64,000 bases of DNA, taken from the NCBI RefSeq assembly GCF_041361465.1, contig NZ_JBGKAC010000001.1:372001-436000 (forward strand), read 5' to 3'. The notes below the pieces were generated by a model, which was not told where the DNA came from, did no database searches, and saw only the letters and a program-made list of their open reading frames with translations. Shown piece by piece: positions 1-64,000 of this stretch (position 1 is its first letter; every line of letters starts with the position of its first letter). Position numbers and translations under genes: made by a program. The DNA is from Halobaculum sp. MBLA0143. GTDB taxonomy: Archaea > Halobacteriota > Halobacteria > Halobacteriales > Haloferacaceae.

Positions 1-750
1 TACGGCTGGCGCGAACAGGTACCGGCGCTCGTGGACGCGGGCTACCGCGTGGTCGCCCCGGACCAGCGCGGCTACAACCTGAGTGACGCGCCCGAGGCCG
101 TCCGCGACTACCGGATCGACCGACTCGTCGCCGACGCTGCGGCGGTGGTCCGGTCCACCGGCCGTGAGTCGGCGCACGTCGTCGGTCACGACTGGGGGGC
201 GATGGTCGCCTGGAGTCTGGCGCTGCGGCGGCCGTCGCTCGTCGATCGATTGGGGATCGTCAACGTCCCACACCCGACCGTGTTCGGCCGGACGCTGCGG
301 TCGAACCCCCGGCAGATCCTCCGGTCGACGTACGCCTTCGGGATGCAGCTCCCCCGGCTGCCGGAGTGGGCGCTGTCGCGCAACGACGGTGACCTCCTGG
401 CGAGCACACTGGAGTCGACCGCCCGGCCGGGGACGTTCTCGGCGGCGGAGCTCCGGCGCTACCGCGCCGCCTGGGACCACCCGGGTGTCGTCCGCGGGAT
501 GGTCAACTGGTACCGAGCCGCCGGCCGCTACGGCATCAGACCGCCGGTCGACCGGGTCGAACCCTCGACGCTCGTCGTCTGGGGCGAGGAAGACGACGCG
601 CTCGTGCCGGAGATGGCCGGCGAGAGCGTCGAGTTCTGTGTCGACGGCCGACTCGAACGGTTCCCGAACGCTTCACACTGGGTCCACCTGGAACGCCCGG
701 ACACGGTCTCCGACCTGCTGGTCGACCACCTCGACGCCGCGGGCGACTGA
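1..750 (+). CDS. Alpha/beta hydrolase, epoxide-hydrolase-like (5' end outside window)
   Basis: The reading frame is open from base 1 (YGWREQVPALVDAGYR), so the true start lies upstream; the internal GTG at 31 is not a credible start. The visible part is the core and C-terminal half of an alpha/beta hydrolase. The nucleophile elbow reads GHDWGAM, with Asp where esterases have Ser; Asp is typical of epoxide hydrolases and haloalkane dehalogenases. The later acid segment is VWGEEDDALVPE and the catalytic His is in NASHWVHLERPD. A helical lid lies between them. The HGFP oxyanion motif expected upstream is not visible. It is probably a cytoplasmic hydrolase; the substrate is unknown. Confidence 0.87.
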   Translation, partial: YGWREQVPALVDAGYRVVAPDQRGYNLSDAPEAVRDYRIDRLVADAAAVVRSTGRESAHVVGHDWGAMVAWSLALRRPSLVDRLGIVNVPHPTVFGRTLRSNPRQILRSTYAFGMQLPRLPEWALSRNDGDLLASTLESTARPGTFSAAELRRYRAAWDHPGVVRGMVNWYRAAGRYGIRPPVDRVEPSTLVVWGEEDDALVPEMAGESVEFCVDGRLERFPNASHWVHLERPDTVSDLLVDHLDAAGD

Positions 751-845
751 CGGGAGCCGAGCATAAATTCAAAGACGATTATCACGTTCGAGTATCACGA
801 CGACAGCCTCTTTCCCGGGATCCCGTGACTGCGTCACAGGTACTC

Positions 846-3176
846 ATGGAGTTGGATCCACGTGACAGCTACGGGGGGAAGGTGGTCGTCGGTTTCCTGT
901 TGATAGTTCTCGTCGGCGGTGGGGTCGGGGGTGTGCTCGTGACGGACATCCAGTCGGAGATCAGAGGCGACAAGCTCGCGGCGCTGACGGCGGAGTCGGA
1001 CCTCCAGGAGGACACCGTCTCGACGCTGCTGGGGAACCTCCGCGAACGGACGCTGTCGTTGTCCGGCACGGTCGTCTCCGTGAGACGGCAGGCGACAGAC
1101 GAGACGGCCGTGGAGGGGACGCTCCGGCGGGAGTTCGAACGGCGCGTGGAGCGGTCGAACGCGACGAGCGTGGTCGCTCTCGCGGACGGCGACACCGGTG
1201 AGATCCTCGTCTCCTCGGAGTCGGACTTGGAGGGGGTGTCGGCGGCGATCGTGGGGTACGACGTCCCAGAGAACCTCACCGCCGGTGAGACGGTTCTCCG
1301 GGTGTCGATCGACGGCGGCACGGAGTCGTGGATCGTCTACACCCGAACGAGCGACGGCGACGTGTTGCTCCACGTCACGCCGTTGTCGTTCGCGGAGGCG
1401 GAGCTGGAGGGGGTGCTGGACGCCAGTCGGACGCGGATCGTGGACGACCGTGGCCGAGTCGTGTACGACTCCGTCGACGAGGAGCTCGTCGGCACGCAAC
1501 ACGTCGCCGGCGAGGGAGTCGACTCCCCGGCGGTCGCCGCGGGGCTGGCACGGGGGAGCGAGACCGGGACCCGCACCGTCGACGGCGACCGGACCCCGTT
1601 GAACGGGACCGCCGTCGCGGCGTACGACGGCGTCGCCGGCGTCGACTGGACGGTCGTCTCCTACACCCAACCGGGGGCGTTGTTCTCCACCGTCCAGTTG
1701 CTGTGGCGTGACCTGTTGATCCTGTTGACCGTCGTCGGCGTGTTGCTCGCCGGCTACGGCCTCACCGTCGAACGACCGACCGCCCGTCGGATGACGGAGC
1801 TCCGGGGAGTCGTGGAGCGACTCCGAGACGGCGAGCTGGACGAGCCGGTCGAACGGACCCGTCGTGACGAACTGGGTGACCTCGCGGCCGGGCTCGACAC
1901 GATGCGGGAGAACCTCGCGGCCGAGATCGACCGCGCCCGGACGGCCCGCACGGAGGCGGAGACCGCCCGCGAGGAGGCGGAGGCGTTGTCCGACCGCCTC
2001 GCCCGGACGGCAGACGACTACGCCGCGTCGCTGTCGCGGCTCGCGGACGGCGACCTCACGGTCAGGGTCGACGCAGACCGGGACCACGACGGGATGGCGA
2101 CCGTCGGCGAGACGCTCAACGAGACGGTCGCACAGTTGGAGACGACAGTCGCGGCCGTCCAGGCGTTCGCCGACGACGTGGCCGACTCGATGGAGACGCT
2201 GTCCGGTCGCGCCGACCGGATCGAGACGGCCGCCGACGGCGTCGACGACTCCGTCCGCGACATCGCGGCCGACGCGGACGACCAACGCGACCGGCTCCGC
2301 GAGGTGGCCGCGGAGACGGACGACCTCTCTGCGACGGTGGAGGAGGTGGCGGCGACGATGGGTCAGGTCGCAGACAGCGCCGACCGGGCGGGCGACCTCC
2401 GGCGGGAGGGGCGCGAGGCGGCCGAGGACGCCGCCGACGCCTTAGACGAGATCCAGGCGGAGACGGACGCGGCCGTCGACGCCGTCGAGGCGTTGCTCGA
2501 CCAGATCGGCGAGATCGGTGCGTTCGCGGACGTGATCGCCGACGTCGCCGACCAGACGGACATGCTCGCGTTGAACGCCAACGTCGAGGCCGCCCGGACG
2601 AACGGAGACGGCGAGGGGTTCGCCGTCGTCGCCGACGAGATCAAGTCGTTGGCCGAGGAGGCCGGGGACCGTGCCGACGACATCGAACGCCTGATCGCGG
2701 ACGTGGAGACACAGAGCCAGACCACCGCAGCCCGGATGCGCGCCGCCAGCGACCGACTGGCCGACAGCAGCGCCACTGTCGAGCGCGCCATCGAGACGTT
2801 CTACGACATCGACGAGGTGGTGGCCGACGTGAACGACGGCATCCAGGACGTGACCCGGGCGACGGAAGACCAGGCGGCCTCGGCGGAGGCGGTCGGCACT
2901 ACCGTCGACAGTGTCGCCGAGATCGCCGAGCGCACCGCCGTCGAGGCGAACGCCGCAGCCGACGCCACCGACGACCAGACGGACGCCACCCGCGAGGTGG
3001 CCGCCACTGCCGAGAGCCTCGCGGCCGACGCCGCCGACCTCTCTGCCGTCGCCGCACAGTTCGACACCGACGCCGACGCGACGGACGTGGACCTGATAGA
3101 CACCGACGCGGCGGCTCTCGACGGGGCGGATCTCGACGCGACGGACGCCCCGTCGCCCCACGGCGACGACGACTGA
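846..3176 (+). CDS. Methyl-accepting chemotaxis-type transducer (halobacterial Htr family)
   Basis: Membrane signal transducer that should relay an extracellular stimulus to CheA/CheW. Domains in order: a short cytoplasmic head, a first membrane helix (VVVGFLLIVLVGGG), an extracellular Cache-like sensor of about 240 residues, a second helix (LLILLTVVGVLLAGYGLTV), HAMP, a second HAMP-like stretch, then a long coiled-coil signalling domain. The conserved hairpin tip lies near residues 560-605 (ADQTDMLALNANVEAARTNG, then GEGFAVVADEIKSLAEEAG). The Ala/Glu-rich heptads beside it are typical methylation regions. I chose the ATG at 846; an in-frame GTG at 825 would add seven residues. No che genes lie nearby, so it is an orphan transducer. 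The ligand cannot be inferred. Confidence 0.9.
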   Translation: MELDPRDSYGGKVVVGFLLIVLVGGGVGGVLVTDIQSEIRGDKLAALTAESDLQEDTVSTLLGNLRERTLSLSGTVVSVRRQATDETAVEGTLRREFERRVERSNATSVVALADGDTGEILVSSESDLEGVSAAIVGYDVPENLTAGETVLRVSIDGGTESWIVYTRTSDGDVLLHVTPLSFAEAELEGVLDASRTRIVDDRGRVVYDSVDEELVGTQHVAGEGVDSPAVAAGLARGSETGTRTVDGDRTPLNGTAVAAYDGVAGVDWTVVSYTQPGALFSTVQLLWRDLLILLTVVGVLLAGYGLTVERPTARRMTELRGVVERLRDGELDEPVERTRRDELGDLAAGLDTMRENLAAEIDRARTARTEAETAREEAEALSDRLARTADDYAASLSRLADGDLTVRVDADRDHDGMATVGETLNETVAQLETTVAAVQAFADDVADSMETLSGRADRIETAADGVDDSVRDIAADADDQRDRLREVAAETDDLSATVEEVAATMGQVADSADRAGDLRREGREAAEDAADALDEIQAETDAAVDAVEALLDQIGEIGAFADVIADVADQTDMLALNANVEAARTNGDGEGFAVVADEIKSLAEEAGDRADDIERLIADVETQSQTTAARMRAASDRLADSSATVERAIETFYDIDEVVADVNDGIQDVTRATEDQAASAEAVGTTVDSVAEIAERTAVEANAAADATDDQTDATREVAATAESLAADAADLSAVAAQFDTDADATDVDLIDTDAAALDGADLDATDAPSPHGDDD

Positions 3177-3504
3177 CTGCCGCCGAGGAGTCGCCGACTG
3201 CCGACGCTCCCGCACCCACCGGGATCGACATGGAGCGATCGAGTGAGTTCGGTCGGGCACCGCCCTCTCTGATCGAGTTCACTCTCGTCTGCGGCGACAC
3301 TGCCCAGGGAACGAGAGGCTGTAGCGGAGCAGTCGCGGGACGGTGCGGTTGCGGAGCGAGGCGGTCGCGGAGCGGGAGCGGCGAGGCACTAGCTCTCGGA
3401 CGCGAGCGAGGCCGGTAGGGCCGAGCGAGCGCCTCTTCGGTCGACATCTCTGCCCCGAGTGGTGCGCGCCTGCGGCGCGCATCCGAGGCGAAAAGGTCGT
3501 GTAG
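3177..3504. other. Gene-free spacer between transducer and tRNA-Glu
   Basis: About 330 bases with no convincing gene. Short open frames here have Arg/Ser/Gly-rich shadow composition and no start context. The sequence is rich in gcgagcgagg-type runs and contains a self-complementary gcgcgcctgcggcgcgc segment near 3465-3481. Confidence 0.5.
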
Positions 3505-3579
3505 TGCTCGGTCAGGGATTCGAACCCTGGTCGTCGGCTCGAAAGGCCAACATGATTGGCCGGACTACACCAACCGAGC
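3505..3579 (-). tRNA. tRNA-Glu, anticodon TTC
   Basis: On the minus strand the sequence starts GCTCGGTTGGTGTAG and ends with GACCGAGC followed by the discriminator A, giving a full 7-bp acceptor stem (GCTCGGT/ACCGAGC). The T arm contains GGTTCGAATCC. The anticodon arm is TTGGC-CTTTCGA-GCCGA with anticodon TTC, one T-G pair in the stem. It is 75 nt long without an encoded CCA end. No intron is visible. Confidence 0.96.
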
Positions 3580-3647
3580 GTACGAGTCACTGCGGCAGCC
3601 GCACACTTAACGCCGTCGGATCGACCGAACCGCCCGCCCGCAGTCGT

Positions 3648-5630
3648 CTACTTCCCCTCGAACTCCGGCTCCTCGTCGCCCATGAACGCCATCACACCCT
3701 CCATCAGGTCGTCCGTGTTCATGAGCTGGCCGAACGCCTGCGCCTCGACCGCCAGCCCGGCGTCGGTGTCGTCGCGGCCGGCCAGCATCGCTCGCTTCGT
3801 GTACCGCTGTGCCACCGGCGGCCCGGCGGCGAGGTCACGCGCGAGCTCCCAGGCGCGCTCGTCCAGTTCGTCGGGCGCGTGGACCTCGTTCAGGAAGCCG
3901 TAGTCGGCCATCGTCTCGGCGTCGTACCGCTCTGCCGTGAAGATAATCTCCTTCGCGCGCCCCTCGCCGACGATGTGCTTCAGCCGTTGGGTGCCACCCC
4001 ACCCCGGGAGCAGCCCGAGGTCGTGTTCCGGCTGGCCCAACTGCGACCGGTCGGACGCGACCCGCATGTCCGCACAGGTCGCCAACTCCATGCCGCCGCC
4101 GAGACAGTAGCCGTCGATGGCGGCGAGCACCGGCATGTCCGCGGCCTCCAGCTTCCCGAACGTCTCCTGTCCCTGCCGGGACAGCTCCGTCCCCTCTAGC
4201 GGGTCGCCGCCGCCGGCGGCCATGCTCTGCACGTCCGCGCCGGCCGAGAACGCTCGGTCGCCCGCGCCAGTCAACAGGATCGCCCGCACGTCGTCGTCTG
4301 CCTCCAGTGTGTCGACCGCGTCGGCGAGGTCGTCCAACAGCTCGTCGCTGATCGTGTTCATCCGGTGGGGTCGGTCGAGCTCGACGTGACCGACCCGGCC
4401 GTCGACGCTCACCGCCAGCGTGTCGAACTCGTAGCCGTCCGTCGTCTCGTCGGTCTCGCCGTCCCCGTGGAACGTCTCGCCGTCCTCGGCCAGGTCACGC
4501 AGGAACGCCGTCGCCTCGTAGCGGGCCGCGCCCGTCGCCTCGGCGGCGTCGTCCAGCGTCGCCACCAGATCCGCGACTCCACGGTCGTCCGCCAGCTTCG
4601 CCGGGCCGTCCGGGAACCCGGCGCCCAGCTTCACCGCACGGTCGACGTCTGCGGCGTCGGCCACGTCGTCGCCGATCAGCCCCGCGACCTCGTTGGCCAT
4701 CAGCGCGAGCAGTCGGTCGTGTACGTCCTCGCGGCCGGCGTCGGCCGGAATCTCCGCGCCGTCGCCGTCCTCGTACTCGTAGAAGCCGCTGCCGGTCTTC
4801 TTGCCGAGCTCCTCCGCCTCCACCTTCTCCGCCAGGAGCGGACACGGCTCGTAGGCGTCACCCAACTCCGCGTGCATGTACTCCAAGACGTGGTAGCCGA
4901 CGTCGATTCCCACCTGGTCTGCCAGCTCGAAGCTCCCCATCGGCAGCCCCAGGTCGAACTTCGTCGTGGCGTCCACCTCGGCGACGGTCGCTTCGCCCTC
5001 GTGGACGAGCCACGCGGCCTCGTTCATCAACGGGACCAGCACGCGGTTGACGACGAACCCCGGGGAGTCCTTCCGGACCCGAACGGGCGTCTTGTCCATC
5101 TCCTCGGCGACCCCTTCGACGGCCGAGAGCGTCTCCTCGCTCGTGTGCGCACCGGAGATCACCTCGACCAGGTCCATCCGCACCGGCGGGTTGAAGAAGT
5201 GCATCCCACAGAACTGCTCCGGGCGGTCGGTCTGCTCCGAGAGGTCCGTGATCGAGATGCTGGAGGTGTTCGAGGCGAACAAGGCTCCCTCGGGGGCGTG
5301 TTCCTCGACTTCACCCCACACGTCCGCCTTGATCTCCATCTTCTCGGGCACGGCCTCCACCACGAGGTCGGCGTCGCTCACGGCGTCTTCCACCGGCACG
5401 ACCGCCTCGACGCGCTCCAGCGCCGCGTCGGCGGTCTCCTGGTCGATTCGGTCGCGCTCGGCCAGTTTGTTCAGCGACCACTCGATGCTGTCGTAGCCGT
5501 CCTGCACTAGCTCCTCGTCGATGTCCCGCAGCGCGACATCGTAGCCCGCCAGGGCCGCCACCTCGGCGATCCCGTGTCCCATGTTGCCGGCACCCAGCAC
5601 TGCGACCGTGTTCACGTCTGCCGCGTCCAT
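3648..5630 (-). CDS. 3-hydroxyacyl-CoA dehydrogenase / enoyl-CoA hydratase fusion
   Basis: Bifunctional beta-oxidation enzyme of 660 residues: hydration of enoyl-CoA and NAD-dependent oxidation of 3-hydroxyacyl-CoA. The N-terminal half (about 1-380) starts with a Rossmann motif (VAVLGAGNMGHGIAEVA) and contains the HAD signature region SNTSSISITDLSE and HFFNPPVRMDLVEVI. The C-terminal part (about 400-660) is a crotonase fold with FSAGADVQSM and CLGGGMELATCADMRVAS. This HAD-then-ECH order is the usual archaeal arrangement, opposite to bacterial FadB. The start is ATG at 5630 (MDAADVNTVAV); the frame upstream is basic and non-conserved. No thiolase is adjacent. EtfAB at 55.4 kb could accept electrons from the acyl-CoA dehydrogenase step of the same pathway. 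Confidence 0.95.
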   Translation of the reverse strand: MDAADVNTVAVLGAGNMGHGIAEVAALAGYDVALRDIDEELVQDGYDSIEWSLNKLAERDRIDQETADAALERVEAVVPVEDAVSDADLVVEAVPEKMEIKADVWGEVEEHAPEGALFASNTSSISITDLSEQTDRPEQFCGMHFFNPPVRMDLVEVISGAHTSEETLSAVEGVAEEMDKTPVRVRKDSPGFVVNRVLVPLMNEAAWLVHEGEATVAEVDATTKFDLGLPMGSFELADQVGIDVGYHVLEYMHAELGDAYEPCPLLAEKVEAEELGKKTGSGFYEYEDGDGAEIPADAGREDVHDRLLALMANEVAGLIGDDVADAADVDRAVKLGAGFPDGPAKLADDRGVADLVATLDDAAEATGAARYEATAFLRDLAEDGETFHGDGETDETTDGYEFDTLAVSVDGRVGHVELDRPHRMNTISDELLDDLADAVDTLEADDDVRAILLTGAGDRAFSAGADVQSMAAGGGDPLEGTELSRQGQETFGKLEAADMPVLAAIDGYCLGGGMELATCADMRVASDRSQLGQPEHDLGLLPGWGGTQRLKHIVGEGRAKEIIFTAERYDAETMADYGFLNEVHAPDELDERAWELARDLAAGPPVAQRYTKRAMLAGRDDTDAGLAVEAQAFGQLMNTDDLMEGVMAFMGDEEPEFEGK

Positions 5631-5729
5631 GCCTGCACGGTCACGTCGCTGGGGATTCAACGTTTCCCTCCGCCGTGACGGGAACGTACGACTCGTTTGT
5701 GGGTGTTTCACGGCCGCGGCCGCGAGGGG

Positions 5730-6458
5730 TTACGCCGGCCCGTCTCCGCCGCCGTCCGCGTCGCCCTCGCTGTCACCGCCCGTGTCGCCCTCGCTGTCAC
5801 CGCCCGTGTCGCCCTCGCTGTCACCGCCCGTGTCGTCCGCGGCGAGTCCGGCCAGGTGTGGCGCTTCGTGGACGATTATCTCCGCCGCCCCCAGCCGCGC
5901 GGCGTTCTCCGACCCCGGGAGACAGAACACGGGGACCCCGCCGGCGACGCCCGCGGTCGCTCGCGTGGCGATCACCGCCGTCCCCACCTCCTCGCGGGAG
6001 TACTGTCTGAACAGCTCCCCGAACCCCGGGAGCTCCGTGTCGAGCAGCGACTCGACGGCCTCGACGGTCACGTCGTCCGGTGTCACCCCCGTCCCGCCGG
6101 TCGTCACGACACAGTCCACGTCGTCGCGGCCGACCAACGTGTCGACCGTCGACTGGACCGTGTCGAACCCGTCCGGCACGAGTTCTCGGTGAACCACCGC
6201 CTCGCCCGCCGCCTCGACGGCCGCCGCGATGGCGTCGCCCGCCGCGTCGTCGTCCAACGTCCGCGAACTCGAGACCGTCACCACGGCGTAGCCCACCGTC
6301 TCCAGGTCTCCCGCGTGGTGGTCGTGATCGTGGCCGTCGTGACCCTCGTGATCGTGCCCATCGTCGTGGCCGTGCCCGTCGTGATCCGCGTGACTGTGAC
6401 CCTCGTGATCGTCGTCCACGTCGTGCCCGCCGTGATCTGCGTGTTCGTGGTCGCTCAC
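5730..6458 (-). CDS. MoaB/MogA-like molybdopterin-binding protein with His-rich N-terminus and repeat tail
   Basis: The core (about residues 50-210) is a MoaB/MogA fold, which adenylylates molybdopterin before metal insertion. It has VGYAVVTVSSSRTLDDDAAG, the family motif TTGGTGVTPDD, and the PGF/PVFCLPGS region. I set the start at GTG 6458 (MSDHEHADHGGH); an ATG at 6485 would add nine residues. Residues 1-50 are dominated by His, Asp and Gly in HDGH and HDH steps, resembling metal-binding stretches of metallochaperones. The C-terminus has three exact GGDSEGDT repeats followed by a Gly/Asp tail. Core function is confident; a metal-storage role for the head is inference. It is divergent from the LysE gene 84 bp away. 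Confidence 0.88.
   Translation of the reverse strand: MSDHEHADHGGHDVDDDHEGHSHADHDGHGHDDGHDHEGHDGHDHDHHAGDLETVGYAVVTVSSSRTLDDDAAGDAIAAAVEAAGEAVVHRELVPDGFDTVQSTVDTLVGRDDVDCVVTTGGTGVTPDDVTVEAVESLLDTELPGFGELFRQYSREEVGTAVIATRATAGVAGGVPVFCLPGSENAARLGAAEIIVHEAPHLAGLAADDTGGDSEGDTGGDSEGDTGGDSEGDADGGGDGPA
5761..5832. repeat. Three exact 24-bp tandem repeats in the MoaB-like gene
   Basis: The unit tcgccctcgctgtcaccgcc plus cgtg occurs three times without mismatch at 5761, 5785 and 5809. It is in frame and encodes GGDSEGDT on the minus strand. The lack of synonymous differences points to recent expansion. Confidence 0.93.
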
Positions 6459-6542
6459 ACCGACGGCTCCGGCGCGCGGGGGCAAAGAGCCGGCGCTCCG
6501 GCGTCGGGTGGACTTTTCACCTCGGGCGACACACTGACGACA

Positions 6543-7295
6543 GTGACCGAAGCACCGCTCGTGACGCTCCTGGCCGGCGCGTCGTTCGGGCTGGCGCTGG
6601 CGGCGCCCCCGGGACCGATGAACGCCGTCATCGCGGAAGAGAGCGTCCTCCGGGGGTGGACCGCCGGCTTCCGCGCCGGGCTGGGCGCCGCCGCCGCCGA
6701 CGGCGTGTTCCTCCTCCTGGCGGCGCTGGGCGTCGTCGGCTTCGTCGACCGCCTCCCGCTCGTCCGGGGCGGGATGGTCGCGGTCGGCGGCCTGTTGATG
6801 TTGTACTTCGCGTACGGCGCCGCCGCCGACAGCGGCGTGTTCGCCGTCCTCCGGGGCGCCGGCGGGCTCTCTGCCGGCTTCTTCGACGACCCCGACGACC
6901 CAGACGACCCAGACGACCCTGCGGTCGTCGCCACCGGGTTCCGGAAGGCGTTCGTCCTCGCGTTGACCAACCCCTACCAGGTGTTGTTCTGGCTGACGGT
7001 CGGCGTCGGACTGCTCGACCCGGGGGAGATCGACGTGTTCGCAGCCGCCGGCGTGTCGGCGCTCGCCGGCAGCCTCGTCGTCGAGACCGGGAGCCCGGCG
7101 TTGCTCGTCGGCTTCTTCGCCGGTATCGGCGTCTGGATCACCGGGTTCCCCGGCGCGCTCGTCGGTGCCCGCCGCCGAGTCGCGTCGCTGGCGCCCGCCG
7201 TCGCCGTCGGCTCCGCGCTGCTGTTGGCCGGCTTCGGCGTCGCCTTCCTCGCCGACGCCGCCGGCACGCTCGCGGCCGCGTTGGAACTCCGGTGA
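6543..7295 (+). CDS. LysE/RhtB family exporter
   Basis: Integral membrane exporter of 250 residues in the family of amino-acid and metabolite efflux pumps. The N-terminus carries the family hallmark (LALAAPPGPMNAVIAEE, equivalent to the PGP motif of LysE), followed by GFRAGLGAAAADGVFLLLAALG. About six hydrophobic segments can be counted, with TNPYQVLFWLTVGVGLL in the middle. A central loop holds the acidic repeat DDPDDPDDPDDP, not part of the family core. Start chosen at GTG 6543, directly before TEAPLVTLLAG. It is divergently transcribed from the MoaB-like gene. The substrate cannot be predicted. Confidence 0.87.
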   Translation: MTEAPLVTLLAGASFGLALAAPPGPMNAVIAEESVLRGWTAGFRAGLGAAAADGVFLLLAALGVVGFVDRLPLVRGGMVAVGGLLMLYFAYGAAADSGVFAVLRGAGGLSAGFFDDPDDPDDPDDPAVVATGFRKAFVLALTNPYQVLFWLTVGVGLLDPGEIDVFAAAGVSALAGSLVVETGSPALLVGFFAGIGVWITGFPGALVGARRRVASLAPAVAVGSALLLAGFGVAFLADAAGTLAAALELR

Positions 7296-7346
7296 CCCCG
7301 CGGCAGATCGCGTCGCCGACGGGCTCCCGAGCGGTCCGGAGCCAGT

Positions 7347-8336
7347 TCAGACCGTGTCCAACACGTCCAAGACGGCGTCCCGTTCCTCGCGCCCGGGGTC
7401 GTGTTCGCTCCCGTCGCGGTCGCTCTCGCGGTGGGCGGTGACGCTCCGGGCCATCGCCTCCCGTACCGGCGTCGACTCCCAGCCCAGCGACGCCAGCCGG
7501 TCCGTCGCGAGAACGTGGGGGTAGTCCCGGTAGAGGACGAAGTCGTCCGTCGACAGCCCCGCGGCCGACAGCTCTCGCTCGCCCGCGGCCACCACCTCCA
7601 CGTCCGTGTCCGCCACGTCCGCGATCAGTTCCACCATCTCACGGAGCGTGACGAGCCGCCGGTCGCCGACGTTGTACGCCGCCCCCGGCTCGCCGGACGC
7701 CGCGACGATCCGCATCGCCGACGCCACGTCCTCCACGTACGCCCGGTGCCAGACGTTGTCGCCGTCGCCCGGCACGATCACCCGATCCTCGGTCGACACT
7801 CGCTCGATCCAGTAGTCCAGCCGCTCCGTGTAGTCGTGTGGGCCGTAGACGATACACGGCCGCACGGAGTAGGCGTTCACCCCCGACTCCGCGGCCTCGG
7901 CGACCACGCGGTCACCCTCGGCCTTCCGATTCCCGTACGTCTCCGGGCTGTCGTCCGTCGCCTGCTCGTCCGTGCAGTCACACAGCTCCGTCACCCCTTC
8001 GCGTCTGGGGATCTCCGCGGCACCGTACGCCGCCCCCGAGGAGACGTACACGTAGCCGTCGACGTCGTCGAACACCTCCGTCGCGGTCGCCACGTCACCC
8101 GGCTGGTACGCCACCATGTCGAACACGTACGTCGGCTCGACCGCCAGCTTCGCCGCCTCCAGGTCCCGACGCTCCGTCCGGTCCGTCTCGACGTGATCGA
8201 CCTCGTCCGTCTCCGCGAACGGATTGTCGTGGTTGCCCCGGTTACAGATCGTCACGTCGTGGCCGTGTGCGAGCAGTTCCTCGACGAGGTGTCTGCCGAT
8301 GAAACGCGTACCGCCGATCACGAGACTCCTGGTCAC
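7347..8336 (-). CDS. NAD-dependent epimerase/dehydratase (extended SDR)
   Basis: A 329-residue sugar-nucleotide-type oxidoreductase of the extended short-chain dehydrogenase family. The N-terminus is a Rossmann nucleotide-binding site, LVIGGTRFIGRHLVEELLAHG, followed by CNRG at the end of beta 2. The catalytic pair is in ETYGNRKAEGD (Tyr-x3-Lys), and VSSGAAYG supplies the Ser. The GGTRFIG variant resembles the subgroup related to plant CSP41 rather than classical UDP-galactose epimerases. It lies downstream of the E2 gene on the same strand, with a 189-bp gap that holds a tandem repeat, so co-transcription is doubtful. The substrate is unknown. Confidence 0.87.
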   Translation of the reverse strand: MTRSLVIGGTRFIGRHLVEELLAHGHDVTICNRGNHDNPFAETDEVDHVETDRTERRDLEAAKLAVEPTYVFDMVAYQPGDVATATEVFDDVDGYVYVSSGAAYGAAEIPRREGVTELCDCTDEQATDDSPETYGNRKAEGDRVVAEAAESGVNAYSVRPCIVYGPHDYTERLDYWIERVSTEDRVIVPGDGDNVWHRAYVEDVASAMRIVAASGEPGAAYNVGDRRLVTLREMVELIADVADTDVEVVAAGERELSAAGLSTDDFVLYRDYPHVLATDRLASLGWESTPVREAMARSVTAHRESDRDGSEHDPGREERDAVLDVLDTV

Positions 8337-8375
8337 GGTCGGGAGTCACGCGGCCGACGTGTGAGCGTTGTGATC

Positions 8376-8457
8376 CGACGGCGTCGGGAGCGTGCCGTCG
8401 GACACCGGAGGTCTGCCGACGGCGTCGGAAGCGTGTCGTCGGACACCGGAGGTCTGC
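8376..8457. repeat. 41-bp tandem repeat, two copies, in the gap after the E2 gene
   Basis: Copies at 8376-8416 and 8417-8457 differ at two positions. Each contains gtcggacaccggaggtctgc. A degenerate third copy may follow (cggcggacgccaacggaag). The repeat lies between the E2 stop and the epimerase start, in the place where an E3 gene is often found. It does not encode anything recognisable and has no spacers. Confidence 0.85.
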
Positions 8458-8525
8458 CGGCGGACGCCAACGGAAGGGTGCCGCCCGGCGCGCCGTCGGA
8501 GCCCGTCACGGAACGTCCCGTCGGC

Positions 8526-10121
8526 CTACAGCAACAACAGTTCCGGCGACTCCAGCCGCTCCATCACGGTGTTCGTGAACTGTGCGGCCTCGGCGCCGTC
8601 GACCACGCGGTGGTCGATGGAGACGGACAACGGCATCGTCGGCGCCGCGCGCACCTCGCCGTCCTCGGCGACGGCGCGCTCGTCCAACTCACCCACCCCG
8701 AGGATGGCCGTCTCGGGGTAGTTGATGATCGGCGTGGCGTACTCCCCGCCGAACACGCCGAAGTTGGAGATGGTGAACGTGCTCCCGCGGAGTTCCTCCG
8801 GCGACAGCTCCCGGTTCCGTGCCCGGGTCGCCAGGTCGCTGATCTCCGCCGACAGCTCGACGAGCCCCTTCTCGTCGGCGTCCTCCACGACCGGCACCAT
8901 CAGCCCGGCGTCCGTCGCCACCGCGATGCCGATGTGGTAGTCGTCCCGGATCACGATCTGTTCGTCCTCCTCGTCCAGCCGGGAGTTGAGGATCGGGAAC
9001 TCACGGAGCGCGTCCACGACCGCCTTCACCACGAACGGCATGTAGGTGAGCGACACGTCCCGTCGTTCCGCCCGCGGGGCGAGCCGCTCGCGGGTGTCGA
9101 CGAGGTCGTCCACCGTCGCCGTGTCGTGGTGGGTGACGTGCGGGGCGGTGTACTTCGACTCCGCCATCTTCTCGCCGATACTGCGCCGGACGCCGCGGTA
9201 GGCGACCGTGTCGGCGACGCCGTCGTCCGACTCTGCCGTCGTGCCGTTCGTCTCTGCTGCCGCCGGTTCCGTGTCGGCGGTCGCCGTCGCGGCACCGGTC
9301 TCGGTCGCCGTGGTCGCCGCGGCGTCGGCCGCCTGCGCCGCCTGCTGTGCCTCGGCGTACGCCTGCACCTGCTCGGCGGTGACGAACGCCTCCCCGTCGC
9401 GGGTCTCGTCCGTGGGGACGGCGTCCAGATCCACGTCCTCCTCGTCCGCGACGCGGCGGGTCGCCGGCGCCGCGAGCGTCTGGTCGCGGTCGGCCGTCTC
9501 CACTGCCGTCGCCGCGGCGTCGGCCGTCCCGGCGGCGCCGTTGTCGTCGCCGGAGACGACCGACTTGGCGCTGTCTATGTCCACCGACTTCGGGCCGTCC
9601 GGCTCTTCACTCGTCGACTCGGCGTGATCGCGCACGTCGGCCACGGTGATTCGGCCGCTCGGGCCAGTTCCCTCTACGGCCGTGATGTCGACGCTACGCT
9701 CGCGTGCCTCCCGACGAGCCGACGGCGGGGCGAACACCCGTTCGTCGGAGACGCTCACCTCGCCGTTCTCGGCGTCGCCGGCCGCCGCCGGGGCCGCGTC
9801 CGCGTCGACCGTCGTCTCCGCGGGCTCGCTCGACTCGGCCGCGTCCCCAGCCGGGGTCTCGGCCGGCTCGTCGCCGCCCTCGTCCGTCTCGAACACGACG
9901 ATCACGTCGCCGACGGGCACCATCTCACCCTCCTCGGCGCGGAGTTCGGCGACGGTGCCGTCGAACGGCGACGGCACGTCCACCACCGCCTTGTCCGTCT
10001 CCACCTCGGCAACGGGCTGGTCTTCGGTGACGGTGTCGCCGGCCGAGACGAGCCAGCTGACCAGTTCGCCCTCTGCGATCCCCTCGCCCACGTCCGGGAG
10101 CTCGAACTCTTCGCGTGCCAT
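8526..10121 (-). CDS. 2-oxoacid dehydrogenase E2, lipoyl acyltransferase
   Basis: Core acyltransferase of a 2-oxoacid dehydrogenase complex, 531 residues. An N-terminal lipoyl domain has the lipoylated Lys44 in ETDKAVVDVPSP. Two peripheral-subunit-binding segments follow: residues about 128-168 (APPSARREARERSVDITAVE, GTGPSGRITVADV) and about 214-256 (APATRRVADEEDVDLDAVP), separated by Ala/Asp/Thr-rich linkers. The C-terminal catalytic domain ends with the active site IDHRVVDGAEAAQF (His near 504). Two binding domains are more than most archaeal E2 proteins have. The start is one base from the stop of E1beta. The complex could use pyruvate or branched-chain oxoacids; sequence alone does not settle which. 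Confidence 0.94.
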   Translation of the reverse strand: MAREEFELPDVGEGIAEGELVSWLVSAGDTVTEDQPVAEVETDKAVVDVPSPFDGTVAELRAEEGEMVPVGDVIVVFETDEGGDEPAETPAGDAAESSEPAETTVDADAAPAAAGDAENGEVSVSDERVFAPPSARREARERSVDITAVEGTGPSGRITVADVRDHAESTSEEPDGPKSVDIDSAKSVVSGDDNGAAGTADAAATAVETADRDQTLAAPATRRVADEEDVDLDAVPTDETRDGEAFVTAEQVQAYAEAQQAAQAADAAATTATETGAATATADTEPAAAETNGTTAESDDGVADTVAYRGVRRSIGEKMAESKYTAPHVTHHDTATVDDLVDTRERLAPRAERRDVSLTYMPFVVKAVVDALREFPILNSRLDEEDEQIVIRDDYHIGIAVATDAGLMVPVVEDADEKGLVELSAEISDLATRARNRELSPEELRGSTFTISNFGVFGGEYATPIINYPETAILGVGELDERAVAEDGEVRAAPTMPLSVSIDHRVVDGAEAAQFTNTVMERLESPELLLL

Positions 10122-10122
10122 G

Positions 10123-11127
10123 TCAGAACTCCACTGCGTCGCGGATGCCTTCGGCGACGCGCGCTTCGTTGGGCATGTAGTAGTCCTCCAGCGAGTACAG
10201 CGGGTACGGCACGTCGTAGCCCGTCACGCGCTGGATCGGTGCCTCCTGGTACAGCAACGCCTCCTCCTGGAGGATCGCGGTGATCTCGCCCGCGAGCCCG
10301 CCCGTCTTGGGCGCCTCGTGGACGACACACGCGCGACCGGTCTCCTGGAACGACTCCACGATCGTCTCGCGGTCCAACGGCGACACGGACCGCAGGTCGA
10401 CCACCTCGGCGTCGATCCCGTCGTCGGCCAGCTCCTCGGCCGCCTCCAGCGTCGGGCGGGTCATCGCGCCGTACGTGAACACGGACACGTCCGACCCCTC
10501 CCGGCGGACCGCCGCCTCGCCCAACGGCACCTCGTACGACTCCTCGGGTACGTCACCGCGGAACGCCCGGTAGATCAGCTTCGGCTCCAGGAACACCACC
10601 GGGTCCGGGTCGCGGATCGCGGCGATCAACATCCCCTTCGTGTCGTGTGGCGTCGACGGGATCGCTACCTTCAGGCCGGCCTCGTGGGCGTAGAACGCCT
10701 CTTTCGACTCCGAGTGGTGTTCCGGCGCCCGAATACCGCCGCCGTACGGCGCACGCAACACCATCGGACAGGTGTACCGTCCCCGCGACCGGGTGCGGAG
10801 CCGTGGCATGTGTGAGACGATCTGGTCGAATCCGGGGTACATGAACCCGGAGAACTGGCACTCCGCGACCGGCTTCATCCCCATCGCGGCCATCCCGACC
10901 GCAGTGCCGACGATCCCGGACTCCGCCAACGGCGTGTCGATCACGCGGTCGTCGCCGAACTCCTCGTACAGTCCCTCCGTGGCGCGGAAGACGCCGCCGT
11001 TCGCGCCGACGTCTTCCCCCATCACCACGACGTTCTCGTCGCGTTCCATCTCCGTCGCCAGCCCGTCTCGAACCGCCTGGACGAGCGTGAGACTCTGTGT
11101 CGCCGTCGTCTGCTCTTGTGTACTCAT
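10123..11127 (-). CDS. 2-oxoacid dehydrogenase E1 beta subunit
   Basis: Beta subunit of the thiamine-diphosphate-dependent E1, 334 residues, which with E1alpha decarboxylates the 2-oxoacid and acylates the lipoyl group of E2. The N-terminus (TLVQAVRDGLATEMERDENVVVMGEDVG) and the segment GGVFRATEGL are typical of E1beta. Start chosen at ATG 11127 (MSTQEQTTATQ). A strong Shine-Dalgarno sequence GGAGGAG lies five bases upstream, inside the last codons of E1alpha, whose stop is two bases before this ATG; translation is probably coupled. A GTG six bases further upstream is less likely. Confidence 0.95.
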   Translation of the reverse strand: MSTQEQTTATQSLTLVQAVRDGLATEMERDENVVVMGEDVGANGGVFRATEGLYEEFGDDRVIDTPLAESGIVGTAVGMAAMGMKPVAECQFSGFMYPGFDQIVSHMPRLRTRSRGRYTCPMVLRAPYGGGIRAPEHHSESKEAFYAHEAGLKVAIPSTPHDTKGMLIAAIRDPDPVVFLEPKLIYRAFRGDVPEESYEVPLGEAAVRREGSDVSVFTYGAMTRPTLEAAEELADDGIDAEVVDLRSVSPLDRETIVESFQETGRACVVHEAPKTGGLAGEITAILQEEALLYQEAPIQRVTGYDVPYPLYSLEDYYMPNEARVAEGIRDAVEF

Positions 11128-11129
11128 GG

Positions 11130-12248
11130 TCACTCCTCCGTGAACGCGTCGTCACCGTACTGCTCGCGGATCTGTGCGAACCGCTCGGCCTGGTCGCCCA
11201 GCGCCGGGGTCTGTTCCGCGTAGACGTGCTCGAACATGGACTGTGGGTCCGGGTCCGCCGTCGCCTCCGCCTCGTCGATCGCGGTGGCGACTTCGTCTTC
11301 GACGGACGACTGGATCGCGGCGACGCGGTCGTCGTCCAGGACACCCTGACTCTGCAGGTACGCCTCCAGCCGCGGGATCGGATCTTTCTCGCGCCAGCGT
11401 TCTTCCTCCTCCTCCTCGCGGTAGACGGAGGGGTCGTCGGCGGTCGTGTGAGCGCCGAACCGGTACTGGACGGCCTCGATCATCGTGGGACGGAGCTGTC
11501 CCTCCTCGGGGTCCTTGGCCTTCTGAAGCGCCTCGCGTGTGACACTGTAGACGGCCAACGGGTCCATTCCGTCCACCTGGACACCCTCGAAGCCGTACGC
11601 CTCCGCCTTCTGTGCCAGCGTCTCGCTGGCGGTCTGGCGCTCCCGTGGGACGGAGATCGCCCACTGGTTGTTGTTACAGAAGAAGACGTTCGGCGTGTCG
11701 AACACGCCCGCGAAGTTCAGCCCCTCGTGGAAGTCACCCTCGCTCGTGGCGCCGTCGCCGAAGTAACAGAGGAACGCCCGCCCCGGGTCGTCGTCGTCCG
11801 ACTGGAGCTTGTCCGCCCACGCCATCCCGGTCGCGTGCGGTATCTGAGAGGCGATGGGCACTGCGACGGTGAACACGTTCGTGTCCTCGTCCGGACTGTT
11901 GCCCCGTTCGTCACCCATCCAGTAGCGCAGCGTCTCTTTCAGTTCGAGCCCACGGACGACCGAGGCCGCGTGTTCCCGATAGGAGGGGATCATCCAGTCG
12001 TCTTCGGCCATCGCCATCGCCGAGGCGACCTGTGCCGCCTCCTGCCCGGACAGCGGCGGATACGTCCCCATCCGCCCCTGGCGGTTGAGCGACACCGCCC
12101 GTTCGTCGAAGTGGCGGGCGAGCTTCATCTGCCGGTACATCGAGACGAGTTCGTCGTCGTCCAGGTCGGGCACGTCACCGACGACACCGCCGTCCTCGTC
12201 GAGTACCCGTACCATACCGTCCGCCGGATCACGTTCGAGCGTACTCAC
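11130..12248 (-). CDS. 2-oxoacid dehydrogenase E1 alpha subunit
   Basis: Alpha subunit of the E1 decarboxylase, 372 residues, first gene of the E1alpha-E1beta-E2 operon. The thiamine-diphosphate motif is clear: GDGATSEGDFHEGLNFAGVF followed by FFCNNNQWAISVPR (GDG...NN). The phosphorylation-loop region RFGAHTTADDPSVYR is also recognisable. Start assigned to GTG 12248 (MSTLERDPADGMV), preceded by AAGGTGGG as a possible ribosome-binding site. The frame stays open upstream to 12386, but those residues have no family similarity. No E3 (lipoamide dehydrogenase) gene follows E2 in this window, so the complex must borrow E3 from elsewhere. Confidence 0.94.
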   Translation of the reverse strand: MSTLERDPADGMVRVLDEDGGVVGDVPDLDDDELVSMYRQMKLARHFDERAVSLNRQGRMGTYPPLSGQEAAQVASAMAMAEDDWMIPSYREHAASVVRGLELKETLRYWMGDERGNSPDEDTNVFTVAVPIASQIPHATGMAWADKLQSDDDDPGRAFLCYFGDGATSEGDFHEGLNFAGVFDTPNVFFCNNNQWAISVPRERQTASETLAQKAEAYGFEGVQVDGMDPLAVYSVTREALQKAKDPEEGQLRPTMIEAVQYRFGAHTTADDPSVYREEEEEERWREKDPIPRLEAYLQSQGVLDDDRVAAIQSSVEDEVATAIDEAEATADPDPQSMFEHVYAEQTPALGDQAERFAQIREQYGDDAFTEE

Positions 12249-12410
12249 GGTACCCACCTTTGCATACTTGCTTCTCCCGCTCTCGCGGCATAGTGTTTTC
12301 GTAAGTATTGCCACGCCCTCCGCGCGCGCCGTCGGCACGCTCGTCCGCGACTCGCACGCAACACCACTACAGACTAATACTGGCAACGGCTGCCGGGATT
12401 ACTGACGTTC

Positions 12411-12440
12411 CTTTTAAGTACTCCAGTTATCAGGCTGGAG
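12411..12440. promoter_or_regulatory. TTTTAAG box followed by an inverted repeat
   Basis: A TATA-like TTTTAAG at 12412-12418 is followed at once by the inverted repeat CTCCAG-(8)-CTGGAG (12421-12440). The layout repeats 50 bases downstream, just before the small peptide gene. Possible upstream promoter or operator; this is inference from sequence only. Confidence 0.35.
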
Positions 12441-12460
12441 TTGTGTTGTGTAACGCAGGG

Positions 12461-12489
12461 ATTTTAAGCTCGATTATAGAAAACTATAA
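12461..12489 (+). promoter_or_regulatory. Probable promoter and palindromic operator of the small secreted peptide gene
   Basis: TTTTAAG at 12462-12468 resembles a haloarchaeal TATA box. A perfect palindrome TTATAG-AAAA-CTATAA (12474-12489) lies between it and the expected transcription start, about 25 bases before the ATG at 12515. A protein bound there would block initiation. The stretch is much more AT-rich than its surroundings. Confidence 0.5.
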
Positions 12490-12514
12490 CTTGTACCGGT
12501 TACTCCGTACTAGT

Positions 12515-12787
12515 ATGGCTCGCAACGAGTCGACACGGCAGTCGCGAGCGCTCGGCCGCCTCCGTGCGGGCGCGCGGCTCGTGATCACCCTGGCACTCGT
12601 CGTCGGGCTGCTCACCGCCCAAGTCGGGTCGGTGGCGGCGACCGGCGGCGAGGCCGACGCAACGACCTCCGAGACTGATGTCGACGTCGAGTGTGGCTTC
12701 TGGAGTGCTCTCCTCGATTGGCTCGGCCTCGTGGACAACGGCTGTGCCAGTGCCCTCGAGAACGGGATGATCGGCATCGGCCCGTAG
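12515..12787 (+). CDS. Small secreted peptide precursor with two cysteines
   Basis: A 90-residue protein of no family I recognise. Residues 1-21 are basic, 22-41 are a hydrophobic signal-type helix (LVITLALVVGLLTAQVGSV) and a cleavage-like AA/T follows. The predicted mature part of about 48 residues starts acidic (EADATTSETDVDVE) and ends in an amphipathic hydrophobic tail with Cys60 and Cys77 (ECGFWSALLDWLGL, then DNGCASALENGMIGIGP). One disulphide could close a 16-residue loop. The gene has its own AT-rich promoter with palindromes. It runs convergently into the CHAT protease gene, with 30 bases between stops. Mature size, signal and tail recall small archaeal antimicrobial or signalling peptides, but that is inference. 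Confidence 0.75.
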   Translation: MARNESTRQSRALGRLRAGARLVITLALVVGLLTAQVGSVAATGGEADATTSETDVDVECGFWSALLDWLGLVDNGCASALENGMIGIGP

Positions 12788-12817
12788 TCGCCCCGACACC
12801 ACCCCCCAGTTTTCGGC

Positions 12818-14941
12818 TCACCGACGCTCGTCTAGCTCCTGCTGGAGGTCGTCGGGCCACCACAGCTGTTGTTCGAACACGATGGGCGACTGCGCGATGT
12901 TGAGGTACTCCTCCAGCTTCGACCGGGAGACGGAGTACACCCGCTCACGCCCCAGGAGGTACCGTCTGTTCGGGTCCTCCATCAGGGTCGCACGGGCGTA
13001 GCCACCGTGTGCCCACGTCTCTAGGTTCTCCGTCAGGATCCGGAACTCGTCGTCGTCGACGCGGAACAGCCACCGCTTCGGCGGGGCCAGCGCGTCGTTC
13101 TGTGCGACGACGTGTGAGCCGTCGCCGACGACGGCGTAGTCTTTCGGCATCAGGAGCTGCCGTCGGGCGTAGTCCAGCCCCCGCTTGACCGAGAACCCCA
13201 GCACCATCAGTCGGGCGAACGTGGTCCCCACCCGGGCGGCCTCGCTGTCGAGCACGCTCTCGAAGGTGACACCGCCCGCGATAGACCCCTTCCGGATCAA
13301 CGCCTCCCCCTCCGGGTACGACCCGCAGGCGTTGAGGAAGAACGTCCGTGCGTTCGACTCCGAGAGACTCTCCGTCGAGAGGTAGCCGTCCGCACACTCC
13401 AACCCCTCCCGTTCTCGGTGGCCGATGAAGTGGACCAGGTCGTGACCCGCCTCGAACGTCCGGGCCAGCTCCGCGACGGAGATGTTCTCTCGGACGGTGA
13501 TGTCGAGGTTCAGCTCGTCGGCCCGCGTCTCGTAGTGTTCGATGGCGCGGTCGTGTTCCGCTCGCATGTCCACGTTGTTCAACACGGCAGCCACGGTGAG
13601 CCCGCTCCCCTCGCTGTCGAGGTACTTCCGCCGGTTCTCGTACGCCTCGGGGAACGTCTTGAACACCTCGATCGGCACGTCGTCGGCGAGCCAGCCGTGT
13701 TCTTGACCCGGACCCAGCTCCGGCTGCACCAGGTCGACGTTCGACACCTCCCGCGTGACACGCCGGAAGGCGTCCGGCTCCCGGTCCGGCAGGTCGCGGG
13801 CGAACGTGTCGTTCGAGGACAGCTCCACCCACTCGTCTTCGGTCAGGTCGTGTGACTCCGGGAGAAAGAAGTGCGGCAGCTTCTGGAGCAGGTGCGACAG
13901 CGTCGGGACGTGGTCGAACGTCGGCGCGACGTACATCGAGAGGTGCCACTCCGGAAACCGGTCACGCACCGCGTCGAACTCCGTGTCGAGGTACGTCCGC
14001 AGCCGTTCTGCCAACGGGGCGTCGTACAGCCGCTCCGGATCCAACTCCAGTTCGTCGAACGTGTCCGCCACCGTCAGCCGCTCCCCGTGTGGCCCGGCGC
14101 TGCGGGCGACACAGTCCAGGTAGAAACACCGAGCCAGCGTCTCCGCAGTCCGTCGCTGGAACGTCGGCAGCTCCCCCAACGGCTCCACTCGGCCGGCGCC
14201 ACGCAACGCCGGCTCCGCGTCCGGCTCCACCCGTACCTCCGCTCCGAGGTAGTGGATCAGCGACGCCCCGGTGAACAGGTACGCCACGTCCGGCGGCACC
14301 ACGAGTTCGATCCCGGTGTCCGGCCGGTCGTCCGTCACCGTCTCCGGCACCTCCGTCCGGTCGCCGAACTCGATCCGAGGCGGCTCGTTCCGGAGCGTCG
14401 GCCAGGTGCGGTCCGGCGACGTGGTCTCGTTGGCGCTCCCCATCGTCGTCAGCGCCGTCGCGACACCCTCGACCGTCTTCGGGACCGTGACGGTCGCCTC
14501 CACGATGTCCACCTGGCTCTCGAAGGCGACCGCGACCGGCGTCTGCTCCCGAAACTGGAGCACGTACCGTTCGCTGCCCCCCTCGGTCGCCTCGAACTGC
14601 ACTGTCGCCGGCCCGTCACACCGGATGAACAGTCGCACGTTGGCGTCCACCCGCAGGAGGTACGGCTCCCTCCCGAGCCGTTCGGTCTCGTCCGGCGCCG
14701 CCTGCCGAACCTTCCCGGTGTCCAACTGGATCAGCTCCGTCACCACCGGCGGGAGTTGGAGGCGTCTGACGACGCCCGACACGGTGTGTTGCGGGTCGTC
14801 CGGACCCGTCTCCACCGTCGACAACGCGTCCGCGACCGACGGCCCCTCGGCTGCCGACGACCACCCCTCCGTGCCGACCACGACGGTGTTCTTCGCCGCG
14901 TCGGTTACCCGGATGCCGTCGTCCAGCCAGGTCGTTTCCAT
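12818..14941 (-). CDS. CHAT-domain caspase-like protease
   Basis: A 707-residue cytoplasmic protein without signal or membrane segment. The C-terminal third is a CHAT peptidase of the caspase/separase clan: the catalytic His is in LVHFIGHRERE (about residue 508) and the catalytic Cys in TFFLNACGSYPEGE (about residue 539), followed by the usual GGVTF strand and a helical end. The N-terminal 370 residues form a beta-rich acidic region (LRVDANVRLFIRCDGPATVQ) that may bind a ligand or partner; I know no name for it. The ATG at 14941 is preferred because AGGTG lies five bases before it; a GTG at 14947 is also in frame. It sits between lipA and the 2-oxoacid dehydrogenase genes, beside a small secreted peptide. 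Protease class is confident, substrate unknown. Confidence 0.85.
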   Translation of the reverse strand: METTWLDDGIRVTDAAKNTVVVGTEGWSSAAEGPSVADALSTVETGPDDPQHTVSGVVRRLQLPPVVTELIQLDTGKVRQAAPDETERLGREPYLLRVDANVRLFIRCDGPATVQFEATEGGSERYVLQFREQTPVAVAFESQVDIVEATVTVPKTVEGVATALTTMGSANETTSPDRTWPTLRNEPPRIEFGDRTEVPETVTDDRPDTGIELVVPPDVAYLFTGASLIHYLGAEVRVEPDAEPALRGAGRVEPLGELPTFQRRTAETLARCFYLDCVARSAGPHGERLTVADTFDELELDPERLYDAPLAERLRTYLDTEFDAVRDRFPEWHLSMYVAPTFDHVPTLSHLLQKLPHFFLPESHDLTEDEWVELSSNDTFARDLPDREPDAFRRVTREVSNVDLVQPELGPGQEHGWLADDVPIEVFKTFPEAYENRRKYLDSEGSGLTVAAVLNNVDMRAEHDRAIEHYETRADELNLDITVRENISVAELARTFEAGHDLVHFIGHREREGLECADGYLSTESLSESNARTFFLNACGSYPEGEALIRKGSIAGGVTFESVLDSEAARVGTTFARLMVLGFSVKRGLDYARRQLLMPKDYAVVGDGSHVVAQNDALAPPKRWLFRVDDDEFRILTENLETWAHGGYARATLMEDPNRRYLLGRERVYSVSRSKLEEYLNIAQSPIVFEQQLWWPDDLQQELDERR

Positions 14942-15049
14942 CGACACCTAGACGGTCCGTCCCCCCCGTCCATTTTGCTTTCGTTTCTACTCAAAATTAA
15001 TTGTCGTGTATCAATCTTTGTTGCGGCAGAAAAGAACGCGATGGGGTCG

Positions 15050-15991
15050 TCAGTCCCCGGCGCGGGCGGTCGTGCGGGCCGTCTCGACGGACTTCCCTTC
15101 GCGGACGAGTGCTTCGACGAAGAACTCTCCGGCCTTGTACGACGACCGGACCATCGGCCCGGAGGCACAGTAGAGGAACCCGAGCTCCTCTTCTGCGACC
15201 CGTTGCCAGGTGTCGAAGACGTCCGGGTGGACGTAGTCGAACACGTCCAGGTGTGACCGCGACGGCTGGAGGTACTGGCCCAGGGTGACGATGTCCACGC
15301 CGACGTTCCGGAGGTCACGCAGCGTCCGGTACACCTCGTGGTCGTACTCCCCGAGTCCGAGCATGATGCTCGTCTTCGTGTGGATGTCCGACTCCCTGTC
15401 CACCTGTTGGAGCACGTCCAAGGTCTGCTCGTAGCCCGCACGGCGGTCCCGGACGGGCCACTGGAGCCGTTCGACCGTCTCGACGTTGTGGGCGATCACG
15501 TCCGGCCCGGCGTCGACGATCCGACGGACCGCCGCCGGATCACCGCCGAAGTCCGGGATCAACACTTCCACGAGGATTTCCGGATCCCGGCGTTTGATCT
15601 CTCGAATCGTCTCCGCGAAGTGTCTGGAGCCGCCGTCTGCCAGGTCGTCCCGGTCGACGGAGGTCAACACGACGTAGTCCAAGCCGATCTCCGCGACCGC
15701 CGCCGCCACGTTCGCCGGCTCGTCTGGGTCCAACGGCTCCATCCCGCCGGTCTCCACGTCACAGAAGTTACACCCACGGGAACACCGGTCGCCCATCAGC
15801 ATGAACGTCGCCGTCCCGCCGTCGCCGCCACCCCCCTCGCCGCTCCAACACTCGCCCAGGTTCGGGCAGTTCGCCTCCTCACACACCGTGTGGAGGTCAC
15901 GCTCTCTGAGAGTCTCCTTGATGTCCGTGAACTCCCGTCCGGAAGGGGGTTGCGTCTTCAGCCAGTCCGGCTTCCGCCGCCGACTGCTCAT
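15050..15991 (-). CDS. lipA: Lipoyl synthase
   Basis: Radical-SAM enzyme of 313 residues that inserts two sulphurs into octanoyl groups on lipoyl domains. Both iron-sulphur sites are visible: the auxiliary cluster motif CEEANCPNLGEC near residues 37-48 and the radical-SAM CxxxCxxC in GDRCSRGCNFCDVE. The C-terminal region (YLQPSRSHLDVFDYV and GFLYCASGPMVRSSYKAGEF) is typical, including the RSSYKAGE motif with its conserved Ser. Start at ATG 15991 (MSSRRRKPDWLK). It serves the lipoyl E2 at 8.5-10.1 kb, but the CHAT/peptide pair now lies between them. An internal Gly-rich insertion (GEGGGGDGGTATF) follows the first cluster motif. Confidence 0.97.
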   Translation of the reverse strand: MSSRRRKPDWLKTQPPSGREFTDIKETLRERDLHTVCEEANCPNLGECWSGEGGGGDGGTATFMLMGDRCSRGCNFCDVETGGMEPLDPDEPANVAAAVAEIGLDYVVLTSVDRDDLADGGSRHFAETIREIKRRDPEILVEVLIPDFGGDPAAVRRIVDAGPDVIAHNVETVERLQWPVRDRRAGYEQTLDVLQQVDRESDIHTKTSIMLGLGEYDHEVYRTLRDLRNVGVDIVTLGQYLQPSRSHLDVFDYVHPDVFDTWQRVAEEELGFLYCASGPMVRSSYKAGEFFVEALVREGKSVETARTTARAGD

Positions 15992-16048
15992 ACTCACTAC
16001 GTGGACGGGGAGTGGCAAAAGGGTGGGGTTCTGTGTCGTCGCGCCGGG

Positions 16049-16591
16049 TCACTCCGTCAGCAGCCCGAGCGCCGCCTCCGGGTCGCCGTCCATCCGTCCC
16101 AACAGCTCCCGTGCCTCCGCTCGGGCGTCGCCGTCGACGGTCACACGCACCATCCCCTCGCCGGGCTGGCCGTAGACGACCCGCCAGCCGTCCGGCACGC
16201 AGACGAGCGCCGGCAGCGTCGCCAGGTCCTCCTCGCCGTCGACGTGGAGGACGGTCGACTCCTCCGCCGCGACGGCCTCGCGCAGCCGGACGAGCAGGTC
16301 CCGCGTCAGCGTCGCGGCGGGGTTGTCCACCCGAACACGCGACTCCTCGTCCGGCAGCGCCGCGGCGGTCGCGTCGCTCACCCGTTCTCGCTCCGTCTTG
16401 CCGTCGACCACCGCGACGCGGGGGGTGTGACCCGCCCGCAGGAGGTGTGCCGTCACCACGTCGCCGACGGCGACGACGGGAGTGTCCGCGCCCGCGAGCA
16501 GGGTGTCGGCGTCCTCGAACACCGACCCCAACGGCTCTTTGAACGCGTCCCGCAGCGAGGCCGGCAGCGTGACGACGGCGTCGTCGCTCAT
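16049..16591 (-). CDS. GTP-dependent dephospho-CoA kinase (DUF359 family)
   Basis: A 180-residue protein of the archaeal family that phosphorylates dephospho-CoA with GTP, the last step of CoA synthesis in archaea. Recognisable parts are the start (TLPASLRDAFKEPLGSVFED), VAVGDVVTAHLLRAG, VVDGKTERE, VDNPAATLTRDL and the end VDGEEDLATLPALVCVPDGW, followed by VVYGQPGEGMV. Its ATG overlaps the stop of spt4 by four bases, so it belongs to the rpoE'-spt4 operon, a common archaeal order. Confidence 0.93.
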   Translation of the reverse strand: MSDDAVVTLPASLRDAFKEPLGSVFEDADTLLAGADTPVVAVGDVVTAHLLRAGHTPRVAVVDGKTERERVSDATAAALPDEESRVRVDNPAATLTRDLLVRLREAVAAEESTVLHVDGEEDLATLPALVCVPDGWRVVYGQPGEGMVRVTVDGDARAEARELLGRMDGDPEAALGLLTE

Positions 16592-16785
16592 CTGACCTTC
16601 AGCGCGTAGCTGCCCGGCTCGTCGACGTTCATCTCCTCGCCGATGTCGGAGTCTTCCGGGTGGTTGACGATCACGTAGCCCGCCCAGTCCTCCGTCAGCG
16701 ACGAGGACCCACAGTTGTCACACGTCTGGCTGTCCGGCCCGTTGACGTAGTGACACTCCCGACAGGCGAGACGGTCCTCCGCCAT
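16588..16785 (-). CDS. spt4: Transcription elongation factor Spt4
   Basis: A 65-residue zinc protein that pairs with Spt5 and binds the RNA polymerase clamp to aid processivity. The zinc knuckle is formed by CRECHYV and CDNCGSSSL (two CxxC pairs), followed by the conserved LTEDWAGYVIVNHPEDS segment. Full family length. Its start overlaps the stop of the RNA polymerase E' gene by one base. Confidence 0.97.
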   Translation of the reverse strand: MAEDRLACRECHYVNGPDSQTCDNCGSSSLTEDWAGYVIVNHPEDSDIGEEMNVDEPGSYALKVR

Positions 16786-17366
16786 CAGGCGTCACCCGCC
16801 GTGGCGCCCTCGTTCTCTCGGCGGCGCCGGTCGGACTCCAGCCACTCGTGTTTGCCCAGCCCCGGCTGCTTGGCCGTCAGCCCGATCTTCGAGTCTCGGG
16901 GGTCGCGCTCGTCGATGCTCTTGGTGACGATCCGGACCCGCACGTCGTCGCCGACGCCCAGCGTCCGGTTCGACTCCGTCGAGGCGAGCTGTTGGTTCTC
17001 CCCGTCGTACGCGAGGTACTCGTCGGAGATCTGCGAGACGTGGAGCAGCCCGTCGACCGGCCCGATCCCGACGAACGCGCCGAACTCCACCACCTCGACG
17101 ACGCTCCCGTCGACCACCTCCTGCATCTCCGGGTCGAAGGTGAGAGCGTCGAACTCCGCCTCGTAGTAGACGCCGGGGCGACTCGGCAACACCGACCCCT
17201 GGCCGATGTCGTGGACCTCGACGACGCTGACGACGCTGCCGGCGTCCTCGTCGAGTCGGCCCTCCAGTTTGTCCTGCAACAGCTCCTTCACCCGCTGTGG
17301 GGTCACGTCCGCCAGGTGTTCCGGCGGCACCTCGACCGTGTCCTTGAGTCGTACCCGTTTGTACAT
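16785..17366 (-). CDS. rpoE1: DNA-directed RNA polymerase subunit E' (Rpo7)
   Basis: Stalk subunit of archaeal RNA polymerase, 193 residues, counterpart of eukaryotic RPB7. The N-terminal tip domain begins MYKRVRLKDTVEVPPEHL; the C-terminal S1 domain (about residues 80-170) has GSVVEVVEFGAFVGIGPVDG and LLHVSQISDEYLAYD. The acidic tail (EWLESDRRRRENEGATAGDA) is slightly extended. It is translationally coupled to spt4. A 123-bp gap separates it from the PIN gene upstream, enough for its own promoter. Confidence 0.97.
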   Translation of the reverse strand: MYKRVRLKDTVEVPPEHLADVTPQRVKELLQDKLEGRLDEDAGSVVSVVEVHDIGQGSVLPSRPGVYYEAEFDALTFDPEMQEVVDGSVVEVVEFGAFVGIGPVDGLLHVSQISDEYLAYDGENQQLASTESNRTLGVGDDVRVRIVTKSIDERDPRDSKIGLTAKQPGLGKHEWLESDRRRRENEGATAGDA

Positions 17367-17489
17367 TGTCGTGTATCGTGTTGGTCGCCGTCCCCTCGCT
17401 CGGGGCGACGGCCCGCTCGTTCGCTCGTTGGTCGTCCGCCCGGTCCGTCTGCCCGCCCCGCCTCCGTGCGGCCGGGGTGCGGTCCGCCG

Positions 17490-17930
17490 TTACGGCTCTG
17501 TTACGGCCAGTGTGTTCGCCCCCCTTAAACCGATTACGCGAACGTCCCGCGAGAGCAACCGGTCTCGCAGGCCGCGGTCGTTCGTCGCGGCGTACCGCGG
17601 CGACGACAGGGCGACCGTCTCCCCGTCCGCCACCGGGCCGGTCGTGTCCGCCGGCACCGACCCGGTCGCCAGCTCCACCACCGCGTCGTCGGCGTACTCT
17701 GCCCGCGCGTCCACGACCCGACACCGGTCGACGAGGTCCCGGCCGACGGACGCCGCCCGCGCCGGCTCTCCGTCGTCGGCCAACGACTCCAGTTCGTCGA
17801 CCACCGGTGCCGGAACGACCCGGTCGCCCGGCGCGACCCGGTCGAGCTCCTCGAACAGCCGGACGCCCGCCTGAACCGGTGCCGTCAGCACGCTCGTGTC
17901 GAGCACGACTGTCGCGGTGGACGGGGCCAC
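17490..17930 (-). CDS. PIN-domain protein (VapC9/Fcf1-type nuclease fold)
   Basis: A 146-residue PIN-fold protein, a class of metal-dependent RNases. The acidic residues expected at the active site are present: VVLDTSVLTAP at the start, VVDELESLADD, and YAATNDRGLRDRL near the end. It starts four bases after the eIF2-gamma stop, a linkage found in many archaea, so a role in translation or rRNA processing is likelier than a plasmid-type toxin. No antitoxin gene is adjacent. Confidence 0.9.
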   Translation of the reverse strand: MAPSTATVVLDTSVLTAPVQAGVRLFEELDRVAPGDRVVPAPVVDELESLADDGEPARAASVGRDLVDRCRVVDARAEYADDAVVELATGSVPADTTGPVADGETVALSSPRYAATNDRGLRDRLLSRDVRVIGLRGANTLAVTEP

Positions 17931-17934
17931 TGGC

Positions 17935-19161
17935 TCACTCCAGCAGCGTTCCGACGCCGATCAGTCGCCAGCGCGCGCCCATCCGGCGGTTGATGGCGAT
18001 CTTCGACGACGGATCCGCACACACCGGTCGTTTCAGCTGCACCTCACACTCGCCGCCGCGGGCGCTCGTGACGGAGCCGACCGTCGTGCTCGTCCCGACG
18101 GTGAGCATCAACGGCTCCCCGGTGGAGATCTCGTCGACGGCACCCTCGCCGACGACCCGGTCCAACAGCTCCACTTCCATCTCGAAGGCGTCCACCGTCG
18201 GCGGCAGACTCCCGGGCTCGCCGGCGATCTGCCCCGCCAACGCGTCACCCTTCGTCAGCGACGGGTCCAGCCCGGTGCCGACGCCGAGCAGTCCACCCGG
18301 ACCGACCTGGTCGACGGGCTCGTTGCCCGCCTGGAGCGACCGCACGGTCGTCTGAATCGGCTCGTAGCCCGTCTCGCCGCCCTCCTCGACCTCGCGGCCG
18401 GGGCGGAGCTCCAGTTCGTCGTCCGCCTCTAACGTGCCCTGTGCGAGCGAGCCGCCGACGACGCCCCCGAGGAGGTCCTCGTGGGTCGTCCCCGGTCGAT
18501 TGATGTCGAACGATCGAGCGACGAGCATCCGCGGCGACAGCGTCTCGTCGCGTTCCGGCGTCGGAATCTCCGACTCCAGGGTCTGGATCAACAGGTCCGT
18601 GTTGATCTCCTGTTGGGCGGAGATGGGGACGATGGGAGCGTCCTCGGCGATGGTGCCGGCGACGAACTCCTTGATCTGCTCGTAGTTGTCCCGCGCCTGT
18701 TCCGCGTCGACCAGATCCACCTTGTTCTGGGCGATGACGACGTTGTCGATGCCGATGATGTCCAACGCCATCAGGTGTTCTTCCGTCTGTGCCTGGGGCA
18801 CGTCCTCCGTCGCCGAGACGACGAGCACCGCGCCGTCCATGATCGACGCGCCCGCGAGCATCGTCGCCATCAGCGTCTCGTGACCCGGGGCGTCGACGAA
18901 CGAGACGGTTCGGAGGTGTTCCGTCGGTTCGCCGTGTTCCGGACACTCCTCGGCGACCGTGTAACACTCGGGAGCCTCGCAGTCGGGGCACTGCCGCAGC
19001 GTCGCGTCGGCGTACCCGAGTCTGATCGAGATCCCGCGTTTCATCTCCTCGCTGTGCTGGTCCGTCCACGACCCGGACAGCGCCTGCACCAGCGTCGTCT
19101 TCCCGTGGTCGACGTGGCCGACGAGTCCGATGTTCACCTCCGGTTGTGTGTTGTCCGTCAT
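17935..19161 (-). CDS. eif2g: Translation initiation factor eIF2 gamma subunit
   Basis: GTPase subunit of aIF2, which delivers initiator Met-tRNA to the small ribosomal subunit; 408 residues, normal length. G1 is [12 protein letters not shown], switch I holds [10 protein letters not shown], a zinc knuckle CPDC...C...C follows, then G3 [13 protein letters not shown] and G4 NKVDLV. Domains II and III follow ([20 protein letters not shown]). It leads a cluster with the PIN gene and RNA polymerase genes on the same strand. Confidence 0.98.
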
Positions 19162-19364
19162 GAGCCTCCAGAGAGAGTCTTACTCCCTGTTCGCTCGGTA
19201 CGACTGATAAAACTGCTGTTCTACCGACGGTACGACGGTGACCAGCCGGCACACCCCGCTGCCGTCTGCCGAACTGATCCCGAGAAGAGCCCCACCACGC
19301 CCCGACAGGGGGTGATCCACGAGCCGACAGGGTCACCGCGAACGCACAGCTGTCACGCGCGCCG

Positions 19365-20429
19365 TCACCGTTCGACCCACTCCACGCCCGCCACGGTCGA
19401 CACCACCTCCGGTCCGAACGCGCCGGCGGGAGTCTGGAACCCCGCCGGGGCGCCGTCGGCCACCCGGTCCGCGAGCGCGACGGCGCTGTGGGCGGTGAAA
19501 CGGTACGTCTCCGGCGTCCGGAGCCGCGCGGTCTCCGTCCTCTCGCCGTCCGTCACGCGGCCCCAGACGTACGTCTCGCCCGCCTCGCGGTCCCGTTCGT
19601 CCGGGCCGTCGACGACCCGGTCGACGAGCCCGTGGAGCAACGACTGGACCGGCGCCGCTCCGGCGAGGGGAGCCAGCCGGCTCCCCGCCCGCAGCAGTCG
19701 GCTCACCGCCCCCGGCTGGGCGGCGTACACGGTGACGTTCTCGATCCCGGTCGTGTGGTAAGCGGTCGACACGTCGCCCCACGGGATCGCCGCCGCACGG
19801 GTCTCCCCGCGGCCGAAGTCGATCCACCGGACGTCGTGCGCCAACGGCACGGACTGGAGGTGGCCGTCGCGTCGGACTGCCCCGCCGGCAGACAACGAGT
19901 CCACGACCGTGTGGGCGGTGCCCGGGGAGACGCTGCCCAGCCCCTGGAACCCCAGCGACAGCCGTGTCGCCGACGGCAGTCGGTCCGCGAGGTGGGCCGC
20001 CAGCGCGTCCGTCGGCACCACGTCGAACCCGACGCCCGGCAACACCGTCACCCCGGCCTCGCGGGCGGCGTCGTCGTAGCCCGCCAACGTCTCGAACACG
20101 CCGATCTCGCCGGTCACGTCGCAGTAGTCGGTCCCGGTCGACAGACACGCCTCGACGAGCGGCTCGGCCGTGTGGACGAACGGCCCGGCGCAGTTGCAGA
20201 CCACTGCTACGTCCGCGACCGCGTCGGCGACCGTCTCCCGGTCGTCCAGCGCGAACACGCGCGCGTCCACCCCGTGGTCGTCGGCGACGGCCGTCGTCGG
20301 CTCCCGTCGCCGCCCGGCGACGACCGGCGAGAGCCCACACGCTCGGGCCCGCTCGACGACGAGCCGCCCGGTGTAGCCGTACGCCCCGTACACGAGGAGC
20401 CGCCCGTCGTCTCCCGTCTGGTCGGTCAT
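19365..20429 (-). CDS. Saccharopine dehydrogenase-like NAD(P)-binding protein
   Basis: A 354-residue oxidoreductase of the saccharopine dehydrogenase-like/trans-acting enoyl reductase group. The N-terminus is a Rossmann fold with the family form VYGAYGYTGRLVVERARACG and VVAGRRRE. CNCAGPFVHTAEPLVEACL and DYCDVTGEI are typical of this subgroup, as is PGVGFDVVPTD. Bacterial relatives act in polyketide-lipid pathways; archaeal relatives are uncharacterised, so the substrate is open. Start at ATG 20429 (MTDQTGDDGRLL). It is divergent from the NOG1-type gene, 104 bases away. Confidence 0.88.
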   Translation of the reverse strand: MTDQTGDDGRLLVYGAYGYTGRLVVERARACGLSPVVAGRRREPTTAVADDHGVDARVFALDDRETVADAVADVAVVCNCAGPFVHTAEPLVEACLSTGTDYCDVTGEIGVFETLAGYDDAAREAGVTVLPGVGFDVVPTDALAAHLADRLPSATRLSLGFQGLGSVSPGTAHTVVDSLSAGGAVRRDGHLQSVPLAHDVRWIDFGRGETRAAAIPWGDVSTAYHTTGIENVTVYAAQPGAVSRLLRAGSRLAPLAGAAPVQSLLHGLVDRVVDGPDERDREAGETYVWGRVTDGERTETARLRTPETYRFTAHSAVALADRVADGAPAGFQTPAGAFGPEVVSTVAGVEWVER

Positions 20430-20533
20430 CGTTCGTCCGTCCGCGCCGGAGCCCCGAGTGGGGTTCGGTCGGGCCCGAACGGACGCGTTTATCAGGCCGA
20501 CACGCCTCAGTAGAGGTAACGAGCCACGAGCCG

Positions 20534-21496
20534 ATGATTTTCGAAGATCTCCCCACCACACCGACGGCCGAGGAGTTGGTCGACAAGGCCTTCTCCCGTG
20601 CCACTCGCGCCGGCCGCGCCAAGGACGGCCGCGAGGCCCAGGAGTCGATGCTGCGGACCGCCGGCAACGTCCTCTCGGACAACCTGGAGAACGTCGTCAC
20701 CGCCTGGCCGGACTTCGCCTACGAGGTGTCTCCGTTCTACTACGAACTCGCGGACGCGTTGGTCGACGTCGACGAGGTCCGCCAGTCGCTCAACGAGGTC
20801 GGCTGGGCCGGCGACCAGATCGAGAGCCTCCGGGACGACTACACCGGGAAGCTCCGCACCGCCGACCGCGAGACCGCACGCAAGACCCGGAAACAGGCGT
20901 TCGCTCGCTTCGCCGACATCACGGAGGAGGTGGCCGACGACCTCCGCCGTCTCAACGACGCCCGCAACGAACTGCGCGACCTCCCGGACATCGACCCGGA
21001 GGCACCCGTGATCGCCGTCGCGGGCTACCCCAACGTCGGCAAGTCCGCGTTCGTCAACAGCGTCACGCGCGCCAGCAACGAGACCGCCGAGTACCCGTTC
21101 ACCACCACCGGGATCCAGGTCGGGCACTTCGACCGCGACCGTGTCACCTACCAGATTATCGACACGCCGGGGCTGCTCGACCGCCCGGCCGACGAGCGCA
21201 ACGACGTGGAACAACAGGCCGTCTCCGCGCTCGCGCACGCCGCCGACGCCGTCCTGTTCCTCGTCGACGCCTCCGCACGGTGTGGCTACCCACTGAACGT
21301 GCAGTTGGACCTCCGGGAGGCCGTCGACGCAACCTTCGACGTGCCCGTCCTCACCGTCTGCAACAAGAGCGACGTGTCGAGAGACGTGGACGCCGAGGCG
21401 TACATGAGCGTCACCGAAGACGAGAACGTCGACGACGTGTTAGAGCGGGCGGCGGTGGCGGTGGGGTACGACCCGGGGCTGCCGTCGCGGGAGTGA
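20534..21496 (+). CDS. NOG1-family GTPase
   Basis: A 320-residue OBG/NOG1-type GTP-binding protein, associated with large ribosomal subunit maturation. Residues 1-165 form the helical NOG1 N-terminal domain; the G domain follows with AGYPNVGKSAFVNSVTRA (G1), the PFTTTG switch, DTPGLLDRP (G3) and CNKSD (G4). Start at ATG 20534 (MIFEDLPTTPTAEEL). Length matches archaeal members that lack the long eukaryotic C-terminus. Confidence 0.95.
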   Translation: MIFEDLPTTPTAEELVDKAFSRATRAGRAKDGREAQESMLRTAGNVLSDNLENVVTAWPDFAYEVSPFYYELADALVDVDEVRQSLNEVGWAGDQIESLRDDYTGKLRTADRETARKTRKQAFARFADITEEVADDLRRLNDARNELRDLPDIDPEAPVIAVAGYPNVGKSAFVNSVTRASNETAEYPFTTTGIQVGHFDRDRVTYQIIDTPGLLDRPADERNDVEQQAVSALAHAADAVLFLVDASARCGYPLNVQLDLREAVDATFDVPVLTVCNKSDVSRDVDAEAYMSVTEDENVDDVLERAAVAVGYDPGLPSRE

Positions 21497-21572
21497 GTCG
21501 TGGAACGACGACGTCGTCACGGCCGGCAGCGCGACCCTCAACACTCAAACCCGTCGAGACCAAGCCGGTAAC

Positions 21573-21890
21573 ATGGTCACAGTCACGGACTTCGTCGTCA
21601 GGCTCCTGACGAGCGCCGTCGAGATGGCGGCCAGGATCGGCGGCCAGGTCGCGCTCAAGGACCCGTTGTCGTTCGTCTCCGTGTTGTTCGGCACCGTCTT
21701 CGTCACCGGCGCGGTCGCGGTGCTGGGCTACCTCGCGGTCGGGGCGTTGTTCAACGAACTCGGGATCACGACGCCGACGCTCGGGCGCGGACAGCGCGAG
21801 GCCGACGGCCGCATCCCGACCGCGCGGCCGAACCCCGAGGCACAGCGGGAGGCGAAGGGCGCGGCGCGGGCGAAGCAGGACGAACGGTAG
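21573..21890 (+). CDS. Small membrane protein of unknown function
   Basis: A 105-residue protein with an amphipathic N-terminal helix, one clear membrane segment (FVSVLFGTVFVTGAVAVLGYLAVGALF) and a basic, Arg/Lys/Ala-rich tail (EAQREAKGAARAKQDER). I do not recognise a family. It follows the NOG1-type gene by 76 bases on the same strand. Confidence 0.75.
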   Translation: MVTVTDFVVRLLTSAVEMAARIGGQVALKDPLSFVSVLFGTVFVTGAVAVLGYLAVGALFNELGITTPTLGRGQREADGRIPTARPNPEAQREAKGAARAKQDER

Positions 21891-21917
21891 ACGAACGGAG
21901 ACGACTGGAGACGGCTA

Positions 21918-22913
21918 CTACTCCTCGCGGATCTCGTCGGGCGCGGCCTCGGCGGCCAGTTCGACGGCGGCGTCCAGGTCCGGCCCCAGCGGCGACCCGA
22001 CGACCAACGAGTCGGCGTGCTCCAGCACGGCGTCGATCCGGTCGGCGACCGTCTCGGGCGTGCCGGCGATACAGAACGCGTCGATCATCCCGGGCGTGAC
22101 GGCGTCGAACGCCTCCGAGAACGACCCTTCGGCGATCAGGTCGCCGATCTCCTCGGCGACGCCGTGGTCGACGCCGTGGCGGTCGAGCACGGGCGGCGGG
22201 GAGCCGGCGGCGACGAACGCCACCGGCGGCCGGGCGGCCTCGCGGGCGGCGTCGCCGTCCTCGCCGACGCTGACGCTGGCGTACGCCGCCAGATCGAAGT
22301 CGTCGGCGGTCTTCCCGTCGGCCTCGCCGATCCCCTCGGCGACGCGGTCACGCGCCCACGAGAGGTCCGCCGGGTGCGAGCCGTTGAACAACAGGCCGTC
22401 GGCGCGCTTGCCGGCCATCCGGCACATGTGTGGCCCCTCGCCGCCGACGTAGACGGGGATCGACGCCCCCTGTGGCGGCTCGTAGTTGAGGCCGGCGTCG
22501 TCGGCGTCGAACGTCCCCCCGCCGTCCACCCGTTCGCCCGCCCAGAGGTCGCGGGCGGTCTCGAACGCCTCCAGCACGGGCCGGAGCCCGCGGTCGTCCG
22601 CCATCCCGAGGTTCCGCAGCGTGGAGGGGTCGCCCGGGCCGAGTCCGAACACCGCGCGGCCGTCCGTGAGCTCGTCCAGCGTCGCCACCTCGCTGGCGAG
22701 CGTCACCGGGTGGCTCTCGAACGGGTTGGCGACGCCCGGACCGAGCCGGACGCCGTCCGTCTCCGTCGCCAGCCGAGTCGCCACAGCCGTCGCGTCGCGG
22801 TTGTTGTAGTGGTGCGAGACGAACACGGTGTCGTAGCCGGCCGTCTCGGCGGCGGCGCCCAGTTCGACGACCCGTTCGACCGGGTGCTCGGGGGTGAGTT
22901 CGATTCCGAGCAT
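21918..22913 (-). CDS. mer: 5,10-methylenetetrahydromethanopterin reductase-like F420-dependent oxidoreductase
   Basis: A 331-residue luciferase-fold flavin/F420 oxidoreductase. The start LGIELTPEHPVERVVELGAAAE and the segment TVFVSHHYNNRDATAVATRLA are characteristic, as are GVANPFESHPVTLASEVATL and VYVGGEGPHMCRMAG. Haloarchaea carry Mer homologues although they are not methanogens; a role in folate-type C1 transfer is assumed. Its ATG overlaps the cofE stop by one base (TGATG), which ties it to F420 synthesis. Confidence 0.9.
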   Translation of the reverse strand: MLGIELTPEHPVERVVELGAAAETAGYDTVFVSHHYNNRDATAVATRLATETDGVRLGPGVANPFESHPVTLASEVATLDELTDGRAVFGLGPGDPSTLRNLGMADDRGLRPVLEAFETARDLWAGERVDGGGTFDADDAGLNYEPPQGASIPVYVGGEGPHMCRMAGKRADGLLFNGSHPADLSWARDRVAEGIGEADGKTADDFDLAAYASVSVGEDGDAAREAARPPVAFVAAGSPPPVLDRHGVDHGVAEEIGDLIAEGSFSEAFDAVTPGMIDAFCIAGTPETVADRIDAVLEHADSLVVGSPLGPDLDAAVELAAEAAPDEIREE

Positions 22914-23662
22914 CAGAACTCCCACTCCCTGACGGCCTGTCTGACCAGATCACCCTCCACCGCTCGGAAGTGTGCGTCGCTCTCGCCGTGGTCGCCCCAC
23001 TCGAAGTCGCGGACGACGACGGCGGGCGTGCCGCTGTCGGCCTCGCCGGCGACGAGGTTGGCGGCGGCAGCGAGCTCGTCGACGACGTTCTCGACGGTGA
23101 CGCCCAACTCGCGCCCCTCGCGGTCCGTCTCGCCGCGGTAGTCGCGCCCGGGAGCGAGTCCCGCCCAGCCGACGGCGACCCCTCGCTGACCGTGGCGGAA
23201 CGGTCGCCCGGAGGTGTCGGTGACGACCACGTGGTCGGCCGGCAGCTCCGCCCGGATGCGGCTGGCCGACTCCGACGGTCGGCGCGGGAGGAGGAGGATG
23301 TCCCCCTCGGGGACGTTCGAGCGGTCGATGCCGGCGTTGACGCCGATGTGACCGAACCGTGTCTCCGTCAACAGGAACGGTGACTCCATCAACACCTCCG
23401 TCGACTCCTCCAAGACGGCCTGTGCGAACCGGGGGTCCTTCTGTTCACCTGTCACCTCCTCGAGGTTGTCGGCGATCTCGCGGGCCCGCGGTCCCGCGGG
23501 GAACTCCGAGAGCTCCGCGGCGCGATCCTCCGCCTTCGAGACGACGGTGGAGGCGACACACACCACGTCGTCCGGACGGAGGTCGACCCGGTCGCGGATC
23601 AGCGCCGCGAGGTCGTCGCCCGGCCGCACCTCCGGCACGTCCGGGACTGGAAACACGTCCAT
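22913..23662 (-). CDS. cofE: F420-0:gamma-glutamyl ligase
   Basis: A 249-residue GTP-dependent ligase that adds glutamates to the F420 deazaflavin side chain. Family motifs visible are VVCVASTVVSKAEDRAAEL, FGHIGVNAGIDRSNVPEGD, VVVTDTSGRPFRHGQRGVA and VENVVDELAAAANLVAGEAD. Length is normal. It is the first gene of a two-gene unit with mer, so the cofactor enzyme and a cofactor user are expressed together. Confidence 0.97.
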   Translation of the reverse strand: MDVFPVPDVPEVRPGDDLAALIRDRVDLRPDDVVCVASTVVSKAEDRAAELSEFPAGPRAREIADNLEEVTGEQKDPRFAQAVLEESTEVLMESPFLLTETRFGHIGVNAGIDRSNVPEGDILLLPRRPSESASRIRAELPADHVVVTDTSGRPFRHGQRGVAVGWAGLAPGRDYRGETDREGRELGVTVENVVDELAAAANLVAGEADSGTPAVVVRDFEWGDHGESDAHFRAVEGDLVRQAVREWEF

Positions 23663-23683
23663 ACCACCTCGTGGCGCTCCGCC

Positions 23684-24628
23684 TCAAAAACCGCCGTGGT
23701 GTTGGCTCGATTGTCCGGTGTCGGCAGTGGAGACGGTTCCCTCGTCGGCGTCCTTCCACTCTCCGAGCCCGGCGGGATCCAAGTGGACGTGGACGTCCGT
23801 CACCTCGCCGACGGCCAGGACACACTCTCGGAGTTCCGTCTCTAGGTCGTGGGCGGCCGCGAGCGTCATGTCGCCGTCCACCTCGGCGTGGAACTCCACC
23901 TCGACGCGGTGACCGACGTAGAAGGCGGTGAAGTCGTGGAGTCCGTACACGCCCCGGTGGTCTAGGATCGCCTCGCGGATCTCCCGTTGGAGCGACTCCG
24001 GCGGGGCGGCGTCCAGGAGGTACGTCAGGTTCTCGCGGGCCACCTCGACACCCTGCCAGACGACGAGCAGGCTGACGAACGCGCCGGCGACGGGGTCGAG
24101 AATCGGGCTGCCGGTCGCCATCCCGGCGACGCCCACCATCGCCGCGGCGGTGGTCCACAGGTCGTTCTTGCTGTCGGCCGCCAGCGCGGCGAGCCCGGGG
24201 GAGTTCACCTCCCGGTTCACCCGCACGGTGTACCAGTAACAGGCGCCGCGGTCCGCGAGCGCGAACAAGAGCCCGGCGACGAGGACGGCGCTGTACGTCG
24301 ACTCCGGCCCGGAGAGGTACGTCAGCAACGACTCGCGCAGCAACGCCAGCCCCAACAGGACCAACACGCCGCCGACGAACAACGCTGTCAGCGGTTCGAA
24401 CCGGTCGTGACCGTGTGGGTGGTCCTCGTCTGCCCCGTCGAAGGCGGCCCGCCCCCACACGAGGACGACGGCCCCGGCGAGCAGGTCCGCGACGGAGTGG
24501 ACCGCGTCCGCGACCAGCGCGATACTGCCGAACGTCACCCCGAGCGCTCCCTCCACGACGATCTTCAGCAGACTCGAGACGACGTTCACCCAGGACGCCT
24601 TCAGGAACTCTCGTCGCCGGTCTGTCAT
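23684..24628 (-). CDS. Cation diffusion facilitator (CDF) metal transporter
   Basis: A 314-residue divalent-metal/proton antiporter family protein. Six membrane segments can be placed in residues 10-205. Metal-site residues typical of CDF appear in VADAVHSVADLLAG (HxxxD in helix 2) and AADSKNDLWTT (DxxxD variant in helix 5). A short His loop HPHGHDRFEP follows helix 2. The cytoplasmic C-terminal domain carries DFTAFYVGHRVEVEFHAEVD and VTDVHVHLDPAG. Zinc or manganese are the usual substrates; which one is unknown. Start at ATG 24628 (MTDRRREFLKASW). Confidence 0.95.
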   Translation of the reverse strand: MTDRRREFLKASWVNVVSSLLKIVVEGALGVTFGSIALVADAVHSVADLLAGAVVLVWGRAAFDGADEDHPHGHDRFEPLTALFVGGVLVLLGLALLRESLLTYLSGPESTYSAVLVAGLLFALADRGACYWYTVRVNREVNSPGLAALAADSKNDLWTTAAAMVGVAGMATGSPILDPVAGAFVSLLVVWQGVEVARENLTYLLDAAPPESLQREIREAILDHRGVYGLHDFTAFYVGHRVEVEFHAEVDGDMTLAAAHDLETELRECVLAVGEVTDVHVHLDPAGLGEWKDADEGTVSTADTGQSSQHHGGF

Positions 24629-24757
24629 CGTCTCCCCTCGGCGACTGACGGGCAAAAAGCCACCCCTCGGTCGGTCGTGTGCCCGGCCGTCTCGACGGCA
24701 CGACGGAGCGGACGACCGCACGCCGGGAGAGCAACCGGCGGCGGGTCCGGGCGACGG

Positions 24758-25486
24758 TCAGACGGTGTCGATCCGCTCGGCCAGCCAGTCGACGGCGGCG
24801 TCGACGGCGTCCGGGTCCGTCCCGGACACCCGGACCCGAACTTCCCGGTCGGCCCGGGAGGGGTAGCTGCCGACGGCGACGTCGAACCGGTCGCCCGCGG
24901 CCGCGAGCGTCTCCGCCAGCGCACCCTCCGGCGCCGGCGACCGGACCGACCGAGACACTCGGTCGCCGCCGAACTCCTCGGCGACGTTGCCGAACACGCC
25001 TCGCATCTCCTCGGGCACGCCCGGGAGGAGGTAGACGCCGTCGACGACGGCGCCGGGCGCCAGCCCGACGGGGTTCTCGACGTGGCGGGCCCCGGCCGGC
25101 AGTGACGCCCAGGCGTCCGGATCGAAGTCGAGGTCGTACTGCTCGAACAGCTCCGGCTCCGCCTCGGCGAGCGCCGCGGCCGTCCGTTCGACGGCCGCGC
25201 GAGCCGCCTCGTGGACGACCACCTCGCGGTCCAGCGCGTCGGCGACCGCCGGCACCGTCAGGTCGTCGTGGGTGCCGCCGAGCCCGCCGGTGACGAGGAC
25301 GGCGTCGAACCGGTCGTGGTACGCTCGGATCCGGTCGACGAGCGTCGGCGGGTCGTCCGGCACGGTCAGGATGCGGCGGACGACGCCGCCGCGGTCGGTC
25401 ACCTGGCCGGCGAGCCACGTCGCGTTCGTGTTCTCCGTCTCCCCGGCGAGCAGTTCGTCCCCGACAGTGAGGATGGCGACTCTCAC
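24758..25486 (-). CDS. CinA-like molybdopterin-binding-fold protein
   Basis: A 242-residue protein with only the N-terminal CinA domain (MoaB/MogA fold). The start VRVAILTVGDELLAGETENT and the segments LVTGGLGGTHDDLTVPAVAD and LLPGVPEEMRGV are diagnostic. The C-terminal amidohydrolase domain of bacterial CinA is absent, as in many archaea, so nucleotide pyrophosphatase or pterin-related activity is possible but unproven. Start at GTG 25486; the longer frame upstream is basic and non-conserved. Confidence 0.92.
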   Translation of the reverse strand: MRVAILTVGDELLAGETENTNATWLAGQVTDRGGVVRRILTVPDDPPTLVDRIRAYHDRFDAVLVTGGLGGTHDDLTVPAVADALDREVVVHEAARAAVERTAAALAEAEPELFEQYDLDFDPDAWASLPAGARHVENPVGLAPGAVVDGVYLLPGVPEEMRGVFGNVAEEFGGDRVSRSVRSPAPEGALAETLAAAGDRFDVAVGSYPSRADREVRVRVSGTDPDAVDAAVDWLAERIDTV

Positions 25487-25561
25487 GACCACACGACACA
25501 CCCCGGGCAGAAAGCGCTGTGGACCGAAACGCACACGGCCCGCCCGCCACGACGGGGTGAC

Positions 25562-25777
25562 GTGAATCCGCGCCGTCTCGTCGCCGAACACCCGTTGCCG
25601 TCGTTGTTGAGCGTCGCGGCGGTCGCCGCCGTCGCCGCGACGCTGTGGCTGGCCGTCGCCGCCGCCGCCGAGACGACACTGACGATCCGTGTCGGGGCAC
25701 TCACCACCGTGCTCGTGGTGTTCGCCGCCGGATTCTGGTTTGGACCGCTCGTGTCGTGGTACGACGAGCGGTCGTAG
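25562..25777 (+). CDS. Small two-helix membrane protein
   Basis: A 71-residue protein with two hydrophobic segments (LLSVAAVAAVAATLWLAVAA and VGALTTVLVVFAAGFWFGPL) and the end SWYDERS. The GTG at 25562 is followed by NPRRLVAEHPLP. The codons for the last 12 residues lie in the first unit of a 57-bp tandem repeat that continues past the stop. No family recognised. Confidence 0.7.
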   Translation: MNPRRLVAEHPLPSLLSVAAVAAVAATLWLAVAAAAETTLTIRVGALTTVLVVFAAGFWFGPLVSWYDERS

Positions 25778-25902
25778 CCGGCGCGAGCGCTACTATTTGG
25801 ACCGCTCGTGTCGTGGTACGACGAGCGGTCGTAGCCGACGCGAGCGCTACTATTTGGACCGCTCGTGTCGTGGTACGACGAGCGGTCGTAGCCGGTGCGA
25901 GC
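25740..25902. repeat. 57-bp tandem repeat, nearly three copies, each with a hairpin
   Basis: Copies begin at 25740, 25797 and 25854; the third stops after about 49 bases. Copies differ at one or two positions only. Each contains GACCGCTC...GAGCGGTC with an inner GTCGT-GGT-ACGAC stem, predicting a hairpin of about 13 pairs with a two-base bulge. The first copy overlaps the end and stop codon of the small membrane protein gene. The other two are non-coding. Confidence 0.93.
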
Positions 25903-25987
25903 ACCCAGCTTCGGCGCGAACACTCGAGGCCGACACGAGCGCCCGAGAGTGGACGGAGTTTTCTCTCCGGCGGGTCACCCTCCGGTC

Positions 25988-26698
25988 GTGACAGTCAGAC
26001 ACGACGGACTGACAGTCGAGTGGCTGGGGTACGCGACGGTGCGGCTGGAGACGGACGACGGGACGGTCGTCTACCTCGACCCCGGGCGCTACGGGGTGCT
26101 CGACGGCCAGTACCCGAAGGACGGCGACGTGGTGTGTGTCACCCACGACCACCACTACGACTCGGACGGCGTCGAACGAGTCGCCGCCCAGGACGCGACG
26201 GTAGTCGTCTACGAGGGTGTCGACCCGTCCGGGATCGACCGCGACGTGGTCCCGGTCGAGGAGATCGACCGCGAGACCGTCCGGATCGGTGAGACGGACC
26301 ACTGCGCCGCCGCCGGCGTCGACGTGTGGACGGTGCCGACGTACAACGAGCCGGACGGACCACACGTCGACGGTGACGGGGAGCCGTACCACCCGGAGGG
26401 GTTCGGGGTCGGCTACCGGCTCTCCGTCGGCGACGTCTCCGTGTTCTGGCCGGGCGACGGGGACGCCTTAGACGGGTTCGCGGAGTTGGACGTGTCCCTC
26501 TTCCTCGCCAACATCGGCGGGAACGTCGTGAGCGACCGCCACGAGGCGGCCGCTCTCGCGGAGGCGATGGACCCCGACCTCGTGTTGCCGGTCCACTACG
26601 ACACGTTCGATCTGTTGGCGGCCGACGGGACGGCGTTCGCGGCCGACGTGGCGGCGCGTGGGGTGCCAGTCGTGTTGGACGAACCGACAGACGACTGA
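25988..26698 (+). CDS. Metallo-beta-lactamase-fold hydrolase (UlaG-like)
   Basis: A 236-residue MBL-fold protein. The metal motif is CVTHDHHYDSDGVERV (HxHHxD type), with further ligands likely in FWPGDGD and LPVHYDTFD. The start is TVRHDGLTVEWLGYATVRLE; the phrase WLGYATVRLE is typical of the UlaG-like branch, often annotated as Zn-dependent hydrolase. Start chosen at GTG 25988, just after the tandem repeat region. Substrate unknown. Confidence 0.9.
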   Translation: MTVRHDGLTVEWLGYATVRLETDDGTVVYLDPGRYGVLDGQYPKDGDVVCVTHDHHYDSDGVERVAAQDATVVVYEGVDPSGIDRDVVPVEEIDRETVRIGETDHCAAAGVDVWTVPTYNEPDGPHVDGDGEPYHPEGFGVGYRLSVGDVSVFWPGDGDALDGFAELDVSLFLANIGGNVVSDRHEAAALAEAMDPDLVLPVHYDTFDLLAADGTAFAADVAARGVPVVLDEPTDD

Positions 26699-26767
26699 AA
26701 GGCGGCGTCTCGCAGCGGGAACCCCCGCGCAAGCTACTTGAGCGACGGTCACGTCGTTCCGGTCGGA

Positions 26768-27640
26768 ATGTCGGAGACGCCACGCTACTGTTCCGCCTGC
26801 GGGGAACGCCTCTCTTCCGGGGACAACTACTGTCCCGCCTGTGGCGACCCCGTGACGGCGACCGACAGCGAGCGCGCGCGGACGGGCGCCAGCGGCGGCG
26901 GCCGACGCGACCCCGGCGCCGCGACGACGGACGACCGTCACTGGCTCAGCCAGCGTGTGGCGGACCTCCGCGCCCGCGGCTGGAAGGTGACGTACGACGA
27001 CGGCGACCGGGTGGAGCTGGTCGACCGGGGTGTCGGGTCGATCCCGGTCCACCTCGTGTTGTTCTTCGTCTCGAGCGGGCTCGCCAACCTCCTGTACGCC
27101 TGGTACTCCTACACCTGGGGGGCGCCGAAACGGATCGTCACCGCCGACGGCAACGAGGAGGTGGACGACGACAGCAGCCTCGGCACCGCCCTGGCGGTCG
27201 TCGCAGGGGTGGTTCTGTTGGGGATCAACGGGCTGTTGTTCGCAATCTCGTTGCTGGTGGGTGTCCCGCAGATCGCCGTCTCGGTACTCCTGTTCACCGT
27301 GATGGCCGTCGCTGGCACCGTGGCGTTCCGGAGCGACATCGACACGGAGTCGCCGTCCACGTTCGGCCGCGAGCGGCGCGTCGAGACGGAGTCGGTCGAG
27401 ACCCCGCCGGAGTCGTGTGCTGCCTGTGACGACCGAGTCGTCCGAGGAGAGCGTCGGGAGTTCTCGGACAAGTTCTACCTCGCGGGCGTCCCCGTCCGGA
27501 CGCACGAGGAGGGGTCGAACACCTACTGTGCCGACTGTGTCGCCGACAACCGTGGGCCGGACGACGCCTCCGATCTGGAACGAGAGCTCAGACAGCTCCG
27601 CACGGACAGTCGAGGACGCGAACGCCCGGAGCGGAACTGA
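26768..27640 (+). CDS. Zinc-ribbon membrane protein of unknown function
   Basis: A 290-residue protein with a zinc ribbon at the N-terminus ([21 protein letters not shown], two CxxC pairs), a hydrophilic linker, a conserved-looking [20 protein letters not shown] segment, then three or four membrane helices ([60 protein letters not shown]) and a second CxxC pair zinc site near the end ([10 protein letters not shown] and YCADCVAD). Haloarchaea hold many such proteins; none has an assigned function that I know. Start at ATG 26768. Confidence 0.82.
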
Positions 27641-27690
27641 GCCCGGCCTGGGTCGCTACCGTTATCGGCCGTCGCCGGCTACCGGCGCAC

Positions 27691-28314
27691 ATGCCGTTCG
27701 ACACGCGACCGGACCGCGACGCCGAGGTGGTGCTCGTCGGCCGGTCGAACGTCGGGAAGTCGACGCTGATGCGGGAGCTGACCGGCCACGACGTGGCGAC
27801 CGGGGGGAAACCCGGGGTGACGCGGGAGCCGAACCACTTCGACTGGACCGGCCCGGATTTCCTCTACACGGACCTCCCCGGCTTCGGGTTCATGTCCGGG
27901 GTGTCGGAGTCCGTCCGCGAGCAGATCAAGACGGACGTGGTGCGGTACGTAGAGGACAACGCCGACGACATCGTCGCGGGCGTGCTCGTCGTCGACGGGA
28001 AGGCCGCCGTCGACATCATCGACCGCCACTCCGGCCCCGACGAGGTGCCACACGACGTGGAACTGTTCGGCTTCCTCCGAGACGTGGACGTGCCCGCGGT
28101 GGTCGCCGTCAACAAGATGGACAAGGTGGACGACCGCGACGAGCGACTGGACGAACTGTGTGAACGACTGGGGCTGTACCCGCCCTGGCAGCAGTGGGAC
28201 GAGACGATCGCCCCGATTTCGGCGAAACGCGGCTCCATCGACCCGCTGCGGGACGCGCTCCGGGCACACGTCGAAGCGACCGGCCGCGAGCAACTGCTCC
28301 AGTACGTCGTGTAG
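27691..28314 (+). CDS. engB: GTP-binding protein EngB
   Basis: A 207-residue TRAFAC GTPase of the EngB (YihA) family, linked in bacteria to 50S ribosome assembly. G1 is [17 protein letters not shown], the switch holds [12 protein letters not shown]3 is [15 protein letters not shown]4 [10 protein letters not shown] and G5 PISAKRGS. Complete length. It follows the zinc-ribbon gene by 50 bases. Confidence 0.96.
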
Positions 28315-28540
28315 CGACCCGTCGTCCCGCAGAGCGCCGAACGACGGACCGCCACAGTCGTTGTCTCTGACTTCGCCGACCGCAAGACATACGACATGCT
28401 AGCCCAATACTCGGACATAAATTACATCGTGTTCGGGAGAAAAACCCACTCGGGAAACGCACTGCCGTCGGTCGAGGTTCACAGACGGGGCGACCGTCGA
28501 GAGTGACGAGAGACACGAGCGATACGAGACACACGAGACG

Positions 28541-30295
28541 ATGGTGACACTACCGTGGCCGGCGCTGCTCTCGCTCGCGGCCGGTGTCGGTGCGCTGTAC
28601 ACGCTGCCGCGCGCCTGGCGCCACCGCGACCAGCCCGGCGGCCGTTACTGGATCGCGTTCACGCTCGCCATCGCCTCGTGGGCACTGGGGTACGGCGGCG
28701 CGTTGTTCGTGTTCGACCCGGCGCTGCGCCAGGCCGTCGGCGCCGTCACCTGGGTGGCGAAGAGTCTGGTGCCGCCGACGTTGCTCGGGTTCGCGTTGGC
28801 GTACACCGGTCGCCCACACCTCGCCAGGTCGTGGGGTGCTCGGCTCAACCTCGCCGTCTGGATCGGGTTCGCGGTGTTCGAGGTGCTCAACCCGCTCCAC
28901 GGGCTCGCCTGGCAGAACTACCGGATCGACCCGGTGTTCGGCGCCGCGACAGTGTCGCTGGACGTACAGCCCGCGCTGTACGCGGTGTACGCCCTGGCGT
29001 ACCTGGAGGTGGGGCTGGCTGTCGGACTCTTGCTCCAGGCGGTCGTCAGGTACGGCTCCGTCTACCGTCGGCAGCTGCTCACGCTGGTCGCCGGCGCGTC
29101 GCTCCCGACGCTAGCGACGGCCGTCTGGCTGTCCGGCGTCGGCCCGGTGCCACAGCTCAACCCGACGCCGGCGGCCATCGCCGTCACCGTCAGCGGCGGC
29201 TACGTCGCCCTGTTCCACGGTGACCTGTTCGCCGTCGGGCCGGCGACCCGGCGCGCGGCCGACCGCGACACGCTGGACGACCTCGCCAGCGCAGTCGTCG
29301 TCGTCACCGTCGCCGGCCGGGTCGTGGAGGTGAACGACAGCGCCGAACGCCTGTTCGGCGTTCGCCGTCCGGGCGTGCTCGGCGCGCCGTTGTCCGTCGT
29401 CGCCGACTTGGACGAGGCGACGCTGTCGGCGCTCGTCCCCGGCACCGCGGCCGACTCCTTCGACGACGCCCCCGACCAGACCGTCTCGCTCACCGTCGAC
29501 GGGGAGCAACGGGCGTTCGTGGTGAAGACCTCGCTCCTGACGGACCCGACCGGCCAGCCCGTCGGTGCGACGCTCGTGTTCCAGGACGTGACCGAAGAGC
29601 GTGCCCGCGAGCAACGACTCCAGGTGCTCAACCGCGTTCTCCGGCACAACCTCCGCAACGACCTCAACGTCGTCCACGGCTACCTCTCGGCGGCGATAGA
29701 ACGGGTCGACGACGACGAGATCGTCGAGATGCTCCAGACGGCTCGCCGGGAGGCGGCCTCCCTCGCCGAACTCGGCGAGAAGGCGCGCTCGTTGGAACGA
29801 CTGCTGGACACGGACGAGACGCCGACGGAGACGATCACGCTCGACGAGACCCTGGAGGCGACCGCCGCCGAGTGGATCGCCGACGACTGCGACCGTGTCG
29901 ACTGGCACGTCCCCTCGGGGCTCCCCGTCGAGACGGACGCGGACGTGGTGTCGCTGTTGTTCGGCAACCTCCTCCAGAACGCCGTCGACCACGGCGGCGG
30001 ACGCGTGACCGTGCGACTCCGCGAGGTGGACGGGGACACGGCGGTCGTGGCCGTCGCAGACGACGGCCCGGGGATCCCGGACCACGAACTCGCGGCGCTG
30101 GAGCGCGGCCGCGAGGACCAACTCGACCACGCCAGCGGGCTCGGACTGTGGCTCGTCGAGTGGAGCGCGACTGCCCTCGGCGGCAGTGTGACGTTCGACT
30201 GCACGGACGGGACGACTGCCGTCGTCAGGCTGCCGGGTGTCGACGACGGCCACCCTCGGACGGCGTCGACGACCGACGGAAGCGCCCGTCAGTAG
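28541..30295 (+). CDS. Sensor histidine kinase with 7TM input domain and PAS
   Basis: A 584-residue sensor kinase. Residues 1-225 hold seven hydrophobic helices of the histidine-kinase N-terminal 7TM type. A PAS domain follows (about 240-355, VVVTVAGRVVEVNDSAERLF). The phosphoacceptor is His369 in NRVLRHNLRNDLNVVHGYL, the haloarchaeal H-box form. The ATPase domain has the N box FGNLLQNAVDHGGG, G1 VADDGPGIPD and G2 GLGLWLVEW. No response regulator is adjacent. Its stop overlaps the stop of the convergent nuclease gene by 7 bases. Confidence 0.93.
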   Translation: MVTLPWPALLSLAAGVGALYTLPRAWRHRDQPGGRYWIAFTLAIASWALGYGGALFVFDPALRQAVGAVTWVAKSLVPPTLLGFALAYTGRPHLARSWGARLNLAVWIGFAVFEVLNPLHGLAWQNYRIDPVFGAATVSLDVQPALYAVYALAYLEVGLAVGLLLQAVVRYGSVYRRQLLTLVAGASLPTLATAVWLSGVGPVPQLNPTPAAIAVTVSGGYVALFHGDLFAVGPATRRAADRDTLDDLASAVVVVTVAGRVVEVNDSAERLFGVRRPGVLGAPLSVVADLDEATLSALVPGTAADSFDDAPDQTVSLTVDGEQRAFVVKTSLLTDPTGQPVGATLVFQDVTEERAREQRLQVLNRVLRHNLRNDLNVVHGYLSAAIERVDDDEIVEMLQTARREAASLAELGEKARSLERLLDTDETPTETITLDETLEATAAEWIADDCDRVDWHVPSGLPVETDADVVSLLFGNLLQNAVDHGGGRVTVRLREVDGDTAVVAVADDGPGIPDHELAALERGREDQLDHASGLGLWLVEWSATALGGSVTFDCTDGTTAVVRLPGVDDGHPRTASTTDGSARQ

Positions 30296-32691
30296 CTGTA
30301 CGCCAACACTTCGGCGCCCGTCTCGTCGAACACGTACACGGTGTCACCGTTGTTGTTCCATACCGGGTAGCTGCTACCCCAGTAGAGGTCCGTCTCCGTG
30401 TCTGTGCCGCTGCCGGTGTGGAGCGTCACCGTCGCCCCGCCCGCCAGCGTGAACCCGCTCGGGAACTCGTAGCGCTTGCCGACCTCGTCTTCAACCGCGT
30501 ACCCTCCGAGTTCGATCCCGTCGGACTCCGGGTTCTCGAACACGACGTACTCGTCGTTCAGGTTGTCGTACTCGTCGCCGGCGGCGTTCGCGTGGAGGTT
30601 CTCCACCGTGATCGTGCCGCCGGTGGAGCCTCCGTCGAACGCCGAGAACAACGGGAAGTCCCCGTCGAAGACGGTCGTCGTCGGGATCGTCTCGTCGCCG
30701 TTCACGTTGTTCGAGCCGTCCGTGACGCTGCCGCCGTTGAGCCGGAGATCCGTCCCCAGGTCGTAGGCGACGTAGTTGAGATTGTCGCGCGCGGCCGTCG
30801 TCGCGCCGCTGTGCCCCAGCAGCACGACCGCACCCCCGCCGTCCCGGAACGACTGGAGCGTCGACAGTTCGCCGTCCGTCCACCCCTCCTCCGACGGAGT
30901 GACGAGCAGTGCACGCGCCCTCGAGAGGTTCGTGTCGCTGATCGTGTTCACCTGATCGTAGGCGATTCCGACCCCCTCCAGGTATCGCTGGAAGTAGGCG
31001 GTGTCCTCGGCCGACAGGCCGTAGTCCGCCTCGAACTGGCCGTGACCGCCGTCGATCAACACCTTCCCAGACGTCTCCGAGAGGCTGTCGAGCAGGTTCG
31101 CCAGGAACGCGAAGTTCTCGAACGTCGACGTGTCGACGGCGAAGTCCTCGGCCTTCTCGTAGCTCTCGGCGACGATCGGGCTGGCGACGACGCCGACCCG
31201 GTTGGTCTCGTCGACGGCCGCCAGCGGCACGTCCGAGCCGTAGCTCACCTGGCCGCCGGACTGGCTCGCGGTCGACTCTGCGACCACCGGCACCCGCGAC
31301 CTGTCGACGGCGCCGCCGGTCGTCCGGACGCTCTCTGCCGTCGGGAAGAACAGATCGTCCACGTCGCGGTTCCGGATCTCCGAGCTGTCGGCCGGGTCCG
31401 ACTGCGTCCAGAGCCCACGGCCGTCCGCGCGGGCGTCGGCCTCGGCGGCTCGGAAGTCGTCGTGTCGGGAGAAGCTCGACGAGTACAGCCGGGCGTACCC
31501 CTCCTGGACAGTCCGGAGGTTGTACGGGTCGTTCCGGCTCCCGTCGCCGGTGGCGTCGTAGTCGATGTACGCCAGCAGCCGGCCGAACTGGTCGAAGATC
31601 CCCGGCTCCTCGTCGTCGAAGGAGATGTCGACGGTCTCGCCAGACAGCTCACCCCGGGCGAACTCCGTCGCGTTCTTCCCCCAGGTGTCGAGGTACGGCT
31701 CCGACTCGATCCCCTCCCACTCCTGGAGCCGCTCGAACCGATCGTTGCTGTCCTTCTCGGGGGTGTCGAGCCCGAGCACCCGGATCGGTTCCTCGCGGCC
31801 GGTGTCGAACCGCACGTCCACCGTGTCGCCGTCGGCGATGTCGATCACGTCGACCGTGTGGGTCTTGGTCGGGTCGATCTCCAGCCCCTCGCGGTCGGCG
31901 AACAGCCCCGATGGTCCGACGAACTCGTCGGTCGTCGGCTGGTAGAACGCGCCGCCGTTGTACGTGTCGTCGACGACCTGGTCGTCGTTGAACCGGAACC
32001 CCACTCCGAGGGCCGCCGCGACGTCGTTCAGGTTGTCCGTCTCGTCGTAGTTGTCGTAGTCTGCGGTGTCGTGGAGGAACACCGCGCCGCCGCCGGCGAC
32101 GAACTCGGACAACGCCCGACGCTCCGTCTCCGTGAAGGCCGTCGCCGGACTGGAGACGACGACCCCGTCCGCGCCCGACAGGTCCGCCGGCAGGTCCGTG
32201 CTCTCCGCCACCGTGTAGTTGCCCTGCGTCTCGGCGTAGTTGGCGAAGTTACGGAACTCGTACAGCCCGTTGTAGCTGTCGTGGCTCTCGTCGAACAGGA
32301 CCGTTCCGCCCTCCCCCACGAGCGTGTCCCAGACGTTGAGCAGGAACTCCTCGTTGCCGCTCTGGAAGTCCGCCGACTCCGTGGCGAGCTGTGCGCCGAA
32401 GCCCGCGACCGAGCCGTCGACGGCCGCCAACGGAATCGGCGTCGTCGAGTCGTAGATGGTCGCGTCGCCCGCGCCGTCGCTGTCCTCGTTGCGGGCAGTG
32501 TCTTCTGCCGTCACGACGACCACGTCGCTCGTCAGCTCCGTCCCGTCCGTGTCGACGAGCGAGGCGGTCGAGTCGAACTGCAGGTAGTCGACTGCCGTCG
32601 CGGCCCGTGCGCGGGCCGCCGTCGCCCCGATTCCCCCGACCGCCGCCGCCGTACTGACACCGAAGGATGCCAGGAAACTACGTCGTTGCAC
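30289..32691 (-). CDS. Tat-exported multidomain protein: SNase-like nuclease with lamin-tail domain
   Basis: An 800-residue exported protein. The start MQRRSFLASFGVSTAAAVGG is a twin-arginine signal with ARAA cleavage. Residues about 35-250 form a DUF4350/GldG-like domain (GGTVLFDESHDSYNGLYEF). Next comes a staphylococcal-nuclease-like domain (about 265-425: VDVIDIADGDTVDVRF, IRVLGLDTPEKDS, EGYARLYSSSFSRHDDF, EADARADGRGLW). A second DUF4350-like region follows (GKVLIDGGHGQFEADYG), then a C-terminal lamin-tail domain (about 690-800: DEYVVFENPESDGIELGGY). SNase plus lamin-tail suggests extracellular nucleic-acid cleavage, perhaps for nutrient use; this is inference. The two GldG-like domains flanking the nuclease are unusual. 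Confidence 0.88.
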   Translation of the reverse strand: MQRRSFLASFGVSTAAAVGGIGATAARARAATAVDYLQFDSTASLVDTDGTELTSDVVVVTAEDTARNEDSDGAGDATIYDSTTPIPLAAVDGSVAGFGAQLATESADFQSGNEEFLLNVWDTLVGEGGTVLFDESHDSYNGLYEFRNFANYAETQGNYTVAESTDLPADLSGADGVVVSSPATAFTETERRALSEFVAGGGAVFLHDTADYDNYDETDNLNDVAAALGVGFRFNDDQVVDDTYNGGAFYQPTTDEFVGPSGLFADREGLEIDPTKTHTVDVIDIADGDTVDVRFDTGREEPIRVLGLDTPEKDSNDRFERLQEWEGIESEPYLDTWGKNATEFARGELSGETVDISFDDEEPGIFDQFGRLLAYIDYDATGDGSRNDPYNLRTVQEGYARLYSSSFSRHDDFRAAEADARADGRGLWTQSDPADSSEIRNRDVDDLFFPTAESVRTTGGAVDRSRVPVVAESTASQSGGQVSYGSDVPLAAVDETNRVGVVASPIVAESYEKAEDFAVDTSTFENFAFLANLLDSLSETSGKVLIDGGHGQFEADYGLSAEDTAYFQRYLEGVGIAYDQVNTISDTNLSRARALLVTPSEEGWTDGELSTLQSFRDGGGAVVLLGHSGATTAARDNLNYVAYDLGTDLRLNGGSVTDGSNNVNGDETIPTTTVFDGDFPLFSAFDGGSTGGTITVENLHANAAGDEYDNLNDEYVVFENPESDGIELGGYAVEDEVGKRYEFPSGFTLAGGATVTLHTGSGTDTETDLYWGSSYPVWNNNGDTVYVFDETGAEVLAYSY

Positions 32692-32832
32692 GCGATTCTT
32701 CCGTTCTTCCCCACGTAGATATCAGTTTCTGTTGTGTATATTTAGCATTCTATAGTGCAACCTTCTCGTGAAGGCGTGGAAACGCGGTGACAGGCGACGG
32801 ACCGAAGTGCCGACGGCCCGGAGGCGGTGACG

Positions 32833-33636
32833 ATGCTCACCCTGGCTTCCGACTTCGGGACCCCGTACCCCGCGGCGATGCGGGGTGTGATCACCCGCCG
32901 GACGGACGCGACGGTCACCGACGTGGCTCACGACCTCCCGCGGCAGGCGCCGCGGACGGCCGCCTTCTGGCTCAGATTCGTCCTGCCGGAGTTCCCCCCG
33001 GCGGTCCACTGTGTCGTCGTCGACCCCGGCGTCGGGACGGACCGCGCCGCGCTCGTCGTCCGGGCCGGCGACCACGCGCTCGTCGGCCCGGACAACGGCG
33101 TGTTGCTCCCGCCGGCGCGGGCGCTGGCGACCGCGAGCGACGCGTCGCTCGAACTGTTCACCGTCACCGTCGACGACCCCGCCAGTGCCACCTTCCACGG
33201 CCGAGACGTGTTCGCGCCGACCGCCGCGGCCGTCCACGAGACCGGTGTCGACCGGCTGGAGACCCGCGACGACCTCACCCCGACGGACGACTACGAGGAG
33301 CTCACGCTCCCGGAGCCGTCCGTCGACCGCGCCGACGGCGCGGTCGCGGCGGCGACGGGCGAGGTCCTGGCCGTCGACGACTTCGGCAACGCGATCACGA
33401 ACCTCCCGGGCGACCTGGCCGACGGCCGCGTCGGCGAGCCGCTGCGGGTCGAGACCCCCGAAGAGACCACGGCCGCGCCGCTGACCCGGACGTTCGCGTC
33501 GGTCGCGCCGGGCGACCCGCTCGTCACCGTCGGCAGCCACGGCTACCTGGAGTGTGACGTGAACCAGGGGCGCGGGGACGAACGGTTCGGATTGGGCGTC
33601 GGCGACGAGGTGACGGTGCGGTGGTCGGAGGGCTGA
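32833..33636 (+). CDS. S-adenosylmethionine hydrolase (DUF62 family)
   Basis: A 267-residue protein of the SAM hydroxide adenosyltransferase family, which splits SAM to adenosine and methionine using water. Motifs: TLASDFGTPYPAAMRGVI, VHCVVVDPGVGTDRAALVVR, LVGPDNGVLLPPA, TFHGRDVFAPTAAAVH and VDDFGNAITNLPG. Start preferred at ATG 32833 with GGAGG eight bases upstream; an in-frame GTG lies six bases earlier. Convergent with the DHQ synthase II gene, five bases between stops. Confidence 0.95.
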   Translation: MLTLASDFGTPYPAAMRGVITRRTDATVTDVAHDLPRQAPRTAAFWLRFVLPEFPPAVHCVVVDPGVGTDRAALVVRAGDHALVGPDNGVLLPPARALATASDASLELFTVTVDDPASATFHGRDVFAPTAAAVHETGVDRLETRDDLTPTDDYEELTLPEPSVDRADGAVAAATGEVLAVDDFGNAITNLPGDLADGRVGEPLRVETPEETTAAPLTRTFASVAPGDPLVTVGSHGYLECDVNQGRGDERFGLGVGDEVTVRWSEG

Positions 33637-33641
33637 TCCCT

Positions 33642-34826
33642 CTACTTCTCGATGATCGACTCCTCTACCGCCTCCCCGAAGTGGCGGGCGGTGTCCTCGT
33701 AGTAGACGAGCAGTTCGTCGCCGGCGGCGAGGTCGGTCACGGCGAGTCGGCCCTCCGGGGTGGCGACCTTGATCGTCTCGGCGTTCTGGAGCAGAGTCTC
33801 GACCCGGTCCGTTCCCTCCTCGGTCTCCACCTCGGCGCTCACCCGGAACATCGGACGGCGTTCGATCTTCGCGCGCCCGACGACCGCCTCGCGGGTGGTG
33901 CCGTCCGTCGACACGACCTGGACTTCGTCCCCGCTGGACAGCTCCGAGAGGTAGTTCGTCCCGCCGTCGGGGTTGCGGACGTAGGCGTGGACGGCGCCGG
34001 CGTTCACCCGGAACGGCCGGGAGGCGACGTACGGGGAGTCTGCGGTCTCGGCGTGGACGAAGAACAGCCCCCGAGACATCGACCCGACGAGCATCCCCTC
34101 GTCGTCGTCCATGATGCTGCCGGTGTCGACACAGACCCGGTCGGCGGAGCCGACCCGTTCGACCTCCGTGACCGTCGCCGTCTGGAGGTCGAGCTGCTCG
34201 CGGGTGGCGTCGTCGCGCGCCTCACACGTCGCCCGGATCTCGTCGGGGTCGTCCGTGTCCAGTAAGACGCCGTCGGCACCGATCTCCAGCGTCTCGAAGG
34301 CCGTGCGAGCCTCCTCGGCGGTCGTCGCGCCGGCGACGAGCGTCGTCTCCTCGCCGACGCGGGCGATCAGGTTCTCCAACGGGATGATCGTCCAGTCGTC
34401 GGCGGCGACGAGCAGGAACTCCCCGTCGCGGGCCGCCTCTGCGGCGAACGACTCGTACGACTCGTCGAAGATCCGGACGAACGCCCCGTCGACGCCGCCG
34501 TCGCCGCGCCGGAGCGTCGACAGGTCCGCCGACCCGGAGAAGTCACCCGGGAGGTCGACCGTGCCGTCGCCCTCGCCGTCCTTGCCGACGAGGTGGAGGT
34601 CCGCCTCCACGTCGTCGCCGTCGGCGTCGACGATGTCCACGTCGGCGTCGGACTGGAAGGCGGCGACGTTCACGTCGCCCAACTCCCGCACTTTCGCCAC
34701 GTCCCGTTCGTCGACGACGACCCAGTCGACCCCGGCCTCCAGCCCCGCCGTGATCCGACGGCGACGGCGGTCCCAGTCCCCGACCGCGTCGTCGGCCCGC
34801 AGCCAGACAGTCCGCTCGCGTGTCAT
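33642..34826 (-). CDS. aroB': 3-dehydroquinate synthase II (archaeal type)
   Basis: A 394-residue enzyme making 3-dehydroquinate from 2-amino-3,7-dideoxy-D-threo-hept-6-ulosonate, the archaeal route into aromatic amino acids. Family segments: VWLRADDAVGDWDRRR, DWTIIPLENLIA, GSADRVCVDTGSIMDDDEGM, VGSMSRGLFFVHAET and PFRVNAGAVHAYVRNPDGGT followed by YLSELSSGDEV. Start at ATG 34826 (MTRERTVWLR); the frame upstream is not conserved. The partner aldolase gene is not in this window. Confidence 0.96.
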   Translation of the reverse strand: MTRERTVWLRADDAVGDWDRRRRRITAGLEAGVDWVVVDERDVAKVRELGDVNVAAFQSDADVDIVDADGDDVEADLHLVGKDGEGDGTVDLPGDFSGSADLSTLRRGDGGVDGAFVRIFDESYESFAAEAARDGEFLLVAADDWTIIPLENLIARVGEETTLVAGATTAEEARTAFETLEIGADGVLLDTDDPDEIRATCEARDDATREQLDLQTATVTEVERVGSADRVCVDTGSIMDDDEGMLVGSMSRGLFFVHAETADSPYVASRPFRVNAGAVHAYVRNPDGGTNYLSELSSGDEVQVVSTDGTTREAVVGRAKIERRPMFRVSAEVETEEGTDRVETLLQNAETIKVATPEGRLAVTDLAAGDELLVYYEDTARHFGEAVEESIIEK

Positions 34827-34987
34827 CGTCCGGACGCTCGGCACGACTCCGCTTGAACCTGGCGAACCACCCGCCGGCCGTCGCCGCATGTGTTAACAAC
34901 GATCCGAGTACACACTTCGAAAGAATAATATCGTTGGAACGTCTTCTCTCAGAGAAGGCAGTCCGTCGCGGCTTTCTGCGTCCAACG

Positions 34988-35788
34988 ATGTCTCTCACCA
35001 CGCACACCCACGACTTCGACACGACCACGCCGGCAGTCGTCTCGCTCGGCAGCGAGGCGACGGCCGGGGCACTCGACAGCCTCGACACCGTCGACCACCA
35101 CCGACCGCCCGACGCCGACGCGGCGTTGGCACTGATCGGGCAGGTCGACTGTGTCGTCACCGAACGGCGACTCCCCGGGGAGCGAGACGGGCTCGAGGTG
35201 TTCGACGCCGTTCGGCGTCGGTCGGCACACGTCCCCGTCGTCGTCGTGACCGACGACACGGGCGACGCGAACGATACGGACGACGCGAGCGACACGGAGT
35301 CGTTCGTTCGGGAGGCGTTCCGGCGGGGTGTCACGGGCCACGTCGCTCGTCGCGGCGGCGACCCGTACGCCGAGGCGCTGGCGACTCGCGTCGAGGTGGT
35401 CGTCGAGCACGCCCGCGACGAGCGGGAACGCGCCCGGAGTCGGGCGACGATAGACGCCCGGCCGGAGCCGGTCGTGGCCGTCTCCCCGACGGGCCGGGTG
35501 CGGTACGCCAACCCGGCGTACTGCGACCTGTTCGACCGCCAGGAGTCGACGCTCGTCGGCGAACCGCTGTCGGCGGTCCACCCGGAGGGGGACACGGAGC
35601 GACTCCGGCGGGCCGCGGCGGCGACGGCCGACGGCGACGAGTGGTCCGGTACAGCCGTCGGGCTACGGGGTGACGGGAGCCCGGTGCGCGTGCGGGCCGT
35701 CGTGTCACCGCTGCCGGACGGCGGGTTCACGCTGGTGGTGACCCCGACGGACGCCGGCGTCTCGCTGGGCGAGGCGCCGAGACGGTAG
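34988..35788 (+). CDS. REC-like/PAS protein with substituted phosphoacceptor
   Basis: A 266-residue cytoplasmic signalling protein. The first 140 residues resemble a receiver domain: VDCVVTERRLPGERDGLEVF then VPVVVVTDD. The position normally held by the phosphorylated Asp is Glu59, and an Asp/Thr-rich insert (TGDANDTDDASDTESF) interrupts the following loop. A PAS domain follows (about 155-260: DARPEPVVAVSPTGRVRYAN, then CDLFDRQESTLVGEPLSAVH). No kinase, GAF or HTH output is attached, so it may act by protein contacts. Start at ATG 34988. Confidence 0.8.
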   Translation: MSLTTHTHDFDTTTPAVVSLGSEATAGALDSLDTVDHHRPPDADAALALIGQVDCVVTERRLPGERDGLEVFDAVRRRSAHVPVVVVTDDTGDANDTDDASDTESFVREAFRRGVTGHVARRGGDPYAEALATRVEVVVEHARDERERARSRATIDARPEPVVAVSPTGRVRYANPAYCDLFDRQESTLVGEPLSAVHPEGDTERLRRAAAATADGDEWSGTAVGLRGDGSPVRVRAVVSPLPDGGFTLVVTPTDAGVSLGEAPRR

Positions 35789-35819
35789 CTTCTTCCGACG
35801 TTGTCGACAGTGTGTCACC

Positions 35820-37256
35820 GTGCAGCGGCTCGTACTCGGCTCCGGCGACGCAGCTACGGACGTTGCGGAGGCGACACAGGACGCCGTCGGCACTGTTCGC
35901 GTCCTCTCGCCCGACGAGGGCCACGTCCAGGCGCTGCGAGAGGCCGGCGTAGACGCGACGACCGCGGACCCGACGGACCCGTCCGGCTACCCGGACCACG
36001 CGGACGTGGTCGTCGTCGTCGCGGAGGCGGTGACGGAGACGACGACGGCCGCCCGTGAGCAGTTCCCCGACGCCGCAGTCGTCGTGTTCCTCCCGCCGGG
36101 CGCGTCGGCCGCCGACCGAGAGCGGGTCACCCGTCTCGCCGACCAGGTCGTCGACCGCGGCCGGGAGGTGACCGACCGAATCAGAGACGTGACGGCGACC
36201 TCGCGGGCGAGACGGCTCCGACGGCTGCTCGCCACGCTCCGTGACGCCCGGGAGCCGTTGGCCGTCGTCACCCACGACAATCCGGATCCGGACGCGATCG
36301 CGGCGGCGTTGGCGCTCGTTGACCTCGCGGAACGGATCGGCGTCGACGCGGAGGCGGGCTACACCGGTCGGATCTCCCACCAGGAGAACCGTGCGCTGGT
36401 CAACCTCCTCGAACTGGACCTGCGTGATCTCGACGGCGTGGACGTGCCCGAGACGTACGGCTCCGTCGCGCTCGTCGACCACGCGGTCCCGGGGGTCAAC
36501 GACAGCCTGCCGCCGTCGGTCGAGCCGCTGATCGTGATCGACCACCACCCCCCGGAGGACGGCGTCGACGTGCCGTTCACCGACGTGCGACCGGCGTTGG
36601 GGGCGACGGCGACGATGCTGACACAGTACTTCGAGACGATGGGCGTAGAGATCGACAGGACGGTCGCGACGGCGTTGTTGTACGGCGTCCGGGTCGACAC
36701 CCGAAACTTCACCCGCGGGGTGACGGAGACGGACTTCGAGGCGGCGGCGACGCTCGTCGACCGGGCGGACCCGAGCGTGTTGGACCAGGTGGAGTCGCCC
36801 AGCATCGCCGGCAGCGTGTTCGCAGTGCTGTCGGCGGCGATCCGCAACCGGACCGTGCGCGACGACGTCGTCACCTCCTGTGTCGGCGAACTGCCGGACC
36901 GAGACGCGCTCCCGCAGGCCGCGGACGAACTTCTGGCGATGGAAGGGGTGTGCGTCGCTGTCGTCTACGGCCACACGGACGGCACCGTCTACGTCTCCGC
37001 CCGCGGCCGTGGTGCCGACGTCGACCTCGGCGAGGCGCTGCGCGACGCCTTCGGCACCATCGGCTCGGCCGGGGGCCACGCCGACATGGCCGGCGCGCAG
37101 TTGGATCTGGGTATCCTCGGCGACCCGGGGGACCCCGAACAGCTCCAGAGCGTGTTGGAGGAGGTCGTCTCCGACCGCGTGTTCGAGACGCTCCAACAGA
37201 CGGCCCCGCCGCCGGCACCTGCCGACTGGGCGACCGTCCCGCCCGACGAGGAGTGA
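35820..37256 (+). CDS. DHH-family phosphoesterase with TrkA-N-like N-terminus
   Basis: A 478-residue protein starting at GTG 35820. The first 115 residues resemble a TrkA/RCK nucleotide-binding domain (LVLGSGDAATDVAEATQDAV, DVVVVVAEAVTET). The rest is a DHH/DHHA1 phosphoesterase: VVTHDNPDPDAIAAALAL (motif I), SVALVDHAVPG (II), IVIDHHPPEDG (III), and at the end FGTIGSAGGHADMAGAQL (DHHA1). Relatives are NrnA-type nano-RNases and cyclic-dinucleotide or pAp phosphatases. The RCK fusion suggests nucleotide or redox control. The exact substrate is open. Confidence 0.93.
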   Translation: MQRLVLGSGDAATDVAEATQDAVGTVRVLSPDEGHVQALREAGVDATTADPTDPSGYPDHADVVVVVAEAVTETTTAAREQFPDAAVVVFLPPGASAADRERVTRLADQVVDRGREVTDRIRDVTATSRARRLRRLLATLRDAREPLAVVTHDNPDPDAIAAALALVDLAERIGVDAEAGYTGRISHQENRALVNLLELDLRDLDGVDVPETYGSVALVDHAVPGVNDSLPPSVEPLIVIDHHPPEDGVDVPFTDVRPALGATATMLTQYFETMGVEIDRTVATALLYGVRVDTRNFTRGVTETDFEAAATLVDRADPSVLDQVESPSIAGSVFAVLSAAIRNRTVRDDVVTSCVGELPDRDALPQAADELLAMEGVCVAVVYGHTDGTVYVSARGRGADVDLGEALRDAFGTIGSAGGHADMAGAQLDLGILGDPGDPEQLQSVLEEVVSDRVFETLQQTAPPPAPADWATVPPDEE

Positions 37257-37296
37257 GGACGGCAGTTTCATGCCCGCGGCCCCCCTCGCGGCAAGC

Positions 37297-37647
37297 GTGG
37301 ACCGCAACCGCTCGTTGGACGAGTTCACCGACCCGGAGTCCGACGACTCCGCCTCGTCGGACCGCGAGACACCGGACGAGGGAGACGAGCCGGGTGACTC
37401 CGGTGAGGTGGACGAGGGAGACGAGCCGGGCGACTCCGGTGAGACGAGAGAGCCGGACGATGGGGGCGACTCGGACGACCCGGCCGATCTCGACGACGCT
37501 GTCCTCCCGGACCCGTCGACCGTCGAGCCGTTGGCACCGACGTTCGCGGTCGGCGGCTCGGCGACCTGTGTCGACTGTGGCGATCCGGCCGCCGTCAGAT
37601 GGCGCGGCGGCGACGGCTACGTCTGTGCCGACTGCAAGGAGTGGTAG
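37297..37647 (+). CDS. Small haloarchaeal zinc-ribbon protein
   Basis: A 116-residue acidic protein. The N-terminus DRNRSLDEFTDPE and the C-terminal zinc site CVDCGDPAAVRWRGGDGYV, then CADCKEW (two CxxC pairs), match a small haloarchaeal family often followed by a long disordered middle. The middle has the repeat DEGDEPGDSGE twice. I prefer GTG 37297 as start because conserved-looking residues begin there; an in-frame ATG at 37270 would add nine residues. It follows the DHH gene by 40 bases. Function unknown; nucleic-acid or protein binding is possible. Confidence 0.75.
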   Translation: MDRNRSLDEFTDPESDDSASSDRETPDEGDEPGDSGEVDEGDEPGDSGETREPDDGGDSDDPADLDDAVLPDPSTVEPLAPTFAVGGSATCVDCGDPAAVRWRGGDGYVCADCKEW

Positions 37648-37656
37648 TCGCCGGTC

Positions 37657-39363
37657 TCACCGACGGCCGTCGCGGTCGAACCCCCGCGCGAGCGTCGACG
37701 ACGCCACTGACAGCACGGTCGGTCGGCCGTGGGGACACGCGAACGGGCTGTCACACTCCGCGAGTCGCGCGAGCAGGTCTCGTGCGGTCTCGTCGTCGAG
37801 TTCGTCGCCGGCCTTCAGCGACGGGTGACACGCCAGGTCTGCCAGGAGGTCCGCCCGCGGTGTCGGTGACTCCCCGCGGGCGAGCGCGGCCGCCGTCTCT
37901 CGCAGCGACGCCGGCGCCGCCGTCCGTCCGAGCGGCGCCGGCACCGCCCGGACCGTGACGGTGCCGCCGCCCAGCGACGTCGCGTCGAACCCCAGTGCCG
38001 ACAGTCGGTCGCCGTGTTCCTCGACCGCCGACGCGACCGTCGGGTCGACCGACAGTGTCGCCGGCGGCGACACCGCCCGCGAGGGCAGGTCGTCGCCGAC
38101 GGCTGCCCGCAGCCGTTCGAAGTTCACTCGTTCGTGGGCAGCGTGTTGATCGACGACGAGCAGGTCGTCGTCCGCCTCACACAGGAGGTACAGGTCGTCG
38201 AACTGGCCGAGGTACGTCGCGTCCGCGAGCACGGAGTCGCCGGTCTCGGGCGCGAGCGCGGTCTCGACGTCCGTCGCCGTCTCGGCGGTCCGTGTCAGGT
38301 CCGTCGTCGACAACGCCTCCGAGACGGCCGTCCGGACGCCGTCCCGGACGGTCTCGCCCGCCTGGAGCGCCACGCGACGCTTGGCAGGGTGGACGTTCGG
38401 GTCGACGGCCGCGGCCGGCAGCGACAGCCGGACGACGGCGACCGGGGCGTCACCCTCGGCCAACAGCCGACCGTAGCCGTCGACGACCGCTCGTCGTAGC
38501 CGGTCGTCGTCCACCGGACGACCCCGGACACCGACGTGGACCGCCCGCCCGTCCGATCGCGTCACCGAGGGATCACAGACGAGTCCGTCGACGGTGAGAG
38601 TCGCCCCCTCGCCGTCGGTCGCCTCGCTGTCGTCTCCCTCCGTCTCACCCGTCCCGTCCACGCTCGGCAGCGTCGTCTCGAACTCGACGGCCGTGGCGGC
38701 CCGTGCAGTCTCGCGGTCGTAGACGGCCAGCAGGGCGTCTCGCGTGCCGGTGCCGGGCGTCGACAGTGTCTCCCGGCCGTCGTGGGTGAGTCGGATCGCC
38801 GTCCCCGGCGAGAGGAGGGCGTACCGAGCGACGAGCCGAGAGACTCGGCCGAACTCCCGGCGAGCGTCGTCCAAACTCTCGCGACGCGCCGGCCGGTCGG
38901 CGAACAGGTCGCGGACGGTCACGGTCGTCCCGCGGGCGCGACTCGCCGGCGCCGTCTCCACGGCGAGGTCGCCCGCGGTGCCCGTGACGCTCACCCGGAC
39001 GGCACCGTCGTCGCCGTCGTTCGTCAACAGTTCCAGCTCTCCGGCGGCGTCGGCGACGCTCGCCAACGCCTCCCCCCGGAACCCCAGGCTGTCGACCCGC
39101 GACGGCTCTCCGTCCGGCGGGAGCTTGCTCGTCGTGTGCGGGTGGACGGCGCGGCGGGCGTCTGCCGGCGAGAGCCCTCGGCCGTCGTCGCGGACGGTCA
39201 GCGTCCGGCCACCGCCCTCGACTCCGACCTCGACCCGGTCGGCGCCGGCGTCGAGCGCGTTGTCCAACAGCTCCGCGACCGCGCGGGCCGGCCGCGTCAC
39301 CACCTCGCCGGCGGCGATCCGTTCGACCGTCGTCGACGACAGTTCGCGGACGCGGCCGGTCAC
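37657..39363 (-). CDS. mutL: DNA mismatch repair protein MutL
   Basis: A 568-residue MutL with an N-terminal GHKL ATPase ([20 protein letters not shown], then [42 protein letters not shown]) and a C-terminal endonuclease domain. The endonuclease metal motif [12 protein letters not shown] (DQHA-x2-E-x4-E) is intact, and [10 protein letters not shown] completes the site, so this should be a nicking MutL. Starts at GTG 39363 and overlaps the mutS stop by four bases (GTGA), hence coupled translation. Confidence 0.97.
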
Positions 39364-42278
39364 GGCTCGTCACCCGTCCCGTCGCGTCCGACACCGTGGC
39401 CCCGGTCGTCGCCCGCGGCGACGCCGTCGCGCACGATCTCGTCTGCTCGTCCGGCGAGGTCGTTCAGCGCCTGGAGCGCCTCTAACGGCGTCGTCTCCGC
39501 GACCGACACGTCGGCCAGCTCCGTCACCAGCGCCGCGACCGCCGGCGGGAGTTGGCCGTCGTCGTGGTCCCGAGCGGCGAGCGTGTCGTCGTATGCGTCG
39601 CCGCCGACTGTGTCGCCCTCGCCGTTCGCCCGGTGTCTGTCCCGCCCCGTCGTGTCGACACCTTCCCCGTCGGTGTCGTCGGTGTCTGGGTCGCCAGTGT
39701 CGTTCGTCTCCACGTGGTCGGTGTCGCCAGTGTCGTCCGTCTCCACGTGGTCGGTGTCGCCAGTGTCGTCCGTCTCCACGCCGTCCCCCTCGTCTGCGCC
39801 GTCGCCGTCGACTTCACCCCCACCGCCGGCGTCGGCGGCGATCTCCGCCAGGGTTCGTTGATCCGGCTCGGCAGTGCCGACGAGTTCCCGGGCCCGGGCG
39901 ACGACCGGCGCGGGCACGCCCGCCATCTCGGCCACCCGGACGCCGTACGAGGAGGAGGCGGCCCCCTCGCGCACCCGGTGGCGGAACGTCACGTCCCCGT
40001 CCGTCCGGGTGGCGTCCAGGTGGCGATTCCGCACCCGCGGCAGTTCGTCCGCCAACGCCGTCAGGTCGTGGTAGTGGGTGGCGAACACGGTGGTCGCCCC
40101 GAGTTCGTCGTGGAGGAACTCCACGGCGGCGCGGGCGATAGCGCGACCGTCCGTCGTCGCCGTCCCGCGGCCCACCTCGTCCAACAACACGAGCGAGTCG
40201 TCGGTAGCGTCGTGGAGGATGTCCGTCAGCTCCGCCATCTCCCGCATGAACGTCGACTGGCCGCCGGCGATGTCGTCGCTCGCGCCGACGCGGGTGAACA
40301 CCCGGTCGACCACCGGGAGCGTCGCCGACGCCGCCGGCACGAAGCTCCCGGCCTGTGCCAACACGACCGCCAGCGCGACCTGGCGCATGTACGTCGACTT
40401 CCCGCTCATGTTCGGCCCCGTCAGGAGCGTGACGCTCCCCCGGGAGAGCCGGGCGTCGTTCGGGACGAACTCCGACTCCGTCCGCTCGACCACCGGGTGG
40501 CGGCCCCGCTCGATCGCCACCCCGCCGTCGTCACCGTCCGGGCGCATCGACGGTCGGACGTAGTCTCGCTCGACCGCGACCGTCGCCAGCCCCGCCAGCG
40601 CGTCCAGTCGGGCGACCGCGTCCGCCAGCGCCTGCACCCGGTCACTCTCTTCGGCCACCCGTTCGCGCACGGCCACGAACGTCTCGTACTCCAAGGCGTC
40701 GGCGCGTTCCTCTGCGCCCAGGATCTCGTCTTCGCGGCGCTTCAACTCCGGCGTGTAGAACCGCTCTGCGTTCTTCAGCGTCTGGCGCCGGGTGTACTCC
40801 TCTGGCACGTCGTCGACGTTGCTGTTCGTCACCTCGACGTAGTAGCCGTGGACCTGATTGTACCCCACCTCCAGGGTGTCGATCCCGGTGCGCTCGCGTT
40901 CCCGTGCCTCCAGGTCCGCGATCCACTCGCGTCCCTCTCTGGCGGTCGCCCGGAGCTCGTCCAACTCCTCGTCGAACCCCTCGCGGATCACACCACCCTC
41001 CGTGATCTCGTGGGGCGGGTCGGCCACGAGCGCGGCCTCGAGGTACTCCCGCAGCTCCGTCAGCGGATCCAGGTCCTCCCGCAGGCTCGCCAGCGCGTCG
41101 ACTCCCTCCAGTGTCTCCCGTAGCTCCGGCACGACCGTCAGCGTGTCCGCCAACGACCGGAGGTCCCGGGCGTCTGCTCGTTCGCGTGCCGCCCGGCTCA
41201 CGAGTCGCTCGAGGTCGTAGGCGGCGTCCAGTCGCTCCCGCACCTCCGCCCGCACGAGACTCTCGTCTGCCAGCGCCCCGACTGCGTCGTGTCGCGTCTC
41301 GATCTCCGCCCGGTCGACGAGCGGCCGCCGCAGCCACGACTCCAGCCGTCGCCGGCCCAGCGCCGACCGCGTCTCGTCGACTGTCTCCAACAGTGTCCGG
41401 CCGGAGGGGGTGTGCGCCTCGAACAGCTCCAGCCCCCGTAGCGCGGTCGCGTCCAGCCGAAGGCTTCGCCGAGGATCGTACTGCCGCACCCGCGTGACGT
41501 ACGACAACGGCCCGTCGTCACCCTGCGTGTACTCCGCGTAGCCCAGGAGGCCGCCCGCGGCAATCCGTTCTGCGGGGTCGAACCGGTCGGCGGCCGCGTA
41601 CGCCCCCAGCCGATCAGTCGCCGTCGCCGGCTCGAACGCCGTCGCCTCGTACCCCGTCGCCGGCGCGTCCGGGTCCACCGCCGCTCGTGTCTCTCCGTCT
41701 ACGTCCGGGCCGACGACCACCTCCGCCGGGCCGACACGGGCCAACTCCGCCGCCACCGCCGCCCGGTCGCCGCTCGTGACCGCACACTCTCCCGTCGACA
41801 CGTCGACGTACGCGAACCCCAGCGACTCCTCGCCGGCCGTCCCCGGCGCCGTCGCCACGCACGCCAGGTAGTTCGACTCCCCGCCCGCCAGCAGTTCGTC
41901 GTCGACGACCGTCCCGGGCGTGACCACCCGCGTCACCGCCCGGTCGACCAACCCCGTGGTCTCCTCGGGGTCTTCGACCTGATCTGCGACGGCGAGCCTG
42001 TGACCCGCCGCCAGCAGTCGGTCGAGGTACGTCGCCGCGTTGTCGATCGGAATCCCACACGCCGTGTACGTTCCCGTGGAGTCCTCGCGCTCGATCTTCG
42101 TGAGCTCGCACACCCGCGCGACCTCCTCGGCCGTCTCACAGAACGCCTTGTAGAAGTCGCCGACCCTGAACAACAGGATCGCGTCGTCGTACTCTTCGGC
42201 CAGGTCGACGTACTGGGAGAGCATCGGCGTCAGCTCCGCCCGCCTGTCGAGCATCTTCGCCGGTGCGCCCGTCGTCAT
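39360..42278 (-). CDS. mutS: DNA mismatch repair protein MutS (MutS1 type)
   Basis: A 972-residue MutS, first gene of mutS-mutL. Domains: mismatch-binding ([19 protein letters not shown]), connector, core/lever, clamp, and ABC ATPase with Walker [21 protein letters not shown] and Walker [20 protein letters not shown]. Two oddities are visible. The Phe-x-Glu mismatch motif reads Phe42-Tyr-Lys44, so the Glu is replaced by Lys. After the ATPase, an acidic insert of about 85 residues with a repeated [11 protein letters not shown] unit separates the helix-turn-helix region from the C-terminal end ([20 protein letters not shown]). Start at ATG 42278 ([13 protein letters not shown]). Confidence 0.96.
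39691..39780. repeat. 33-bp in-frame tandem repeat within mutS
   Basis: The unit gtctccacgtggtcggtgtc plus gccagtgtcgtcc starts at 39706 and 39739, with partial units on both sides. It encodes a [11 protein letters not shown] repeat on the minus strand, in the acidic insert between the ATPase and the C-terminal end of MutS. Confidence 0.88.
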
Positions 42279-42529
42279 GTTCGGCTGGGGGTCGGCGACG
42301 GGCGAAAGTGTTGTGTTCTCCGTGGTGAACGGCGCGCGCCCCGTTCGGTCACCCCGTCTCTCGCTGCGGCGGCGGACGGGCGACACACGAGTCGCCCGCA
42401 CGCCACCGCAGGGAGCGGAGCGACCGAGGAGCGCAGTCGGCTGGGGGGACTGTAGGTCCGGCCCAGCGGGGGTTCCGAGGTGTTCGTGGTCCCGTGCCCA
42501 CCCGAGTCGAGCGAGCTAACGACGAGTAC

Positions 42530-43573
42530 TCAGAACAACCCGTCGGACCGCAACGACTCGACGACCTCCCGGACTCGCTGCGCCTCGTCTCTCGGCACCA
42601 CGAGCACACGGTCGTCCCAGGCGACGACACAGAGGTCGTCGACGCCGACGAGCGAGACGTGGCTGTCGGCGTCGGCGACGACGACGTTGTCGGTCGCGTC
42701 GACAGTCACTGCCTCCCCGACACGGGCGTTCCCGTCCTCGTCGGCCCCCACGACACGCTCCACCGCGTCCCAGGCGCCGAGATCGTCCCAGTCGAAGGAG
42801 ACGGGGACGACGGCGGCTTCCTCGGCACGCTCCATCACGGCGTGGTCGACGCTGACGGCCGAGACGGCCTCGAAGGCACCCGCCGGGTCACCCTCGTCCA
42901 GACGAGAGAGCATCGGCGCGAGCGGTGAGTCGCCGACGGCCCTCCGGAGTGCGGTCGGCGTCCAGGCGAAGATTCCGGCGTTCCAGCGGTGGCCCGCGGC
43001 GACGTACTCGCGGGCCGTGGCGTCGTCTGGCTTCTCGTGGAACGCAGCCAGTTCGTGGTAGCCGTCGCGTCCCGGTCCGAGTTCGAGGTAGCCGTAGCCG
43101 GTCTCCGGGCGGGTGGGGGCGACGCCGAACGTGACGAGTCGATCGGTGTCGCCGGCGACGCGGGCGCCGTCGGCGACGGCGTCCGCGAACGCCGCCGGGT
43201 CGGGGACGTGGTGGTCGGCGGGCAGCGTGACGACGACCGGCTCCGGGCCGTCGGCCGGCACGGGGAGCTCGCCGGCGGCGTGCAGTCGGGCGACCTGGTG
43301 GGTGGCGAACACGGTCGCGGGCCCGGTGTCTTTGGCCGCGGGCTCGACGAGCACGTCCGCCGTCGGCGCGCGCTCGCGGACGGCGTCGGCGAACCCCTCG
43401 CGGGTGGCGACGACCGTGGCGTCGGCGAACGCCGTGCGCTCCAGCGTTCGCGCGAGCAACGACCGGTCGCCGGCCAACGGGAGGAACTGCTTCGGGCGGT
43501 CCGACCGAGCGGCGGGGTAGAGTCGTGTCCCGGTGCCGCCGGCGAGCACCACCGCGACGATTGGCCGATTCAT
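42530..43573 (-). CDS. Mannose-1-phosphate guanylyltransferase
   Basis: A 347-residue nucleotidyltransferase making GDP-mannose for glycans. The signature VVLAGGTGTRLYPAARSDRP, followed by KQFLPL, is that of ManC-type enzymes; AKDTGPATVFATHQVARLH, TLPADHHVPDPAAFA, GYLELGP and AFHEKPDDATAREYVAAGH follow in order. No phosphomannose isomerase domain is fused. Start at ATG 43573 (MNRPIVAVVLAGG); the longer frame runs through the promoter. Divergent from the Cys-rich peptide gene, 135 bases between starts. Confidence 0.94.
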   Translation of the reverse strand: MNRPIVAVVLAGGTGTRLYPAARSDRPKQFLPLAGDRSLLARTLERTAFADATVVATREGFADAVRERAPTADVLVEPAAKDTGPATVFATHQVARLHAAGELPVPADGPEPVVVTLPADHHVPDPAAFADAVADGARVAGDTDRLVTFGVAPTRPETGYGYLELGPGRDGYHELAAFHEKPDDATAREYVAAGHRWNAGIFAWTPTALRRAVGDSPLAPMLSRLDEGDPAGAFEAVSAVSVDHAVMERAEEAAVVPVSFDWDDLGAWDAVERVVGADEDGNARVGEAVTVDATDNVVVADADSHVSLVGVDDLCVVAWDDRVLVVPRDEAQRVREVVESLRSDGLF

Positions 43574-43597
43574 GTGTGTCGCCCCCGAGTCAGAGCT

Positions 43598-43618
43598 ACC
43601 GGGGTAAAAGCTCCCGGT
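43598..43618. promoter_or_regulatory. Inverted repeat around the likely TATA box of the guanylyltransferase gene
   Basis: ACCGGG-(9)-CCCGGT encloses GTAAAAGCT; read on the minus strand the spacer is AGCTTTTAC, a plausible TATA box about 30 bases before the start at 43573. A regulator bound here would cover the promoter and sit close to the divergent peptide gene. Confidence 0.45.
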
Positions 43619-43637
43619 GATGTAATCATAAGTCAGT

Positions 43638-43645
43638 AAATATAG
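43638..43645 (+). promoter_or_regulatory. Probable TATA box of the Cys-rich peptide gene
   Basis: AAATATAG lies about 70 bases before the ATG at 43709, which would give a leader near 40 nt. The leader contains a small hairpin GCTGG-CAAA-CCAGC (43689-43702) just before the start codon and no clear Shine-Dalgarno sequence. Confidence 0.45.
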
Positions 43646-43708
43646 AACAGCTATCACCCTATCTCGCAACCGAAACTGATAATAATTTGCTGGCAAACCA
43701 GCCATCCG

Positions 43709-44353
43709 ATGACGCGTGACTCGTCATCAGACATCGGCAGGAGAACCGTACTCAAGAGCGCAGCAGTGTCTGCGGGTGTCGCCGGGCTCGGCTCGGCGGC
43801 AACTGCCAAGTCAGGGTCGCCCCCGAGCGAGGCGCAGCGAGAGGAACTCGTCCGTGACTACCGCGATCCGGCGGTCGCACGACAGGCTGTCAACGAGCAG
43901 ACAGACCTCCTCCGCGAACTGCGCGCAGACGGTGTGCTTCCGGAGGCCAGGGTCGATGACCTGGACACGCTCACGGAGCCGTCTGCCGGCGTCGGAGAGG
44001 CTGTCACGGTAGAGTCGTTCAACGAGAAGCACGTTCCGGTCGTCAAGGTGTTCAGACGGGTCGACGCGGGCTATCTCTCGATCTCCGTCTACCCAGAACA
44101 GGACACGGCACATGCCGTTCTCAATCCTGTCGAAGACGGAGAGCCGCTCGGGGAAGACGACCTCGTGGCCTACGGAGAAACGCCCAAGCCAATGGGGTGC
44201 TGGTCTCCGGGAGAGTGTCAGGACTGTGACTGTTCGAGGAACTGTTGCCGGCGGGACCCGACCACTGGAGACTGTCTTCAGTACTGCAAGCAGTGTGACT
44301 GTAGCTGCGTCTGCTGTGGCTGTGATCCGGTGAACTGTCCTGGCTACTGCTAG
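43709..44353 (+). CDS. Tat-exported precursor of a 16-cysteine peptide (halocin C8-like architecture)
   Basis: A 214-residue precursor. Residues 1-33 are a twin-arginine signal (DIGRRTVLKSAAVSAGVAGL). Residues about 40-158 form a hydrophilic propeptide (REELVRDYRDPAVARQAVNE; HVPVVKVFRRVDAGYLSISV). The last 55 residues hold 16 cysteines in dense groups (CQDCDCSRNCC, CKQCDCSCVCCGC) ending CPGYC. Halocin C8 has the same plan: Tat signal, long N-terminal part that gives immunity, and a Cys-rich peptide released from the C-terminus. I infer the same role here; the peptide sequence itself is not one I know. An ABC ATPase and permease follow directly. Codon use is AT-richer than in neighbouring genes. 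Confidence 0.8.
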   Translation: MTRDSSSDIGRRTVLKSAAVSAGVAGLGSAATAKSGSPPSEAQREELVRDYRDPAVARQAVNEQTDLLRELRADGVLPEARVDDLDTLTEPSAGVGEAVTVESFNEKHVPVVKVFRRVDAGYLSISVYPEQDTAHAVLNPVEDGEPLGEDDLVAYGETPKPMGCWSPGECQDCDCSRNCCRRDPTTGDCLQYCKQCDCSCVCCGCDPVNCPGYC

Positions 44354-44367
44354 CTCGTTCAACTTCT

Positions 44368-45291
44368 ATGCCTGCTATATATTTAAATAGTCTGTCAAAA
44401 AAGATTAATAGTGTAAAAATTTTAAAAGATATAAGCTTCGAAATCGACGAAGGAGAGGTGTTCGGCTTTCTCGGCCCGAACGGGGCGGGCAAGTCGACGA
44501 CGATCAGTATTCTCCTCGGACTCATCAGACCGACAAGTGGCGTCGCAACCGTGTTGGGTCACGATGTCGAGACGGAACGAGACGAGATCCACTCACAGGT
44601 CGGTGTCCTACCAGATGGAGTGGCACCGTTCACCGGGCTCAGTGGCACGCAACACGTCGAGTTTGCCGCTCGTGCACACGGCGTCTCGGTCGACCCGGCT
44701 GAACTGCTCGACTACACTGGACTCGACCCCGCGGACCACGACCGCCCAGTCGAGAACTACTCGACCGGAATGCGTCAGCGTCTGTGGCTAGCGATGGCAC
44801 TGGTCGGCGATCCGGAGTTGATCGTTCTCGACGAGCCCATGACTGGGCTTGACCCGAACGGAGTACGGGAAGTACGTGAGATCGTTGGCAACCTCGCCAG
44901 CGATGGACACACAGTGTTCTTTTCGAGTCATCGACTCGGTGAAGTGCAGACGGTGTGTGATCGTGTCGGCGTCCTGTACGACGGTCAAGTTCGACGGATT
45001 GCAGATGTCGACGAACTCGGCGGCTCAGAGATTGGGAGTCTTTATACAGTCCGTTTCGAGATACCGACACCCAACGAGCGGCTGTTTGCCGACATCCGAT
45101 CCCGTGAGGATGTCCGCCGCGCCGAGTACGACGGAGAGTGGTTGCGTGTTGAGTCCGCCAGCCCGACTGAAAAGGTCGAAGTCACCGAGACAGTCCTCTC
45201 AGAGACAAGCGTGTCGAACATCGTCGCGGAACAGTCGTCACTCGAGTCTCTCTTCGCACGGGAGACTGATAGCACGGAGGTCGACCAATGA
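44368..45291 (+). CDS. ABC transporter ATP-binding protein
   Basis: A 307-residue ABC ATPase of the drug/peptide-efflux (CcmA/NatA-like) type. Walker A FLGPNGAGKST (residues 34-44), signature YSTGMRQRL (131-139, Met in place of the usual Gly), Walker B LIVLDEPMTGLDP (151-163), H-loop VFFSSHRLGE. The C-terminal 90 residues are an accessory domain seen in ABC-2 exporters. It begins 14 bases after the Cys-rich peptide gene and overlaps the permease start by four bases (ATGA), so the three form an operon. The first 20 codons are strikingly AT-rich. It probably exports the peptide or protects against it. Confidence 0.94.
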   Translation: MPAIYLNSLSKKINSVKILKDISFEIDEGEVFGFLGPNGAGKSTTISILLGLIRPTSGVATVLGHDVETERDEIHSQVGVLPDGVAPFTGLSGTQHVEFAARAHGVSVDPAELLDYTGLDPADHDRPVENYSTGMRQRLWLAMALVGDPELIVLDEPMTGLDPNGVREVREIVGNLASDGHTVFFSSHRLGEVQTVCDRVGVLYDGQVRRIADVDELGGSEIGSLYTVRFEIPTPNERLFADIRSREDVRRAEYDGEWLRVESASPTEKVEVTETVLSETSVSNIVAEQSSLESLFARETDSTEVDQ

Positions 45292-46097
45292 GTCTCTCTG
45301 CGTACCTCTGGCGTGACCTGCTGGAGGTACGCCACTCACGCGTTGGGAGTTCAACGGCCGCAGTCTTTGTTCTTCTCGCTGGGGGGTTCGTCGCCGTGTT
45401 CGGAGTTACTGGCTCCATCACGCCAGTGTACGCGGTGTTGTTCTTCGCAAGTCCGTTTCTGTTCCCGGCTGTAGGGCTGTTGACCACCGCTCTGTCATTG
45501 GCGCGGCACAGGGAGTCGGGCTCGATACGAGTGCTACTCACGGTGCCGGGACGTCGCCGCACGGCTGTCGTAGCGACGTTCCTCTCGCGCGCAGTAGTCG
45601 TCACCGCCGGCTTCCTCCTGATTGCGGCTGCCGTCGCCGGTATCGAACTGATCGGTAGTGTGAACAGACAGTTTGGCCTCGGTCTCGTCTCACTGTCCTG
45701 GCTTCTCACGCTCTCTGGTGTCGGCGTGGGTACGCTCATCTCGACGATTGCAACGAGCCAGCGACAGGCTCTGTTTGCCGCAGTCGCGTACTACGTGATC
45801 GTCGTCGTCTGGTGGTGCGTGTTCTTCCCACAGTCGCCGGACCGTGTCGTTCAGCTGCTCGTGGGCGAGGCGCTCGGTCCTGCAACGACCCAGCCGCTCA
45901 TGATGGTGAGCCCCGCGAACGCCTACCTCGTGTTGTTCCAGCTACTCGGCTCGGACGGAGGGTTCGTGGCTACCATCGGATCACTGTTCGGAACGCCGAT
46001 CCCAGATCCGCTCCCAGGGCTAGCAGTTCTGGTATGCTGGACTACTGTTCCGGTCGTCGTCGCTGCGGGCTGGCTGGAGCGGTCGGAAGTGTACTGA
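45288..46097 (+). CDS. ABC-2 type permease
   Basis: A 269-residue membrane protein with about six helices (SSTAAVFVLLAGGFVAVFGV; LVSLSWLLTLSGVGVGTLIS; LFAAVAYYVIVVVWWCVFF; LAVLVCWTTVPVVVAAGWL). The arrangement and the final WLERSEVY match ABC-2 permeases of the NosY/PspH kind. It is translationally coupled to the ATPase and completes the exporter. It is convergent with the M23-type gene at 46172. Confidence 0.88.
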   Translation: MSLSAYLWRDLLEVRHSRVGSSTAAVFVLLAGGFVAVFGVTGSITPVYAVLFFASPFLFPAVGLLTTALSLARHRESGSIRVLLTVPGRRRTAVVATFLSRAVVVTAGFLLIAAAVAGIELIGSVNRQFGLGLVSLSWLLTLSGVGVGTLISTIATSQRQALFAAVAYYVIVVVWWCVFFPQSPDRVVQLLVGEALGPATTQPLMMVSPANAYLVLFQLLGSDGGFVATIGSLFGTPIPDPLPGLAVLVCWTTVPVVVAAGWLERSEVY

Positions 46098-46171
46098 GAT
46101 TCCAGCCCGTCTCCGTCGAAACGAGCGCCTCGAAGTTCACTACGGAGTGATTGCCACTCATATCGCGTCTC

Positions 46172-47131
46172 TCACCCCAGCCGCAACGGCTCCGCGACGG
46201 GATCGACGGCGACGGACACCCGCTCGCCGACCGCGAACGACGGCTCGCCGGCGGACGGCCGCGAGACGAGCTTCACCCCGAACCCGGACTCTCGGGAGGC
46301 GAACAGGGAGATACCGGTGATTCGCTCGCCGTCGACCGTCACCGCGACGTCGTCCCACGTCACCGTCCGGCCGCGCGCGGTGCCGACACGGGTGCCGAGC
46401 AACGACAGGGTGGATGCCTGCCCGTCCGCTCCAGCCGGGGCACGGTCCAGCCGCCCGCCGCCGGTGTAGTGCGGGAGCCCGCCGTCCAACGGGACGCCGT
46501 CGTCGCTCGCCAGCGAGACGAACGAGACGGGCTCCGGCCCGGGGTCGGGGTGGGCCGGCGCGTTTAAAACGGCGTACGTCTCGCCGGCGTCGACCACCCG
46601 ACCGGTGCCGTCCCACCCGACCCCGCGGACTGGGCAGTCGACGGCCAGCGGGAGCGACCCGGTCGCGCGGTAGGGGTTACGGTCGGGCGCTCGGAACTCC
46701 AGGTGGACGTGGTTGTCGACCCACTGGCCGAAGAACCCCGAGCGGACCATCCCGCCCAGGGGGTCGCCGACCGCGACGGTCTCGCCGGCCTCGACGCAGG
46801 GCTCGACGTGGAGGACCCGCGCGACGGCGTCGCCGGTGTCGATCAGGATCAGGTGGTCGTGGTCGGCGGCGTACGGTCGGTCCGGACACCCCACCGTCCG
46901 GGTGTCCAGCACCTCGCCGGCGACGGGGGAGACGCCGACGTTCGTCTCCGGGTAGAGGTCGATCCCGTGACCGGTGTCGTGTGCGGGGTACGGGGAGTTG
47001 TACAACGAGAAGCGTCGGTAGCGTCGCAGCGTCGCCGCCGGGAGAGAGACAGGGTCGGGGTTCGACTCGGAAGCGGAGCCGGAGTCGGAGCCGGAGGTAG
47101 TGTCCGAGTCGGAGTCGGGGTCGGATTGCAC
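46172..47131 (-). CDS. M23-type (LytM-fold) protein
   Basis: A 319-residue protein with a duplicated-hybrid-motif domain near residues 55-155: HDTGHGIDLYP, VSPVAGEVLDTRTVGCPD, HLILIDTG, ARVLHVEPCVEAGETVAVG and VDNHVHLEFRAPDRNPY. The His/Asp and HxH positions of M23 metallopeptidases are present, yet archaea lack murein, so the substrate is unclear. No signal peptide; the first 28 residues are a Ser/Asp-rich tract. A beta-rich C-terminal half follows. Start is GTG 47131; no alternative fits. Confidence 0.78.
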   Translation of the reverse strand: MQSDPDSDSDTTSGSDSGSASESNPDPVSLPAATLRRYRRFSLYNSPYPAHDTGHGIDLYPETNVGVSPVAGEVLDTRTVGCPDRPYAADHDHLILIDTGDAVARVLHVEPCVEAGETVAVGDPLGGMVRSGFFGQWVDNHVHLEFRAPDRNPYRATGSLPLAVDCPVRGVGWDGTGRVVDAGETYAVLNAPAHPDPGPEPVSFVSLASDDGVPLDGGLPHYTGGGRLDRAPAGADGQASTLSLLGTRVGTARGRTVTWDDVAVTVDGERITGISLFASRESGFGVKLVSRPSAGEPSFAVGERVSVAVDPVAEPLRLG

Positions 47132-47183
47132 ACGCCGACTCCGTGTCGCAACCGCTTAGCCGCGGCGGAACGGAGCCGACGGC

Positions 47184-47879
47184 GTGACCGTCCTCTACCG
47201 TGGCCGCCGTGCGACACGCGAGACGGACCGCGCGGCGACACGCGCGATGGTCGACCGCGCCGGCGACACCGGCGAGCCGGCGGTCCGAGTGTGGCTCCCC
47301 GGCCAGCAGCTGGCGTTCGGCCGACGGGACACCCGTGCCGACGGCTACGACCGCGCCCGTCGGGCGGCCGCGGACCACGACTTCCCACCCGTCGAGCGGT
47401 CCGTCGGCGGCCGGGCGGTGGCGTACGCCGACACGACGCTGGCGTTCGCCCACGCCGTCCCCACCGACGACTCCCGCACCGGATTAGACGACCGCTACGA
47501 GACGGCGGTGACGACAGTCGTCGACGCCCTCTCGGACTCCGGTGCCGACGTGACCCGCGGTGAGCCCGCCGACGCCTACTGCCCCGGCGACTACTCCGTC
47601 CGGGCGACCGACGGCGGGAAGCTGGCCGGGATCGCACAGCGGGTCCGCAAGGGGGCCGCGCTCGTCGCCGGCAGCGTCACGGTCGCCGACAGAGAATCGA
47701 TCCGGGCAGTGTTGACGGACGTGTACGACGCGCTCGGGGTGGCGTTCGACCCCGAGACGGTCGGCAGCGTCGCCGCCGCCGGCGGCCCGGCCGACCCGAC
47801 GCCCGTCCGTCGGGCGTTGGAGCGGGCGCTCGCGGGCGAGAGTCCGACGCTGCGTGACGTGACGGCGTTAGAGGTGTGA
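47184..47879 (+). CDS. Lipoate-protein ligase A family protein
   Basis: A 231-residue biotin/lipoate-ligase-fold protein. Motifs are VWLPGQQLAFGRRDTRADGY (substrate loop), VERSVGGRAVAYADTTLAFA (the RxxGG core), DAYCPGDYSVRA and GKLAGIAQRVRKGAALVAGS, which contains the catalytic Lys of the KIxGxAQ motif as KLAGIAQ. Start GTG 47184. It may attach lipoate to the E2 encoded at 8.5 kb, together with LipA. A separate C-terminal LplB is not adjacent. Confidence 0.92.
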   Translation: MTVLYRGRRATRETDRAATRAMVDRAGDTGEPAVRVWLPGQQLAFGRRDTRADGYDRARRAAADHDFPPVERSVGGRAVAYADTTLAFAHAVPTDDSRTGLDDRYETAVTTVVDALSDSGADVTRGEPADAYCPGDYSVRATDGGKLAGIAQRVRKGAALVAGSVTVADRESIRAVLTDVYDALGVAFDPETVGSVAAAGGPADPTPVRRALERALAGESPTLRDVTALEV

Positions 47880-47914
47880 CCCGACGGCACAGAGCGAGGT
47901 CGTCCCGTCGCGCT

Positions 47915-48355
47915 TCACACCACCACCCGCACGAGCCCGCCGACGACACCGGCCGCCAGCGGCGCGGCGACGCTGACGGCGAACACCTGGGTCATGGCGG
48001 TCGCGGCCGACAGCGTCGCGGCCCCCGCGGCGGCCAGCAGCCCGACGTTGACGGCGACGACGACGGCGCCGAAGCCGACGCCGGCGGCGACTCCGCGGCC
48101 GGGCGACCGTTGTAGAGTGGCGACCAGCGCGGCGCCGACGACGAGCCCGAGCCAGTGAACCCACGCCAGCCCCAGCCCGACGGCGACGGCCGCGAGCGTG
48201 ACCCCCCACCGCCGCCGTCGGTCACCCCGGACGGCCGCGAGCGGCGACGCCGCCGCCGACTCGCCCGCAACCGCGGCGGACTCGTCTTCTGCGACCGGGT
48301 CGGCGCCGCCGTCGGGTGCGACGTCGTCTCGCCCGCCCGTCACGTCGTCGCTCAC
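47915..48355 (-). CDS. Small multi-pass membrane protein
   Basis: A 146-residue protein. Residues 1-48 are acidic and disordered (DDVTGGRDDVAPDGGADPVA); the rest contains about four hydrophobic helices (TLAAVAVGLGLAWVHWLGLV, FGAVVVAVNVGLLAAAGAA, VFAVSVAAPLAAGVVGGLV). The GTG start overlaps the penicillin-acylase stop by four bases, so it is translated with it. No family recognised. Confidence 0.78.
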   Translation of the reverse strand: MSDDVTGGRDDVAPDGGADPVAEDESAAVAGESAAASPLAAVRGDRRRRWGVTLAAVAVGLGLAWVHWLGLVVGAALVATLQRSPGRGVAAGVGFGAVVVAVNVGLLAAAGAATLSAATAMTQVFAVSVAAPLAAGVVGGLVRVVV

Positions 48356-50781
48356 TGTCCACCTCCGGCGAACCGGACGGTCACGTCGCCGCGGTGTTCC
48401 CGGTCCATCCGCTTGTACTCGCCGTCGGCCCACATCTGGAGTTGGTCGCTGTAGTGAGCCGAGAACGGCGAGCCGTCGTTGCCGCCCGGCAGGACACAGT
48501 GTGACTCGCGGTCGTCCATCGGACACACCTGTCGCCAACTGCTGCCGGCGTTCGCAGACTCGTGTACGTTGAACAACGTCGCCGCCGACCCGTCCGTCGG
48601 GAACGTCGGGTAGTTGAGCCCGCCTCGGTCGAACGGGTGGGTGACCGTCGTCGCCTGGTAGTCGCCGTACGTCTCCCACCCCTCCGTCTGTATCTCCTCG
48701 TGGGCCGCCCGGACTGCGGTCTCGACGGCGGCAGTGCGGCCGTCCGGGAACCACCGCGAGTCCGGCGGGAGCCCGGCCAACACCCAGTCGCTGGGGGCGT
48801 ACTCCGCGGGGTCGCGGCGGTCGTCCAGTCGCTCGGCCAACGCCCCGACGACGACCTCGCGGTAGTGGTCGAGGAAACGGACGAACACGAGCGCCGCCCG
48901 AGAGTCCCGTTCGACGGCGCCGTCCCACTCCGTCAGGCTGTCGACGGTCGACTGGAGTTCCGCCGGGAGTCGGTCGCGCTCGTCGGCCAGGACGGACTGG
49001 AACCGTCTGGCGCGGTCGGACACGACGTCACTCTGGAGGTCACGCAGGTCCGCGGGCGTCACGTCGCCGCGGTCGACGAGCGCGTCGAGTCGCTCCCAGA
49101 GCCGGCGCCCCCGGAACGGGTCGCTGTACGACTCCGCGAAGTAGTGGGAGTACGCGTCGTCGTCGACGATGCGTTGGTTGGCGGTGCCGACGTAGTCGGG
49201 GTTGCGGACGTGTGGCATCTCCGCGAACGGGATGGTGCCAGACCAGTCGGACTCCCCGAACGGGGTGTAGCCGGGCCACTCCCCCTCGCGGGCGGAGCCG
49301 TCGAACACGCGGTCGCCACGGACGGGCTCGCCGTCCGTCCGGCGGATCGGCACCTTCCCAGTGACGCGGTACAACACCTCGCCGTCGCGGTCGGCGTACA
49401 CACAACACTGGGTCGGCTCGTCGAAGCGTTCGAGCGCGGTCGTCACGTCGTCGACGCCGGTCGAGCGGTTGAGATCCCGCACGGCGAGCGTGGTGTCCGT
49501 CGCCGACAGTCCGGTCCAGGCGACCCCGACGGCGTCGCGTAACTCGTCGCCGTCGCTCTCGCGGTCGACGACGACCCCGTGGACGGACCGCCGGACGGTG
49601 ACTGTCCGGTCGTCGCCGTCGGCGACGGGGATCGTCTCCTCGCGGGCGTCGAACGCGCGCCACTCGTCGCCGTAGCGGTACTCCGTCCCGTCTGCGCGGG
49701 TGTCGTACTCGTAGCAGTCGATCACGTCGGCGTTGGCGTTCGTGAACCCCCAGGCGCCGTGGTCGTTCTCGCCGATGACGACCGGCGGCACCCCCGGGAA
49801 CGTCACCCCACGGACGCGGTAGTCGGGCGTCGACAGGGTCTGTTCGTACCACACCGGCGGCGCCATCAGCGTCAGGTGGGGGTCGTTCGCAACGAGCGCC
49901 GACCCCGAAGCCGTGTGCTCGCCCCCGACCGCCCAGGAGTTCGACCCGACCCACGGCGGCGGCTCCTGGTCGGCGAGCGTGGCGGTCAGCGCCGGGTCCG
50001 TCGCGGTCGGCTCCCAGTCGTCGGACGGGGCGCTCGCCGTCGGATCGCCGTCGGCGTCGGACGGGGAGAACCCCTCGGTCGCCCCCTCGTGACCCAGGAT
50101 GTCGGCGTCGTGGTCGAGTCGCTGCGGCAGCAGTTCCCGGGCGGCCGCGGCGTCGACCTCGGCCGCGAGCGTCTCTCGGCGGAGTGTCCGGAAGCTCCCC
50201 GTCAGCCCCCAGGCGATCTGTTTCTCCGCGAGCATCACGTCGGTCGGTGTCCACGGCGCCGGCTCGGCGCCCAGCAGCTGGAACTCCACGGGTAGGGGGT
50301 GGTCCCCACGGGCACGATTCACCCCCTCGCAGTACGCCTCGACGAGCGGGCCGACCGCCGTCCCCTCGACTCGGTCCCAGGTCGCGGCCGCGGCGCCGGC
50401 GAAGTCCATCTGGCGGTGGAAGCGGTCGCTGTCGACGGTCGCCGAGCCGACGACGGCCGACAGCTGTCCGCGCATCTGGCGTCGTTGGAGGTCCATCTGG
50501 AACAACCGGTCGCGCCCCTGGGCGTAGCCGGCCGCGAAGTACGCCGCCGCCTCGGTGTCCCCCTCGATCCGGGCGACACCGTGGTCGTCGTAGCGGAGCT
50601 CCGCGGCCCCGTGGGGGGAGTCCACCTCCCCGGGCGTCTCCGCGCGCGCCGTCCGCCACACTCCGCCAGACAACGGCGCGAACCCCTCCAGGTACCCTCT
50701 GACGGGGCCGAGGAAGCCGCCGGCCGTCGCGCCGGCCGCCACGGCACCGACCAGTCCACGCCGTGTGAGATCACTGTCCAT
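48352..50781 (-). CDS. Penicillin acylase family Ntn hydrolase
   Basis: An 809-residue N-terminal-nucleophile hydrolase of the penicillin amidase family. The start DSDLTRRGLVGAVAAGATAG is a twin-arginine-like signal. The alpha region carries YDDHGVARIEGDTEAAAYFA and GYAQGRDRLFQMDLQRRQMR. Autocleavage should occur before Ser in VGSNSWAVGGEHTASG, giving the beta chain (VANDPHLTLMAPPVWYEQTL; GVPPVVIGENDHGAWGFTNA). The gene is complete. Natural substrate may be an acyl-homoserine lactone or another amide; unknown. Start at ATG 50781. Confidence 0.94.
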   Translation of the reverse strand: MDSDLTRRGLVGAVAAGATAGGFLGPVRGYLEGFAPLSGGVWRTARAETPGEVDSPHGAAELRYDDHGVARIEGDTEAAAYFAAGYAQGRDRLFQMDLQRRQMRGQLSAVVGSATVDSDRFHRQMDFAGAAAATWDRVEGTAVGPLVEAYCEGVNRARGDHPLPVEFQLLGAEPAPWTPTDVMLAEKQIAWGLTGSFRTLRRETLAAEVDAAAARELLPQRLDHDADILGHEGATEGFSPSDADGDPTASAPSDDWEPTATDPALTATLADQEPPPWVGSNSWAVGGEHTASGSALVANDPHLTLMAPPVWYEQTLSTPDYRVRGVTFPGVPPVVIGENDHGAWGFTNANADVIDCYEYDTRADGTEYRYGDEWRAFDAREETIPVADGDDRTVTVRRSVHGVVVDRESDGDELRDAVGVAWTGLSATDTTLAVRDLNRSTGVDDVTTALERFDEPTQCCVYADRDGEVLYRVTGKVPIRRTDGEPVRGDRVFDGSAREGEWPGYTPFGESDWSGTIPFAEMPHVRNPDYVGTANQRIVDDDAYSHYFAESYSDPFRGRRLWERLDALVDRGDVTPADLRDLQSDVVSDRARRFQSVLADERDRLPAELQSTVDSLTEWDGAVERDSRAALVFVRFLDHYREVVVGALAERLDDRRDPAEYAPSDWVLAGLPPDSRWFPDGRTAAVETAVRAAHEEIQTEGWETYGDYQATTVTHPFDRGGLNYPTFPTDGSAATLFNVHESANAGSSWRQVCPMDDRESHCVLPGGNDGSPFSAHYSDQLQMWADGEYKRMDREHRGDVTVRFAGGGQ

Positions 50782-50879
50782 ACGACCCCGGCGTCGTCCC
50801 CGGCTCATAAAACCAGACCACAGACGGCGACACGCCGCCGACCACGCGATTCATTAGCACGGCCCGGTACGGTCCGGAC

Positions 50880-52664
50880 ATGTCCGTCGTCGGCCAGACG
50901 TTCCCGCCGTTGGCACAACGGGCGGGGCTCGTCGCCGCGGTTCTGCTCGCGCTCGTCGTCGGGGTGACACTCCAACGCCGGAGCGGTCACAGACCGGTCG
51001 CGGCCCTCCGGCGCCGACTCCTCTTGGGTGTACCGTGGGGGACGCTCGTCTCCGTCGGAGTCGTCCTCGCGGTGTACCTGTTCCTCCAGGGAGGGTGGAG
51101 CCACTGGCGGAACCCGTTGGTCGTGCCGTTCCGGGCGTGGTCGTACCTCTCGCCGCTGGGAATCGCCGCCGCCGGGTTCAGCCACGCCGGCCCGGGCCAC
51201 CTGATCGGCAACCTCGTCGGGACGGTCACGCTCGCGCCGCTCGTCGAGTACGCGTGGGGCCACTTCCCGGAGGGACGCGGCGATCACGTCTTCGGACGGT
51301 ACACGACGAACCCGTACGTCCGGGCGTTCCTGTTGTTCCCCGCGGCGGTCGTCGCCGTCGGCGTCACGACGGCGGCGTTCGCGCTGGGACCGGTCGTGGG
51401 CTTCTCCGGTGTCGTGTTCGCGTTCGCGGGGTTCGCGCTCGTCTACTACCCGTTGTCGACGGTGGCGGCGCTGACGGCTGCCGACGCCGTCCGGCTGGCG
51501 TACCGAGCGTTCCAACGGCCGTCGCTGACCGCCTCCGGTCGGCCGGCGTTCATCACGCCGTGGTGGGCGGACGTGGCGATCCAGGGCCACGCGCTCGGGA
51601 TGCTCGGAGGGATCGTGCTCGCGGGCTGGCTGGCCCAGCGACGCGGGGCGTCGCTGCCGACGCCCGGGCGACTGCTCGTCGGGGCGACGCTCGTCGCCGT
51701 CGGCCAGAACCTCTGGGCCGTCTACTGGTTCCTCGGCGGCGGCGAGTACGTCCTGTTCCGGGCGGTCGGGCTGTCGCTCGTGGCCGTGCTCGCCGTGCTC
51801 GTCGCCGCCGTCGCCGCCGACGGCGCCTCCACGGCGACGCTCGACGCAGGGGTGCGTGCGGACGGCGGGAGTGACACCGGCGGTGGTAGTAGTGGTAGTG
51901 ACGCCGGTGGCGGGAGCGACACCGGCGGCCCCAGTGACATCGGAGGAGACCCCAGTGGCGACGGGAGCTCCCTGCTGCGCCCGGCGGCGGTGTTCGTCCT
52001 GTTGCTCGTGGTCGCCGTGCTCGCGGGCGCGGCGGTGCCGACGAACCTGATCGCCGTCGGGGACGAGGAACTGCCGGGCGATCCGATCGAGGTGCGAGGC
52101 TACACCGTCACCTACGCCGAGGACGTGTCCAACGGGATGGTGTCCGTCGTCGACGTGTCGGCGTTCGGGCTCACGACCGACGTGAACTCCTCCGGAGTGA
52201 TCGTCCGCAGTCCGCGCCGGAACGTCTGGTCGACGGCCGTCTCCAAGGGACGGCTCGGCTTCGCCGGCCAACGGTCCGTCGTCGTCGGCGGCGTCGGCTG
52301 GCGAGCGGAGGTGACCGCGGTCCGCCGAGGGTTCGACACGGTCGGTGGCCCCACCGCGTACCGGGTCACCGTCGGCCACGACGGCACCGAGCGGCTGGCG
52401 TTCCAGTCGGAGCCGGCGCGGGCGGAGCCGCGAGTGGCCGGCTGGAACGTCTCCGTCGTCCCCGCCGAGACCAAGTTCAGACTCCGTCTGTCTCGGGGTA
52501 ACGAGACCGTCTCGACGGCGGTGCCGTCGGGCAACCAGACCGTGACCGCCGGCGGTGTGCGGTTCGTCCGCGACGGCCGGGCCGTCTTCGCGGTCGTCGG
52601 CGACGACGAGAGCGTGACTCGTGTCAGGGTCGCGGCCAAGGAGACGTACCGAAACTCGGGGTAG
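50880..52664 (+). CDS. Rhomboid-family intramembrane serine protease with extra C-terminal domain
   Basis: A 594-residue protein. The rhomboid core lies in residues about 1-275: HLIGNLVGTVTLAPLVEYAW (substrate helix residues), the catalytic Ser in VVGFSGVVFAFAGFAL and the catalytic His in AIQGHALGMLGGIVLAGWL. After additional helices, a low-complexity spacer (SDTGGGSSGSDAGGGSDTGG) leads to another membrane helix and a C-terminal beta-rich extracellular domain of about 200 residues (VRGYTVTYAEDVSNGMVSVV). It is convergent with a secreted unknown and close to a membrane-bound winged-helix gene. Confidence 0.9.
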   Translation: MSVVGQTFPPLAQRAGLVAAVLLALVVGVTLQRRSGHRPVAALRRRLLLGVPWGTLVSVGVVLAVYLFLQGGWSHWRNPLVVPFRAWSYLSPLGIAAAGFSHAGPGHLIGNLVGTVTLAPLVEYAWGHFPEGRGDHVFGRYTTNPYVRAFLLFPAAVVAVGVTTAAFALGPVVGFSGVVFAFAGFALVYYPLSTVAALTAADAVRLAYRAFQRPSLTASGRPAFITPWWADVAIQGHALGMLGGIVLAGWLAQRRGASLPTPGRLLVGATLVAVGQNLWAVYWFLGGGEYVLFRAVGLSLVAVLAVLVAAVAADGASTATLDAGVRADGGSDTGGGSSGSDAGGGSDTGGPSDIGGDPSGDGSSLLRPAAVFVLLLVVAVLAGAAVPTNLIAVGDEELPGDPIEVRGYTVTYAEDVSNGMVSVVDVSAFGLTTDVNSSGVIVRSPRRNVWSTAVSKGRLGFAGQRSVVVGGVGWRAEVTAVRRGFDTVGGPTAYRVTVGHDGTERLAFQSEPARAEPRVAGWNVSVVPAETKFRLRLSRGNETVSTAVPSGNQTVTAGGVRFVRDGRAVFAVVGDDESVTRVRVAAKETYRNSG

Positions 52665-52669
52665 CCGAG

Positions 52670-53986
52670 CTACCTGCGCCGCGCCTGTGCGACGGTCGTC
52701 GCCGCCGCCGGATCCGTGACGACGATCACGACGCGGGAACTGTCCGTCTCGTCGGCGGTGATCGTGTACCCCTGTGGGCTACCGCCCGGTCCGAGGGTCC
52801 AAAGGACTCCACTGTCCCCAGTCACGCCGGCCTGATCTAAGTTCGGCTGGCCGATGGGGCTGACGGAGACGCTCGTGTTCACCGGCTCGCCGGTCTGTGC
52901 GTCGGTCACGGCCACCCGCAGCGGGCCGCCGGGGTACGTCCGATTCACCTGCATCACGAGCCCGTTCAGCTGGCGGCTGACCCCCGGACCGGACGGGTAC
53001 GCCTCCAGAGAGAGCCGTTGGACCTCTCTGAACACGCGACGGTTCTCGCCTCGGACGTGTGAGTCCAGCGTCCCGCCGGGGTGAGTGACGCTCAACACGA
53101 ACGATCCGTTCGATCCAGTGCCGCTGGTCCGGTTGCGCACCGCCCAGATCTCCGGGTACGCCTCTGCCGTCGCCGTCGTCGCCTCCGTGACGGAGAGGCC
53201 GCGTCCCCCCGAACTCCACAGGAACCCACGGTACACCTCACGCACGTACGTGTCGTTCACGATCGTCGTCAGTGTCACGCCGCGGTCGGTCGTCGCCACG
53301 AACACGCGGCCGTCGTGGACCCGGCCCTCGACGGCACCGGCGACACGCTCTCGGACCGGTCCCTGGAACCGCCGGAGTCCGGATCGGAGTCGGGTGACGT
53401 TGTCGACCAAGGGGCTCCCCGAGGGGAACGTCGCCCGGCTGGCGTTCTGCAACAGGACGGCGCGGCGTTCGAGGAGTCTCGCCGTCCGGTCGATTCGAGC
53501 GAGTTCCACGAGCAACTTCCGTGCGTCCGTCTCTCCGTCGTTGTACGCCCGGATCGCGGCCGACTGGCGGTCGTCGAGCGTGGTCGACCGAGCGGCCAGG
53601 CGACCGACGCCCCGTCTGAGCAGTTCTCGCCGTTCTTCGCCGTCGTCGGTCGTCTCCAGCTTCGTGGCGAGAGCGTCAGTCCCGATCCGAGTGGCGGCGG
53701 CGTCTGCGCCGATTTCGGTCGCACCGCCGGCGTCCACCGTGACAGCCGTGACGTTCGTCGCGTCGACGGCCGGCCCCGGCAGTGTCAACACGCGAGAGAC
53801 GTTGGGACCAGTCCCGTTGTGCACCGTAGCACGGTCGGTCTGTGCGGCCGCTCCCACGACACGGTCGGCTCGCGTGGCGGTGTCGGTCCCCATCTCGGCA
53901 GGGGTCGTCGTGGCCGGCACCGCGGCGGCGCCGTGGACGCTCGCGACCACGAGGAGGGCGGTCAGGAGGGCAGCGACGAGTCGCAT
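52670..53986 (-). CDS. Secreted haloarchaeal protein of unknown function
   Basis: A 438-residue protein with an N-terminal Sec signal (MRLVAALLTALLVVASVHGA) and no later membrane anchor. Middle residues contain a helical region with many Arg/Leu repeats (ELLRRGVGRLAARSTTLDDR; LLERRAVLLQNASRA); the C-terminal half is beta-rich (FVLSVTHPGGTLDSHVRGEN; YPGGPLRVAVTDAQTGEPVN), ending with a Gly-rich jelly-roll-like part. Several NxS/NxT sites may be N-glycosylated. I do not recognise a named family. It is divergent from the membrane winged-helix gene, 115 bases apart, and may share its promoter region. Confidence 0.75.
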   Translation of the reverse strand: MRLVAALLTALLVVASVHGAAAVPATTTPAEMGTDTATRADRVVGAAAQTDRATVHNGTGPNVSRVLTLPGPAVDATNVTAVTVDAGGATEIGADAAATRIGTDALATKLETTDDGEERRELLRRGVGRLAARSTTLDDRQSAAIRAYNDGETDARKLLVELARIDRTARLLERRAVLLQNASRATFPSGSPLVDNVTRLRSGLRRFQGPVRERVAGAVEGRVHDGRVFVATTDRGVTLTTIVNDTYVREVYRGFLWSSGGRGLSVTEATTATAEAYPEIWAVRNRTSGTGSNGSFVLSVTHPGGTLDSHVRGENRRVFREVQRLSLEAYPSGPGVSRQLNGLVMQVNRTYPGGPLRVAVTDAQTGEPVNTSVSVSPIGQPNLDQAGVTGDSGVLWTLGPGGSPQGYTITADETDSSRVVIVVTDPAAATTVAQARRR

Positions 53987-54101
53987 CGGCGAGACGTTCC
54001 GCAGCCTGCTACATAAATGCGGCTGGAACCACGCGGCCTGGTTTGTGCCTCTGGCTCGGGGATAGAAAGGGTTTTGCCGGGTCGGAGTCACCGGAACTGT
54101 G

Positions 54102-55337
54102 ATGCGGCACGCCGTCCTCGTCTCCGCCCTCCTCCTCCTCGTCGTCCCGGGCGCCCTCCCCGGAGTCGTCGGGCAGCCGGGGGGGACGACTCCGACAGCC
54201 GTCGCACAGGCGGACACGCCAGCGAGTGTCGACGCGATGGTCGACCGCCGGACGACCGTGTTCCGGGTGTCGATGGACCGCAGCGGCGACGCCCGGTGGA
54301 CCGTGACGACGCTGTACGAACTGGACGGTCCGGCGGAACGAGCGGCGTTCACTCGGTTCGCGGCGGCCTACAGGAACGGCACCGCCGGGGCCGGCCCGGA
54401 CCCGTCCGCCTGGCGAGCGGCGGCGGCGACGGCTGCCGACGCGACCGGTCGCCAGATGACGATCCGGGGCGTCTCTCGGTCGGCCGACCTCCGGAACGAC
54501 ACCACCGGCGCGCTCGTGTTGCGCTTCCGGTGGACGAACTTCGCCGAACGCACCGAAAACAGTACCTTCCGTGTCCGCGACGTGTTCCAGGCGACCGACG
54601 GCACCTGGCTCCCTCGCCTGGGGTCGGAGCAGGTGCTGATCGTCGAGACGGTCGCCGACGCTCGGATCGTCTCTACGAACTACCCGCTCACGAACCTCAA
54701 CGTCCGGGTTGAGGGTCCCCGAGACCTCGCGGCCGAGCCGGTCGACCTCGGCTACACGCTCGGAGTGACGCCGACGGTGACACCCTCGCCCACACCGACG
54801 GCGACACCCTCCCCGACGGCGACGCCGCGCCCACCGACGACGACCACGACACCGACACGGGAGGGGGGTGACACGGTCGCGTTCGGTGCAGTCGTGCTCC
54901 TGCTCGCGGCTGCCGTCGTGGCGCTGATTGCCTACCAGGGCGGCTTCGGCGGGGCCGGGGCCGTCGCTGTCGACGACGACGACAGAGACGGGGGAGCGCC
55001 GGCCGCCGAGCCCGGAACGGACACGGCGCCGACGCCGGACACCGACGTCGAGTCCGACGCCGAGTCGGACGTCGAGTCCGAACCGGAACCGGACCCCGAG
55101 CCGGAGCCAGAGCCGGAACCCGAACTCCTCTCGGACGAGGAACGGGTCGAACGGCTGTTGGAGCAGAACGGCGGCCGGATGCGTCAGGCGGACATCGTCT
55201 CCGAGACGGGTTGGTCGGACGCGAAGGTGTCACAGCTCCTGTCGGCGATGGCCGAAGAGGGGCGCGTCGACAAGCTCCGTCTGGGCCGGGAGAACCTGAT
55301 CTCGTTCCCGGACGCCGACGAGACCGACGAGGAGTGA
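54102..55337 (+). CDS. Membrane-anchored winged-helix protein with extracellular domain
   Basis: A 411-residue single-pass protein. Signal peptide (AVLVSALLLLVVPGALPGVV), extracellular domain of about 200 residues (TVFRVSMDRSGDARWTVTTL; NFAERTENSTFRVRDVFQAT), a Pro/Thr linker (TPSPTPTATPSPTATPRP), one membrane helix (TVAFGAVVLLLAAAVVALIA), an acidic cytoplasmic linker rich in Glu/Pro, and a C-terminal winged helix (RVERLLEQNGGRMRQADIVS, then TGWSDAKVSQLLSAMAEEGR). Topology is outside to inside, so the DNA-binding domain is tethered at the membrane. Start at ATG 54102; GTG 54099 is in frame. The nearby rhomboid makes release by cleavage plausible, as inference. Confidence 0.88.
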   Translation: MRHAVLVSALLLLVVPGALPGVVGQPGGTTPTAVAQADTPASVDAMVDRRTTVFRVSMDRSGDARWTVTTLYELDGPAERAAFTRFAAAYRNGTAGAGPDPSAWRAAAATAADATGRQMTIRGVSRSADLRNDTTGALVLRFRWTNFAERTENSTFRVRDVFQATDGTWLPRLGSEQVLIVETVADARIVSTNYPLTNLNVRVEGPRDLAAEPVDLGYTLGVTPTVTPSPTPTATPSPTATPRPPTTTTTPTREGGDTVAFGAVVLLLAAAVVALIAYQGGFGGAGAVAVDDDDRDGGAPAAEPGTDTAPTPDTDVESDAESDVESEPEPDPEPEPEPEPELLSDEERVERLLEQNGGRMRQADIVSETGWSDAKVSQLLSAMAEEGRVDKLRLGRENLISFPDADETDEE

Positions 55338-55403
55338 GCCCGAGCGGCCGGATTCACTCCGTTCCGAAACTGTTTACCTCCGAGTGGTCGTACTGGCGGT
55401 AGG

Positions 55404-56192
55404 ATGAAGATCCTCGTCACAGTCAAGGAGGTCGCGGAGGCGGCCGACGACTTCGAGATCGAGGGCGACGACATCGGGGAGCAGTACCTCGAGTACGACC
55501 TCAACGAGTGGGACGACTACGCCGTCGAGGCGGCGGTCCAACTCCAAGAGGCGGGCGACGACGTGGAGACAGTGTCAGTCACCATCGGGCCGGAACGCTC
55601 CGAGGAGACGATCCGGATGGCGCTGGCGAAGGGTGTCGACCGCGCCGTCCGGGTGTGGGACGACGACCTGGCGGACACGGAGCTGGACGTCGAGGCCCGA
55701 GCGGAGCTGCTCGCGGCCGTCGCCGAGGCGGAAGACCCGGACCTGATCCTCTCGGGCGTCCAGGCGAACGACACCGGCTTCGGTGCGACCGGCGTCGCGC
55801 TGGCCGAGGAACTGGGCTTCGAGTGGGCGGCCGTCGTCAACCACCTCGACATGGAGGCCGGCGACCCCGCCGCCGCCGTCCGGCGCGAACTGGAGGGTGG
55901 GGTAGAGGAGCTGACCGAGGTGGACCTCCCGGCGGTGCTCACGATCCAGACCGGGATCAACGAGCCGCGGTACGCCAGTCTCCGCGGGATCCGTCAGGCC
56001 CAGTCGAAGGAGATCGACGCGATGGGGCTCGCGGATCTCGACTTGTCCGAGGAGACGCTGGACACGCCGATCCGTCGCACGGGCATGTACGAGCCGGAGA
56101 CGGAGTCGGACGCCACCTACCTCGACGGCGATACCGACGAGCAGGCCGGGGAGCTGGCGGATCTGCTCCGCGAGAAGGGGGTGGCACAGTGA
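55404..56192 (+). CDS. etfB: Electron transfer flavoprotein beta subunit
   Basis: A 262-residue ETF beta subunit, which carries electrons from acyl-CoA dehydrogenases to the respiratory chain. MKILVTVKEVAEAADDFEIE, YDLNEWDDYAVEAAVQLQEA, GVQANDTGFGATGVALAEEL and PAVLTIQTGINEPRYASLRG are family segments; the AMP-binding region is intact. Overlaps etfA by four bases (GTGA). Confidence 0.96.
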   Translation: MKILVTVKEVAEAADDFEIEGDDIGEQYLEYDLNEWDDYAVEAAVQLQEAGDDVETVSVTIGPERSEETIRMALAKGVDRAVRVWDDDLADTELDVEARAELLAAVAEAEDPDLILSGVQANDTGFGATGVALAEELGFEWAAVVNHLDMEAGDPAAAVRRELEGGVEELTEVDLPAVLTIQTGINEPRYASLRGIRQAQSKEIDAMGLADLDLSEETLDTPIRRTGMYEPETESDATYLDGDTDEQAGELADLLREKGVAQ

Positions 56193-57142
56193 GCGTCCTC
56201 GCAGTCGCGGACCACCGGCGCGGTGAGCTCCGCGACGTGACGTTCGAACTGCTCACCGCCGGGCGCGAGCTCGCGGACGACCTGGGGACGGACCTCCACG
56301 TCGCGGTCGTCTCCGGCGACACGGAGCAGTTCGCCGAGGAGCTCGCCCGCGAGGGTGTCGACCAGATCCACACGGTAGAGGAGGGCGAGGAGTTCAACCA
56401 CGACGTGTACGTCCAGGCCGTCGCCGCGTTGTTCGAGTCGCTGGAGCCGACGGCGTTGGTCGCGCCCAACTCCGTCAACGGGATGGACTACGTCCCGGCG
56501 GTCGCAACCCGGCTGGGGCTCCCGCTGACGACGGACGCCGTCGACCTGGCGTACGACGGGGAGTTGGAGGTGACCCGCGAGATGTACGGCTCGAAGGTGG
56601 AGACCACCGTGGCGGTGACGGAGACGCCGTTCGCCGTCTCCGTCCGGGGCGGGGAGTGGCCCGCCGCCGAGGCGCCCGCGGAGCCGCCCGTCGAGTCGTT
56701 CGACTTCGAGGTCGACGAGGACGCCGTCGGCTCTCGCGTCACCGGCTTCGAAGAGGTCGGCGGCGGCGACGTGGACATCGGGGACGCCGACTTCCTCGTG
56801 TCCGTCGGCCGCGGGATCGAAGAAGAGGAGAACTTGGACCTGATCGAGGACCTCGTGGAGGCGACGGGCGCGACCCTGTCGTCCTCGCGGCCCATCGTCG
56901 ACAACGGCTGGCTGCCGAAGAACCGTCAGGTCGGCCAGTCCGGCAAGAAGGTCACTCCGGACGTGTACCTCGCGATCGGGATCAGCGGCGCCGTCCAACA
57001 CGTCGCCGGGATGAAGGGTGCCGACACGATCGTCGCCGTCAACACCGACCCGAACGCGCCCATCTTCGACATCGCCGACTACGGGGTCGTCGGCGACCTG
57101 TTCGACGTGGTGCCGGCGCTGACCGAGGAGTTCGGGGGCTGA
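56189..57142 (+). CDS. etfA: Electron transfer flavoprotein alpha subunit
   Basis: A 317-residue ETF alpha subunit. The N-terminal domain begins SVLAVADHRRGELRDVTFEL; the FAD-binding C-terminal domain contains LSSSRPIVDNGWLPKNRQVG, SGKKVTPDVYLAIGISGAVQ and HVAGMKGADTIVAVNTDPNAP. Start GTG 56189 overlaps the etfB stop. No ETF:quinone oxidoreductase gene is adjacent. Confidence 0.96.
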   Translation: MSVLAVADHRRGELRDVTFELLTAGRELADDLGTDLHVAVVSGDTEQFAEELAREGVDQIHTVEEGEEFNHDVYVQAVAALFESLEPTALVAPNSVNGMDYVPAVATRLGLPLTTDAVDLAYDGELEVTREMYGSKVETTVAVTETPFAVSVRGGEWPAAEAPAEPPVESFDFEVDEDAVGSRVTGFEEVGGGDVDIGDADFLVSVGRGIEEEENLDLIEDLVEATGATLSSSRPIVDNGWLPKNRQVGQSGKKVTPDVYLAIGISGAVQHVAGMKGADTIVAVNTDPNAPIFDIADYGVVGDLFDVVPALTEEFGG

Positions 57143-57418
57143 CGCGACCGTCGTCACACGAGACTATCTGTACAACTTCGAAGTAGATCGACGAACGTCT
57201 CGGTCGTGTCTGGGAGGATCGACCGTTCGACCCGCTCGACCTCGTCGCCACCGTCGGGGTCGGAGTGGTCGCCGGCTTCCCGTTCGGCTACGGCTACTTC
57301 CCGATCGGGGTGTTCGCCGTCGGTGTATCGGCCGACACGGCGTTCCAGACGTCGGGGGTCGTGACCGTGAGCACGAGCGTCGTCGCCTGACGACCCGTCT
57401 GGCGCGAGTTCTACGGAC
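57143..57418. other. Gap with a possible gene remnant
   Basis: No complete gene is seen. The plus strand has an open hydrophobic stretch ending before 57390 (VATVGVGVVAGFPFGYGYFP) without a start. The minus strand reads acidic residues ending in ETFVDLLRSCTDSLV, also without a start codon of its own. One of these may be a decayed gene end, but the evidence is weak. Confidence 0.25.
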
Positions 57419-58114
57419 CTACCGCAGGCGAGAGCGACGCCTGACCCACGACCCGGCGAGCCCGAGCACGGAGCCGTCGCTCGGGTTCGGCGACGCGGCG
57501 GCGGCGGCGACGCTGTCGGAGACGGCCCGCCACGCCTCGACGAGCCAGTTGGACGTGTGGACGGCGACGGCCTGGACCACCGCCAACAGCCACAGAGCCG
57601 GAACGTAACACAACAACACGAGGAACGCAACGAGTCCCAGCGGCGTCGTTCCCAACCGACGCGAGAGTGCGGTCTCGGCGGGCGGCACGCAGACGGCGAC
57701 CGCGAGCCCGACGGACAGCCACCCGGCCGCTCCGAACAGCACGGCGACGAGCCCCGCCAGCCCGACCGTGACGGCGGTGTAGATCGCTCTGTAGTAGCCG
57801 GTGACGGCCAGTGTGAACCACTCGTCGCCGTCGTCGCGGTCCTCGAACCACTCGTCGGGGGCGACGACGGCCTGGAGGAACAGTTCCCAGACGAACAGGA
57901 TCGCCAGGACGAGGTACGCGAACAGGCCGGTGTCGACGACGAGGCGTTCACCGATTTCGAACGAGAGAACGTCGGACACCCCCCCGACGACCACCAGGAC
58001 GAAGAAGAGCCCGAACAGGAAGTCCACGCTCCGGGTCAGCGCGCCCGACACGGTTCGCCAGAGGAGGCTGACGAGCCCACGAGCAGCAGCGGCGTGCTGG
58101 GTGGCGTCACTCAC
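57419..58114 (-). CDS. Multi-pass membrane protein of unknown function
   Basis: A 231-residue protein with about five helices (FLFGLFFVLVVVGGVSDVLS; GLFAYLVLAILFVWELFLQA; AVTVGLAGLVAVLFGAAGWL; LGLVAFLVLLCYVPALWLLA) and an acidic loop (APDEWFEDRDDGDEWF). No family recognised. It is divergent from the isoprenyl synthase gene, 105 bases apart. Confidence 0.78.
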   Translation of the reverse strand: MSDATQHAAAARGLVSLLWRTVSGALTRSVDFLFGLFFVLVVVGGVSDVLSFEIGERLVVDTGLFAYLVLAILFVWELFLQAVVAPDEWFEDRDDGDEWFTLAVTGYYRAIYTAVTVGLAGLVAVLFGAAGWLSVGLAVAVCVPPAETALSRRLGTTPLGLVAFLVLLCYVPALWLLAVVQAVAVHTSNWLVEAWRAVSDSVAAAAASPNPSDGSVLGLAGSWVRRRSRLR

Positions 58115-58219
58115 AGTCGCACGTCGGTGGCGCCGCAGCTAAGTCTGACGGGACCTCGGCCCGACCCGGCAGTCGACGTTCCGCTACTCTCTTGCCGCTC
58201 TATCACCTCGTGCGACACG

Positions 58220-59062
58220 ATGGAGTACTTGGAGCGACGGGTTGCGATGGTGAACGACCGCCTGGAGGGCGTGACGGGGGCGGTCGAGCCGGCCGAGCTC
58301 TCCACGGAGGTCGAACACGTCGCACTCGCCGGCGGCAAGCGCGTCCGGCCGACCGTGACGCTGTTGGCGTGTGAGGCGGCGGGCGGCGACGCGGAGGCGG
58401 CCGTCGACTTCGCCGTCGGTGTCGAACTCGTCCACAACGCCTCGCTCGTCGTCGACGACATCATCGACCGGTCGGAGGTTCGACGGGGAACCCCCAGCGC
58501 CTGGGCGGAGTACGGCCACGGCCCGGCGCTGATCGCCTCGGACGGACTGCTCGGGGAGGCGTTCGGGCTGTTCTCGACCGACGACCGCGCGATGCAGGTC
58601 GTCGCGGAGGCGATGGTGGAGCTGGGCGAGGGTGAGGCGACGGAACTCGTCGACCAGACGGACTCGGAGGCGGCGTACATGCAGTTGGCCCGCCGGAAGA
58701 CCGGCGCCCTGTTCCGGGCGGCCGCGGAGTTGGGCGCCATCGCGGCGGACGCGGACGGCTTCACCGTCGAGTCGTTCGGGGAGTACGCCGAGCGGGTCGG
58801 CGTCGCCTTCCAGATCCGCGACGACGTGTTGGACGCCACCGCCGACGGCGGCGACCTCGGGAAGCCGACCGGACAGGACGAGGCGATGGACCGGCCGTCG
58901 TTGCTCCAGGTGACGGACCTCACGCCGGCGGAGGCGAACGACCGGGCGCGGACGGAGGCCGACGAGGCGCTCGCGGCGTTGGACACCGCCGGCGTCGGCG
59001 AGTCCGACGCTCGGGGGTACCTCCGTGACCTCGCGGAGTTCGTCGTCGTCAGGGAACGGTAG
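58220..59062 (+). CDS. Polyprenyl (geranylgeranyl-type) diphosphate synthase
   Basis: A 280-residue trans-isoprenyl diphosphate synthase. LAGGKRVRPTVTLLACEAAG, the first Asp-rich motif VDDIIDRSEVRRGTPS, the Lys/Thr region RKTGALFRAAAELGA and the second Asp-rich motif FQIRDDVLDATAD followed by DLGKPTGQDEAMDRP are all present. It makes chains for archaeal lipids or quinones; product length cannot be fixed from sequence. Start at ATG 58220 (MEYLERRVAMVND). It is shorter than typical bacterial enzymes by about 40 residues, at the N-terminus. Confidence 0.93.
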   Translation: MEYLERRVAMVNDRLEGVTGAVEPAELSTEVEHVALAGGKRVRPTVTLLACEAAGGDAEAAVDFAVGVELVHNASLVVDDIIDRSEVRRGTPSAWAEYGHGPALIASDGLLGEAFGLFSTDDRAMQVVAEAMVELGEGEATELVDQTDSEAAYMQLARRKTGALFRAAAELGAIAADADGFTVESFGEYAERVGVAFQIRDDVLDATADGGDLGKPTGQDEAMDRPSLLQVTDLTPAEANDRARTEADEALAALDTAGVGESDARGYLRDLAEFVVVRER

Positions 59063-59068
59063 TCCCGT

Positions 59069-60598
59069 TCAGTCGTCTTCCGTCAGAATCTCCGCCGACA
59101 GCCCCTGTGCCATCTCGATGTCTTTGCTGTTGTTCATCGTCCAGGCGGTGCGGTCCGTGACGGCCTCGATGGCCTCGCGTGCGCTGGGTGCGCCCTTGCC
59201 CGAGCGCTTGACGCCGCCGAACGGGAGCTGCACCTCGGCGCCGATACACGGGAGGTTGGCGTACGCCAGCCCCACCTCGGCGTTGTCGCGGTAGTAGTTG
59301 AGCTGGCGGTAGTTCTCGGAGATCACCGCGCCCGCGAGTCCGTAGTCCACGTCGTTGTGGATCTCGACGGCCTGTTCGATGCCGCCGGAGTACTCCAGGA
59401 GGGCGACGTGGGGCCCGAACACCTCCTCGTGGGTACACCGGAGGTCGGCGTGGGGGTCGGCCTCGTACACGAACGGACCGACCCACTCCCCGTCGGCGTG
59501 GCCCTCGGGAATCTCGTCGTCGTCGAGTTCCTCGCGGTCGACCAGGACGTTCACGTCCTCGTCGCGGGCGAGCTGGTTGTACTTGCGCACCTTCTCGACG
59601 TGTTCGGACTCGATCAGCGGCCCCATGAACGTCTCCTCGTCTAGGGGGTCGTCGACCGCGACGCGCTCGGCCACGTCGACGAACCGCGACTTGAACTCGT
59701 CGTACACGTCCTCGTGGACGATCAGTCGCTCGGCGGAGACACACCGTTGGCCGGTGGTCTTGAACGACGACATGACGGCGGAGTGGACGGCGACGTCTAG
59801 GTCCGCCTCCTCGGTCACGACGACTGCGTTCTTCCCGCCCATCTCCAGGGAGGCTTCACGGCCGGGTTCCCCCCCGAGCTTGTCGGCGATCCCGTGGCCG
59901 ACCTCCGCGGAGCCGGTGAACAGGACCGTGTCCACGCGGTCGTCCTCCACGATGGCGTTGCCGGCGTCGCCGAACCCCTGCACCATGTTGAACACGCCGT
60001 CGGGGATGCCGGCGTCCTCGAACATCTCGGCGATGATCTGGCCACACCACGGCGTCTGTTCGGCGGGCTTCCAGACGACGGTGTTGCCCTCGACCAGGGC
60101 GACTGCCATGTGCCAGAACGGGATGGCGACCGGGAAGTTCCACGGCGTGATACAGCCGACGGTGCCGCGGGGCTGCCGGCGCATGTAGGCGTCCTTCGAC
60201 GAGATCTCCGAGGGCACCACGTCACCGTGCGGGTGACGGGCGTTCCCGGCGGCCCACTCCACCATGTGCCAGGCCTCCGTCACGTCCGCCTTCCCCTCGC
60301 TGATCTCCTTGCCGCACTCCTTCGTGACGACCTCACCCAGCTCCTCGTGACGGTCCTTCAGCTCGTGGTAGATGTCCCAGAGGAACTCCGCGCGGTCCGG
60401 GTACGACATCGCCTGCCAGTCGTCCTCGGCGGCGTCGGCGGCGTCGACCGCGCGGTCCACGTCCGTCTCCGTCCCGCGGTGGAACTCGCCCAGCGTCTCC
60501 CCGTTCGCGGGGTTACGGCTCTCGAACGTCTCGTCGCCGTCACCCTCGATCCACTCACCGTCGACGTAGTGTCGGTACGTGCCGGAGTCTCGGCTCAT
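59069..60598 (-). CDS. Aldehyde dehydrogenase family protein
   Basis: A 509-residue NAD(P)-dependent aldehyde dehydrogenase. Nucleotide-binding and core motifs are GCITPWNFPVAIPFWHMAVA, VVWKPAEQTPWCGQ, LFTGSAEVGHGIADKL, the catalytic Glu region SLEMGGKNAVVV and the catalytic Cys in TTGQRCVSAERLIV. LPFGGVKRSGKG is near the C-terminus. Which aldehyde is oxidised cannot be told. Start at ATG 60598 (MSRDSGTYRHYVDGEW). Convergent with the isoprenyl synthase gene, six bases between stops. Confidence 0.94.
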   Translation of the reverse strand: MSRDSGTYRHYVDGEWIEGDGDETFESRNPANGETLGEFHRGTETDVDRAVDAADAAEDDWQAMSYPDRAEFLWDIYHELKDRHEELGEVVTKECGKEISEGKADVTEAWHMVEWAAGNARHPHGDVVPSEISSKDAYMRRQPRGTVGCITPWNFPVAIPFWHMAVALVEGNTVVWKPAEQTPWCGQIIAEMFEDAGIPDGVFNMVQGFGDAGNAIVEDDRVDTVLFTGSAEVGHGIADKLGGEPGREASLEMGGKNAVVVTEEADLDVAVHSAVMSSFKTTGQRCVSAERLIVHEDVYDEFKSRFVDVAERVAVDDPLDEETFMGPLIESEHVEKVRKYNQLARDEDVNVLVDREELDDDEIPEGHADGEWVGPFVYEADPHADLRCTHEEVFGPHVALLEYSGGIEQAVEIHNDVDYGLAGAVISENYRQLNYYRDNAEVGLAYANLPCIGAEVQLPFGGVKRSGKGAPSAREAIEAVTDRTAWTMNNSKDIEMAQGLSAEILTEDD

Positions 60599-60713
60599 GC
60601 GCAATTCTTGCGTCAGGGGCGTCAAATAGCTGCGGGTCTCGCGACGAGCGCGTTCGGTGATTGTTGTGATCGATCCGGTAGAGTCAATAGTGACGAGACT
60701 TGCACCACAACCG

Positions 60714-61445
60714 ATGGGAGAAAATGAAATCGAGCATCTCCTCACCGAATTACGTGACTGTCCCGGCCGAGCGATCCACGAAGAGGAAACACGAATCGCA
60801 ACGACGCTCGACGTAGTCGCGTACAATAAGTACGCACTCGAAACGGAGCAGAGGAAGATGCGTGAGGAGGCGACACCGAACGACCGGCCTCCCGTTTCGC
60901 AGGCGCGACAAACAGAGTTCTTTCGGGACCTTCACAACTACACGTCTGCCTTGTACACTCTGTACAAGCACGGGAACCGGTACAAACAGAAGTTCTTCTG
61001 TCGTCACTCGGATGGGGCAAGGTCTTGTGACACCTGTGACAGAGAGAACATCGAGTCGCTGAAACAGTTCGGTGTACTCCCAGACTGGGATCTCATCAGA
61101 AAGCTCCGTATGTACACGAACCACTACCGGACCCCGTTGTTGCAGAGCCCGTTGACCTACGAGTCTCGTACCGTCGGTGACAGCAATCTCCTCCAGTTTG
61201 ACGACCACCGCAGACTCGTACTGAACAAGGATTGCTTTCTAACGTGGGCTAGAGAGACGGACAACACCGAAGCGAACGAACTAGTAACGGAGCGTGATGT
61301 CGTTCGTCCCGTTGTGAGCGCGCTCGAACTGTACGACGCGAATCAGAGGTACTACGAGTGGTTCCTCGGCGAGGTGCGGAAGCGCAACGCCGATTCGATT
61401 CAGGAGTTCGATGTACTCGTACAGCGACTGCAGCAGGTGCTGTGA
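60714..61445 (+). CDS. Hypothetical protein, AT-richer than its neighbours
   Basis: A 243-residue protein with no family I recognise. It is less acidic than usual for this genome and rich in Arg, Tyr and Asn (YNKYALETEQRKMREE; TEFFRDLHNYTSALYTLYKH). A Cys group (FCRHSDGARSCDTCDRE) could bind metal. The third-codon-position AT content is clearly higher than in flanking genes, which suggests acquisition. Start chosen at ATG 60714; GTG at 60657 or 60666 is possible. Flanked by the ALDH gene (divergent) and a 58-residue gene. Confidence 0.68.
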   Translation: MGENEIEHLLTELRDCPGRAIHEEETRIATTLDVVAYNKYALETEQRKMREEATPNDRPPVSQARQTEFFRDLHNYTSALYTLYKHGNRYKQKFFCRHSDGARSCDTCDRENIESLKQFGVLPDWDLIRKLRMYTNHYRTPLLQSPLTYESRTVGDSNLLQFDDHRRLVLNKDCFLTWARETDNTEANELVTERDVVRPVVSALELYDANQRYYEWFLGEVRKRNADSIQEFDVLVQRLQQVL

Positions 61446-61512
61446 GTCACAGGTGGACGCCGGGCGTCATAGCCCGCGGATTTTTGTCGTCGTAGACTAG
61501 AACACCGTCACG

Positions 61513-61689
61513 ATGGAAGACAGACAGAAGCGCGAACTGATCGACTCGCTCCGGTCACCGCCTGCCAGCGTCTCGAACAGACTCGCCCAGTTCGGGCTCG
61601 ACGAGCGACCGTCGCTGTCGGACGAGGAGGCGGCAGCGCTCGTCGATCAGATCGAGAGCGGCTCCGAGCGACTGTCGGCGGACGACTGA
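61513..61689 (+). CDS. 58-residue helical protein
   Basis: A short frame MEDRQKRELIDSLRSPPASV ending in SERLSADD. Composition is acidic and codon use is typical of the genome. Two helical segments are likely (RQKRELIDSL; DEEAAALVDQIESGSERL). It ends two bases before the stop of the convergent kinase gene. Function unknown; it may belong with the preceding orphan gene. Confidence 0.65.
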   Translation: MEDRQKRELIDSLRSPPASVSNRLAQFGLDERPSLSDEEAAALVDQIESGSERLSADD

Positions 61690-61691
61690 CC

Positions 61692-62510
61692 TCACGCCGC
61701 GCGGTGGTCGATCTCCCCGCGCAGCGCTGGCCCGTCGAAGTCGTGGTCCGGGCGCACGTCGACGAATCCGAGGTACTCTCGGGCGCCCAGCAGGTCCACG
61801 GCGGGGTACGACCCCGCGGCGGCGTCGACGGCGGTCTGTGCCCCGACTAACGGCTCCAGCGCGGCGAGCGCACACGCGAGGTCGTACTGTCTGGTGGCCG
61901 TCGCGGCGTCGGCGTGGTCGGCCTCGTCCGGCTCTTGGAGGCTCGTCGCGTCGATGAAGTACAGTTCGTCGTCGACGAGCAGGACGTTCTCCGCCCGGAG
62001 GTCGCCGTGTGCGAGCCCGGCGTCGTGGACGGTCGCCAACCGGTCGAACAACGTCGGGGCGAGGTCGGCAATCCGTTCTGCCGGGGCCTCGTCCAACGGC
62101 TGGAACCCGTCGAGGTACTCCGAGACGAGCACGCCGAGACCGTCCACCTCCAGGACGCCGAGCGGCTCCGGAGCCGCGACGCCGGCCGCGCGCATCCGTC
62201 GAGTCGCCTCGAACTCCCGCCGGGCCATCTCGTAGGGGCTGGCGACGTGTTCGAAGAACCCCTCCGTGCCGGCGGTGACGGCGCCGAGATTGCGGCTGGT
62301 GGTCAACACGGCGTGGACGACTGAGTTCTGCCGGCTGATCACCTTCACGAAGAACGCCCCGTCGAGGACGAACGGTGTCGACAGCCAGTTGTCCGCCTCG
62401 ATGAACCGGACGTGTCCCACCTCCCGGTCCGTCCGTTCGAGGACCGCCCGGGCGACCGCCTCCAACCGGTCCCAGGCGACGTTCCCCCTGACGAGTCGTC
62501 TCACGCCCAT
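61692..62510 (-). CDS. RIO/Bud32-like protein kinase
   Basis: A 272-residue atypical kinase. The N-lobe has GAFFVKVISRQNSVVHAVL with the ATP-binding Lys; the catalytic loop is GLAHGDLRAENVLLVDDELY (HGDLxxxN), followed by FIDATSL in place of the DFG strand. FEATRRMRAAGVAAPEPLG is the RIO/Bud32-like linker. Start at ATG 62510 (MGVRRLVRGNVAWDRL). Divergent from ppsA with 197 bases between them. Target unknown. Confidence 0.88.
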   Translation of the reverse strand: MGVRRLVRGNVAWDRLEAVARAVLERTDREVGHVRFIEADNWLSTPFVLDGAFFVKVISRQNSVVHAVLTTSRNLGAVTAGTEGFFEHVASPYEMARREFEATRRMRAAGVAAPEPLGVLEVDGLGVLVSEYLDGFQPLDEAPAERIADLAPTLFDRLATVHDAGLAHGDLRAENVLLVDDELYFIDATSLQEPDEADHADAATATRQYDLACALAALEPLVGAQTAVDAAAGSYPAVDLLGAREYLGFVDVRPDHDFDGPALRGEIDHRAA

Positions 62511-62581
62511 TCTCGTGTGGTCCCCGGTCGCGGCGGTACAAGAGCCCTCGGGTGCGGTCGACGGACGACCCGGATAAAGTA

Positions 62582-62631
62582 TACTCGGAATCGAGTGAGT
62601 TACGTTCTCGCTGTAGAGTCGGAAACGAGTA
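62582..62631 (+). promoter_or_regulatory. Two TrmB-like operator sequences upstream of ppsA
   Basis: TACT-CGGAATC-GAGTG (62582-62597) and GAGT-CGGAAAC-GAGTA (62616-62631) are direct repeats 34 bases apart. They match the TACT-(N7-8)-GAGTA site reported for the sugar-responsive regulator TrmB of Halobacterium. A TATA-like AAAGTATACT lies beside the first. The match is by eye. Confidence 0.55.
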
Positions 62632-62707
62632 ATTTCTCGGGGTCTCACCACCGCTCCGGAGGGTTCGGAAGCTTCTTTGTGTTCTCCGGAGTGGGTTCCG
62701 ATACGAG

Positions 62708-64000
62708 ATGGCTGTACTCTGGCTGGACGAAGTCGACGCGACCGACCTGGAGACGGTCGGGGGGAAGGCAGCCTCGCTCGGTGAACTCACGGGCGCCAGG
62801 CTCCCGGTTCCGCCGGGGTTCGTCGTCACCGCGGGGACGTACCGTCGGTTCATCGAGGCCGCCGGGATCGACGAGGAGCTGTTCGCGGCGGTCGACATCG
62901 ACCACGAGGACAGTGACGCGCTGGCGGCCGCCCACGAGCGGGCTCGAGAGCTGATCATGGAGACGCCGTTGCCGGACGCGGTCCGCGAGGAGATCCTCGC
63001 CGCCTACCGCGACGTGGGTGACGGCGAGGCGTTCGTCGCCGTCCGGTCGTCGGCGACGGCCGAGGACCTGCCGGACGCCTCCTTCGCCGGCCAACAGGAG
63101 ACGTTCCTCAACGTCCGCGAGGAGGCACTGTTGGAACGGGTCAAGGAGTGCTGGGCGTCGTTGTTCTCCCAGCGGGCGATCTACTACCGCCAGCGCCAGG
63201 GGTTCCCACACGACGAGGTGGACATCGCCGTCGTCGTTCAGCAGATGGTCGACGCCGAGAAGTCCGGCGTGATGTTCACGAGCCACCCCTCCACCGGCGA
63301 CCCCCGGATCATCCTGGAGGCCGCCTGGGGGCTGGGTGAGGCGGTCGTCTCCGGCTCCGTCTCCCCGGACAACTACGAGGTGGACCGCGAGACCGCGACC
63401 GTCGAGACACTCACCGTCGCCGACAAGAAGACGATGATGGTGCGCGACCGGGAGACGGGCGAGACCGTCGAGCAGCCGGTCGAGGAAGACCGCCGGGAAC
63501 GACGGGTCCTGTCGGACGCAGAGATCGAGGAACTCGTGTCGCTCGGGCGGACCGTCGAGGACCACTACGGCGAGCCCCAAGACGTGGAGTGGGCGATCTA
63601 CGAGGGCGACGTGTACATGCTCCAGTCCCGGCCGATCACGACCATCGACGACGCCGACGCCGCGGCGTCGCCGGACGAACGGGAACGCGAGGAGGTCGAC
63701 GCGGCCGGGCAGGCGGCCGCGACGAACGGCGCCGGCGCGTCGACCGCCGACGACGCCGCCAGCGACGGCGGTCGGGGCCAGACGGAGTCGGCCGCGGAGG
63801 GTGACGTGCTCGTCTCCGGGCTCGGCGCCTCCCCCGGCACCGTCTCCGGCGACGTGCGGACCGTCACGAAACTGGACCAACTCGACAAGGTGGCCGAGGG
63901 GGACGTGATCGTCACGGAGATGACGATGCCGGACATGGTGCCGGCGATGAAACGCGCCGTCGGGATCGTCACCGACGAGGGCGGGATGACCTCACACGCC
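62708..64000 (+). CDS. ppsA: Phosphoenolpyruvate synthase (3' end outside window)
   Basis: Gluconeogenic enzyme making PEP from pyruvate and ATP; the first 431 codons are visible. Start ATG 62708 (MAVLWLDEVDATDLETVGGK, then AASLGEL). The ATP-grasp domain contains VAVRSSATAEDLPDASFAGQ and SGVMFTSHPSTGDPRIILEA, and YMLQSRPITT closes it. An Ala/Asp/Glu-rich linker of about 50 residues follows, then the swivelling phospho-His domain (VSGLGASPGTVSGDV), which ends at the window edge with the catalytic His in GGMTSHA. The C-terminal TIM-barrel is cut off. The divergent region upstream carries TrmB-like sites, consistent with sugar-controlled expression. Confidence 0.97.
   Translation, partial: MAVLWLDEVDATDLETVGGKAASLGELTGARLPVPPGFVVTAGTYRRFIEAAGIDEELFAAVDIDHEDSDALAAAHERARELIMETPLPDAVREEILAAYRDVGDGEAFVAVRSSATAEDLPDASFAGQQETFLNVREEALLERVKECWASLFSQRAIYYRQRQGFPHDEVDIAVVVQQMVDAEKSGVMFTSHPSTGDPRIILEAAWGLGEAVVSGSVSPDNYEVDRETATVETLTVADKKTMMVRDRETGETVEQPVEEDRRERRVLSDAEIEELVSLGRTVEDHYGEPQDVEWAIYEGDVYMLQSRPITTIDDADAAASPDEREREEVDAAGQAAATNGAGASTADDAASDGGRGQTESAAEGDVLVSGLGASPGTVSGDVRTVTKLDQLDKVAEGDVIVTEMTMPDMVPAMKRAVGIVTDEGGMTSHA

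Follow-up and report, generated by a model that had tools for sequence, protein, structure and literature searches.

Several caspase-fold proteases of the CHAT family and clan CD have been described together with partners, including Craspase (Csx29-Csx30), SAVED-CHAT, separase-securin and the gingipains. Securin occupies separase as a pseudo-substrate, and cleavage after Arg or Lys is common among clan CD proteases. Among the RRNPP(A) systems of Bacillota (Rap-Phr, arbitrium and Rgg-SHP), tandem peptide units are known in the Phr pheromone precursors (PMC11343458). In archaea, a caspase-like activity has been reported in Haloferax volcanii, together with the absence of homologous genes (PMC3615174). 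The signal was left unidentified in the first detailed study of archaeal quorum sensing (PMC12240190), and archaeal peptide signalling is essentially uncharted. Herein, we analysed a convergent pair of genes, one for a CHAT-like protease and one for a microprotein, in a 64,000-nucleotide stretch of the Halobaculum sp. MBLA0143 genome (the window).

The first-pass annotation had described a 90-residue signal-like peptide with Cys60, Cys77 and a hydrophobic tail, facing a CHAT protease with intact His and Cys motifs across 30 bases between the stops. Both the peptide gene and this layout were confirmed. The microprotein gene (12515-12787, plus strand) encodes a basic N-terminus, a single signal-peptide-like hydrophobic segment with an AxA-like end (residues ~22-42; 12578-12640), the Cys60 to Cys77 segment CGFWSALLDWLGLVDNGC (12692-12745) and the C-terminal tail ENGMIGIGP (12758-12784). 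The protein thus terminates in GMIGIGP, whose xxGP end is conserved among partners. An orthologue of 64% identity is present in a sister species (genome G159), and the comparison gave a dN of 0.25, a dS of 0.94 and 22/19/41 changes at the three codon positions. Because dN is far below dS and third-position changes dominate in an orthologue of this identity, the window peptide is a genuine coding gene. In a third species (G161), the peptide is likewise convergent with the orthologous CHAT gene and the same dehydrogenase gene adjoins. In the fourth genome (G160), the orthologous CHAT gene is flanked by lipA and pdhA, and no peptide could be recognised beside it. A search with the window peptide alone returned two real relatives, and the remainder was noise; 65-aa matches in genus g22 were rejected, being antisense to an acyl-CoA-synthetase-like gene.

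Two further features that the annotation had emphasised proved to be local. Upstream of the peptide gene, the AT-rich region (12421-12489, plus strand) does contain two inverted repeats, CTCCAG-8-CTGGAG at 12421-12440 and TTATAG-4-CTATAA at 12474-12489. In two sister species the AT-rich, promoter-like stretch alone was kept and neither repeat remained a palindrome, and a palindromic operator was therefore rejected as a key feature. Similarly, the Cys pair is present and is kept within its own orthologue group, but it is not a general property of the partners, which carry 0-3 Cys residues, and it was rejected as well. A second partner orthologue group in the window's genus (L073, L081, L089 and L094) carries two closely spaced Cys residues in the tail, a possible hint that members of that group reside in an oxidising environment outside the cell.

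The CHAT-like gene (12818-14941, minus strand) encodes 707 residues, and the AlphaFold model of the product had a pLDDT of 89 and a pTM of 0.89. Over residues ~331-615, the model matched gingipains, separase, SAVED-CHAT and Craspase with Z scores of 13-19.5 (RgpB, 19.5; separase, 17; SAVED-CHAT, 16.3), which places a gingipain/separase-like caspase-fold region at residues 332-612 (13106-13948). The catalytic residues are His508 (13418-13420) and Cys539 (13325-13327). His504, His508 and Cys539 are invariant in CHAT alignment A2, and the His508/Cys539 dyad is kept in 172 of the 176 aligned CHAT proteins. A third Cys (Cys516, in GLxCxDG, 13394-13396) was invariant in 141/141 partnered CHATs and was present in 34/35 partnerless ones. 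The N-terminal region (residues 1-331; 13949-14941), whose structural prediction the annotation had recommended, is modelled as beta-rich over residues ~1-150 and alpha/beta thereafter; against the PDB, its first 330 residues reached a Z of 7.5 at best, a weak match inside the noise range. About 95 residues beyond the caspase fold form a C-terminal domain (residues 613-707; 12821-13105). Neither a signal peptide nor a transmembrane segment was seen in the sequence or the model. The protein matched no Pfam or NCBIfam profile. Of 43 relatives, two were hit by the Pfam CHAT profile (best E 6e-4), and searches of PADLOC, NCBIfam and PDB sequences were uninformative. By its modelled structure, the window protein is a caspase-fold protease of the CHAT/clan CD type, with predicted proteolytic activity.

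The annotation had proposed that peptide and protease form a functional pair and that co-occurrence in haloarchaeal genomes would show it, and this proposal was strongly supported across Halobacteria. At least one CHAT relative occurs in 144 of 170 genomes of the window's family, and about 11 paralogues were counted in the window's genome. We scored 165 distinct CHAT loci and 845 control genes for a convergent ORF with an exact GP end within 330 bp past the stop, and found one at 119/165 CHAT loci compared with 35/845 controls (Fisher P 3e-83). With a narrower range of -40 to +60 bp, the counts were 99/165 and 26/845 (Fisher P 4e-67). The spacing between the two stops varies, and the gene ends often touch or overlap. 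The peptide types also track the CHAT paralogue (Mantel test, 0/2000 overall and 1/5000 in the window's genus). Accordingly, CHAT genes were not consistently peptide-less, nor was the peptide unconserved. The module's conserved features are its convergent gene order and the xxGP tail at the C-terminus of the microprotein; the Cys pair and the palindromes are local. Profile searches with CHAT and DUF7503 found no relatives in viral contigs. In f17, a different family of the same phylum, the distant CHAT relatives (L231-L234) had no adjoining GP microprotein.

About a fifth of the CHAT loci had no detected partner. In the window's genome, 8 of the 11 copies have one, with the GP terminal or a few residues short of the end. 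The three partnerless copies comprise a truncated one (L077, G000:C2:227000-236200), one that has lost the His/Cys dyad (L078, G000:C2:177500-187600) and one that is intact. Across the alignment, His508 and Cys539 were kept in 141/141 CHATs with a partner and lost in 4/35 without (P 0.0014), one of these four being a distant relative whose alignment is possibly unreliable. The other 31 partnerless CHATs are dyad-intact, as is the orthologous locus L082, which has no detected partner. This pattern departs from an obligate toxin-antitoxin pair, in which an intact toxin never occurs without its antitoxin.

The partner microproteins differ in build. Those of the window's relatives are long and signal-like, the partners in Halorussus and Haladaptatus are moderately hydrophobic (44-53 aa), and those of Natrialbaceae are soluble proteins of 38-51 aa that end in KRVSTYGGP and have no signal-like segment. 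The partners of a second CHAT clade (clade 2; 43-48 aa) belong to Pfam DUF7503 (PF24335) in 17/17 cases; the window peptide, too diverged, does not match this profile. A DUF7503-like profile was matched in 164 of 195 genomes of the order, and in ten genomes 49 of 60 such ORFs were convergent with a CHAT gene. The GP end was present in 48 of 53 distinct copies, and an (H/N)P(R/K) motif beside the hydrophobic segment was nearly invariant. In genome G636 (L260, L261 and L267), DUF7503 occurs on its own in five scattered, nearly identical copies, away from any CHAT gene; the three copies that were read have MARKALQNAVAQHPKAVGALFTSAVALSQVQSTLAVWGCGSLGP, and the set resembles a mobile or recently duplicated gene. 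Pfam lists DUF7503 and DUF7504 solely as families of unknown function, and the pairing gives DUF7503 a candidate role. Outside subscription papers and preprints, a literature search on DUF7503 found nothing.

The Gly and the Pro of the GP end each occur with all four of their codons, and all three stop codons are used after them. Since every synonym is used, selection on GP acts at the protein level. GP also persists inside tandem repeats and where a few residues come after it. In genus g18, three species have a leader, a hydrophobic segment and one tail. Nine other species of this genus have lost the hydrophobic segment and encode leaderless arrays of tails, in which a 13-residue unit, e.g. 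YTADGNGGGISGP, is repeated 2 to 14 or more times; one array was partly masked. We infer that the working part of the microprotein is the C-terminal tail of about 7-10 residues with its GP end. The annotation had called the peptide secreted. This fits the many members with a signal-like leader, but in related pairs the partner is a soluble or tandem-repeat protein that lacks one. Because a signal-like segment is absent from the Natrialbaceae partners and from most of those in g18, Sec export is disfavoured as a general step.

Hypervariable tails were found in genus g22 (probably Halorubrum; 39 species with usable sequence). Here, the leader and the hydrophobic segment are almost invariant (leader dN ~0), and the tail differs in nearly every species, with the last two residues alone kept (tail dN 0.33). 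The protease shows the same division. Residues 1-612 are conserved (dN 0.03-0.22), and residues 612-707 differ at 55-60% of sites (dN 0.53-0.58). As the genes converge, the tail and the C-terminal domain form one contiguous hypervariable cassette. An elevated dS characterised the tail and the C-terminal domain but not the flanks, a sign of allele exchange besides selection. The tails differed at 2.13 of seven positions between nearest neighbours in the C-terminal domain, compared with 2.85 for nearest core neighbours and 3.66 for random pairs (0/20000 permutations; paired P 0.004). A partial Mantel test of tail against C-terminal domain was weak (linear, 346/5000; rank, 587/3000); the global rank version was not significant, and significance was confined to the nearest-neighbour tests. 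As the two adjoin physically, linkage could by itself produce co-variation, or at least part of it. The divergence ratio of C-terminal domain to core was about 5.7 in g22 and about 2 in other genera; the extreme cassette was seen in g22 only.

We also compared the gene neighbourhoods. Clade-1 CHATs (L035, L037 and many others) often have a TbsP-like regulator downstream, with the microprotein gene between. Directly upstream of several clade-2 CHATs lies a DUF7504 (PF24336) protein, with or without HalOD1 (L268, 1404-2234; L207, 1024-1734), and at 9 of 23 clade-2 loci, in some of the genera, a HalX response regulator follows beyond the microprotein gene on the strand of the latter (L207, 4216-4806; L209, 4333-4914). 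The window's own copy has lipA upstream and none of the TbsP-like, DUF7504/HalOD1 or HalX neighbours. Judged by gene content, the neighbourhoods look more like signal transduction than a defence island. The g9 genomes, which we take to be Haloferax, carry one CHAT of the haloarchaeal family. Its locus includes DUF7504 and a HalX regulator; the flanking sequence that was read, ~2 kb on each side, showed no rdfA/sph3-like gene. A link to DdfA and the quorum sensing of H. volcanii was not established, although both involve HalOD1-type proteins; the disk-forming signal of that species is proteinase-K resistant.

Given this evidence, we propose, with a rough probability of 0.5, that the two genes form a module in which the tail is the specificity ligand of its own protease and sets its activity. 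The protease of the module, a CHAT-family cysteine protease with a caspase fold, would be cytosolic, and the gene of its cognate microprotein converges on the 3' end of the protease gene. The hydrophobic leader, itself dispensable, would deliver the tail, and the tail would bind its own protease, probably through the C-terminal domain, and thereby gate proteolysis. Each paralogous pair would have its own tail. The tail is presumably exported, and the most likely use of the module would be peptide signalling or self-recognition. The annotation had offered toxin or abortive, processing and signalling readings, which cannot be told apart by sequence alone; the hypervariable tails, the tandem tails and the co-varying protease domain speak for a ligand that confers specificity, such as a signal. 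It is possible, and we suggest it tentatively, that the module serves self-recognition or quorum sensing throughout haloarchaea. The hypervariable C-terminal domain would then recognise xxGP peptides that are exported or otherwise released, pherotype-like cassettes of this domain and the tail would be swapped whole, and the outcome would be peptide-controlled proteolysis in archaea.

An intracellular inhibitor or antitoxin is the next reading to consider. Here, the tail would hold the protease off as a pseudo-substrate until the microprotein is lost, which would account for the soluble and repeat forms in the cytosol and for the finding of partners with dyad-intact CHATs only. The fold is also related to separase and gingipain, each of which is held by inhibitory partners. 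Although the leaderless forms lend it some plausibility, we consider this reading rather doubtful, as evidenced by the persistence of intact CHATs without a partner and by AxA-type leaders and hypervariable tails that would not be expected of a simple inhibitor. Less probable still is a substrate or effector role, in which the protease would cut the microprotein, for example after (H/N)P(R/K), and free a membrane-active hydrophobic peptide that harms the cell in a gasdermin-like manner. The near invariance of this motif and the clan CD habit of cutting after Arg or Lys agree with such a role, but some partners have neither a hydrophobic segment nor a PR site, and conservation and amplification centre on the tail. 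The constant leader, variable core and diversity among paralogues would also fit the precursor of a secreted, halocin-like antimicrobial peptide, for which the CHAT protein would serve in maturation or immunity. We regard this as improbable, given that the tails are mostly tiny, neutral and rich in Gly, Ala and Ser, that the neighbour tables examined show no transporter or immunity gene directly adjoining the pair, and that no members were found in viral contigs. Finally, Gly-Pro preceding a stop codon can slow translation and the gene ends often meet, but an arrest peptide, termination pause or overlapping terminator in place of a protein ligand is hardly credible in view of the free use of synonymous and stop codons, the retention of GP in repeats and ahead of further residues, and the variable spacing to the CHAT stop.

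The ligand reading makes explicit predictions about the protease domain and the peptide residues that determine specificity. The pair is a concrete, widespread and genetically tractable entry to archaeal peptide signalling and to the caspase-like activity of haloarchaea. As a lead only, a haloarchaeal CHAT gene may underlie the activity reported for H. volcanii (PMC3615174). The protease superfamily is known; its pairing with a microprotein as a system, and the pherotype-like evolution of the pair, appear to be new to the literature outside subscription papers and preprints.

Compared with the described CHAT and clan CD systems, the window protein shares the caspase fold and the His/Cys dyad. 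It differs in its N-terminal part, which is neither TPR nor SAVED, in a family that the Pfam CHAT profile barely detects, and in its partner, a convergent, GP-ending microprotein of 40-100 aa. Craspase (TPR-CHAT, type III-E CRISPR) has TPR fused to CHAT, whereas the N-terminal model here is beta-rich. CHAT-gasdermin modules have an adjacent gasdermin gene, whereas the microprotein matches no gasdermin profile. Within the haloarchaeal family, clade 2 has DUF7503 partners and, in several cases, an upstream DUF7504 gene, and the window pair has neither. Unlike the TPR receptors of RRNPP(A) systems, the haloarchaeal partner is a caspase-fold protein whose model contains no TPR or helical-repeat array; the pairs are archaeal, the genes are convergent and leaderless forms exist. 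Nevertheless, the haloarchaeal pairs resemble RRNPP(A) systems in the short precursor adjoining a large cytosolic partner, in the many paralogous pairs per genome, in the C-terminal position of the putative active end and in tandemly duplicated units such as those of Phr propeptides (PMC11343458).
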